In this document: positions 1 through 37,853 of the stretch, piece by piece
Position numbering within the stretch: position 1 is the stretch's first letter
Layout: each line of letters begins with the position of its first letter
The notes under the pieces: generated by a model
Told to the model about the DNA's origin: nothing
Database searches by the model: none
Seen by the model: only the letters and a program-made list of their open reading frames with translations
From: Bacteroidales bacterium
GTDB lineage: Bacteria > Bacteroidota > Bacteroidia > Bacteroidales > VadinHA17
Assembly: GCA_021163295.1 (NCBI GenBank)
Contig: JAGGXD010000005.1
Span: 1 to 37,853 of the forward strand
Direction of reading: 5' to 3'
Length of the DNA: 37,853 nt
Translations under genes and position numbers: made by a program

Positions 1-801
1 GTAAGAACCCATTGGGATGAAAAAGATCAAAAGTGGTATTTTGCAATAATCGATGTTATTGAAATACTAACTGAGAGTCAAAGACCCAGGAAATATTGGA
101 ATGATTTAAAAAATAAGCTAATATCAGAAGGCTATATTGAAGTGTCCGAAAAAATCGGACAGTTGAAGATGATAGCAAAAGATGGCAAAAGGCGTAACAC
201 AGATGTAGCCAATACAAAAACGCTTTTAAGAATAATTCAATCAATACCATCACAAAAAGCTGAACCTTTCAAACGCTGGCTTGCAAAAGTCGGATATGAA
301 AGATTAGAAGAAATCGAAAATCCGGAGTTAGCATCAAAAAGAGCAAGAGAAATTTATAAAGCGAAAGGTTATTCTGATGACTGGATAGAAAAACGAATGC
401 GTAGTATTGCAATACGTGATGAATTAACAGATGAATGGAAAAAACGGGGAGTAAAAGAACAAATTGAATATGCAATATTAACAGCAGAAATATCCAAAGC
501 TACATTTGGACTAACCCCTTCGCAGTACAAACAAGTAAAAGGATTGAAAAGAGAAAATCTTCGAGACCACATGACTGACCTTGAATTGATTTTCTCAATG
601 CTTGGTGAAGCATCAACAACTGAAATAACAAAAAAAACAGATGCTAAGAAATTTCTTGAAAATAAAAAAGTAGCAAAAAAAGGAGGTAAAATCGCAGGTG
701 ATGCCCGGAAAGCATTAGAAAATGAAACAGGACAAAATGTTGTTAGTAGTGAAAATTATTTACCTGAGAAAAAGAACAAAAAGTTGAAAAGGAAAGAGTA
801 A
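1..801 (+). CDS. Bro-N / DinD-like prophage antirepressor-type protein (5' end outside the window)
   Basis: The frame is open from base 1, so the gene starts upstream of the window. A GTG at 142 is internal: the codons before it already read as conserved family sequence (RTHWDEKDQKWYFAIIDV). The visible 266 residues match my knowledge of the Bro-N/DinD-like family. This includes the block around QSIPSQKAEPFKRWLAKVGY, followed by a C-terminal half with ELASKRAREIYKAKGYSDDW and LRDHMTDLELIFSMLGEAST. The tail is Lys-rich, as in DinD. Bro-N domains bind DNA and occur in phage antirepressors. E. coli DinD is an SOS-induced protein that inhibits RecA function. Whether this copy is prophage cargo or a resident damage-response gene cannot be decided here. 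The neighbouring toxin-antitoxin operon points to an accessory region. Family call firm, function inferred. Confidence 0.85.
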   Translation, partial: VRTHWDEKDQKWYFAIIDVIEILTESQRPRKYWNDLKNKLISEGYIEVSEKIGQLKMIAKDGKRRNTDVANTKTLLRIIQSIPSQKAEPFKRWLAKVGYERLEEIENPELASKRAREIYKAKGYSDDWIEKRMRSIAIRDELTDEWKKRGVKEQIEYAILTAEISKATFGLTPSQYKQVKGLKRENLRDHMTDLELIFSMLGEASTTEITKKTDAKKFLENKKVAKKGGKIAGDARKALENETGQNVVSSENYLPEKKNKKLKRKE

Positions 802-1141
802 CATATATTTAGTAATCATTAACTGCCTGACTCCTGAATAACCAAATCCAGTGCGCCTCTTCCCCATACACTTCCTGCTTACCACACTTAATTTTTCGGG
901 TTTGTAAAAGTTTGTTTTTCTGTCTTCCGGTTTTCTACGTGCTACAGTTTGAAATTTAATTACGTTATTAATAACGGCATTAATAGGCTCTGTTCTAATT
1001 TGTGTATCTTGAACTGAACTCATTACTGTCCGGTTATGAGTTGATTTGTGTTATGTCCAGAGTGGAAACTGTAGGCTTAAAAGCAAAATAGAATTACCAT
1101 CTTTGCCCTGTTAATTATTCGTGATAAAATAAGTTGCATTT
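802..1141. other. Non-coding gap of 340 bases with a 14-bp perfect palindrome
   Basis: No supported gene lies between the Bro-N-like stop and the toxin stop. An 87-codon minus-strand frame (760-1023) exists but overlaps the 3' end of the Bro-N-like gene, has no family I recognise and no promoter motif. The one clear structure is CGTTATTAATAACG at 963-976, a perfect palindrome with no loop. It could be a protein-binding site or chance in AT-rich DNA. No transposon ends or terminator seen. Confidence 0.5.
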
Positions 1142-1441
1142 TTACTTAATTTTCAAATCATTTGGATTTTGTCTGCAATCCCAGATAGAATGAATTACTA
1201 TAATATCTTTTATAACTTCGTAAAATAATATGAAATCATCAACTATTAATCCTCTAACTCCTTTTAATACAGTTTTAATTCCGAGATTTGGTTGCTTGAT
1301 TAGAAGCCTGAGTTCTTTATTGAATTTCTTATTAAGCTTTATAGAATAAGTTTTACTTTTATTTCTTTTTATATAGAATTCCAGTATCTCGTATCTCTTA
1401 ATTTTTGCTCTATTTGACCAGATTATTTTGTATTGAGCCAT
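1142..1441 (-). CDS. RelE/ParE-family toxin of a type II toxin-antitoxin system
   Basis: A 99-residue basic protein of the small RelE/ParE fold. It has an N-terminal strand (KIIWSNRAKIK), a Lys-rich helical middle (NKKFNKELRLLIKQPNLGIK), and the C-terminal strand block VRGLIVDDFILFYEV followed by HSIWDCRQNPNDLK. That last block is the usual ending of Bacteroidota members, with a conserved Trp-Asp-x-Arg-x-x-Pro. RelE toxins cleave mRNA in the ribosome and ParE toxins poison gyrase; sequence reading cannot choose between them here. The start codon overlaps the end of the antitoxin gene by 19 bases, the usual translational coupling with the antitoxin first. The gene is intact, so the pair is probably functional. 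Confidence 0.9.
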   Translation of the reverse strand: MAQYKIIWSNRAKIKRYEILEFYIKRNKSKTYSIKLNKKFNKELRLLIKQPNLGIKTVLKGVRGLIVDDFILFYEVIKDIIVIHSIWDCRQNPNDLKIK

Positions 1442-1659
1442 CCGTCAATTTCTTTTTCAAGTTCATCATTTTTAATAAATAATCCTTGCTCAACTTCCTT
1501 TTTCGATGCGATTATTTCATTTCTTTGTTCAGGTGTTAGTGTCAGAACTTTTGATTCTGATTTGGAATCAAGTATTGTTTTTATCGCATGCAGAAAGGAT
1601 TTATCATTAATCTCTGCGATTCTATGAATTAGTATATTTTTTAGTTCAACAGTTTTCAT
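1423..1659 (-). CDS. Antitoxin partner of the RelE/ParE toxin
   Basis: A 78-residue, mostly helical, charged protein lying directly before the toxin in the same transcript. It begins MKTVELKNIL and ends with an acidic helix (NDELEKEIDGWLNTK) that should wrap the toxin. The type is the short Bacteroidota antitoxin that accompanies RelE-like toxins. No classical ribbon-helix-helix or Xre motif is obvious to me. An ATG three codons upstream (1668) was rejected as the start, because the -7 promoter element at 1674-1681 puts transcription initiation at about that base. The ATG at 1659 leaves a leader of roughly ten bases. Like most such operons it is probably autorepressed through the antitoxin, but I see no clear operator. 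Confidence 0.85.
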   Translation of the reverse strand: MKTVELKNILIHRIAEINDKSFLHAIKTILDSKSESKVLTLTPEQRNEIIASKKEVEQGLFIKNDELEKEIDGWLNTK

Positions 1660-1673
1660 AAGTACCATTTTTA

Positions 1674-1704
1674 CAAATTTACTAAAATTTTTCTATTTAG
1701 TCAA
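1674..1704 (-). promoter_or_regulatory. Bacteroidota-type promoter of the toxin-antitoxin operon
   Basis: On the minus strand TAAATTTG (1674-1681) matches the -7 consensus TAnnTTTG. A TTG lies 20 bases upstream of it (1702-1704), the expected -33 spacing. Initiation is expected near 1668, which favours the antitoxin start at 1659. Confidence 0.65.
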
Positions 1705-1866
1705 TTCATATCTTTTGTTTTCTCCTCACAATTATTACCAATCCTTCGAAGTTCACTGATGATTACGCCCCTTTGGTATATCCTTTTTCCCACCGGTCTG
1801 GCCGGTTATTGTAAACTAACAAGAGTTAACGATTCTAAAACCCCGAGCTGCGCTTGAGGCTTTTGA

Positions 1867-1894
1867 CTGCCATCTGCCGACTGCCGACTGCCGA
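1867..1894. repeat. Heptamer array, CTGCCAT-(CTGCCGA)x3
   Basis: Four consecutive 7-base units: CTGCCAT, CTGCCGA, CTGCCGA, CTGCCGA. They are GC-rich against an AT-rich background and lie about 40 bases upstream of the larB -7 element. This is one of about a dozen short-period arrays confined to gaps in this window. Confidence 0.85.
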
Positions 1895-1932
1895 CTAATT
1901 ATTTATTAAACCTGAAAATTAAGGTTTTTTAG

Positions 1933-1940
1933 TAAATTTG
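1933..1940 (+). promoter_or_regulatory. -7 promoter element of larB
   Basis: TAAATTTG fits TAnnTTTG and ends 23 bases before the larB ATG, giving a leader of about 18 bases. No clear -33 TTG was found at the ideal distance. Confidence 0.5.
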
Positions 1941-1963
1941 CGCAACTATTAACAATAACCATT

Positions 1964-2710
1964 ATGAACTCAGAGGAATTAAAGAAAATATTAACGCAGG
2001 TACAGGAACAAAAACTGGAAGTTAATGATGCTCTTCGGAAACTGGAGGATTTTCCCTATTCTGATCTTGGCTTTGCAAAAATAGATTTTCATCGCGAAAT
2101 ACGAACAGGATATCCTGAGATTATTTTTTGTGAGGGAAAAACAATTGAACAGGTGAGAAAGATTTGTGAACTCATGTATAAAAAAGGCGGGAATATAATA
2201 GCCACACGTGCAAGCCGGGAAATGTTTGATGACATAAAGAAATCAATTCCTTCAGCTAAATATTATAACACTGCCCGTATAATAAGTGTGCAACAGAAAA
2301 AAACAGAAACAGGTGAATCATACATAGCAATAGTAACTGCCGGGACCTCTGATATACCTGTTGCCGAAGAAGCAGCTGTAACAGCCGAACTGCTGGGAAA
2401 TAAGGTTGAAAGGATATTTGATGCAGGAGTTGCAGGTTTACATCGCCTCGTTGATAAAATATCTGTTCTGCGAAAGGCAAAAGTTGTAATAGTTATTGCA
2501 GGAATGGAAGGCGCACTAGCAAGCATAATCGGAGGTTTGATAACCAAACCCATAATTGCAGTACCAACAAGTATAGGGTATGGTGCAAATTTTCAAGGAG
2601 TTTCAGCACTCCTTGCAATGCTTACAAGTTGTGCCAACGGAGTATCTGTGGTTAATATTGATAATGGATTTGGTGCCGGATTCAATGCAAACTTGATAAA
2701 TAAACTCTAA
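1964..2710 (+). CDS. larB: Nickel-pincer cofactor biosynthesis protein LarB
   Basis: LarB carboxylates the nicotinate ring of NaAD at C5 and hydrolyses its phosphoanhydride. The product is pyridinium-3,5-biscarboxylic acid mononucleotide, the first step toward the nickel-pincer cofactor used by LarA-type racemases. The 248 residues match the usual length. The LarB-specific N-terminal half contains RTGYPEIIFCEGKT (47-60). The C-terminal half is a PurE-like domain that opens with VTAGTSDIPVAEEA from residue 124. It carries the Ser-x-Asp typical of AIR-carboxylase folds, followed by the glycine-rich GMEGALASIIGG. No larA, larC or larE is present in the window, so the pathway partners must be elsewhere. 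It has its own promoter and stands alone ahead of the WbqC gene, from which it is separated by a long repeat-filled gap. Confidence 0.93.
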   Translation: MNSEELKKILTQVQEQKLEVNDALRKLEDFPYSDLGFAKIDFHREIRTGYPEIIFCEGKTIEQVRKICELMYKKGGNIIATRASREMFDDIKKSIPSAKYYNTARIISVQQKKTETGESYIAIVTAGTSDIPVAEEAAVTAELLGNKVERIFDAGVAGLHRLVDKISVLRKAKVVIVIAGMEGALASIIGGLITKPIIAVPTSIGYGANFQGVSALLAMLTSCANGVSVVNIDNGFGAGFNANLINKL

Positions 2711-2716
2711 CTTAAG

Positions 2717-2835
2717 AGAGTTGAGTGAATATTAGTTTGAAGTTTGAAGAATGTTTGAAGTTTGAAGAATGTTTGAAGTTCGAAGTTAACCTGTAACATC
2801 AAACCTGAAACATGAAACTTTTTAACCAGTAACCA
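2717..2835 (+). repeat. Composite intercistronic repeat, copy 1 (three word families)
   Basis: The gap between larB and the WbqC gene is built almost wholly of short repeated words. Reading with the genes they are: AGAGTTGAGTG (2717-2727) just after the stop; four to five TTTGAAG units (2736-2785) interrupted by AATG; four heptamers CCTGTAA, CATCAAA, CCTGAAA, CATGAAA (2790-2817); then TTAACCA and GTAACCA (2822-2835), which touch the ATG. The first word, a 16-base TTTGAAG stretch and the last word recur in the same order in the arcC-argF gap. Confidence 0.85.
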
Positions 2836-3480
2836 ATGCCAGAAAAAGCATCTATAATCCTTTCCACAACCTATCTTGGTCCAATCTATTACTATTCCAG
2901 CTTCTTCCTGTCCTATCCTGTCCTAATTGAAAAAAATGAAAACTATCTAAAGCAATCTTACCGTAACAGATGCATAATATATGGTGCTAATGGTCCTTTG
3001 ACTCTTGTTGTACCGGTACAACGGGGAAGTTTTCACAAAACCGCTATTAATGAACTAAAGATTGATTATGACACTAATTGGCAGGCAAATCACTGGCGTT
3101 CAATTACTTCATCATATAAATCTGCCCCGTTTTTCGAGTTTTATATTGACGATTTAATCCCCTTTTACCAGCAAGAATCCCGCTATCTGATAGACTTTAA
3201 CACTTCTCTTATGAAAATCTTTCTGAGCCACCTTGATATTAAACAGGAGTTTTCTTTTACGAAATCTTTCAAAAATCAGTATCCTTCAAAAATGCTTGAT
3301 TTCAGGGAAAAAATACACCCTAAAAAATCTTTCAGAAGTCCCTGGTTTAAGAACATGGAATATACCCAGGTTTTCAGTCCAAAGCATGGATTTATTCCAA
3401 ATCTGAGTATTCTGGATCTGCTTTTTAATTTAGGTCCGGAAAGCGCGGATTACTTAAGGGAATCTATAATCACTTGTTAA
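2836..3480 (+). CDS. WbqC family protein
   Basis: A 214-residue protein of the WbqC-like family, common in Bacteroidota. Named for a gene in O-antigen clusters, it has no proven reaction; a role in modified sugar or amino-acid biosynthesis has been suggested. The opening ILSTTYLGPIYYYSSFF, the TLVVPVQRG strand, the NWQANHWRSI block and the FEFYIDDLIPFY segment are the features I used. There is no signal peptide or membrane segment, so it is cytoplasmic. The gene reads with larB but is 125 bases away across a repeat array that ends directly against its ATG. Its 3' end faces the FadL-like gene with a 15-base gap and no terminator hairpin. Confidence 0.85.
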   Translation: MPEKASIILSTTYLGPIYYYSSFFLSYPVLIEKNENYLKQSYRNRCIIYGANGPLTLVVPVQRGSFHKTAINELKIDYDTNWQANHWRSITSSYKSAPFFEFYIDDLIPFYQQESRYLIDFNTSLMKIFLSHLDIKQEFSFTKSFKNQYPSKMLDFREKIHPKKSFRSPWFKNMEYTQVFSPKHGFIPNLSILDLLFNLGPESADYLRESIITC

Positions 3481-3495
3481 AATACCGTTATATGA

Positions 3496-4986
3496 TTAGA
3501 ATTGAATTCCAACAGTAGCCAGGAATTTATCTGTAGTTGACTCATTCACTGAAGGAATAAGGTTTGTTGTTGTATACATAAAGTACTGTTCTTCATGCAT
3601 CATATGAGTAAAGGCAAAATCCAAATAAAATTTCTTCTGCCTGAATCCAACACCTGCAGAGATCAATGAATAACTTGCATCTGCATTAGCTTCAGATTTA
3701 GCATATGCACTACCATAATAAGCATAGCCTCCTCTTAAGGAAATGGCTCCCAACCTGTACTCTCCACCCAGCCTGAGATTACCTGTTTTCCTGTATGCAT
3801 CTTTAATAGCATCGTTCTCAGAATTGAAATTATAATCATCCTCTCCTCTTCTTAAGCGTGCAGTAGAATAATCAACAAATTCGTAATCAACACTAAATAA
3901 TGCCCGCTTTCCGAACTGGTAAGCCACGCTTCCAATAGCTCTGAAAGGGGTTGTTAATTCATACCTATAGAATAGATCAGGAGAATCGGAACTATAATCC
4001 TTAATCCCCTCAGCATCAACATTATCAAACGAAGCATCGATATAAGAATAATATTCATCCTCAAGTTTAAAAAAGGCAGGCAGATGAAAAGCAACACCAA
4101 GCCTTAACATCTCAACCGGCTTAAATATAGCTCCCATCTTAAACGAATAGCCTCTTCCCCTTGTTATAAGATCCTGATAATAAGTAAAACTGTTAAAATC
4201 ATAAATATGATCATCAGGATCAGACTCAATATGTTCATTACTCTCGGAGTAATACAATTTTTGTATTCCAAATGATGCACCGATGTACAAACTGTTTCCG
4301 TAATTTGCGCCAACACTGAACATATATTCACCCAAATTCCCATTACTGTTTAAAGTCCTCTGTTGAACCTGCCCATATGTTGAATTTGCTTCATCACCAT
4401 AATTTGAGAGAATAGTTTCATAATCATCAAACCCCATGTTAGTCACTGTATCAATAAGCCAGGTATCATATGCAAGGGATTCATTAAAGCTGTTCAAATC
4501 CTCCGGCAGATATCCATCAGAATAGTTAGCAAAATAATCGAGCATTGAGTTTGAATTGTTAACCCCTTCGATTATTACATTCCTGTTAAAATTGTTTTGC
4601 CTGCTATAACCGGCAGCAATACTAATGTTTGACCAGCCCTCACTGTTTCCCAGATCAAATGACGATACAAATCCTAACTGATTAAGATTAAAATCATAAT
4701 CGAGATCATCATTTACACTGCCGGCAAAGTTTGTTTCAACTGTATTATATCTAAGTGTTGGTGTAAAACTAAATTCGCTACTGCGAAAAACACCTAATCC
4801 GGCAGGATTAATGAATAAAGCCGAAAAATCACCTCCCAGTGCACCAAATGCACCTCCCATAGCCGAAAATCTGGCAGATCCACCGGTAAAGTACTGTGAA
4901 TACCTCAAAGCATCTTGTTCCCCCTGGGCAAATCCTGAAAAACTCACAGCTAAAGTCACAATTAATGTAATATATATTTTCTTCAT
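3496..4986 (-). CDS. FadL/OmpP1-like outer-membrane channel protein
   Basis: A 496-residue outer-membrane beta-barrel, often annotated in Bacteroidota as hemin receptor or OmpP1/FadL/TodX family. A signal peptide runs to about residue 20 (cleavage GFA-Q). It is followed by the hallmark N-terminal plug with Gly/Ala/Phe-rich sequence: SARFSAMGGAFGALGGDFSA, then FINPAGLG. The rest is alternating aromatic and polar strands. The family takes up hydrophobic compounds; FadL carries long-chain fatty acids, and hemin transport is poorly supported for the Bacteroidota members, so substrate is unassigned. It is monocistronic, with the upstream lipoprotein gene on the same strand 101 bases away. A small hairpin (5024-5038) lies in its probable leader. 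Confidence 0.85.
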   Translation of the reverse strand: MKKIYITLIVTLAVSFSGFAQGEQDALRYSQYFTGGSARFSAMGGAFGALGGDFSALFINPAGLGVFRSSEFSFTPTLRYNTVETNFAGSVNDDLDYDFNLNQLGFVSSFDLGNSEGWSNISIAAGYSRQNNFNRNVIIEGVNNSNSMLDYFANYSDGYLPEDLNSFNESLAYDTWLIDTVTNMGFDDYETILSNYGDEANSTYGQVQQRTLNSNGNLGEYMFSVGANYGNSLYIGASFGIQKLYYSESNEHIESDPDDHIYDFNSFTYYQDLITRGRGYSFKMGAIFKPVEMLRLGVAFHLPAFFKLEDEYYSYIDASFDNVDAEGIKDYSSDSPDLFYRYELTTPFRAIGSVAYQFGKRALFSVDYEFVDYSTARLRRGEDDYNFNSENDAIKDAYRKTGNLRLGGEYRLGAISLRGGYAYYGSAYAKSEANADASYSLISAGVGFRQKKFYLDFAFTHMMHEEQYFMYTTTNLIPSVNESTTDKFLATVGIQF

Positions 4987-5023
4987 GATGTTTATCTTTA
5001 TAATTTAATATTACTTCTCCATT

Positions 5024-5038
5024 ACGGATACAATCCGT
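5024..5038. promoter_or_regulatory. Short perfect inverted repeat upstream of the FadL-like gene
   Basis: ACGGAT-ACA-ATCCGT, a 6-bp perfect arm with a 3-base loop, 38 bases before the ATG of the minus-strand gene. It may be a leader hairpin or operator; there is no U-tract, so it is not a terminator. Confidence 0.35.
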
Positions 5039-5087
5039 CAATTTATTTTCTTGTTTAGATCAACCAAAATTCAATAAAACCAGGGTT

Positions 5088-6359
5088 TTATCTTCTGCCT
5101 CCTGATCCGCCGGAACTTCTACTTGAACCACCAGAGCTTCTTGAACCAGATGATCCTGAACTCCTTGAACCTGAAGAGCCGGAACTGCGGCTGTAAGTTG
5201 ATCTGCTTCCACTTGATCGAGAATATGATCCACTCGATCCGGAACTTCTACTTACCGGTCTTGAGTATGTCGACCTGCTTGTACTACTTGGCCTGGAATA
5301 AACCGATCTTGAAGTGGTGGTTGATCTGTTAGAGCTACTACCCTGATACGTTCTTGCACTACGGTTATAAACCGGTTTTGAACTTGTCCTGGTATTATTA
5401 TATCTGGGTGTATATGTAGACGATCTCCTGTTATTATTGACAGTTGAATTCTTTTGAGGAACCCGTGTTGTAGTTGTAACCCTGTTTGTTGAAGTTCCCC
5501 TTCTATTTGCAGGATTAATATTACTAACTGTTGTAGTGTTCCTGTTTGTTGTGTTTCTATTTGTAGTTACAGTATTTGATGTTTTTCCCGAAGAATTCGC
5601 ATTGGTCCTTCTATTTGCTTCCTGATAACTTGCATAGTTACTTTTTGACCGGTTAGTAGTACTCATAACATTTCTGTTTGTCGTACCTGACCTGCGGTGT
5701 CCTACATAAACGTCATCCGACCTGCTTGAATTTCTATAATAAACGCCGGAATTATAATAATTAGGATATCCCCCATAAGAAAAATAAGAATAAGGGGACC
5801 GGTATCTTGACCTGTATGATCCATAATAGTATGAACCCGGGTAGAAAGAATCGTAATAATAAGGATCATAACCATAACCATAATAAGGACTTCCGTAATA
5901 ATACCTGTTACTGAACATGTTATATCCTGAATAAAACCCGAAAGAGAAAGGGCTATAAAACGAACTATAATAAGGACTAAAATAACTAAATGAGGGTGAA
6001 TACCCGTAAAATCTCCTTATCCTTGATGAATAGGGTATTCCTCCATAGTAATCATAGCCACCATTTTCATAATAGTTATTCACTATCATTGAACTATCAC
6101 CTGCTTCATAATAAGCATCAGCCTGAAGAGTATCTGTCTGATAAACATTTAGTCCTTTTTCTGTTGTCCCGGCATCTGCAAATTCCATCGCACTGTAAGC
6201 ATTATCCAAAGGAGCTGCAGATCTTTTAACAACTGTTTGAACCGGCTCATCCCCGGGTGAATAATAAATATCATCATATCCGGTTGACAACATCATGCTT
6301 CCTGAACAAGCTCCTAAAAAGCCCGATGCTAAAATTATTATGTATAACCTGGTTTTCAT
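5088..6359 (-). CDS. Tyrosine-rich lipoprotein of unknown function, paralogue 1
   Basis: No known function. The 423 residues have clear zones. A lipoprotein signal ends at FLGAC (Cys18). An ordinary spacer runs to about residue 92. A Tyr/Ser/Gly-rich zone (about 95-208) follows, with YYYG and SYFSPYYSS-like repeats opening around the motif SSRIRRF (111-117). Next comes an Asn/Thr/Arg-rich zone (about 209-360) and finally a low-complexity Arg-Ser-Ser-Gly tail ending GGRR. The charge is strongly basic and no catalytic pattern is visible. The adjacent gene at 6564-7661 is a diverged paralogue sharing the NNYY...RIRRF block. A strong Shine-Dalgarno AGGAGG (6367-6372 on the minus strand) sits 7 bases from the ATG, unusual for this phylum. 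A structural envelope or matrix role is possible but is only inference. Confidence 0.8.
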   Translation of the reverse strand: MKTRLYIIILASGFLGACSGSMMLSTGYDDIYYSPGDEPVQTVVKRSAAPLDNAYSAMEFADAGTTEKGLNVYQTDTLQADAYYEAGDSSMIVNNYYENGGYDYYGGIPYSSRIRRFYGYSPSFSYFSPYYSSFYSPFSFGFYSGYNMFSNRYYYGSPYYGYGYDPYYYDSFYPGSYYYGSYRSRYRSPYSYFSYGGYPNYYNSGVYYRNSSRSDDVYVGHRRSGTTNRNVMSTTNRSKSNYASYQEANRRTNANSSGKTSNTVTTNRNTTNRNTTTVSNINPANRRGTSTNRVTTTTRVPQKNSTVNNNRRSSTYTPRYNNTRTSSKPVYNRSARTYQGSSSNRSTTTSRSVYSRPSSTSRSTYSRPVSRSSGSSGSYSRSSGSRSTYSRSSGSSGSRSSGSSGSRSSGGSSRSSGGSGGRR

Positions 6360-6531
6360 AATATAACCTCCTGATAAGTTTCAATTTTTTAATAAATGTG
6401 CAAATTTTATACCAAACAGCATCCTTTTTTTAATAAACTTATGTTTATTGGTATTTGATTATCCCTTTTAAAGAACCTTGTTGATTGAATGAATCAAACA
6501 AATGTAATAAATTCAGACAATTCACAAAAAG

Positions 6532-6554
6532 AAAAAACCCGGATTAACCGGGTT
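6532..6554 (-). terminator. Rho-independent terminator after paralogue 2
   Basis: On the minus strand the stem AACCCGG-TTAAT-CCGGGTT (6536-6554) is perfect over 7 bp and is followed by a run of T (complement of the A-run at 6532-6537). It begins 10 bases after the stop of the 6564-7661 gene. This separates the two tyrosine-rich genes into two transcripts. Confidence 0.85.
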
Positions 6555-6563
6555 CTTATTTAT

Positions 6564-7661
6564 TTATCGTCTCCTTCCTGAGGATTTTTCTTGGTCTGAC
6601 TTACTGTTTCCTGACGACCGTGTAACTCTTTTTGAAGAGTTTTTACTTCTCGGATTACCAGACCTCACATTGCTCTTCCTTGTCTTTGTAGACGTACGAT
6701 AACTACTTGAACGATTATTATTTGCAGGTTTTGATATCCTGGTCCTGTTACTATTTTTCTGATGTGCTTTATAAACAGGACGACTGGATCTGTTCGTTGA
6801 CGGCACATAAGTACTCCTTCGTGTTTCAGTCCTGTTTTGCGCACGGTTAATATCACGATTATTATTTGGAATCGTAGTATTTCTCCTTGTATTAGTTACT
6901 ACCCGTCTCTCTTTTTCTGCACTTCTGTTATAATTTCCGGTACCGGCAGTATTAGTTGGTGAACTGCGCCTACTGCTATTAATAACATTACTGTTTCTAC
7001 TGTTATCCCGGTTTACTGAGGTTCTCGAAGGTACAACCTGATTTTTCCTGTAATTGTTACCCGCCCTGTAATTACTTGCATACTTGAAAGAATGTGAGTA
7101 ATAACCATCTCTATAATAATCCCGGTAATTATTATAATAATTGTACCTGTTAGCATAATAAGGTCTGTGATAACGAATTCTATTTCCATACCATGTATTA
7201 TAATAATATCTGTTCACAATCCGGGGTCTGTACACAATATTATATACAGGATACCATGGATATGGATTGTAATAATATGATCGATAGTATGACCTGAAAG
7301 GAAACCCAAATGAAATAGATAATCCTACAGGATTCCACATCGATCCAAGATATATGCTCATACCCCAATATGAAGGCTCGTATGTGTACCAGTAACAATC
7401 AGTATAGTATGAATTATAATAAGAATAAGAGACATAAGGTTTGTGAAACCTTCTTATTCTTGAAGCATAGTAATAATCATATATATAATCTCCATCTCCA
7501 TAGTAATAATTATTTTCAACAATTACATCCTGACCTGCAGGATTAGTTCTGTCAAACCGGAAATGGTCTCCCTGGTTTATACCGGAGGAAGCTGTAAATG
7601 CCTGTGTGTTTAACAATCCCAGACTTGCAGCTATAATGAATATTTTTGCTTTTGTTTTCAT
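6564..7661 (-). CDS. Tyrosine-rich secreted protein of unknown function, paralogue 2
   Basis: No known function. The 365 residues start with a Sec signal peptide (about 1-24, no lipobox), so unlike paralogue 1 it should be soluble in the periplasm or exported. The shared block VENNYYYG...YYYASRIRRF (47-72) is followed by a Tyr-rich zone to about residue 195, rich in Tyr/Arg/Asn/Trp (NRYYYNTWYGNRIRYHRPYY). Then comes a long basic Asn/Ser/Arg/Thr tail ending SSGRRR. Layout and motif make it a paralogue of the neighbour. It has a strong Shine-Dalgarno (GGGAGG, 7668-7673) 6 bases from the ATG and its own terminator. It is transcribed divergently from proS. Confidence 0.8.
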   Translation of the reverse strand: MKTKAKIFIIAASLGLLNTQAFTASSGINQGDHFRFDRTNPAGQDVIVENNYYYGDGDYIYDYYYASRIRRFHKPYVSYSYYNSYYTDCYWYTYEPSYWGMSIYLGSMWNPVGLSISFGFPFRSYYRSYYYNPYPWYPVYNIVYRPRIVNRYYYNTWYGNRIRYHRPYYANRYNYYNNYRDYYRDGYYSHSFKYASNYRAGNNYRKNQVVPSRTSVNRDNSRNSNVINSSRRSSPTNTAGTGNYNRSAEKERRVVTNTRRNTTIPNNNRDINRAQNRTETRRSTYVPSTNRSSRPVYKAHQKNSNRTRISKPANNNRSSSYRTSTKTRKSNVRSGNPRSKNSSKRVTRSSGNSKSDQEKSSGRRR

Positions 7662-7713
7662 GACTTACCTCCCATTCCTGTTTTATTAATCTGATAGATT
7701 TTATTTACTTTGC

Positions 7714-7730
7714 AAGGTTTTAAAAACCTT
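7714..7730. promoter_or_regulatory. 17-base perfect inverted repeat in a divergent promoter region
   Basis: AAGGTTTT-A-AAAACCTT, perfect over 8 bp per arm, lies between the divergent starts of the tyrosine-rich gene and proS. It directly follows a possible plus-strand -7 element TTACTTTG (7705-7712, one mismatch to TAnnTTTG). It could be an operator or a leader hairpin. AT-rich context tempers confidence. Confidence 0.35.
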
Positions 7731-7768
7731 TTAATAAGAATAAGGCAAATTCCATACCAAAAAAGATT

Positions 7769-9244
7769 ATGGCAAAAGTAATAACAAAGAGAGGTGAGAA
7801 TTATGCACAGTGGTACAATGACATAGTAATAAAAGCAGATCTCGCCGAGAACTCAGTTGTCCGCGGATGCATGATAATAAAACCATATGGATATTCTATA
7901 TGGGAAAAAATGCAATCCGAGCTTGACAGAATGTTTAAAGCTACAGGCCACAGTAATGCCTATTTTCCTTTGTTCATTCCAAAATCCTTTTTCAGTAAGG
8001 AGGCAGAACACGTAAAAGGTTTTGCTAAAGAGTGTGCAATTGTTACTCACTACCGTTTAAAAAACGATCCGGAAGGAAAAGGGCTGGTTGTTGATGAAAA
8101 TGCGAAACTGGAAGAAGAACTGATTGTCCGTCCTACTTCCGAAACAATTATCTGGAACACCTACAAGAATTGGATACAATCCTATCGTGACCTTCCACTG
8201 CTTATTAATCAATGGGCTAACGTGGTGAGATGGGAAATGAGAACCCGGCTTTTTCTCAGGACTACCGAATTCCTTTGGCAGGAAGGTCATACAGCCCATG
8301 CAACCAGAGATGAAGCTATTGAAGAAACAGAAAAAATCGTTGATCTTTATGCTGACTTTGTTGAGAACTACATGGGAGTACCGGTTATTAAAGGATTAAA
8401 ATCAGAGGCTGAAAAATTTGCCGGTGCAATTGACACATATGCTATTGAAACACTTATGCAGGACGGTAAGGCTTTACAAGCCGGAACCTCCCATTTTCTT
8501 GGTCAGAATTTCGCCAGGGCTTTTGATGTTAAATTTACTGATAAAAACGGCAAACAGGATCTGGTCTGGGCTACATCATGGGGAGTCTCTTCCAGACTGA
8601 TAGGCGCTCTGATTATGGCACACTCTGATGATAACGGACTTATACTGCCTCCTAATCTTGCACCAATACAGGTTGTAATTGTTCCTATTTATAAAGGCAA
8701 TAGCGAACTGGTTGAAATATCCAATACGGCTGAAAAAATAAAAGAAACTCTGACTAAAAAAGGCATCTCGGTTAAATACGATAACAGGGATACTCAAAAA
8801 CCCGGTTGGAAATTTGCTGAATATGAACTTAAAGGGGTTCCTGTAAGAATTGCTATCGGACCAAGGGATATTGCTAATGGCACAGTTGAAATTGCACGCA
8901 GGGATACATTAACAAAAGAAGTAATTAAGCAAGAAAATATTTCCGAACATATTGCAGATCTGTTAGTGGAAATTCAAACCAGTATCTTTAACAGAGCAAG
9001 GAATTTCAGAGATGAAAACACCATTAAAGTGGATACTTATGAAGATTTTAAAAGGATTCTTAATGAAAAAGGCGGATTCCTTCTTGCTCACTGGGATGGC
9101 ACTTCTGAAACTGAACAAAAAATAAGTAAAGAAACCAAAGCTACCATACGATGTATCCCGCTTGACGGCAAAAAGGAAAAAGGAAAATGTATCTATACAG
9201 GCAAACCATCCAATCAAAGGGTCGTTTTCGCGAAAGCATATTGA
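7769..9244 (+). CDS. proS: Prolyl-tRNA synthetase, archaeal/eukaryotic type
   Basis: Class II synthetase that charges tRNA-Pro. The 491-residue length and domain order fit the short archaeal-type ProRS without the bacterial editing insertion. Visible blocks are class II motif 2 around [10 protein letters not shown] and [14 protein letters not shown], the proline/ATP site [18 protein letters not shown], and motif 3 [18 protein letters not shown]. An anticodon-binding domain follows ([10 protein letters not shown]...[21 protein letters not shown]). The C-terminal domain ends in Tyr (VVFAKAY), as in archaeal-type enzymes, where the terminal carboxylate reaches the active site. The zinc-like cysteine set is reduced to two ([13 protein letters not shown]). 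No Shine-Dalgarno; the leader is A-rich. Confidence 0.96.
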
Positions 9245-9251
9245 TCAGAAT

Positions 9252-9301
9252 ACTGGTTACTGGGTGCTGGGTGCTGGTCAACTTTTGACTTTCGACTTTA
9301 T
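9252..9301. repeat. Two adjoining heptamer arrays after proS
   Basis: The first array is ACTGGTT, ACTGGGT, GCTGGGT, GCTGGTC (9252-9279). The second is ACTTTTG, ACTTTCG, ACTTTAT (9281-9301). Both have period 7 with drifting copies. The second array contains the TTTG that serves as the -33 element of the next promoter. The first shares the word GGTTACTGG with arrays at 2822-2835 (reverse complement) and 33891-33911. Confidence 0.85.
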
Positions 9302-9314
9302 TAACATACCTTTG
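9284..9314 (+). promoter_or_regulatory. Promoter of the M49-like lipoprotein gene
   Basis: TTTG (9284-9287), 19 bases, TACCTTTG (9307-9314): a full match to the Bacteroidota consensus. Expected start near 9320, leader about 40 bases. The -33 element lies inside a heptamer array. Confidence 0.75.
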
Positions 9315-9358
9315 TTAATCGCATTATAGCCATTATTAATTCATTAAACATTTATATC

Positions 9359-11005
9359 ATGAAAAAACTATTGTATATGTTTCTTTTTCTATCACTCATT
9401 ATTTGGACAGGTTGTAATAATGTTCAAAAAGAAACTAAAAACGATTCTACGGAAATTCAACAAAAAGTGGATGAATTTGTTAAGGTTTCACTTAAATCTG
9501 ACATGATAAATAATTTGTCAGACAATCAGAAAGAACTGTTAGGCTACCTGTTCAGTGCTGCCGATATCATGAATGATATATACTGGAAAGAAGCCTTTGG
9601 AGACAAAGAATCTCTTATTAATGAAATAGATGATCCTGCAACAATTGATTTTGTAAAGATCAACTTTGGTCCGTGGGAAAGGTTAAACGGGAATGAACCG
9701 TTCCTGGAAAATTATGGTCCGAAACCCGCAGGAGCAAATTTTTATCCTGCTGACTTAGCCAAAGAAGAATTTGAAACTTTTGCAGATCCTGATAAAGCAA
9801 GTCTTTATACAATTGTTATCAGGGATGAAAACGGAATACTGAAAACTGTACCTTACCATATAGCCTTTCAGGAAGAAACTGAAAAAGCTGCTGAACTTCT
9901 CCTAAAAGCTGCTGATTTAGCTGATAATGAAAGCTTTAAGACTTATCTTAATCTTAGAGCAGAAGCTTTACTTACAGATGATTATTTCGAAAGCGACATG
10001 GCATGGATGGATCTCAGCAATAATAATATTGACATTGTTATTGGTCCGATAGAAAATTACGAAGATGGGTTATTCAATTATAAAGCAGCACATGAGGCTT
10101 TTGTTTTGTTGAAAGATCAGGAATGGAGTAAACTGCTTGACAAATTCGCCGGTCTTCTACCTGAACTTCAGAAAAGTCTTCCGGTTGATGACAAATACAA
10201 GACAGAAGTTACGGGTAGTGATTCTGATCTCGGTGTTTATGATGTTGTTTTCTGTGCAGGCGATTGCAATGCTGGCAGTAAAACCATAGCAATAAACCTC
10301 CCAAATGATGAACGTGTTCATGCTCAGAAAGGATCGCGTAAGCTTCAATTGAAAAATGCCATGCAGTATAAATTTGATAAAATACTTGTCCCGATATCCA
10401 ATGTGTTAATCGTTGAAGAACAGCGAAAACATGTAAAGTTTGAGGCTTTCTTTCAGAATACAATGTTCCATGAAACCGCACATGGACTTGGCATAAATAA
10501 CACTATCAATGATAAAGGAACAGTGCGTCATGCACTTAAAGAACAATACAGTGCAATAGAAGAAGGCAAAGCTGATATTGTTGGCTTATTCTTAGTTAAA
10601 AAACTGGCTGAGATGGGTGAATTGGGAGAAAAGGACCTGATGGATAATTATGTAACATTCATGGCCAGTATTTTCCGTTCAATTCGTTTTGGAGTAGCCA
10701 GTTCGCATGGAAAAGCTAATATGATCAGGTTTTACTTCTTCCAGGAACAAGGAGCATTTACCAAAAATGAAGAAACCGGTATGTATAGCGTTAATTTCGA
10801 TAAAATGACCGAAGCAATGGAACTGCTTGCAAATAAACTCCTTGTTATTCAAGGGGATGGCAATTATGAAGAAGCAAAAAAGCTTGTTGAAGAAAAAGGA
10901 TTCATAAGAGAAGAATTACAGAATGATCTGGATAAGATCGCAAAAGAAGGAATCCCGAGAGACATAAGGTTTATTCAGGGGAAAGAGATTGTTGGATTGC
11001 AGTAA
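9359..11005 (+). CDS. M49-like (dipeptidyl-peptidase III-related) zinc metallohydrolase lipoprotein
   Basis: A 548-residue exported lipoprotein (lipobox ending Cys19, WTGC). It carries the zinc signature HETAH (371-375) and a downstream EEGKAD (401-406), 26 residues after the second His. DPP III enzymes have HExxxH plus EExxxAE/D; here the first motif is a pentapeptide HExxH. Pentapeptide DPP III variants are known (I recall one from Caldithrix). Predicted ligands are H371, H375 and E402 (or E401), with E372 as catalytic base. The N-terminal half (FGPWERLNGNEPFLENYGPKP, then DDYFESDMAWMDL) also resembles M49 proteins, including the substrate-side region. It probably trims peptides in the periplasm or at the surface. 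It has its own promoter and is convergent with the AdiC-like gene. Metal role firm, exact specificity inferred. Confidence 0.82.
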   Translation: MKKLLYMFLFLSLIIWTGCNNVQKETKNDSTEIQQKVDEFVKVSLKSDMINNLSDNQKELLGYLFSAADIMNDIYWKEAFGDKESLINEIDDPATIDFVKINFGPWERLNGNEPFLENYGPKPAGANFYPADLAKEEFETFADPDKASLYTIVIRDENGILKTVPYHIAFQEETEKAAELLLKAADLADNESFKTYLNLRAEALLTDDYFESDMAWMDLSNNNIDIVIGPIENYEDGLFNYKAAHEAFVLLKDQEWSKLLDKFAGLLPELQKSLPVDDKYKTEVTGSDSDLGVYDVVFCAGDCNAGSKTIAINLPNDERVHAQKGSRKLQLKNAMQYKFDKILVPISNVLIVEEQRKHVKFEAFFQNTMFHETAHGLGINNTINDKGTVRHALKEQYSAIEEGKADIVGLFLVKKLAEMGELGEKDLMDNYVTFMASIFRSIRFGVASSHGKANMIRFYFFQEQGAFTKNEETGMYSVNFDKMTEAMELLANKLLVIQGDGNYEEAKKLVEEKGFIREELQNDLDKIAKEGIPRDIRFIQGKEIVGLQ

Positions 11006-11042
11006 AATTCTGCCTTTTTCAACTGTAATCTTTTAATGTTTC

Positions 11043-11070
11043 GGGTTACGGATTACGGGTTACGGATTCG
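11043..11070. repeat. Heptamer array GGRTTAC overlapping the permease stop codon
   Basis: GGGTTAC, GGATTAC, GGGTTAC, GGATTCG: four units of period 7 with alternating third base. The permease stop codon (11046-11048, minus strand) lies within the first unit, so the last residues of the protein (SVTRNP) are encoded by repeat DNA. Confidence 0.88.
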
Positions 11071-12392
11071 TGTGGGTGTGGGGTTTTCTTAAGCCAGAGA
11101 TAAAATGGAACTCCGGCAAGAAGGAGCAATAATCCCAGACCAATTATCTCCAGTCCCAAACTAACCACTGCCCAAATTGAAAACAGAAATGCCAGGAAGG
11201 AAATAATTGATTTCGCTATAAACTGTTTGTAACCATATTTTTTATGCTTGCGGAAGTATATTACCAGTTCAGATGCCGTTGATAGCAGATAAGGCAAAAG
11301 GGTTGCAAGAGTAGCCACCATAATTATAAAAGTAAACATTTCAACCAAATCTCGTGTATAATTCAAAAAAATAAGTACTGTTGCCAGTATACTTGAAATA
11401 ACCAATCCGAATATCGGAATATTCTTTTTTGAAGTTCTTTTGAATATTTTTGGAAAAACATCATTTTTTGCTGCAGCCATCGGTAACTGTCCCTGAAGAA
11501 GTATCCATCCGTTCAATGCTCCAAAACATGCAACAACCGCCCCACCTGCCACTGCATACCCTGCCCATGAATTCCAGATAGTGTTTGCTGCATCAGCAAA
11601 TGGAGCAGTAGAGGTTGTAAGTGCCTCAGGGGAAATAATCCCCATCACTGCAACAGTACTACTAATATAGATCACTGCTACCAGCAATGTTCCAAATATT
11701 GTAGCTCGTGGAATTGTCCGCTCCGGATCTCTTATTTTATCTGCAGGAATAGTAACCGATTCAAGACCGAGAAATGCCCATAATGTAAGGGCTGCAGTTC
11801 GTCCGATTGCTGAAAAATCAGATTCCCCGCTTAAATTGAACGGTTTAAAGTTCCCGGGGTCAAAATAGAAATAGCCAAATATCACTATTGCAACAAGCGG
11901 AAGAATCTTCAAAATAGTGAGAACAAGCTGGACATATCCAACCTTTTTTATTTCAAAAGTGTTGATCCAGGTAAAAAGCCAGATTGCCGAAATTGCAAGT
12001 AATCCTGACAAAAGATGATTCTCAGCTAACCCGGGCCAAAAGAAACCAAGATAACTAATTGCCGCTACAGAAATTGCAGCATTCCCCGACCATATTGAAA
12101 TCCAGTAACCCCATGCCACAAAGAAACCTGCCAGATCACCAAAACTTTTTCTTGCATAGATATATGGACCGCCAGTCCCCTTTACAATTCTGCTTAAACG
12201 TGCAAATACAATAGCGAGAAGAATAGCTCCTGCCGTAGAAAAAACCCAGCCAAGAACCGAAATACCACCAAACAATCCAAGGGTAGCAGGAATCAGGAAA
12301 ATTCCGGAACCTATCATATTACCCGAAACAAGGGCGGTACTCATCCACAATCCTAATTTCTGCCCAGAATTTGTTTCCGGTTTTTTACTCAT
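11046..12392 (-). CDS. APC-superfamily amino-acid permease, AdiC-like antiporter
   Basis: A 448-residue, 12-helix inner-membrane carrier. The unwound TM1 motif GSGIF (28-32) and the residues equivalent to AdiC's substrate site are present: Tyr96 (GYW), Trp205 (TLWAFLGLES) and Trp296 (NGWILL). These match AdiC Tyr93, Trp202 and Trp293 with a constant offset of three. AdiC exchanges arginine for agmatine, so a cationic amino-acid/amine antiporter is likely here. Arginine/ornithine exchange would fit the ornithine carbamoyltransferase and carbamate kinase genes 19 kb away. The C-terminus runs into a heptamer array (11043-11070), so the last six residues are probably dispensable. It lies downstream of the MttB-like gene on the same strand, with a 176-base gap that holds no recognised motif. 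Substrate is inferred. Confidence 0.87.
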   Translation of the reverse strand: MSKKPETNSGQKLGLWMSTALVSGNMIGSGIFLIPATLGLFGGISVLGWVFSTAGAILLAIVFARLSRIVKGTGGPYIYARKSFGDLAGFFVAWGYWISIWSGNAAISVAAISYLGFFWPGLAENHLLSGLLAISAIWLFTWINTFEIKKVGYVQLVLTILKILPLVAIVIFGYFYFDPGNFKPFNLSGESDFSAIGRTAALTLWAFLGLESVTIPADKIRDPERTIPRATIFGTLLVAVIYISSTVAVMGIISPEALTTSTAPFADAANTIWNSWAGYAVAGGAVVACFGALNGWILLQGQLPMAAAKNDVFPKIFKRTSKKNIPIFGLVISSILATVLIFLNYTRDLVEMFTFIIMVATLATLLPYLLSTASELVIYFRKHKKYGYKQFIAKSIISFLAFLFSIWAVVSLGLEIIGLGLLLLLAGVPFYLWLKKTPHPHESVTRNP

Positions 12393-12568
12393 GCTATTGT
12401 TCTGTTTTAGGAACTGGGACTAACTATTCTAACATATTGAAACTTCACTCTCTTTGCTTTTCTTGCTTAGCCTTAACCTTTGTATTGGCTTTATTGCAGA
12501 CTGCCAATTGTCTACTTTATTTATGAAGTGTGAAAATTATCCGCCAGATGTTAAAGCCATATGACTGA

Positions 12569-14017
12569 TCATTCAATTCGCGATGCTGCTTTCTTTATAA
12601 ATCCCTCCCCTTTGCTGATAAGTTCTTGGTAATTAGGAGGTGTCACCAAATTGTCTATCAAGTTAAGAGTGTGTTTTTCAAGAAGATCAATTGCTTTAGG
12701 ATTACCTTCATTCATCCATTTTTCCAAAGTTTTTCCGGGCCACACCGGATTGTTTTCTATCTCTTTCCTGTAATTTTTAAGAGTACTTTCAGAAGTAAGA
12801 AAATCTCCACCCGGACCGGCAGAATCTATTTCATCCAATACTGCTGATTTCTCATCCATCAAAAAGCCACTTGCAAAATTCTTTGACATTTTAATTATTT
12901 TGTCTGCATAAACCGCTGAAGTAGGAGAAAAAACAAGGGAATCAAAATTGGAGCCAACAAAAGGAGCCATTCCAACCTTTCCTAAACAACTGGTTAAATG
13001 ATTCATCCATAGCGTATTGCTTGCAGGCAAATCAGGTCCCCATCCGTTACCACTGCCTGATGTGCCACAGTGCGGAATACGATAATATTCCATCATTTCA
13101 GCGCAGGCAAGATTCATTAGAAATGACTGCTGAGTATAGATGTTACTCATAGTAGCCATATCGAATCCTGCAGGAAGGCTTCCAAGAACAATGGGAGTTC
13201 CTTCTTTTATTAACTGACTCAATACAAGCCCTGCCAGTAATTCAGCATTTAATAAAGCTATTGTACCAACTGAAGAATAAGGAGTCGTTGCCCCATACAT
13301 ACTATAATTTGAAAAAATAATGGGTAATCCCCTTTGAATAGTTGCAATCATTTTCTCAACCGAACTTTCATTCAGAACTAACGGAGTAATAGGGTTTATG
13401 TATGGTAATACAAATGGTTTTTCGGAAATATCTCCGTGAAGATGTTCAAGAAGATCAAATACCTTTGAAATTGTTTTATCTTTCAATACAAGAATAATAA
13501 GAGGTTTTTCTGTATTAACATACATGTCCAGAACCCCGTATAAATCAGAAATATCTGATGAAACATCCGAAGGGATACCAATAGTTGAGATAACATCAAT
13601 ATTTGGTAATACTTCACCCAAACGTGCGGAAACCTCCATATGTTTTCTTAAAAACTTAACTACCTTACCTGATCCGGGCTCCTGGTAATGAATATTTGTT
13701 ACTCCAATCCCGAAACGGGTTTTATCAAGATAATTCGCACCTATAATAAAAGCAGGTTTCCCCGATCTGTTAAATAGTGTTAAATCAGAAGGAGCTGCTT
13801 TTATAGCCCAATCAACCAGTTCCCGTGATAAAAAGATCCTGTTATTCTTTTCAATTGCAGTTCCGGCTTTCCTGAGAATCTTTCTGGCTTCAGGAGAATC
13901 AACCCTTATACCTGTTGAAAGAAGAATCTTTATCGAGTACTCATGTATCCCACCTTTCTGTTCATCTGTGAGCAAATTAAGATGAGGAATAACTTTGTCT
14001 GATCCTGTTATAGCCAT
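12569..14017 (-). CDS. Trimethylamine methyltransferase (MttB)-superfamily protein without pyrrolysine
   Basis: A 482-residue TIM-barrel methyltransferase of the MttB superfamily (COG5598). Blocks I recognise are the N-terminal EYSIKILLSTGIRVDSPEAR and GVLDMYVNTEKPLIILV. Later blocks are PITPLVLNESSVEKMIA, ANAELLAGL-type sequence (NAELLAGLVLSQL) and GTPIVLGSLPAGFDMATM. The frame is full length with no in-frame amber codon, so it belongs to the non-Pyl group. Characterised members of that group (MtgB, MtpB, MtcB, MtyB) demethylate glycine betaine, proline betaine, carnitine or butyrobetaine and pass the methyl group to a corrinoid protein. No corrinoid protein, MtqA-type or RamA activator gene lies in the window. 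It forms an operon with the upstream small membrane protein (15-base gap), and the AdiC-like carrier follows. Substrate unknown. Confidence 0.87.
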   Translation of the reverse strand: MAITGSDKVIPHLNLLTDEQKGGIHEYSIKILLSTGIRVDSPEARKILRKAGTAIEKNNRIFLSRELVDWAIKAAPSDLTLFNRSGKPAFIIGANYLDKTRFGIGVTNIHYQEPGSGKVVKFLRKHMEVSARLGEVLPNIDVISTIGIPSDVSSDISDLYGVLDMYVNTEKPLIILVLKDKTISKVFDLLEHLHGDISEKPFVLPYINPITPLVLNESSVEKMIATIQRGLPIIFSNYSMYGATTPYSSVGTIALLNAELLAGLVLSQLIKEGTPIVLGSLPAGFDMATMSNIYTQQSFLMNLACAEMMEYYRIPHCGTSGSGNGWGPDLPASNTLWMNHLTSCLGKVGMAPFVGSNFDSLVFSPTSAVYADKIIKMSKNFASGFLMDEKSAVLDEIDSAGPGGDFLTSESTLKNYRKEIENNPVWPGKTLEKWMNEGNPKAIDLLEKHTLNLIDNLVTPPNYQELISKGEGFIKKAASRIE

Positions 14018-14032
14018 TCATGTACTGTTTTG

Positions 14033-14461
14033 TTATCTTTTCATAATCAAATTATAATAATACTCTAAACTTGAACCAAACAAAGCAAGTCCCAGTCCAA
14101 TATACACAGGGGCAAGAAATAACCTTGGTACATAATCAGTTTTCCTCAAAAAGACTCCCATGCTTACCATCACAGCAATAAGCAGATAACTTTTCCAGGA
14201 TTGGAAAGCAAAAACACATGCATTTTCCGGCAGGTTTTTTATTCTGTAAATATTTTTCCTGGCAATTTTTCTAAACCCAGTTATTGCAATAATGACTCCT
14301 AAAAAAATCCCACCCACAATTGCGATAATAATTTCAATATTACTAAGCATATTGAACCAACAGACCGCAAAATAATTTAGCAAAATCCCTATTGCACTCC
14401 ACATAATTGCAGAAATTCCGATAAGTATATTATTATTAACACCTGGTTTGGGAATATCCAT
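14033..14461 (-). CDS. Small four-helix membrane protein, unknown
   Basis: I do not recognise a characterised family. The 142 residues show about four hydrophobic helices: near 13-32, 42-62, 91-106 and 115-132. A basic cytoplasmic-type loop (FRKIARKNIYRIKNLPENAC) lies between helices 2 and 3, and the short tail YYYNLIMKR ends the protein. It is the first gene of a unit with the MttB-like methyltransferase 15 bases downstream. This suggests a linked role, for example membrane docking or substrate entry, but that is inference. Two near-matches to the minus-strand -7 element (TTACTTTG, TTAGTTTG) lie in the A+T-rich gap upstream. Confidence 0.75.
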   Translation of the reverse strand: MDIPKPGVNNNILIGISAIMWSAIGILLNYFAVCWFNMLSNIEIIIAIVGGIFLGVIIAITGFRKIARKNIYRIKNLPENACVFAFQSWKSYLLIAVMVSMGVFLRKTDYVPRLFLAPVYIGLGLALFGSSLEYYYNLIMKR

Positions 14462-14577
14462 TAATTAATTTGTTTCTGAATTTTAGCACAAAACAGACTG
14501 ACATTATCAATAAAGCTAAACACAAAGTAAACAATTTTAAATATTATAATCTGCAGCTTCAAACTAATACATAACAT

Positions 14578-14585
14578 TATCTTTG
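14578..14585 (+). promoter_or_regulatory. -7 promoter element of the Omp85-family gene
   Basis: TATCTTTG fits TAnnTTTG exactly and is followed by C, as often seen. It implies a leader of about 145 bases before the ATG at 14737. No good -33 element was found. The rest of the 14462-14736 gap holds nothing else I can name. Confidence 0.45.
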
Positions 14586-14736
14586 CAGAATAAAATATTT
14601 ATGTTAAAATTTAGGGTCGTAAAATTTAATACTTTATAATTCATGTCTTTATATTTTAATTTTCAACGGTCACATATAGCTCACATGAATAAAAACTAAT
14701 CATCCCACTGTGTGTCAAAATAGATTAAATTTTTTT

Positions 14737-16722
14737 ATGTTCGGTTCATACTTTGGTTTTAGTCTGAACATTAGCACTCCGGGTAAATTGTCAAAGATCC
14801 TGTCTCATATTATATTAATTCATAAGTATGTAGTAGTAATAGTACTATTCCTGGTAATAGTTCCTTTCGTCACCGGACAAGAACCAGATAGCCTCATAGT
14901 ACGAAAAGGAAATTATTTTCTAATTGGAGACAGTATTGTACATATACCGGGCGATTCTATCCATTTTTTGGAATATTATATCCTTGCTCCAACTGATTCC
15001 TTAAATATAAAAAAAACAAAAGGATTCTATGATTCTTTGAAATTGAAAGCAAGTAAGCATAAATGGACAAGTGAATTATACAGTTGGTTGTTTACAAATG
15101 CTCCGGTACGTAATTATCTTGCAAAAACAGATAAAAGTGAGCAGGGATTTATTCAATATGAGGGAAAAATCATTCATAATGTCAGAGTCTTAGAACTCAA
15201 CCCATTTGGTCCCATGATTCGTGATACATCCATTATTGACACCTCATGGATAAACAAAACACTGAATAAAATACATATCAAAACAAAAGAAAAATATATA
15301 CGAAATAATCTGATAATTAAAAAAGGAGATAAAGTTAACCCTTATGTTCTGGCTGATAATGAAAGAATTATCAGGAATCTGCCTTATATTGAAGATGCCA
15401 AAATAATTCTTATTCCTGTTTCGGATGAAACTGTTGATGTTCTGCTAATCACTAAAGATAAATTTTCCATAGGATTAGACCTGCAATTCTCTGATATTAA
15501 TTCAGGGAAATTGGAAATCTATGATAAGAACATTATTGGCATCGGCCATGAACTTAAAACTAATCTGTTTTTTAACTATGATGAAGATCCAAGCTGGGGA
15601 TATGAAGGTGTTTACAAAATAAATAATATCAGGGGTAGTTTTATTAAAGGGATTATAAATTACAAAAATGCTTTCAATACTGAATCATTCGGGATAAATC
15701 TTTCAAGAAAATTCTTCACTCCAAATACTAAATATGCAGGAGGAATAATTATCAGGAATACATCTACCTATGAAGATCTGGATACTATGCTCCTCCCTGA
15801 ACCACTTAAATATGGATATCAGGATTATTGGCTGGGCAGATCATTCATCCTTGATCAAGCATCAAGATCACGCTTGATTATCTCCGGCAGATATCTGTTC
15901 AATAATATTTATGAAAGACCGGAAATTGATGAATATTCTTACTACGATCTTCACCATTTCCAATTGTACCTGGGAAGTATTGCATTTTCTAAACAAAAGT
16001 ATTACAAATCAAACCTGATCTATAATTACGGAACTACTGAGGATATCCCTTATGGTTATTTACTTGAGTTTACCGGAGGATATGAGAATAATGAATTTTT
16101 TAACCGTTATTATACCGGGGTGGAATTCTCACATGGGAATTTCATTAAGAACCTTGGCTATTTTCATACTAGCATAGGATTTGCCGGGTTTTTATCAGAA
16201 CAACGATACCGTCAGGGATTATTTCATATTAAATCAGGTTATTTCACAAATCTTCTTCCTTTTAATAATTACCACCTAAGACACTTTATTAATATCGATT
16301 ATAACATAGGTATCAGGCGATTTGAAGATGAGTACATTAACATCTCAAACGAAAATGGAATACGAGGTCTTAGCAGCGATAGTCTCAGAGGAACACATCG
16401 TTTAACAATGAGTCTTGAAACCGTTGCCTTCTCCCCCTTCTATGTTTATGGATTCCGGTTTGCCTTATACGGTTTTACAGATCTTGGATTTATCGGATCA
16501 AACAAGTTTAATGTTTTTAGAAATGATCTGTACTCAGCTATCGGGGTCGGACTGAGAATCAGGAATGAAAGACTTGTTTTTAAAACATTTCAGATACGCC
16601 TGGCTTTTTATCCAAGACTTCCGGCTGATTATTCAAAACAATTTATTTATATATCCGGTGAAAGATTGTTCGACCCAAGGGATTTTGATGTGGATGCTCC
16701 CGGAATTCTGGAATTCAGATGA
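14737..16722 (+). CDS. Omp85/BamA-TamA-like outer-membrane protein with POTRA domain
   Basis: About 661 residues. After an N-terminal signal segment (VVVIVLFLVIVPFVTGQ) comes a soluble region with at least one POTRA domain. It is visible as EKYIRNNLIIKKGDKVNPYV, ADNERIIRNLPYIEDAKI and VLLITKDKFSIG, the classic alpha-beta pattern. It is followed by a C-terminal barrel of about 430 residues ending in an aromatic-basic pair (LEFR). Such proteins insert or export other proteins or lipids across the outer membrane. It is not the main BamA: too short, with too few POTRA repeats. The start is uncertain: a GTG at 14710 adds nine residues, and a TTG at 14788 would give the most normal signal peptide (MSKILSHIIL...). 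It lies 55 bases before tilS, possibly co-transcribed. Confidence 0.8.
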   Translation: MFGSYFGFSLNISTPGKLSKILSHIILIHKYVVVIVLFLVIVPFVTGQEPDSLIVRKGNYFLIGDSIVHIPGDSIHFLEYYILAPTDSLNIKKTKGFYDSLKLKASKHKWTSELYSWLFTNAPVRNYLAKTDKSEQGFIQYEGKIIHNVRVLELNPFGPMIRDTSIIDTSWINKTLNKIHIKTKEKYIRNNLIIKKGDKVNPYVLADNERIIRNLPYIEDAKIILIPVSDETVDVLLITKDKFSIGLDLQFSDINSGKLEIYDKNIIGIGHELKTNLFFNYDEDPSWGYEGVYKINNIRGSFIKGIINYKNAFNTESFGINLSRKFFTPNTKYAGGIIIRNTSTYEDLDTMLLPEPLKYGYQDYWLGRSFILDQASRSRLIISGRYLFNNIYERPEIDEYSYYDLHHFQLYLGSIAFSKQKYYKSNLIYNYGTTEDIPYGYLLEFTGGYENNEFFNRYYTGVEFSHGNFIKNLGYFHTSIGFAGFLSEQRYRQGLFHIKSGYFTNLLPFNNYHLRHFINIDYNIGIRRFEDEYINISNENGIRGLSSDSLRGTHRLTMSLETVAFSPFYVYGFRFALYGFTDLGFIGSNKFNVFRNDLYSAIGVGLRIRNERLVFKTFQIRLAFYPRLPADYSKQFIYISGERLFDPRDFDVDAPGILEFR

Positions 16723-16777
16723 TAGCCTGTAATTTTTATAAAAAAAATCGTATTTTACCATAAAATCTCTGCAATCT

Positions 16778-18118
16778 ATGGAGAAAGCTAAAGGACTATG
16801 GCTGTCATTTACTGATTTTATAAGCAGAAATCAGCTTTTATCCGGAACTGATAAGGTATTACTTGCTGTTAGCGGGGGTATTGATAGCATGGTAATGGCC
16901 AACCTTTTCCTGAAAACAGATAATACTATTGGTATTGCGCATTGCAATTTTCAGTTAAGAGGGACGGAATCAGATAATGACGAGAAATTTGTGCGTGAAT
17001 TCGCTAAAAATTCTAACACACCTTTCTACGTAAAAAATTTCGATACCGAAAAATATTCAGAAGAAAATAAAGTGTCCATCCAAATGGCAGCAAGGGATCT
17101 GAGATACAAATGGTTTGAAAAGATCAGGGTTACCAAAGGTTTTGATTATATAGCACTGGCACATAACAAGAATGATATTCTTGAAACTGTACTGCTAAAT
17201 ATTGCCAGGGGAACAGGGCTAAAAGGTATGACCGGCATAAAAAAGAAATCAGGTTTTATTATCAGACCCTTACTATCAGCAACCAGGAATGAAATTGCTC
17301 AATATGCTGACGATAACGATCTTTCTTATCGTGAAGATTCAAGTAATGCCAAAATCAAGTATAAACGGAATAAGATCAGGCACCAGATTATCCCTGAGTT
17401 TGAAGATTTGAATCCCGATTTTATTGACTCTTTTTCGCAAACTATCAGCCAGATAGAAGAAGCCTATGAAATATTCGAAAATATGGTTATTAAGAAAAAA
17501 AGGCAAACGGTTACTGAAATTGGTGATAAAACCCTGATTGACATTTACAAGCTAAAAAACCTATCTAATAAAGCAACATATCTCTATGAATTCCTCAAAC
17601 CATACCATTTTCCTTCCCAAATAATTCCTGATATTATTGAATCTCTTGAAGGAATCTCAGGCAAACAATTTCTTTCATCAACTCATCGTCTTGTAAAAGA
17701 CAGAAACCATCTTATTATCACACTACTAAAAAAGGATACTACAGAAAAATATTATATTGACAGGGAAACAAAAGAATTAACACAGCCCATACGATTATTC
17801 TTCAGGAAATTTTCATCAAAACCCAACCTGAAGATTCCTCACTCTCCGGATATTGCATGGATAGATGCATCTGGTCTTGAATATCCTTTAATCCTGAGAA
17901 AATGGAAAGCCGGTGATTATTTTTATCCTCTCGGAATGCAGGACCCCAAAAAACTCAGTGATTTCTTTATTGATGAAAAACTATCCCTGATTGAAAAGGA
18001 AAACTTATGGATACTGACTTCAGGTAACAAAATTGTCTGGGTTCCTGGTAAACGTATCGATAACAGGTTCAGGGTAGAAACAGAAACCAACGAAATTCTT
18101 GAAATTAAAATCGGGTAA
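16778..18118 (+). CDS. tilS: tRNA(Ile)-lysidine synthase
   Basis: TilS attaches lysine to C34 of the tRNA-Ile CAU anticodon, switching it from methionine to isoleucine decoding; essential in nearly all bacteria. The PP-loop ATPase motif SGGIDS is at residues 32-37. It is followed by GIAHCNFQLRGTESDNDEKFV, the LAHNKNDILETVLLNIARGTGLKGM block and the SNAKIKYKRNKIRHQIIPEF segment that contacts tRNA. The C-terminal TilS domain is present (LILRKWKAGDYFYPLGM, then KKLSDFFIDEKL). At 446 residues it is full length. It is convergent with purC, with only 7 bases between stops. Confidence 0.96.
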   Translation: MEKAKGLWLSFTDFISRNQLLSGTDKVLLAVSGGIDSMVMANLFLKTDNTIGIAHCNFQLRGTESDNDEKFVREFAKNSNTPFYVKNFDTEKYSEENKVSIQMAARDLRYKWFEKIRVTKGFDYIALAHNKNDILETVLLNIARGTGLKGMTGIKKKSGFIIRPLLSATRNEIAQYADDNDLSYREDSSNAKIKYKRNKIRHQIIPEFEDLNPDFIDSFSQTISQIEEAYEIFENMVIKKKRQTVTEIGDKTLIDIYKLKNLSNKATYLYEFLKPYHFPSQIIPDIIESLEGISGKQFLSSTHRLVKDRNHLIITLLKKDTTEKYYIDRETKELTQPIRLFFRKFSSKPNLKIPHSPDIAWIDASGLEYPLILRKWKAGDYFYPLGMQDPKKLSDFFIDEKLSLIEKENLWILTSGNKIVWVPGKRIDNRFRVETETNEILEIKIG

Positions 18119-18125
18119 AGGGGGT

Positions 18126-19073
18126 TTATACAGACCCCAGGAACTCTCTTATATTTTTCCCGATCCTTTCCTTTACATCTCCAGGGTCTTCCTTAACAAA
18201 TGATTCGCCCGTTATTTTTTCATACAATTCAATATACCGTCCTGAGACCTGTGAGACAAATTCTTCAGGCATTTCAGGCATCTGCTGACCTTCCTTCCCC
18301 TGGAAACCCCTGTCTATCAACCACTGACGCACAAACTCCTTTGATAACTGGCGTTGCTCTTCTCCATTATTAAACCTTTCCATGTAGCTATCCAGATAAA
18401 AATACCTTGATGAATCGGGTGTATGTATCTCGTCAATAAGGTATATCTTTCCATCTTTTTTGCCAAATTCATACTTTGTATCCACCAGGATCAAACCCTT
18501 TTCTTTGGCTATTTCACTACCTCTGCTAAATAATTTAGTTGTATAATCTTCCAGTTTTGAATAATTCTCCCCTGACACCAATCCCTGTGAAATAACATCC
18601 TCTCTTGAGATATCTTCATCGTGCCCTTCAGTTGCCTTTGTTGTTGGTGTAATTATTGGTTCATCAAATTTCTGATGTTCCTTCATGCCATCCGGCAATT
18701 GTATTCCGCATAATTCCCGCTTTCCTTCCCGGTATTCTCTCCAGGCATGACCGGTAAGATAGCCCCTTATTACCATCTCAACTTTAAATGGTTCAGCAAA
18801 ATGGCCAATAGTTACCATAGGATCTGGTGAAACAATTTTCCAGTTAGGAACAATATCAGCAGTAGCATCCAGGTATTTTACCGCAACCTGGTTCAATACC
18901 TGTCCTTTAAAAGGTATTCCTTTTGGAAGAACCACATCAAATGCTGAAATACGGTCGGTTGCAACCATTACCAGGTATTTATCATTAATATTATAAACAT
19001 CACGAACTTTCCCGTGGTATAAATGTTTTAATCCCGGAAATTTAAAATTTGTATTTTTAATAACCTCTGTCAT
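18126..19073 (-). CDS. purC: Phosphoribosylaminoimidazole-succinocarboxamide synthase
   Basis: PurC joins CAIR and aspartate, using ATP, to form SAICAR in de novo purine synthesis. The 315 residues are the long, yeast Ade1-like form seen in Bacteroidota rather than the roughly 240-residue E. coli form. Recognisable blocks are [56 protein letters not shown] and [30 protein letters not shown] and [15 protein letters not shown], with the catalytic/ATP-site acidic residues, follow. It is second in a two-gene unit with phoH, 13 bases downstream. That pairing recurs in Bacteroidota. Confidence 0.96.
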
Positions 19074-19086
19074 AATGTGTTATGTT

Positions 19087-20043
19087 TTACGATTTCTTCT
19101 TTTCCTTCTTCTCATATGCTCGTACAATATGTTTCACAAGGTTATGGCGCACAATATCCCTTTCATCGAACTCCAGGATTGATATGCCATCTATTCCTTT
19201 AAGAATATTTACTGCCTGCCATAAACCCGAATCAGATTTCCTGGGCAGATCTATTTGAGTAATATCTCCTGTAACAATAAATTTAGATGATTGTCCCATT
19301 CTGGTCAGGAACATCTTTAACTGATTTACAGTGGAATTTTGTGCCTCATCTAAAATAACCACAGCATTTTCAAGTGTTCGTCCACGCATATATGCAAGTG
19401 GAGCTATTTGAATAATTCCATCCTCAATATATCCCACCAGCTTTTTTGCAGGCATCATATCCCTCAGTGCATCATACAGTGGCTGAAAGTATGGTTCCAG
19501 TTTTTCTTTTACATCGCCGGGAAGAAATCCAAGATGTTCTCCGGCTTCAACTGCCGGCCGTGTAAGTATTATCTTTTCAACTTCCTTATTTCGTAATGCT
19601 CTTACAGCGAGTACTATTGCCATATATGTTTTTCCTGTACCGGCAGGTCCGACCACCACTAACAAATCGTTCAGGAAATAATCCTTAACCAGATTTATCT
19701 GATTAACTGTTCTTGCCTTAATTGACTGACCTCCGTTGCCGAAAATCAATACTTCATCAAGATCTCCATTTTTTATATGAGCCTGCATAACTGGATCAAA
19801 AAACAATTTATCAATATCGTCCTCTTCCAATCTGTTATATTTTCCGTAAAATTCAATTATCGCCATAAATTTTCCTTCAAATTCAGCTATAAGTGATTCC
19901 TCACCAATAACTTTAATTTCGCTACCTCTCGCAATTATTTTCAGTTTGGGAAAGGAATCAATGATTTTGTTCAACAAACTATTATTTGATCCATAAATAT
20001 TTACCGGATCAATATCCTCTAAATATATAATCTTCTGAGTCAT
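19087..20043 (-). CDS. PhoH-family ATPase (YbeZ-like)
   Basis: A cytoplasmic P-loop NTPase of the PhoH/YbeZ type, linked to RNA metabolism and ribosome maturation together with the YbeY endonuclease. In the 318-residue protein the Walker A motif GPAGTGKT is at 132-139, and Walker B with LDEAQN is at 231-236. KIILTRPAVEAGEHLGFLPG and FIVTGDITQIDLPR are the other family blocks. A short N-terminal KH-like region precedes the ATPase core (KIIARGSEIKVIGEE). A TTG one codon upstream (20046) is also in frame, but the ATG at 20043 is preferred. It heads the phoH-purC unit and is divergent from the SAM-dependent enzyme gene. Confidence 0.93.
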   Translation of the reverse strand: MTQKIIYLEDIDPVNIYGSNNSLLNKIIDSFPKLKIIARGSEIKVIGEESLIAEFEGKFMAIIEFYGKYNRLEEDDIDKLFFDPVMQAHIKNGDLDEVLIFGNGGQSIKARTVNQINLVKDYFLNDLLVVVGPAGTGKTYMAIVLAVRALRNKEVEKIILTRPAVEAGEHLGFLPGDVKEKLEPYFQPLYDALRDMMPAKKLVGYIEDGIIQIAPLAYMRGRTLENAVVILDEAQNSTVNQLKMFLTRMGQSSKFIVTGDITQIDLPRKSDSGLWQAVNILKGIDGISILEFDERDIVRHNLVKHIVRAYEKKEKKKS

Positions 20044-20063
20044 CAATTTTGTTAAATATTCAT

Positions 20064-20071
20064 TACTTTTG
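20064..20071 (+). promoter_or_regulatory. -7 promoter element of the SAM-hydroxide-adenosyltransferase-like/mazG unit
   Basis: TACTTTTG fits TAnnTTTG, implying a leader of about 55 bases before the ATG at 20132. The nearest TTTG upstream is only 12 bases away, too close for a normal -33 element, so support is partial. Confidence 0.4.
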
Positions 20072-20131
20072 ACAATTGCAAATTAGTTTTTTTTCGACGA
20101 ATAATAACCTTTAACGGAAGTTTTTTTCTCT

Positions 20132-20923
20132 ATGTCAATAATTACCCTGACTACTGATTGGAAACAAAATGACTTCTATACCGGTGCACTAAAAGGTACC
20201 ATCCTCACTAAATGTCCCGAAATACAGATTGTGGACATTTCACATCAGATACCATCTTTTAACATCAGTCAGGCTGCTTTCGTTATTAAGAATAGTTATT
20301 ACCATTTTCCTAAAGGAACCATTCATATTATCGGTGTAGATGCCATACCTGATAAAGGAAATAATTATGTTGCAATCAAATTGAACGGACATTTCTTTAT
20401 CGGATGTGATAATGGCATCTTTTCACTAATAGTAAAAGACAAACCGGAAAATATTATTCAGCTTAACAAAAAAACGAATAACTATCCAACGTTCCCTTGT
20501 ATCAGTCTGTTTGCTGAAACTGCCTGTGAACTTGCAAAAGGGAGACCAATTACTGAGCTTGGCAAAAAAATGAATGAACTTATTACCAGAATTCCTCTTC
20601 GGGCTACTATTGATGATAAGGTAATTGCCGGTAGTGTGATTTATATTGATTCATATAAAAATGCTATTACTAATATTACAAATGAACTTTTTGACCGGGT
20701 AGGGAAAAATTTGCCGTTTGAAATTTTTATTCAAAGCCGGAAATATAGAATAACACGTATCAACAAAACATACTCCGAAACGTCCGTCGGAGAACTACTT
20801 GCACTATTTAACTCATCAGGACTGCTTGAAATAGCTATGAACAAGGCTAATCTCACCGATCTTCTCAACCTTTCAATCGGCTCAACTGTCAGGATAGATT
20901 TTTTGGATAAAAAGAAAAAATAA
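20132..20923 (+). CDS. SAM hydroxide adenosyltransferase (DUF62)-family protein lacking the canonical triad
   Basis: Related to archaeal DUF62 enzymes that hydrolyse SAM to adenosine and methionine, and to fluorinase. The fold blocks are clear: LTTDWKQNDFYTGALKG (6-22), QIVDISHQIPSFNISQAAF, FPKGTIHIIGVD (59-70) and NGHFFIGCDNGIFSL. GSVIYIDSYKNAITNIT and the C-terminal ALFNSSGLLEIAMNKAN follow. Of the known Asp-Arg-His catalytic set, Asp70 is kept. The Arg expected seven residues later is Asn77. The His-Gly-Arg-Asp block is replaced by TFPCISLF (Pro122 where His is expected). I recall the same losses in Bacteroides homologues, so this is likely a lineage-wide variant rather than decay. The reaction is therefore uncertain. 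It is followed by mazG 2 bases downstream. Confidence 0.82.
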   Translation: MSIITLTTDWKQNDFYTGALKGTILTKCPEIQIVDISHQIPSFNISQAAFVIKNSYYHFPKGTIHIIGVDAIPDKGNNYVAIKLNGHFFIGCDNGIFSLIVKDKPENIIQLNKKTNNYPTFPCISLFAETACELAKGRPITELGKKMNELITRIPLRATIDDKVIAGSVIYIDSYKNAITNITNELFDRVGKNLPFEIFIQSRKYRITRINKTYSETSVGELLALFNSSGLLEIAMNKANLTDLLNLSIGSTVRIDFLDKKKK

Positions 20924-20925
20924 AT

Positions 20926-21744
20926 ATGGAAAAGGATTCAAGACTTGTGTCATTTAAGGAATTACTGGATATAATGGATGAATTGCGCGAGAAATGTCCT
21001 TGGGATCGTAAACAAACATTCGAAAGTTTACGGAAGTTGACTATTGAAGAAACATATGAACTTGCAGATGCTATTCTGAAAAAAAACCTGACTGAGATAA
21101 AAGAGGAACTTGGTGACCTGATGCTCCATATTGTTTTTTATGCCAAACTTGGTTCTGAGAACGGGACATTCAATATGGCTGACATTCTTAACTCAATCAA
21201 TAAAAAGCTGATAACCAGGCATCCCCATGTATTCGGTGACGCTAAAGTTGCTGATGAAGAAGATGTAATGCAAAACTGGGAGAAAATTAAACTTCGTAAT
21301 GGAAAGAAGTCTGTTCTTGGTGGAATCCCTAAATCACTCCCTGCACTGATTAAAGCTAACCGTCTGCAGGAAAAAGTTCACGGAGTAGGATTCGATTGGA
21401 AAGATCGCTCAGAAGTCTGGGAAAAAATCAATGAGGAGATTGATGAAGTAAAAGAAGAACTGGTGAAACTATCAGAGAAAGAGATTAAAGATAATGGAGG
21501 CAAAGAAAAACTGGAGGGAGAAATAGGCGACTTATTATTCAGTATTATCAACGCTGCAAGATTATATGGAATTGACCCTGAAAACTCACTTGAACGAACT
21601 AATAGAAAATTCATCTTCCGTTTCCAACAAATGGAAAAAATAATCAGGCAACAGGGAAAAAAGCTGGAGTATCTTAGCCTGGATGAGATGAACCGGATTT
21701 GGGAAGATGTTAAGAAGAAGAAGTCAGTAAAAAAAAGTCATTAG
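20926..21744 (+). CDS. mazG: Nucleoside triphosphate pyrophosphohydrolase MazG
   Basis: MazG hydrolyses (d)NTPs to monophosphates, cleaning the pool of aberrant nucleotides and dampening (p)ppGpp-linked starvation responses in E. coli. The 272 residues contain two all-alpha MazG domains. The first has CPWDRKQT (24-31) and the metal ligands in IEETYELADAI and IKEELGDLMLHIVF (E41/E42/E45, E60/E61, D64). The second has VWEKINEEIDEVKEEL and LEGEIGDLLFSIINAAR. The tail is Lys-rich. It overlaps nothing but sits 2 bases after the preceding stop, a tight operon. Its stop codon falls inside a repeated GTCATTA word (21737-21781). Confidence 0.96.
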   Translation: MEKDSRLVSFKELLDIMDELREKCPWDRKQTFESLRKLTIEETYELADAILKKNLTEIKEELGDLMLHIVFYAKLGSENGTFNMADILNSINKKLITRHPHVFGDAKVADEEDVMQNWEKIKLRNGKKSVLGGIPKSLPALIKANRLQEKVHGVGFDWKDRSEVWEKINEEIDEVKEELVKLSEKEIKDNGGKEKLEGEIGDLLFSIINAARLYGIDPENSLERTNRKFIFRFQQMEKIIRQQGKKLEYLSLDEMNRIWEDVKKKKSVKKSH

Positions 21745-21781
21745 GTGGTCATTAATAGTCATTGAAGAGGTCATTAATGAC
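21737..21781. repeat. GTCATTA word repeat ending in a 12-bp palindrome, between convergent genes
   Basis: GTCATTA or GTCATTG occurs four times at 21737, 21748, 21758 and 21770 (spacing 11, 10, 12). The last copy forms the perfect palindrome GTCATTAATGAC (21770-21781). The array begins inside mazG (its stop is in the first copy) and ends 2 bases before the DUF5606 stop. The hairpin might act as a weak bidirectional terminator, but it lacks a GC-rich stem. Confidence 0.7.
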
Positions 21782-21783
21782 AT

Positions 21784-22332
21784 TTAACGTTCTCGTTGGC
21801 GAACATTAGTTGTTTTCCCTTTTCGTTTCTCCGGTTTCTTCTTTGGTTCTTTCTTTGGCTCTTTTTTTGGTTCTTTATCTATATTTATATTTTGTTTTTC
21901 ATCCTGTTCCTCTTTATCCTTTCCATCTTTGTTTTCCTTATCTTCAGAAAAATCCAGAAGTTCCTGTTTTTGAAGGATGTTATACCAAAGAATCACTTTT
22001 TTTATATCAGAAGCATATACCCTTTTCCTGTCATAAGCAGGAACAATTTCATGGAAGTATTCTTCCAACTCTTTGCCTGAAGATTTATGGTCTATCGAAG
22101 CAGTACCGTTCTCTTTTTCATATATAGCTTTAAATACATCTTTCAGAGCCATATCTTCTGCATTAGTAAATATTGCAATATCCTTCAGGGAACTAATTTT
22201 AGCAGTTGTAAAAGCGGTAGTCCGTTTTTTATCTTCCAGGTTTTCTACTATCATGACGCTATTTCTTCCCTGCGAAATGAATTTATATAATCCGGGTTTA
22301 CCTGAAATAGCAAAAAAATCCTTCAAATCCAT
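21784..22332 (-). CDS. DUF5606 family protein with Lys/Pro/Glu tail
   Basis: A 182-residue cytoplasmic protein of the Bacteroidota-restricted DUF5606 family; function unknown. The conserved core is residues 1 to about 130: DLKDFFAISGKPGLYKFISQ, MIVENLEDKKRTTAF, ISSLKDIAIFTNAEDMALKD, then FHEIVPAYDRKRVYASDIKK and a WYNIL helix. After that comes an acidic-basic tail (KENKDGKDKEEQDEK) and the EPKK repeat encoded by a 12-base tandem repeat, ending in a basic stretch. The tail is probably disordered and could contact nucleic acid. mazG is its convergent neighbour. The only upstream signal seen is the AGTTAAA array at 22343-22386. Confidence 0.85.
   Translation of the reverse strand: MDLKDFFAISGKPGLYKFISQGRNSVMIVENLEDKKRTTAFTTAKISSLKDIAIFTNAEDMALKDVFKAIYEKENGTASIDHKSSGKELEEYFHEIVPAYDRKRVYASDIKKVILWYNILQKQELLDFSEDKENKDGKDKEEQDEKQNINIDKEPKKEPKKEPKKKPEKRKGKTTNVRQRER
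21839..21874. repeat. 12-base tandem repeat within the DUF5606 gene
   Basis: Three copies of TTCTTTGGTTCT with minor changes, in frame on the minus strand, encode the repeated EPKK of the protein tail. Copy-number change would keep the frame. Confidence 0.8.
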
Positions 22333-22342
22333 AGTCTAAATA

Positions 22343-22386
22343 AGTTAAAAGTTATAAAGTTAAAAGTTATAAAGTTAAAAGTAATA
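22343..22386. repeat. AGTTAAA/AGTTATA array, period 7+8
   Basis: AGTTAAA, AGTTATA, A, AGTTAAA, AGTTATA, A, AGTTAAA, AGTAATA. Two heptamer variants alternate to give an exact 15-base period. It lies just upstream of the DUF5606 ATG, between two genes on the minus strand. Confidence 0.88.
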
Positions 22387-22407
22387 TATAAACCCATGTT
22401 GACAAAA

Positions 22408-23130
22408 TCAGGCAATTTTCCTTTCTTTCTTTATTTGGCTATATGCCTCATTCACTTTTTGAAATTTCTCCTTTGCAGCAATTCTAAAATCTTCTCCCAG
22501 ATGACTAACCTTATCAGGATGGTATTTATTAGCCATCTTACGATAAGCTTTTTTCAAATCTTCAACACTGGCATTACGATCGATTTCAAGTATTTTATAT
22601 GCTGAATCGATTTTCGCAATAAACATGTACTTAATTGAATCTGTGTCCTTTTTTGAAAGCCCCATGTATGAGGCAATCTGTTCAATTACTCTAATTTCGT
22701 TCGGGTCCACCCTGCCATCAGCTGCTGAAATACCAAACAGTAAATGAATCAACTGTAAACGTGAGGCGTAATCCAGATTTTGCTTTATTTGCAGGGAAAC
22801 ATCTCTTACAGGTATTTCCTGTTTAAGCAAATCACCAAGCATCCTAATACCTTCATTTGCAGCATCATGTCCAAATGCCTTCACAAAATATTGTTTAACA
22901 TAATCAAGTTCAGAACGAACTACTTTCCCATCAGCACGCATTACAGCAGCCATAAGTACAAGAAGACTCATGGCATAAGCACCTGTGGTCGTTTGTTTCT
23001 GCTGACCCGGTATTGTCTGTTGGGCCTGGTTATCCATCATTGATCCAAGCGCAAAACCCAGCAGACCTCCAATAGGTCCAAAAAACGCCCATCCAAGTCC
23101 TCCTGCAATCCATTTGCTAAATTTTCCCAT
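22408..23130 (-). CDS. TerB-like and J-domain protein (DjlA-like co-chaperone)
   Basis: A 240-residue protein with the domain order of DjlA. A glycine-rich hydrophobic N-terminus (GGLGWAFFGPIGGLLGFALG, about 10-29) may touch the membrane. A TerB-type helical domain follows (about 50-165), with paired acidic turns MRADGKVVRSE and SAADGRVDPNE. A C-terminal J domain completes it (about 176-240), with AYKILEIDRNASVEDLKKAY and the HPD tripeptide at 204-206. J domains stimulate DnaK ATPase, so it is probably a membrane-associated co-chaperone. The start is confirmed by the conserved N-terminal glycine helix. The nearest genes give no functional hint. Confidence 0.9.
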   Translation of the reverse strand: MGKFSKWIAGGLGWAFFGPIGGLLGFALGSMMDNQAQQTIPGQQKQTTTGAYAMSLLVLMAAVMRADGKVVRSELDYVKQYFVKAFGHDAANEGIRMLGDLLKQEIPVRDVSLQIKQNLDYASRLQLIHLLFGISAADGRVDPNEIRVIEQIASYMGLSKKDTDSIKYMFIAKIDSAYKILEIDRNASVEDLKKAYRKMANKYHPDKVSHLGEDFRIAAKEKFQKVNEAYSQIKKERKIA

Positions 23131-23205
23131 AATAATTCAATGTTGTAATAAATTTATATCCAGATTCTATTTAAATACGTTCTTCATGATAATACACAAA
23201 TTTCC

Positions 23206-23247
23206 TGGAATATTGGAATGGTGGAATGTTGGGGAATCCATTATTCC
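23206..23247. repeat. TGGAAT word array
   Basis: TGGAATA, TTGGAATGG, TGGAATGT, TGGGGAATCC and then an inverted ATTCCA: the same core GGAAT about every 8-9 bases. It lies between the coaE stop and the TerB-J gene start, both on the minus strand. Confidence 0.75.
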
Positions 23248-23253
23248 AAATAA

Positions 23254-23841
23254 TTATATGTTACCTGAAAGAAGCTTATGTACTTCAAGTACCTGTGGAA
23301 GTAACATCATTTTTCCATCATTCACCAGATTAATATCTGCCTTTTCTTTTCTTTCTTTTTCTGTTAACTGATTATTTATCCGTTCAATCACCTTTTCTTT
23401 ACTAACACTGTCACGATTACAAACCCGTTCAATCCTTATTGCTTCAGGAGCAGAAATATTTATAACCTTATCAAGAAAAGAATCAGTACCCGTCTCAAAA
23501 ATTATTGCTGCTTCCATAATAACATAAGCTGATTTTGTCTGATAGGTGCACCATTTAGTAAATTGTTCTAAAACAGCAGGATGAACAGCATTATTCACTA
23601 TATTCAAATTCTTTCTGTCACTGAATATTATACCGGCCAGCATTTTCTTATTAAGTTTACCGGAATAATAAAGTTTTTTACCAAAAAATCCGGTAAGGGC
23701 TAATCTAATTTCCAGATCAGTTTCCAGAAGAGTCTTAGCTTCATTATCTGCAGAAAACACAGGCACATTGAGACAACGGAAAATTCTACATACTAAAGAT
23801 TTTCCACTACCAATACCTCCCGTTACTCCAACTTTTTTCAT
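23254..23841 (-). CDS. coaE: Dephospho-CoA kinase
   Basis: Last step of coenzyme A synthesis: ATP-dependent phosphorylation of the 3'-OH of dephospho-CoA. The P-loop GGIGSGKS is at residues 8-15. Then come the FSADNEAKTLLE region with the catalytic Asp, and a lid region NRDSVSKEKVIERINNQL. At 195 residues the length is normal. The start overlaps the end of the YbbR gene by 4 bases, so the pair is translationally coupled in the nusB-yajC-ybbR-coaE cluster that is common in Bacteroidota. Confidence 0.95.
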   Translation of the reverse strand: MKKVGVTGGIGSGKSLVCRIFRCLNVPVFSADNEAKTLLETDLEIRLALTGFFGKKLYYSGKLNKKMLAGIIFSDRKNLNIVNNAVHPAVLEQFTKWCTYQTKSAYVIMEAAIIFETGTDSFLDKVINISAPEAIRIERVCNRDSVSKEKVIERINNQLTEKERKEKADINLVNDGKMMLLPQVLEVHKLLSGNI

Positions 23842-24839
23842 TTCTTTTCCACAATAAACTCAACACTTATCGGATAAATCTGGATATTAGTAACATATTC
23901 AGGTACACTGGATAACCGAACCTTAATCTTATTAGAATAGTTACCATTAACAACTGAATAATCAACTATTGCCCTAAAAAGATTAACAGTCAGTTTATCA
24001 TAATCACTTAACGGAACCCTGCAGGTAACATTAATTGAACCCGGGAATGTCTTTAATTTCAAAGTGTCCGGGATATTAACTACATTCACAGGAACAGAAA
24101 ATCTGGCTTCAGTGAAACGTTCAACCTGTACTTTAACAAAAACTTTCCTGGTAGAAAAATCAACATTCTCAATTGGAACTAAACTAATGTTCTTTCTAAT
24201 ATCCTGGTCAACCGAAGTAAACTTCTGAGACTGCGTTTTAACCCATTCAATTGTATCGATAACAACACCTGGTCCTGATATTATTATACTATCCGGTTGA
24301 GAAGTAATGGTCCCTCCTATCATATATTGCTGCCCGAATTCAACATCAATATTAATTTTAACCGGTACTTTTTTCCGAATACGCTCATCAAATTCAAATA
24401 CCAGGGTATCAGGAGAAATATCAAGCACCTTAAGATCAGAACCGAATTGTTGATTAACCCGTGCAAGTGAACTGGACGTTAATATAAAAAATTTTGATGC
24501 ACTGCCATCAGAAAATAAATTATAAGAATAATGACTGATATCAAATATAATGGGTGTCAGTCTTCCCACCATTTTATGCTTTAAAAGTGAAAATCCCGGT
24601 GCTTGTACCAGGAGATCAAACTCATCCGGTAATTCTTTTACAAGCACCTTGTTTCCCGGAATATTATTGTATTTTACAGGGTATGTAATAATTGTTGTAG
24701 AATCTTTACTCAATTCATTCAGAAACCAAAACATAGTTGACAAAACCAGAAAAAAGAGAAACACCAGAACCTTCCTGTCAAGTTTAAACTTAACCCGGGA
24801 CAATTGATCCTTGGCATTCTTTATAATCCTGTTCTTCAA
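23838..24839 (-). CDS. YbbR-domain membrane-anchored protein
   Basis: A 333-residue protein with a short basic cytoplasmic N-terminus. One membrane helix follows (about 25-44, KVLVFLFFLVLSTMFWFLNE), then several YbbR-like beta repeats outside the membrane: YPVKYNNIPGNKVLVKELPD, KVPVKINIDVEFGQQYMIGG with PDSIIISGPG, and RFSVPVNVVNIPDTLKLKTF. In Firmicutes the YbbR protein CdaR regulates diadenylate cyclase; Bacteroidota members are encoded with coaE and their role is not established. It overlaps coaE by 4 bases and follows yajC by 60 bases. Confidence 0.88.
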   Translation of the reverse strand: MKNRIIKNAKDQLSRVKFKLDRKVLVFLFFLVLSTMFWFLNELSKDSTTIITYPVKYNNIPGNKVLVKELPDEFDLLVQAPGFSLLKHKMVGRLTPIIFDISHYSYNLFSDGSASKFFILTSSSLARVNQQFGSDLKVLDISPDTLVFEFDERIRKKVPVKINIDVEFGQQYMIGGTITSQPDSIIISGPGVVIDTIEWVKTQSQKFTSVDQDIRKNISLVPIENVDFSTRKVFVKVQVERFTEARFSVPVNVVNIPDTLKLKTFPGSINVTCRVPLSDYDKLTVNLFRAIVDYSVVNGNYSNKIKVRLSSVPEYVTNIQIYPISVEFIVEKK

Positions 24840-24899
24840 TTCCTTGTTAGAGTTTTATATTTATTCCTTCAAGAAATAATATTACCCGGAATGGATATA

Positions 24900-25223
24900 T
24901 TACTTTTGAGTTGCCAGATCGCTGGCATCCTTAAGCACTGCACTCTTATCAATTTTGAGGCGTATCTGTTCACCAACATCAATAACAATGACATTATCTT
25001 TGATATCAACCACCTTACCGTAAATACCACCTGTAGTAATTATCTTATCGCCTTTCTTTAGCGACTCCCTGTATGTTCTCAGATCCTTCTGCTTTTTAAC
25101 CTGTGGTCTTATCATAAAAAAATAAAAAACTACAATAATCAAAATAAGGGGTAAAAATGTCATTAAAGGATTCTGGTCCTCAGTTTTCGGAGCCATTAGT
25201 AAAACATAAAGTAAATTGTTCAT
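24900..25223 (-). CDS. yajC: Preprotein translocase subunit YajC
   Basis: A small accessory of the Sec translocon, in complex with SecDF. The 107 residues have one membrane helix (about 21-38, FLPLILIIVVFYFFMIRPQ). It is followed by the invariant KKQKDL and a small soluble domain (GDKIITTGGIYGKVVDIKDN, VIVIDVGEQIRLKIDKSAV) typical of YajC. The short Bacteroidota tail ends DASDLATQK. It lies between nusB (86 bases upstream) and ybbR. Confidence 0.95.
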   Translation of the reverse strand: MNNLLYVLLMAPKTEDQNPLMTFLPLILIIVVFYFFMIRPQVKKQKDLRTYRESLKKGDKIITTGGIYGKVVDIKDNVIVIDVGEQIRLKIDKSAVLKDASDLATQK

Positions 25224-25309
25224 TACAAAAAATTTTATTATTATTTAAATTTTAAAAAAAAATGGTCGTGCAAATTAATAACAAATTTGACACAAGAACA
25301 AGTATGCTA

Positions 25310-26269
25310 TCAATTTATGGAATTATCGCCTATTAAACCCTTGCCTTTTTTAATAATTACTTTATCACGTCTAAGGTCATGTACAATCTTGTCAAGTATC
25401 CCATTTATAAAATTACTGCTTTTTTCTGTACAATAAAATTTTGCTATTTCCAGGTATTCATTCAGACTCACTTTGACAGGAATATCAGAGAACCCGATCA
25501 TTTCAGATATTGCTAGCTGCATTACAAGAATATCCATAAATGCAATCCGGTCAATTTCCCAGTTAACAGTATATTTATCTATCAGGTTTCTATAATCTGT
25601 TTCGTTAAGTACACTTTTACGAAACAGTTCCTTCACAAATTTCCTGTCCTCCTCCTTTTTAAACAATTCAAATACCGGCCCATTGAACTTATGATTTGAT
25701 CTGTACTTCTTGATTGTCTTAATCAGCATACTGGCAATAAATTCAATATCATCATTCCAAAAAATACTTTGTTCCTCTATTGCCTGATGAAGATCATCAT
25801 AATCAGCCATGTAACAAGCTATAAAGTCAATGACAATCTTCTTATCTGCCTCATAATCACTATTTTCCGCCTCCATGTAAGTTCTATACTCTGCTGAGTC
25901 TTCCAGCAGATGTAATAAATTCTTAACCAATTCAGGATAGTTCACCCAGGAAAGCTTCCTGCTGGTTACATATTTATTTAGCCTGTAATTATCCTGAAAT
26001 TGCAGGATAAGTCTATTTTCTATAAAACGGAGATTTGGATACAGATCATCATGCTCAGGTATCTTTTTATGCCTTGCTAATTCAATTTTTTCAATAGCAG
26101 CATTCATGATATCAATGATCAACAAGTGTAGTAAGTGATAGAGGTCATATGTTTTATCAATACTGAAAAACAGATCCTTTTCCGATTGACTAATTGTTTT
26201 ACCCTCTGACTTATAATGGGCGTAAAGTGCCTGTAATATCTTAATTCTCAACAACCTTCTACTGATCAT
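25310..26269 (-). CDS. nusB: Transcription antitermination factor NusB, long form
   Basis: NusB with NusE binds boxA RNA in rRNA operons and suppresses termination. Bacteroidota carry a long form of about 310-320 residues; here 319. The N-terminus ISRRLLRIKILQALYAHYKS is the RNA-binding helix. The C-terminal NusB core has VNWEIDRIAFMDILVMQLAI, FSDIPVKVSLNEYLEIAKFY and SSNFINGILDKIVHDL. The central part (about 60-190) is the lineage-specific helical insertion. A -7 element TAAATTTG (26299-26306) lies about 30 bases upstream. It starts the nusB-yajC-ybbR-coaE block and is divergent from the DUF3276 gene. Confidence 0.94.
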   Translation of the reverse strand: MISRRLLRIKILQALYAHYKSEGKTISQSEKDLFFSIDKTYDLYHLLHLLIIDIMNAAIEKIELARHKKIPEHDDLYPNLRFIENRLILQFQDNYRLNKYVTSRKLSWVNYPELVKNLLHLLEDSAEYRTYMEAENSDYEADKKIVIDFIACYMADYDDLHQAIEEQSIFWNDDIEFIASMLIKTIKKYRSNHKFNGPVFELFKKEEDRKFVKELFRKSVLNETDYRNLIDKYTVNWEIDRIAFMDILVMQLAISEMIGFSDIPVKVSLNEYLEIAKFYCTEKSSNFINGILDKIVHDLRRDKVIIKKGKGLIGDNSIN

Positions 26270-26298
26270 GCCTAAAGAACCACTTAATAAAAACTGTG

Positions 26299-26306
26299 CA
26301 AATTTA
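26299..26306 (-). promoter_or_regulatory. -7 promoter element of nusB
   Basis: TAAATTTG on the minus strand, 30 bases before the nusB ATG; leader about 24 bases. No -33 TTG at the usual distance. Confidence 0.5.
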
Positions 26307-26413
26307 ATTCAATTTTATAATAAAAATAATTTTTCACATCAAAATGAACTAATCAGCCATAAATTTCTCTCTGAACTGTTTTTGATAATAATAGGAATTC
26401 TTAAAATATTTTT

Positions 26414-26421
26414 TACATTTG
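26414..26421 (+). promoter_or_regulatory. -7 promoter element of the DUF3276 gene
   Basis: TACATTTG fits TAnnTTTG and is 37 bases upstream of the ATG at 26459. A TTTG (26381-26384) is 29 bases away, too far for a normal -33 element. Confidence 0.5.
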
Positions 26422-26458
26422 GGCATTGAATAATTAACTATAACTCAAAAATTTCTTA

Positions 26459-26872
26459 ATGATGGAAGACGGACAAGAAAAAAAGGATGAACAAGTGGAG
26501 AATAATGATGATCAAAAAAACAATATTCGGGAAGAAATTTTCTCGGAAGTTGTGCGAGCCGGGCGAAGGACTTATTTTTTTGATGTCAAAGCAACCAGGA
26601 AGAATGAATATTACCTGACAGTTACGGAAAGTAAAAAAAGATTTAACAGAGAAGGTAATTTTTTCTATGAGAAACACAAGATCTTTCTATATAAAGAAGA
26701 TTTTGACAAATTTTCAGATGCATTAGTTTCTACTCTTGATTTTATTAAGGATAAACAACCAAACGGGGCATTGACAGAAGATGAAAATACTGAAACCAGT
26801 GCTAATGACAAAACTATCTCAAACGATTATACTAATGTAGAGTTTGAGGATCTGGAGGAGAAAAAAGAATAA
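26459..26872 (+). CDS. DUF3276 (PUR-alpha-like) nucleic-acid-binding protein
   Basis: A 137-residue cytoplasmic protein. The core EEIFSEVVRAGRRTYFFDVK, EYYLTVTESKKRFNREGNFF and HKIFLYKEDFDKFSDALVST is the DUF3276 signature. In this family two such proteins form a PUR-alpha-like fold that binds single-stranded DNA or RNA. Flanking N- and C-terminal segments are highly acidic (EDGQEKKDEQVENNDDQ and LEEKKE) and likely disordered. Two adjacent ATGs (26459, 26462) could start it. It has its own promoter and is followed by a 225-base gap with no terminator. Confidence 0.92.
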   Translation: MMEDGQEKKDEQVENNDDQKNNIREEIFSEVVRAGRRTYFFDVKATRKNEYYLTVTESKKRFNREGNFFYEKHKIFLYKEDFDKFSDALVSTLDFIKDKQPNGALTEDENTETSANDKTISNDYTNVEFEDLEEKKE

Positions 26873-26964
26873 AAATTACAAGAAAACCGGTCTTACACAA
26901 GTTTTAACTCATATCAGTCTAAAGGGTTAATTTGTTTCCCCTGTGAAATGCGACGAAGGAGCAT

Positions 26965-27004
26965 CATCTTCTCATCTTCTCTCCGCTCTTTGCGCTTCGC
27001 TCTT
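26965..27004. repeat. CATCTTCT pair and CGCTCTT heptamers upstream of feoB
   Basis: CATCTTCT twice (26965-26980, period 8), then CGCTCTT, TGCGCTT, CGCTCTT (26984-27004, period 7). It lies between the DUF3276 stop and the feoB promoter and ends 15 bases before the -33 element. Confidence 0.75.
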
Positions 27005-27018
27005 TATTCCAAAATGTA

Positions 27019-27049
27019 TTGTTTAGAAGCATTATTAATAGTAGGTTTG
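27019..27049 (+). promoter_or_regulatory. Promoter of the feoAB gene
   Basis: TTG (27019-27021), 20 bases, TAGGTTTG (27042-27049) followed by C: a close match to the Bacteroidota housekeeping promoter. Leader about 43 bases with a purine-rich AGGGGG (27086-27091) before the ATG. No clear Fur box was seen. Confidence 0.75.
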
Positions 27050-27097
27050 CAAAATAAAAAATAAACCGACAGGCAGATAGCACCCAGGGGGCATAAA

Positions 27098-29611
27098 ATG
27101 AGATTATCACACTTAAAAAATAATGAAGAAGGAATAATCACAAAAGTGAGAGGGCGGGGTGCGTTCAGAAAAAGGATAATGGAAATGGGCTTTGTGAAAG
27201 GAAAAAAAATAAAAGTGATTAAGAATGCCCCCCTGAAAGATCCAATCGAATACTCAATTATGTCATACGAGGTTTCCCTGAGACGTAGCGAGGCACAACT
27301 TATTGAGATTGTCACAATTGAAGAAGCAAAAAAAAATGGGATTAAAAACTTCAATGGAACAGCAACTGATGAATTTTTTATACATGCTGCCAGAGCAAAA
27401 GGAAAACATATAAATGTAGCCCTTGTCGGAAACCCCAATTGCGGAAAGACCACCCTGTTCAATCATGCCTCTCATTCACGTGAACATGTCGGAAATTACG
27501 GCGGAGTTACAATTGATTCAAAAATTGCTACTTTCAAACAAAGTGGCTATACTTTTGAACTTATTGATCTTCCCGGAACCTATTCTTTATCAGCTTATTC
27601 ACCTGAAGAGATCTTTGTAAGGAAACATATTTTCGGAAAGATGCCGGATATTGTAATCAATGTGGTTGATGCGTCTAATCTGGAAAGGAACCTGTTCCTT
27701 ACTACTCAGCTGATAGACATGGATATACGTGTTGTTATGGCGCTTAACATGTATGATGAACACCTTAAGCGGGGCGACCATTTTGATTACAAATCCCTCG
27801 GTAAAATGATAGGTATCCCCATTTTACCTACAACCAGTTCAAAAGGTACGGGGATTAAACAACTTTTCGATAAAGTAATTGATGTTTTTGAAGACAGGGA
27901 CTCTGATATTAGACATGTACATATTAAATACGAAAAACCGGTCGAAGATTCGCTTAAGATCTTACAGGATATTATGTGGGAAAACAAAACACTGACAGAT
28001 TTAGTTTCCTCACGATTCTATGCAATTAAACTCCTTGAAAAAGATAAAGCTGTTCATTTCTCACTTTCCAGATGGCCAAATTACAAAACGATCGTTGATA
28101 CTACAAAAAGAGAAATATCCGGTCTTGAGAATCAATACAAAGAAGATACAGAAGCACTTATTACGGATGCAAGGTATGGTTTTATTGCCGGAGCCCTGAA
28201 AGAAACATACAAAAGCGGAACAGTTGAGAAAAATATTACAAAACGTATTGATGATTTCATTACTCATAAACTGTTCGGATTTCCTATTTTTTTTATCGCC
28301 ATGTTCATCATGTTCTTTTCCACATTTGAGCTGGGAAAATTTCCAATGCAGTGGCTGGAAATTATAATTAGCTGGTTCTCTGGCTGGTTAAACGGAGTTA
28401 TGCCTGACGGGCCATTAAAAGCGCTTCTGGCAGATGGTATTGTAAATGGTGTCGGAAGTGTTATCGTATTCTTACCTAATATTCTGATCCTTTTCTTCTT
28501 TATATCACTTATGGAAGATACAGGCTATATGGCAAGGGCTGCTTTTATTATGGACAAAGTAATGCATAAGATCGGACTGCATGGTAAATCATTTATTCCG
28601 CTTATCATGGGATTTGGATGTAATGTACCTGCAATAATGGCTACACGGTCAATCGAAAATCGTAATAACAGGCTGCTTACTATTCTTATCAACCCGTTTA
28701 TGTCTTGTAGCGCACGACTTCCCGTGTATATTCTTATAATTGGTGCATTTTTTCCTAAAAACCCGGGAATCATTTTGTTTCTGTTGTATTTTACCGGAGT
28801 TATACTGGCTGGAATTGTTGCAATTATCTTGAAAAAAATATTTTTCAGAACAGAGGAAGTTCCTTTCGTAATGGAACTCCCACCATACAGGACACCTACA
28901 ATTAAGTCAACTCTCATCCATATGTGGAATAAAGGATTTCAATATTTAAAAAAAATGGGGGGAGTTATCCTGGTAGCCTCAATATTAATATGGGCACTCG
29001 GATACTATCCAAGAAATGTATCCTATACAATCGACTATGACAATATGATTGAAGAAACTATTAAGCAAGCCGAAAAGGAAAAAATATTGTTTCCCAATAC
29101 TGAAACAGGAGCCTTAAAAAGACTTGAATTACAAAAAAATAGTAAAATTAAAACATTACGACTTCAGCAACAAGCAGAACATCAGGAGAAATCATATATT
29201 GGGCAAATCGGGTATTTCATTGAACCGGTAATCAAACCATTAGGTTTCGACTGGAGAATGGGGGTTTGTCTTCTCTCCGGCGTAGCTGCAAAAGAGATTG
29301 TCGTTAGCACAATGGCAGTCCTTTATCAGGCAGGTGTTGATTCGGATGGGACTCCCGAAACCCTGGCACAAAAAATTAAGGAAATTCGCTATAGTGAGGG
29401 CAAAAGAAAAGGAGACCCGGTTTTCAATCCTCTTGTAGCTTTAACATTTTTAATATTTATCCTGGTCTATTTTCCATGTGTTGCAGTTATTGCAGCAATA
29501 AAGAAGGAATCAGGTAGCTGGAAGTGGGCAGGTTTTACTATTGTATATACAACAAGTCTTGCATGGATACTCTCTTTTATTGTTTATCAGGTTGGAAGTT
29601 TGTTTGCTTAA
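27098..29611 (+). CDS. feoB: Ferrous iron transporter, FeoA-FeoB fusion
   Basis: Inner-membrane Fe2+ importer. Residues 1 to about 75 are a FeoA/SH3-like domain (LSHLKNNEEGIITKV, MEMGFVKGKKIKVIKNAPL, YEVSLRRSEAQLIEI). The G domain follows: G1 GNPNCGKT 111-118, G2 around GGVTID, G3 DLPG 157-160, G4 NMYD 217-220, then the SSKGTG G5-like loop. A multi-helix membrane part contains the two gate blocks GFGCNVPAIMATR and NPFMSCSARLPVYILI. Total length is 837. FeoA-FeoB fusions are the rule in Bacteroides and Porphyromonas. The fused FeoA probably tunes GTPase or transport. A Cys-rich FeoB-associated membrane protein is encoded downstream, supporting a Feo operon. The gene is preceded by a well-formed promoter. 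Confidence 0.97.
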   Translation: MRLSHLKNNEEGIITKVRGRGAFRKRIMEMGFVKGKKIKVIKNAPLKDPIEYSIMSYEVSLRRSEAQLIEIVTIEEAKKNGIKNFNGTATDEFFIHAARAKGKHINVALVGNPNCGKTTLFNHASHSREHVGNYGGVTIDSKIATFKQSGYTFELIDLPGTYSLSAYSPEEIFVRKHIFGKMPDIVINVVDASNLERNLFLTTQLIDMDIRVVMALNMYDEHLKRGDHFDYKSLGKMIGIPILPTTSSKGTGIKQLFDKVIDVFEDRDSDIRHVHIKYEKPVEDSLKILQDIMWENKTLTDLVSSRFYAIKLLEKDKAVHFSLSRWPNYKTIVDTTKREISGLENQYKEDTEALITDARYGFIAGALKETYKSGTVEKNITKRIDDFITHKLFGFPIFFIAMFIMFFSTFELGKFPMQWLEIIISWFSGWLNGVMPDGPLKALLADGIVNGVGSVIVFLPNILILFFFISLMEDTGYMARAAFIMDKVMHKIGLHGKSFIPLIMGFGCNVPAIMATRSIENRNNRLLTILINPFMSCSARLPVYILIIGAFFPKNPGIILFLLYFTGVILAGIVAIILKKIFFRTEEVPFVMELPPYRTPTIKSTLIHMWNKGFQYLKKMGGVILVASILIWALGYYPRNVSYTIDYDNMIEETIKQAEKEKILFPNTETGALKRLELQKNSKIKTLRLQQQAEHQEKSYIGQIGYFIEPVIKPLGFDWRMGVCLLSGVAAKEIVVSTMAVLYQAGVDSDGTPETLAQKIKEIRYSEGKRKGDPVFNPLVALTFLIFILVYFPCVAVIAAIKKESGSWKWAGFTIVYTTSLAWILSFIVYQVGSLFA

Positions 29612-29613
29612 GA

Positions 29614-29694
29614 AGGGAACAGAGGGTATAGAGGGGATAAAGGGAGTAGAGGAATTTAATTTTTAATTTGTAATTTTTAATTTTTAATTTAAAG
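29614..29694. repeat. Period-9 array joined to a period-7 array after feoB
   Basis: Period 9: AGGGAACAG, AGGGTATAG, AGGGGATAA, AGGGAGTAG, AGGAATTTA (29614-29658). Period 7: TTTTTAA, TTTGTAA, TTTTTAA, TTTTTAA, TTTAAAG (29660-29694). Together they fill the whole gap between the feoB stop and the next ATG. Confidence 0.88.
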
Positions 29695-29695
29695 T

Positions 29696-29884
29696 ATGAT
29701 ACAACAATTAATAACATATCTGGTAATCGGGCTATCTGTATTATATGCTCTATATCATATGATAAAAATATTCCTGCCCAATAAACAAACAAATAAAAAT
29801 TACTGTTGCAATGGCTCTTGTTTAGCCTGTTCAGCTAAAAGAGATATTTTGTCTTCTTTCAAGCCTTTGTCCGACAAATTGTAA
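29696..29884 (+). CDS. FeoB-associated Cys-rich membrane protein
   Basis: A 62-residue protein with one N-terminal membrane helix (about 5-26, LITYLVIGLSVLYALYHMIK). A cytoplasmic cysteine cluster CCNGSCLAC (37-45) follows, then a short basic/polar tail. Small proteins of this design are encoded directly after feoB in many Bacteroidota and Firmicutes and are presumed partners of FeoB, perhaps sensing redox state or binding metal. The position right after feoB on the same strand fits. The 84-base gap between them is filled by repeats. Family and location firm; function inferred. Confidence 0.85.
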   Translation: MIQQLITYLVIGLSVLYALYHMIKIFLPNKQTNKNYCCNGSCLACSAKRDILSSFKPLSDKL

Positions 29885-29940
29885 ATTTTCCCCTAACCGG
29901 TTTCTCACAAAAAAAATGTGTACGAAACAAAATTTCAAAA

Positions 29941-29970
29941 TTGATTTTGATTATGGAATTACTATATTTG
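29941..29970 (+). promoter_or_regulatory. Promoter of the OB-fold lipoprotein gene
   Basis: TTG (29941-29943), 19 bases, TATATTTG (29963-29970) then C. Leader about 23 bases. A CAAAAT-TG-ATTTTG inverted repeat (29936-29949) overlaps the -33 element and could be an operator. Confidence 0.72.
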
Positions 29971-29999
29971 CAAACTAAAAATTTAAAATAAATAAAATA

Positions 30000-30539
30000 A
30001 TGAGAAAAGTACTTTTTACACTTGCACTGAGTTTTATACTGTTTTCGTGCGGCAATAACTCTCAAAAGACTGACACCCCTGTTGTAACAGAAAAGGAAGC
30101 GGTGAAGCTAACAGTATCTGAACTGCTCGGAAATCCTGATAAATATGTGGATCAAAAGATAATTGTTAATGGGATTGTTGACCATGTTTGTAAAAATGGC
30201 GGAAAAAAAATGTTCATCCTGGGTGTTAATCCTGAAAACAGGGTAAAGATCACAACCGGTGAAAATATTTCTGTATTCGATGTTGAACTGGAAGGAAGTG
30301 ATGTTACTGTAGAAGGAATTTTTACTGAACTTAGAATTGATGAAGAGTATCTTGCAAAATGGGAAGATGAACTAAGTCAGGAAAAAGAAGAACATGGAGA
30401 ACATAATGAATCAGGAAAGGAGCACGCAGAAGGATTAGATCAAATCACTGCCCTCAGAAATCAAATTAAGGAAAGTGGAGAAGATCATATTTCCCAGTAT
30501 TTTGTTGAATGTATTAGTTATGCTGAAAAAACAGAATAA
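30000..30539 (+). CDS. OB-fold lipoprotein, unknown function
   Basis: A 179-residue lipoprotein (lipobox ILFSC, Cys17). Residues about 36-115 form an OB-fold pattern of the tRNA_anti-like kind seen in small Bacteroidota lipoproteins: LTVSELLGNPDKYVDQKIIV, GIVDHVCKNGGKKMFILGVN, then DVELEGSDVTVEGIFTELRI. It has a conserved Cys in the HVCKNGGKKM strand. A His/Glu-rich stretch (KEEHGEHNESGKEHAE) could bind metal. The C-terminal segment is helical. The gene has its own promoter and is followed by the PepSY-type membrane protein gene. In several genomes such genes neighbour metal uptake functions; here Feo is next door. Metal handling is inference. Confidence 0.75.
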   Translation: MRKVLFTLALSFILFSCGNNSQKTDTPVVTEKEAVKLTVSELLGNPDKYVDQKIIVNGIVDHVCKNGGKKMFILGVNPENRVKITTGENISVFDVELEGSDVTVEGIFTELRIDEEYLAKWEDELSQEKEEHGEHNESGKEHAEGLDQITALRNQIKESGEDHISQYFVECISYAEKTE

Positions 30540-30599
30540 ATAATCTTAAAAATACCAGAGAAAAGATTTGGTTTACCCTGATTTTTTTAAAAAAATTAT

Positions 30600-31151
30600 A
30601 TGATGAAGTGGAGAAAATGGAACAGAGTCCTGCACCGGGATTTTGGATATTTTTTTGTGGCAATGTCTATTATTTATGGTATTTCCGGTATTGCACTTAA
30701 TCATATAAACGACTGGAATCCTAATTACATAATCCAGCATAAAGAAATTAATCTGAACAGGGAGCTTAAAAAGGAAAATATCAATCAACAGACAATATTG
30801 TCCATTCTCAAAGAAACAGGTGAAGAAAAAAATTACAAGAAATATTTTTTTCCTGCCGATAATACTTTGAAAATATTTTTAAAAGGAGGTTCGATTGTTT
30901 TTGATCTCGGAACAGGTAAAGGAACCCTTGAAAAAATCAAGCGCAGACCATTTTTCCACGAGGTAAACTTCCTGCACTATAACCCGGGAAAATTATGGAT
31001 TTGGTTTTCAGATATTTATGCCGGCGCACTTGTCCTGCTCGCAATTACAGGGTTATTTATTCTAAAAGGTAAGAATGGAATTACAGGTCGCGGGGCATGG
31101 CTGACAATAGCAGGACTAATAATTCCTATATTATTCCTTTTATTCCTTTAG
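30600..31151 (+). CDS. PepSY-associated membrane protein
   Basis: A 183-residue inner-membrane protein. An N-terminal helix (about 17-35, YFFVAMSIIYGISGIALNH) is preceded by KWRKWNRVLHRDFG, the usual start of PepSY_TM proteins. A periplasmic PepSY-like region follows, and then EVNFLHYNPGKLWIWFSDIY, AGALVLLAITGLFIL and a last helix. The family includes putative iron-regulated or reductase-linked membrane proteins. There is no haem-binding His pair beyond those in HEVNFLHY that I can identify. It is preceded by a 16-base AT palindrome (30581-30596) and followed 4 bases later by the DUF456 gene, so those two form an operon. Confidence 0.85.
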   Translation: MMKWRKWNRVLHRDFGYFFVAMSIIYGISGIALNHINDWNPNYIIQHKEINLNRELKKENINQQTILSILKETGEEKNYKKYFFPADNTLKIFLKGGSIVFDLGTGKGTLEKIKRRPFFHEVNFLHYNPGKLWIWFSDIYAGALVLLAITGLFILKGKNGITGRGAWLTIAGLIIPILFLLFL

Positions 31152-31155
31152 CATT

Positions 31156-31635
31156 ATGGTTGATTATATTCTTGTAGCAATAGGTATTATTTTTATTATA
31201 ATCGGACTTCTTGGATGCATCCTCCCGATTATACCCGGTCCGCCATTAAGCTTTATCGGGCTATTGTTTCTTCACTTTACCGGGTTCAGGAATTTTACAT
31301 CAAATTTCCTGCTATTAATGGGAACCATTGCTGTTATAGTAACAATAATCGATTATATAGTACCAATTTGGGGCACAAAAAAATTTGGAGGTTCAAAGGC
31401 CGGAGTATGGGGTGCCACTTTAGGACTTGTAGTTGGTATTTTCTTTTTCCCTCCAATAGGTATTATTATCGGACCTCTGGCAGGTGCTGTTATTGCTGAA
31501 GTAACACGTGGAAAAGAATTTAGTAAATCATTCAGGGCAGGTCTTGGTTCTTTGTTTGGCTTTTTACTTGGCACCGGGATCAAATTAATAGCTTCGGGAA
31601 TAATGACCTACTACTTCTTTAAAGAGCTCTTTTAA
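31156..31635 (+). CDS. DUF456 membrane protein
   Basis: A 159-residue protein with about five hydrophobic helices. It carries the DUF456 hallmarks: GLLGCILPIIPGPPLSFIGL near the start, then DYIVPIWGTKKFGGSKAGVWG and the glycine-rich IGIIIGPLAGAVIAEV region resembling Gly-zipper proteins. Function unknown. It is co-transcribed with the PepSY-type gene (4-base gap) and convergent with argF. No terminator hairpin was found in the 21 bases between the stops. Confidence 0.88.
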   Translation: MVDYILVAIGIIFIIIGLLGCILPIIPGPPLSFIGLLFLHFTGFRNFTSNFLLLMGTIAVIVTIIDYIVPIWGTKKFGGSKAGVWGATLGLVVGIFFFPPIGIIIGPLAGAVIAEVTRGKEFSKSFRAGLGSLFGFLLGTGIKLIASGIMTYYFFKELF

Positions 31636-31656
31636 CAGAATTTGAATTGAAAGGTA

Positions 31657-32667
31657 CTAACCAGACCATTGACCTAATGTTGCCACCATTATTGCTTTAA
31701 TAGTATGCAACCTGTTTTCAGCTTCATCAAAAACAATAGAAGCATCCGATTCAAAAACATCTTCAGTTACTTCCATTGCACTAAGCCCAAACTTCTGAAA
31801 TATCTCCTCTCCAACTTTTGTTTCCCTGTTATGAAAAGCAGGCAAGCAATGCAGTACCTTAACCTTAGGATTAGCGGTTAATTCTAAAATATTCTTATTA
31901 ATCTGGTACGGCTTAAGCAATTGTATCCTTTCCTTCCAGACTGAATCGGGTTCGCCCATTGAGACCCAAACATCCGTATATAGGAAATCGGCTCCCTTTA
32001 CAGCAGTTTCAATATTATCTGTAATGGTTATGCTGCCACCGGTATCTTGTGCAATTTTCCGGCAGGTTTTCACGAGATCACCATCCGGCTGACAATTTTC
32101 AGGAGCAGCAGCCCGGAAATCCATACCCATTTTTGCAGCACCAACCATCAATGAATTGCCTACATTGTTTCTTGCATCACCCAGGTAACAAAAGCTGATA
32201 TTGTTTAAATTTTTATCAGTATGCTCCAACATTGTCATAAAGTCGGCAAGTATCTGGGTGGGATGGAATTCATTGGTAAGTCCGTTCCAAACCGGCACAC
32301 CGGAATATTTACCCAGGTCTTCAACCAAATCCTGACCGAATCCACGATATTCAATACCATCATACATCCGTCCAAGGACACGCGCAGTGTCTTTCATCGA
32401 TTCTTTGTAACCTATCTGTGAACCTGACGAACCAAGATAAGTTACACGAGCACCCTGATCTAATGCAGCCACTTCAAATGCACATCTTGTACGAGTTGAT
32501 GATTTTTCAAATATCAAAGCAATATTCTTACCTTTCAGATGTGGTTGTTCGGTTCCTGCATATTTTGCCCGTTTTAACTCAAATGAGAGATCAAGCAATT
32601 GTGAAATTTCTGCTTGTGTAAAATCTAATAATGTAAGGAAATTTCTGTTTCTTAAATTGTAAGCCAT
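31657..32667 (-). CDS. argF: Ornithine carbamoyltransferase (probably catabolic)
   Basis: Interconverts ornithine plus carbamoyl phosphate and citrulline. The 336 residues carry the carbamoyl-phosphate loop SSTRTR (56-61), HPTQ (135-138), the ornithine-binding DVWVSMGE (232-239) and HCLP (273-276). The SMG loop marks a true ornithine enzyme rather than the acetyl- or succinylornithine enzyme of some Bacteroidota, or putrescine carbamoyltransferase. The long form resembles E. coli ArgF and catabolic ArcB. It follows carbamate kinase on the same strand, which points to the catabolic direction: citrulline phosphorolysis to ornithine and carbamoyl phosphate (ArcB role). No arginine deiminase gene is in the window. 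The gap to carbamate kinase is filled by a composite repeat. Confidence 0.94.
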
Positions 32668-32712
32668 ATTGTATGTTCTGTTTATTAGTTAATAATTGTA
32701 TTAACATATTAC

Positions 32713-32810
32713 GGGTACTGGGTACTTAACCTTAAACATCTTCAAACTTCAAACCTCAAACTCTTCATTCTTCCTACTCAACGACTCAACTTACTCAACC
32801 ACTCAACTCT
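32713..32810 (-). repeat. Composite intercistronic repeat, copy 2
   Basis: On the plus strand: GGGTACT twice (32713-32726); CTTCAAA, CTTCAAA, CCTCAAA (32740-32760); TACTCAAC, GACTCAAC, TTACTCAAC, CACTCAAC (32775-32807) running into TCT. Read in the direction of transcription, this repeats the word order of copy 1. The 11-base AGAGTTGAGTG lies just past the arcC stop, then the TTTGAAG units (16 identical bases with copy 1), then the ACCCAGTACCC word before argF. Confidence 0.85.
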
Positions 32811-32813
32811 TCT

Positions 32814-33770
32814 TTATTTATCATATTCCATCGTAATTTTTGTGCCGTATGATCTGTCTTCGAGCCTGGTTGCTTCAGTAATAACGCTTTTCAAGCCACC
32901 TTTTTCAATAAACTGAAGGCAGGCCATGATCTTAGGAGCCATACTTCCCTTTGAAAACATACCTTCATTTAAATAGCGAACAGTGTCAGCATGATCCAGA
33001 AATTCTTTAATTTCCTGGTTCGGTTTCTTAAAGTTTATATATACAAACGGAACATCGGTAAGAATATAAAACTCATCAGCTTTGATCCTGGCTGCCAGTA
33101 ATGAAGAAGCCAGGTCCTTATCTATTACAGCTTCAACCGGTCTTACATTTCCTTTCTCATCAATATAAACAGGCACTCCTCCCCCGCCAGAAGCAATTAT
33201 AATATTTCCTTCCCTGGCAAGCTTTTCAATTACATCTTCATTCATTATTCCAACCGGACGGGGCGATGGAACTACCCTTCTCCATCCACCTTCAGTTTTT
33301 ACTTCTTCCTTGAATATCCAACCCTTTTTCATCGTAAGGTCATCGGCTTCCTGTTTGGAATATATCTTCCCAACTCTTTTCTGCGGATCCTGAAATGCAG
33401 TATCATTCTTATCTATCATTACCTGGGTAACAATTGTAACAACATTCTTTTTAATACCATGTTTCCTCAGAACATTCCTGAATATCCTTTCAATCATGTA
33501 TCCAATCCCCCCCTGTGAATCAGCGACACAAATATCAAGAGGCATTTGTGCTATTCCATACATCTGTTCACCTGCATCATTTCTCATAAGTATATTACCA
33601 ACCTGAGGACCGTTACCATGAGATAATACAAGATCATATCCCTCTTTTAACAGATATACCAGATTCTCCAAAGTATCAGTAGTATTTTGTTCCTGTTCTA
33701 TAATAGTACCATCCTGATCTCCCCTGAGAAGCGCATTTCCACCTAAAGCAACAACAGCCAATTTATTCAT
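32814..33770 (-). CDS. arcC: Carbamate kinase
   Basis: Makes ATP from carbamoyl phosphate and ADP, giving carbamate (NH3 and CO2), the energy step of the arginine deiminase route. The 318 residues show VVALGGNALLRGDQ, the LSHGNGPQVGNIL block, VSDSQG-like sequence (CVADSQGGIGYMIE), WRRVVPSPRPVGI, NIIIASGGGGVPVY, and the C-terminal MFSKGSMAPKIMACLQFIEK; all typical. An upstream in-frame TTG (33774-33776) exists, but ATG at 33770 is preferred. It is transcribed ahead of argF. A TAATTTTG -7 element lies 35 bases upstream. The gene is divergent from the lipoprotein at 33978. Confidence 0.95.
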   Translation of the reverse strand: MNKLAVVALGGNALLRGDQDGTIIEQEQNTTDTLENLVYLLKEGYDLVLSHGNGPQVGNILMRNDAGEQMYGIAQMPLDICVADSQGGIGYMIERIFRNVLRKHGIKKNVVTIVTQVMIDKNDTAFQDPQKRVGKIYSKQEADDLTMKKGWIFKEEVKTEGGWRRVVPSPRPVGIMNEDVIEKLAREGNIIIASGGGGVPVYIDEKGNVRPVEAVIDKDLASSLLAARIKADEFYILTDVPFVYINFKKPNQEIKEFLDHADTVRYLNEGMFSKGSMAPKIMACLQFIEKGGLKSVITEATRLEDRSYGTKITMEYDK

Positions 33771-33804
33771 AATCAATTATTTAAATCTTATTGCCGAAGA
33801 AATA

Positions 33805-33812
33805 CAAAATTA
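33805..33812 (-). promoter_or_regulatory. -7 promoter element of arcC-argF
   Basis: TAATTTTG on the minus strand fits TAnnTTTG and implies a leader of about 30 bases. No -33 TTG at 19-20 bases. No Arg-box was recognised. Confidence 0.45.
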
Positions 33813-33890
33813 CCAATTTTTATTATATTACGCTATAATTTGCTGCTGTTTCTACGAAAGAAATATATTGCAGTGTTACAGTGCCAAAGA

Positions 33891-33911
33891 GTTACAGGTT
33901 ACTGGTTAATA
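33891..33911. repeat. Heptamer array GTTACAG, GTTACTG, GTTAATA
   Basis: Three period-7 units; a further GTTACAGTG lies 17 bases upstream (33875). The word GGTTACTGG is shared with the proS 3' array and, as its complement, with the WbqC leader. It is in the divergent gap between arcC and the lipoprotein gene. Confidence 0.75.
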
Positions 33912-33940
33912 TTTTTTAACCGAAATCGTAAAAGCGCAAA

Positions 33941-33948
33941 TAAATTTG
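33941..33948 (+). promoter_or_regulatory. -7 promoter element of the lipoprotein gene at 33978
   Basis: TAAATTTG fits TAnnTTTG and ends 30 bases before the TTG start; leader about 23 bases. This placement supports a start at 33978 despite the rare codon. Confidence 0.5.
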
Positions 33949-33977
33949 TATCTTGCAATTTCAAAAATTGAGTCTAA

Positions 33978-34685
33978 TTGGTACAATCATATAATTCGCC
34001 ACTTCTAATCAACAGGTTAATCGTAACAGTATTACTGTTACCTTTTCTATTGTTAAATTCCTGTCGCAAACATAGTGAAAGAGAAGAAGGCGAAATTCTT
34101 TATACCATATCTTACCTGGATAACAAAATTCAGAGCATACCGAGTCAGGCATTACCTAAAGAACTTGTTGTTAAATTCAAAGATGGTTATTATCTCAGCG
34201 ACCTTAGCGGAATGTTCGGTTATTTTAAAATTACAAATATTATAAATCACAGAAATTCATCGAATTTAACCTATTTGCAAGTACTTGATAAAAAATATTA
34301 TTACCAGGGTGAGATAGATGAATTATCACCCGGGTTTAGTAAAATGCCCGAAATGATAATAGAATATGGAAATGAAGTAAAAAATATTTGTGGTTTTGAG
34401 TGTAAACCTGCAATTATAAGCTTTCCTTCCTCAGCTATGAAATCATTCACTGTTTATTATACCAATGAGATACCCATAAAGAATCCTAATTCCTCAAATC
34501 CCTATATTAATATCGATGGTGTATTACTCGAATTCCATTTAAACCTAAGCAAAGTTGAAATGAAACTTACAGCAAAAAATGTTTCCTTCAAACAAATATC
34601 CTCAAAGGAATTCAATGATAAGACCAATTTCAAAAGAGTACCGGGAGAATTTATTACTACCGTTCTTGACAAAATCATGGAGTAG
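33978..34685 (+). CDS. Lipoprotein of unknown function with TTG start
   Basis: A 235-residue protein with a lipobox at LLLNSC (Cys29). The frame has a stop just upstream (TAA 33975-33977) and no ATG or GTG before the signal sequence, so the start is TTG at 33978. After the lipobox comes a beta-rich domain: LYTISYLDNKIQSIPSQALP, ELVVKFKDGYYLSDLSGMFG, YLQVLDKKYYYQGEIDELSP and IIEYGNEVKNICGFECKPA, then FTVYYTNEIPI. It resembles the DUF4412-like lipoproteins I have seen next to ftsK in Bacteroidota, but I would not assign the family with confidence. A hairpin terminator (34705-34735) follows, so it is transcribed apart from ftsK. Confidence 0.72.
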   Translation: MVQSYNSPLLINRLIVTVLLLPFLLLNSCRKHSEREEGEILYTISYLDNKIQSIPSQALPKELVVKFKDGYYLSDLSGMFGYFKITNIINHRNSSNLTYLQVLDKKYYYQGEIDELSPGFSKMPEMIIEYGNEVKNICGFECKPAIISFPSSAMKSFTVYYTNEIPIKNPNSSNPYINIDGVLLEFHLNLSKVEMKLTAKNVSFKQISSKEFNDKTNFKRVPGEFITTVLDKIME

Positions 34686-34704
34686 CTTTTATAGTTCCCT
34701 TCGT

Positions 34705-34735
34705 CTATTCATTTTCCGTGTGAATAGTTTTTTTT
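34705..34735 (+). terminator. Rho-independent terminator after the lipoprotein gene
   Basis: CTATTCA (34705-34711), loop of 9, TGAATAG (34721-34727), then eight T (34728-34735). The arms are perfect over 7 bp but AT-rich. The T-run runs directly into the ftsK -7 element. Confidence 0.75.
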
Positions 34736-34742
34736 ATCTTTG
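34735..34742 (+). promoter_or_regulatory. -7 promoter element of ftsK
   Basis: TATCTTTG fits TAnnTTTG, then GG. Leader about 35 bases to the ATG at 34783. It shares its first base with the terminator T-tract. No clear -33 element. Confidence 0.5.
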
Positions 34743-34782
34743 GGCTATTAAGTAATAAAGCAAAAACAGGATCTGTTAAAGA

Positions 34783-37152
34783 ATGAAAAGGGGAAAAAGC
34801 ATAAAAAAAAATATTAAAGGAAAATCAAACAAAAACCGGTTTGGAATTTTCAAAGACAAAAGAGTAAAACTATTGTTTGGCCTTTTTCTTATTGGCTTTG
34901 CTCTCTTTCTCCTCCTGGCATTTATTTCATTCTTTTTTTCCTGGAAAACAGACCAGAGTTTTGAATGGTCATCAGCATTTTCCAATTCTGAAATCCGCGT
35001 ATTGAACTGGTCAGGTAAAACCGGCGCATATTTCTCAAATCTTCTTATATACAAATGGTTTGGAGTAACTTCCTTTCTTATCCCAATATTATTATTGCTT
35101 GTTGGCCTGCGAATGCTTAATTTCAGAATTCTCCCTGTATGGAAAACTGTTAAAACAGGACTTATTGCAATTATCCTGTTCTCGGTTATCCTTGGTTACA
35201 TTTTTGGTGACTCAGGAGGCTATCTCGGTAGCGGATTAGGAGGCGGACACGGATTTTATATTAGTAACTGGCTTAATGCGTTTCTTGGTAAAGCCGGTAC
35301 CGGTTTTTTATTATTGCTTCTGCTTACAGCATTTCTTATTTTTTCATTTAGCGGTATTATGCACCTTTTCCAAAAAAAGGAAAAAGTACATGATGAAAAT
35401 TCTGAAATTTCAGGTTTTTCCGACATGATTAGTGATAAGAATTCTGAGGAAACTAAACCTGGCAAATACAATACCGGAGAGGATGTAAATGAATTGACTC
35501 CATTTCAAATAAAAGATATTAATACAGATCAGGAAAAAAACAAAAAGGAGATTAAGCAGACAACAGATGATATTGAATTAACAATTGAACAGCGTAAATC
35601 ATCAGAAGACGAAGAGTCAGGAGAAATGCCACCTCAACCATACAACCCTGCACTTGATCTGCCTTCATATAAAACACCAGGTACTGAGCTGCTTGAAGAT
35701 TATGAATCAGGGAATTCTCATGTTACAAAAGATGAGCTTATCAGCAATAAGAATAAAATTGTTGAAACTCTTGGAAATTATAACATTGAGATTGACAAGA
35801 TAAAAGCAACTATTGGCCCCACAGTAACTTTATATGAAATTATTCCGGCTCCGGGTATCCGTATTTCCAAAATCAGAAATCTTGAAGATGATATAGCTCT
35901 TAGTCTTGCTGCACTGGGAATCAGAATAATAGCACCAATTCCCGGAAGAGGAACTATTGGCATTGAAGTCCCTAACCTGAATCCGGAGATCGTTTCAATG
36001 AAATCAATGCTCAATTCAAGAAAATTCAGGGAATCGGAATTTGAGTTAGGTGTAGCTCTTGGTAAAACTATTTCTAATGAACCATATGTTTTTGATCTAA
36101 CCAGAATGCCTCACTTATTGATCGCAGGTGCAACAGGTCAGGGAAAATCAGTTGGATTGAATGTTATAATTGCTTCCCTGCTTTATAAAAAACATCCTTC
36201 CGAGATCAAATTTGTAATGATCGATCCGAAAAAGGTTGAACTTACCCTGTTTTCAAAAATTGAAAGGCATTTCCTGGCAAAGCTTCCTAATGATGAAGAA
36301 CCTATTATTACAGATACTCATAAAGTAATTAATACCCTGAATTCTCTTACTATTGAAATGGATAACAGGTATGATTTACTAAAGCTTGCACATGTTCGCA
36401 ATATCCGTGAGTATAACGGTAAATTTAAAAGCAGGAAACTTAACCCTGAAAAAGGTCATCGATATTTACCTTATATTGTACTGGTTATTGATGAATTTGC
36501 CGATCTTATTATGACAGCAGGGAAAGAGATCGAAAACCCGCTTGCCCGCCTTGCTCAAATGGGAAGAGCTGTGGGATTACACCTTGTTATTGCTACTCAA
36601 CGACCTACTACCAATATAATTACAGGAGTGATAAAAGCTAATTTCCCTGCAAGAATTGCATTCAGAGTTACATCAATGGTTGATTCCAGAACAATTCTGG
36701 ATAGCCCGGGAGCCAATCAACTTATTGGACGCGGAGACATGCTGCTATCATCCGGAAGCGATTTAATAAGGCTCCAATGTGCTTACCTTGATACTTCCGA
36801 AATTGATAAGATAACAGAATATATAGGCTCCCAGAAAGGATATCCCACTGCATTAATCCTGCCTGAATATTCAGATGATAGTACCGGTGAACCAGGTGAA
36901 ACAGATCTGTCTAAAAAAGACCCATATTTTGAAGAAGCAGCAAGATTAGTAGTTCTGCACCAACAAGGATCCACATCATTAATACAACGAAAACTTTCCA
37001 TTGGCTATAACCGGGCGGGACGTATCATTGATCAGCTTGAGGCAGTTAGAATCGTCGGGCCTTTTGAGGGCAGTAAGGCAAGACAGGTACTAATTCCTGA
37101 TGAATACACTCTGGAACAGTTTTTGAGGAATCTTGAACAGGAAGAAGAATAA
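34783..37152 (+). CDS. ftsK: DNA translocase FtsK/SpoIIIE
   Basis: Septal motor that pumps chromosome ends apart and helps dimer resolution at division. The 789 residues start with four membrane helices (about 29-53, 92-110, 124-142, 172-193). A charged, probably disordered linker runs to about residue 320. The alpha domain follows (KIVETLGNYNIEIDKIKATI...). The RecA-like motor has Walker A GATGQGKS (449-456) and Walker B LVIDEFADL (567-575). The C-terminal gamma winged-helix domain (LVVLHQQGSTSLIQRKLSIG, YNRAGRIIDQLEAVRIVGP) reads KOPS-type polarity signals. The linker is short compared with E. coli FtsK, as usual outside Proteobacteria. It is followed 5 bases later by a LolA gene, a recurrent pair in Bacteroidota. 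Confidence 0.97.
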   Translation: MKRGKSIKKNIKGKSNKNRFGIFKDKRVKLLFGLFLIGFALFLLLAFISFFFSWKTDQSFEWSSAFSNSEIRVLNWSGKTGAYFSNLLIYKWFGVTSFLIPILLLLVGLRMLNFRILPVWKTVKTGLIAIILFSVILGYIFGDSGGYLGSGLGGGHGFYISNWLNAFLGKAGTGFLLLLLLTAFLIFSFSGIMHLFQKKEKVHDENSEISGFSDMISDKNSEETKPGKYNTGEDVNELTPFQIKDINTDQEKNKKEIKQTTDDIELTIEQRKSSEDEESGEMPPQPYNPALDLPSYKTPGTELLEDYESGNSHVTKDELISNKNKIVETLGNYNIEIDKIKATIGPTVTLYEIIPAPGIRISKIRNLEDDIALSLAALGIRIIAPIPGRGTIGIEVPNLNPEIVSMKSMLNSRKFRESEFELGVALGKTISNEPYVFDLTRMPHLLIAGATGQGKSVGLNVIIASLLYKKHPSEIKFVMIDPKKVELTLFSKIERHFLAKLPNDEEPIITDTHKVINTLNSLTIEMDNRYDLLKLAHVRNIREYNGKFKSRKLNPEKGHRYLPYIVLVIDEFADLIMTAGKEIENPLARLAQMGRAVGLHLVIATQRPTTNIITGVIKANFPARIAFRVTSMVDSRTILDSPGANQLIGRGDMLLSSGSDLIRLQCAYLDTSEIDKITEYIGSQKGYPTALILPEYSDDSTGEPGETDLSKKDPYFEEAARLVVLHQQGSTSLIQRKLSIGYNRAGRIIDQLEAVRIVGPFEGSKARQVLIPDEYTLEQFLRNLEQEEE

Positions 37153-37157
37153 GTAGT

Positions 37158-37811
37158 ATGAAATCTTTATTTACAGCATTTATTGTAATATTTCTGTTCA
37201 CGCCATCAAATGCCCAACAGGATTCTCAAGCTGGTACAATACTTGACAAATTTGCTGAGAATAATAAATCATTCAAAACAATAAAAGCATCATTTCAACT
37301 AACAGTTATTGATTTACAACAAGATTCAAAAGAGTTGTTTGATGGTAACATTGCACTTAAGGAAGGCATGTTCAAACTTGAGTTAATGGATAATATTACC
37401 TATTATGACAAGACAACAGTATGGAATTATATACCTGATGTACAGGAAGTAAATATAAATGCTGCGGAAGATGTTGATATCGGGAACTCATTTCTTACTA
37501 ATCCTGCCGGTCTTTTTACCATGTATAAAGAAGATTATAAATACAGACTAATCGGAGAAAAGAACATTGAAAAAGAAATCCAATATTTTATTGAACTTGT
37601 TCCAAAAAACCGGAACTCAGAATACTCATCAATAAAACTCCTTATCCGTAAAAACAACCTGTCACTGCAATCAGCTACATTTATGGGCAAAGATGGCATT
37701 CACTACATAATAAAAATCACCCGGTTTGAACACGATATTAAATTAGAGGATTCATACTTCCGGTTCAATCCCGCAAAACATCCTGATGTAGAGGTTATTG
37801 ATCTAAGGTAG
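37158..37811 (+). CDS. LolA-like outer-membrane lipoprotein carrier
   Basis: A periplasmic chaperone that would carry lipoproteins from the inner-membrane Lol transporter to the outer membrane. The 217 residues have a Sec signal peptide (about 1-19, cleavage SNA-Q). The LolA half-barrel follows: NNKSFKTIKASFQLTVIDLQ, the strand GNIALKEGMFKLEL, TTVWNYIPDVQEVNINAAED, and the C-terminal IKITRFEHDIKLEDSYFRFN. The usual pattern of hydrophobic cavity strands is present. It is 5 bases after ftsK, clearly co-transcribed. A heptamer array starts 6 bases after its stop. Confidence 0.9.
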   Translation: MKSLFTAFIVIFLFTPSNAQQDSQAGTILDKFAENNKSFKTIKASFQLTVIDLQQDSKELFDGNIALKEGMFKLELMDNITYYDKTTVWNYIPDVQEVNINAAEDVDIGNSFLTNPAGLFTMYKEDYKYRLIGEKNIEKEIQYFIELVPKNRNSEYSSIKLLIRKNNLSLQSATFMGKDGIHYIIKITRFEHDIKLEDSYFRFNPAKHPDVEVIDLR

Positions 37812-37817
37812 GAGAAG

Positions 37818-37852
37818 AAGTAAGTAGTAAGAAGTAAATAGTAAATAGAAAA
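37818..37852. repeat. Heptamer array WAGTAAR after lolA
   Basis: AAGTAAG, TAGTAAG, AAGTAAA, TAGTAAA, TAGAAAA: five period-7 units reaching the window end, so the array may continue. Confidence 0.88.
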
Positions 37853-37853
37853 A

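Follow-up and report, generated by a model that had tools for sequence, protein, structure and literature searches.

Oriented arrays of 7- and 8-base repeats at gene borders in a Bacteroidales genome

Two gaps with shared repeat words

The stretch of DNA analysed here, hereafter the window, is a single contig (C155) of 37,853 nucleotides from a Bacteroidales genome of 3.49 Mb in 272 contigs. Two of its intergenic gaps carry composite repeats. The first lies on the forward strand between larB (NF033503) and a gene for a WbqC-like protein, for which no NCBIfam name was obtained, and the second lies on the reverse strand between arcC (TIGR00746) and the ornithine carbamoyltransferase gene argF downstream of it. 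Table 1 lists the repeats of both gaps together with those found elsewhere in the window. Read directly, the two gaps hold AGAGTTGAGTG, GTTTGAAGTTTGAAGA and CCAGTA in the same order and orientation, as an earlier sequence-only reading had described. Both are flanked by co-directional genes, and the sense of the words matches that of the flanking genes. Beyond these two gaps, the window has no further copy of AGAGTTGAGTG.

That reading had also held that the gaps are not recent duplicates of one fixed sequence. The comparison bears this out, since unit number, spacing and sequence all differ and unrelated copies average 75% identity, and a recent duplication was accordingly rejected. Judging from the congeners G004 and G005, which carry full GTTGAGT arrays in the larB-wbqC gap, the single AGAGTTGAGTG unit in the window is probably the remnant of such an array. 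Scanning for tandem repeats and listing every gap revealed at least six further arrays of 7-8-base units in the window. The larB-wbqC and arcC-argF pair is thus not special; both gaps belong to a large class of arrays.

Table 1. Repeat features of the window, by position and strand, with the type of evidence
Feature	Position	Strand	Evidence
larB-wbqC gap, composite repeats	2711..2835	+	direct reading; gene annotation
AGAGTTGAGTG, single unit	2717..2727	+	comparison with congener gaps
TTTGAAG array, period 18 (two 7-base units plus AAT)	2735..2785	+	direct reading, tandem-repeat scan
GTTTGAAGTTTGAAGA, exact copy	2735..2750	+	
GTTTGAAGTTTGAAGA, exact copy	2753..2768	+	
AACCTGAAACATCA array, period 14 (two 7-base units), C>G on mRNA strand	2788..2818	+	
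ACCAGTAACCA, directly ahead of wbqC start	2825..2835	+	direct reading, orthologous gaps
CCAGTA, exact copy	2826..2831	+	
arcC-argF gap, composite repeats	32668..32813	-	direct reading; orthologous gaps
AGAGTTGAGTG, exact copy	32800..32810	-	
GTTGAGT array, four units, spacing 8-9 bases, 6 nt past arcC stop	32776..32807	-	
GGAAGA tail of GTTGAGT element	32769..32774	-	
TTTGARG array	32739..32762	-	direct reading, tandem-repeat scan
GTTTGAAGTTTGAAGA, exact copy	32739..32754	-	
TACCCAGTACCC, CCAGTA word, start side, about 45 nt before argF start	32712..32723	-	
CCAGTA, exact copy	32716..32721	-	
GACTGCC array	1865..1896	+	tandem-repeat scan
TACTGGG array directly past stop (CCAGTA word on opposite strand)	9251..9277	+	
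AAGTTAA array; congener G005 carries a GTTGAGT-like array in the orthologous gap	22342..22386	-	
TGGAATGT array	23206..23232	-	tandem-repeat scan
AGGGAATAG and TTTAATT arrays past stop	29614..29690	+	
AAGTAGT array past stop	37815..37848	+	

Arrays across the genome and known repeat systems

A census of 1.2 of the 3.49 Mb places these gaps in context. Genes were called with a simple ORF script, with some starts and small genes wrong. In the intergenic DNA of this sample, exact tandem pairs rise clearly above a Markov control only at periods of 7 (126 versus 13) and 8 bases (60 versus 8). A tolerant search of the 111 kb of intergenic DNA yields 171 arrays in 142 of 747 gaps, as against 1 in a shuffled intergenic copy and 24 in 1.07 Mb (1072 kb) of coding DNA, and the expected near-absence from genes is thereby upheld. 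Because a unit of 7 or 8 bases disrupts the reading frame, the arrays may survive almost exclusively outside genes. Some 16 word families are found again and again at unrelated places in the sample. Array density, which is inflated because part of the sample was chosen for GTTGAGT repeats, falls from 2.56 per kb in convergent gaps to 1.72 in co-directional and 0.92 in divergent ones; orientation, distance and strand results should be unaffected by that choice.

Many bacterial genomes contain more heptamer repeats than expected, and no function has been agreed for them. The STRR heptamers of heterocystous cyanobacteria were reportedly described by Mazel et al. in 1990. PMC4692102 mentions three heptanucleotides of Calothrix, and PMC4679880 cites work on heptanucleotide LSSRs (Mrazek et al. 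2007). The present arrays resemble STRR and LSSR repeats as lineage-specific tandem heptamers, and the features that characterize those repeats, an excess of tandem units of 7 (5-11) bases lying mostly outside genes, are found here. Two differences are that 8-base units form a second common class in this genome and that a strand rule at gene borders does not figure in the available parts of the STRR and LSSR descriptions.

Two systems are closer still. Rehm et al. (2015) described arrays of GGGAATC or GGGGA(C/T)T heptamers in Xanthomonas and Nostoc, with a preference for four units and a location 0-50 bp from a stop on the coding strand or from a start on the non-coding strand, and took the G-quadruplexes formed by these words as the likely reason (PMC4692102). 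Those arrays are under-represented between divergent genes and spread over gene functions (PMC4692102). The arrays studied here are likewise intergenic, scarcest between divergent genes and spread over gene functions, with a four-unit mode in GTTGAGT and a strand rule, both quantified below. They differ in that many words are involved, units may have 7 or 8 bases and several families combine within one gap. The G3 quadruplex motif (at least four G3 tracts) is also absent from all 171 arrays and all 49 intergenic GTTGAGT elements. The second system, TAACTGA, was reported by MacGregor (2015) as direct repeats in Beggiatoaceae, cyanobacteria and some Bacteroidota (PMC4679880). Its arrays of 2-6 copies lie in gaps, are strongly oriented to genes and in some cases overlap the upstream stop; in some Bacteroidota they are interspersed with other heptamers, and a close relative lacks them in the corresponding gap (PMC4679880). 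Both systems consist of short oriented heptamer arrays in gaps, although TAACTGA lies mostly directly before starts in Beggiatoaceae, and TAACTGATAACTGA, which is TAACTGA in tandem, has no copy in the 1.2 Mb sample.

The earlier statement that no named family of this sort is known in Bacteroidota is therefore only partly right, since repeats of the same kind exist as TAACTGA, in part within Bacteroidota, and as GGGAATC in Xanthomonas and Nostoc. Within the open-licence literature searched, the arrays are of the same kind as known intergenic heptamer repeats but use non-quadruplex words. They are classed as a variant of that kind because words lacking the quadruplex motif follow the rules of GGGAATC-type arrays.

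Word order and strand at gene borders

The sequence-only reading proposed a fixed order of three words. Among co-directional gaps, GTTGAGT precedes CCAGTA in 12 of the 12 that hold both and TTTGARG precedes CCAGTA in six of six, while TTTGAAG or TTTGARG and GTTGAGT occur in either order (3:3). The ends of the gaps are thus ordered and the middle is not: GTTGAGT keeps to the stop end and CCAGTA to the start end, as had been claimed. A strict three-word grammar fails, since TTTGAAG has no fixed order against GTTGAGT, and the reported order is present in only two of the four three-word gaps. The strand of CCAGTA also flips with its slot, at 19 to 2 before starts and 10 to 11 after stops.

When all words are pooled, a strand rule emerges that is independent of the word. 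Arrays past a stop are G-rich on the mRNA strand and arrays before a start are C-rich. For arrays at or within 15 nt after a stop, 55 have G>C and 15 have C>G; within 25 nt before a start, the counts are 6 and 17 (p=9e-6). A separate set of congeners replicates the rule, with 23:2 past stops and 1:7 before starts (p=6e-5). It persists when GTTGAGT words are removed. It also persists for arrays located 1-15 nt downstream of an intact native stop, and selection on reading frames alone is therefore insufficient to explain it. Convergent gaps obey the rule, as do co-directional gaps of either strand; between divergent genes only a weak, non-significant tendency is seen (p=0.26). In gaps with multiple arrays, the order C-rich then G-rich occurs in 0 of 39, where about 3 would be expected from the margins.

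Several structural bases for the arrays were considered and rejected. Array-bearing gaps fold no better as RNA than array-free gaps (mean z -0.51 versus -0.61), and the two window gaps have z values of -2.05 and +1.33; no significant folding is found that would make RNA structure the basis of the arrays. Inverted partners accompany 12 of 171 arrays, compared with 9 in the control gaps. Leaving out the gaps with such partners does not abolish the strand rule. Hairpins formed by inverted arrays are accordingly rejected; for lack of an inverted-repeat excess, REP/BIME or other palindromic interspersed elements are rejected too. The region 32500-33000 contains no intrinsic terminator (GC stem plus T run), and replacement of terminators by the arrays is not supported, given that hairpin terminators are about as frequent in co-directional gaps with arrays (3%) as in those without (4%). 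Hairpin terminators occur in just 3-8% of the co-directional and convergent gaps in the 1.2 Mb sample of this genome (G000).

One way to explain the strand rule would be insulation by Rho. Inbound RNA, whether antisense at the 3' end or readthrough at the 5' end, would be C-rich and G-poor, allowing Rho to load and end it, while outbound C-poor RNA would be spared. The base composition of the rule, G-rich on the outward strand, suits this explanation, as do the presence of a rho gene and the very small number of hairpin terminators in the genome. The spacing of TC at 8-9, however, does not match the YC-N9-13 of rut sites, and some post-stop arrays are C-rich in sense, as in G014. In addition, Nostoc shows the same strand preference (PMC4692102), whereas cyanobacteria are stated to be without Rho (PMC13289151). 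Taken together, insulation by Rho appears quite improbable. The rho gene itself, at G000:C241:74280-74501 (L269), has an open frame of 589 aa, which is long for Rho and compatible with the disordered region of Bacteroides Rho described in PMC10284900.

The outward-G rule could instead apply generally to repeats at gene borders across several phyla, as a law that requires neither a particular word nor a G-quadruplex and reflects a directional process at gene ends. The four-unit mode and strand preference appear in Bacteroidota words without a G3 motif, which argues for a non-quadruplex cause of the preference; a law of such breadth is nevertheless distinctly unlikely. If true, it would point to repeat growth past the stop linked to transcription, or to the addition of repeats to the 3' end, with a fixed strand.

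The GTTGAGT element and the probable origin of the arrays

GTTGAGT is usually found as four GKTRAGT units, spaced 8-9 bases, followed by GGAAGA. The 1.2 Mb sample contains 49 such arrays in intergenic DNA and 1 in coding DNA (0 expected). Among the intergenic arrays, 41 of 49 have the same orientation as the preceding gene, against 28.5 expected, and 34 of 49 lie in sense within 12 nt of its stop, where 6.2 are expected and none of 500 random placements reaches the observed number. Co-directional gaps hold 30 sense and 5 antisense arrays, in keeping with the earlier claim of a non-random orientation to transcription. In 18 of 41 cases, a simple text test finds that a repeat unit makes up the preceding stop or looks like it; the other arrays have an intact native stop, in most cases only a few bases upstream. 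Arrays of four units are the most frequent here (28 of 52) and in the genus set (22 of 42), whereas those of other words mostly become rarer from two or three units onward. A GGAAGA lies no more than 16 nt downstream in 27 of 43 arrays, versus 4 of 43 on the upstream side.

The array strand has a C content of 0.2%. Avoidance of C was rejected as proof of selection, because few substitutions could be counted and, given their origin in repeats, these are not independent. A role as backup stops in all three frames was also set aside: GTTGAGT does provide such stops, but relatives carry words without stops in the same slot (GATTTGC, AAAAGGA).

A three-unit pattern matches 99 times in the genome versus 3 times for a reversed control, and 39-97 times in each of five congeners; among 148 other genomes of the order, just 3 contain it. 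The element is thus present throughout the genus and nearly absent from the rest of the order, and four GKTRAGT units plus GGAAGA past stops constitute a compact genus-specific marker. With a stricter pattern, 22 stretches were found over 84,980 species, nearly all of them in Bacteroidota MAGs. GTTGAGT-type matches number 49 and 22 in two genomes from other families of the order, G075 and G167, and often form long arrays there. Most members of the order lack such matches, and in several others it is the reversed control word that is found. A GTTGAGT array also occurs on a contig labelled Candidatus Aminicenantes (L208:3302-3328), by mis-binning or transfer.

Comparison of orthologous gaps shows how readily words change. 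In G002, G003 and G005, the arcC-argF gap has four GTTGAGT units past the stop and a CCAG word ahead of the start, and the words between them differ; in G001 the stop slot is filled by other words. Between larB and wbqC, G002 has only 23 nt and no repeats, and other orthologous gaps display the same gain, loss and exchange of words among congeners. Words are therefore interchangeable between species at one site, and the modular composition first proposed for the two gaps is supported, with ends kept and the middle changing. Other genera of the family use different 7-8-base words, and six of eight arrays in the sampled gaps lie within 7 nt of a stop; in more distant genera, 40 gaps held no arrays. 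A 20-base palindrome, AGACAAGGCATGCCTTGTCT, lies within or adjoins TTTGAAG arrays at L043 (about 5990-6010), L066 (about 7610-7640) and L133, where it is upstream of the wbqC gene of that locus. Its 16-base core is found at three sites in the 1.2 Mb sample and in the larB-wbqC gap of G004.

An RNA-level role of the arrays is possible. GTTGAGT and its tail could represent a dedicated 3' RNA element, an unstructured, C-free, protein-binding repeat that alters mRNA decay, processing or coupling to the next gene. Its defined anatomy, with four-unit mode and GGAAGA tail, fits such a role, as do its sense orientation and proximity to stops. In the arcC-argF gap, it occupies the same place in congeners at 91-98% identity; relative to G005, the most distant congener, the element is 91% similar versus 65% at four-fold sites, which hints at direct constraint on this copy. 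Other orthologous pairs, in contrast, come close to the 75% seen between unrelated copies. A general purifying selection on the element was consequently rejected, as only the arcC-argF copy clearly exceeds four-fold sites. Given also that presence varies in the same gap among congeners, that other words occupy the same slot and that no binding protein is known, a dedicated element is judged unlikely.

The same 45-base anatomy at dozens of sites, with clean presence or absence in orthologous gaps, may alternatively suggest a small interspersed mobile element that inserts right past stop codons in a fixed orientation. Such elements would not readily account for the varying unit number and spacing or for the obedience of other words to the same rule, and neither inverted ends nor, by eye, a target duplication is seen. 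A mobile origin is very improbable.

The explanation that we consider moderately probable is that the arrays are born of slippage and filtered by gene borders, with selection for strand that would act on RNA as it exits or enters genes. Tandem duplication or polymerase slippage would probably create and lengthen the arrays, and copying would spread them. The arrays draw on a lineage-specific vocabulary and accumulate side by side in one gap, which makes gaps resemble sentences of shared words. Where an array persists, and on which strand, is set by the gene borders and not by the word, with the G-rich strand pointing outward from the gene; the genus-specific, C-free GTTGAGT element right past the stop is the strongest example. 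Slippage alone leaves unexplained the identical words at dozens of unrelated sites, the four-unit mode of GTTGAGT and its GGAAGA tail.

Some arrays grow to considerable length. One gap (L046:3139-3426) holds about a dozen ATTCCAGT units, and at L078 (9559-9718) a contig end falls within a long AGTCGGC/AGTCCAC array; long arrays probably break the assembly.
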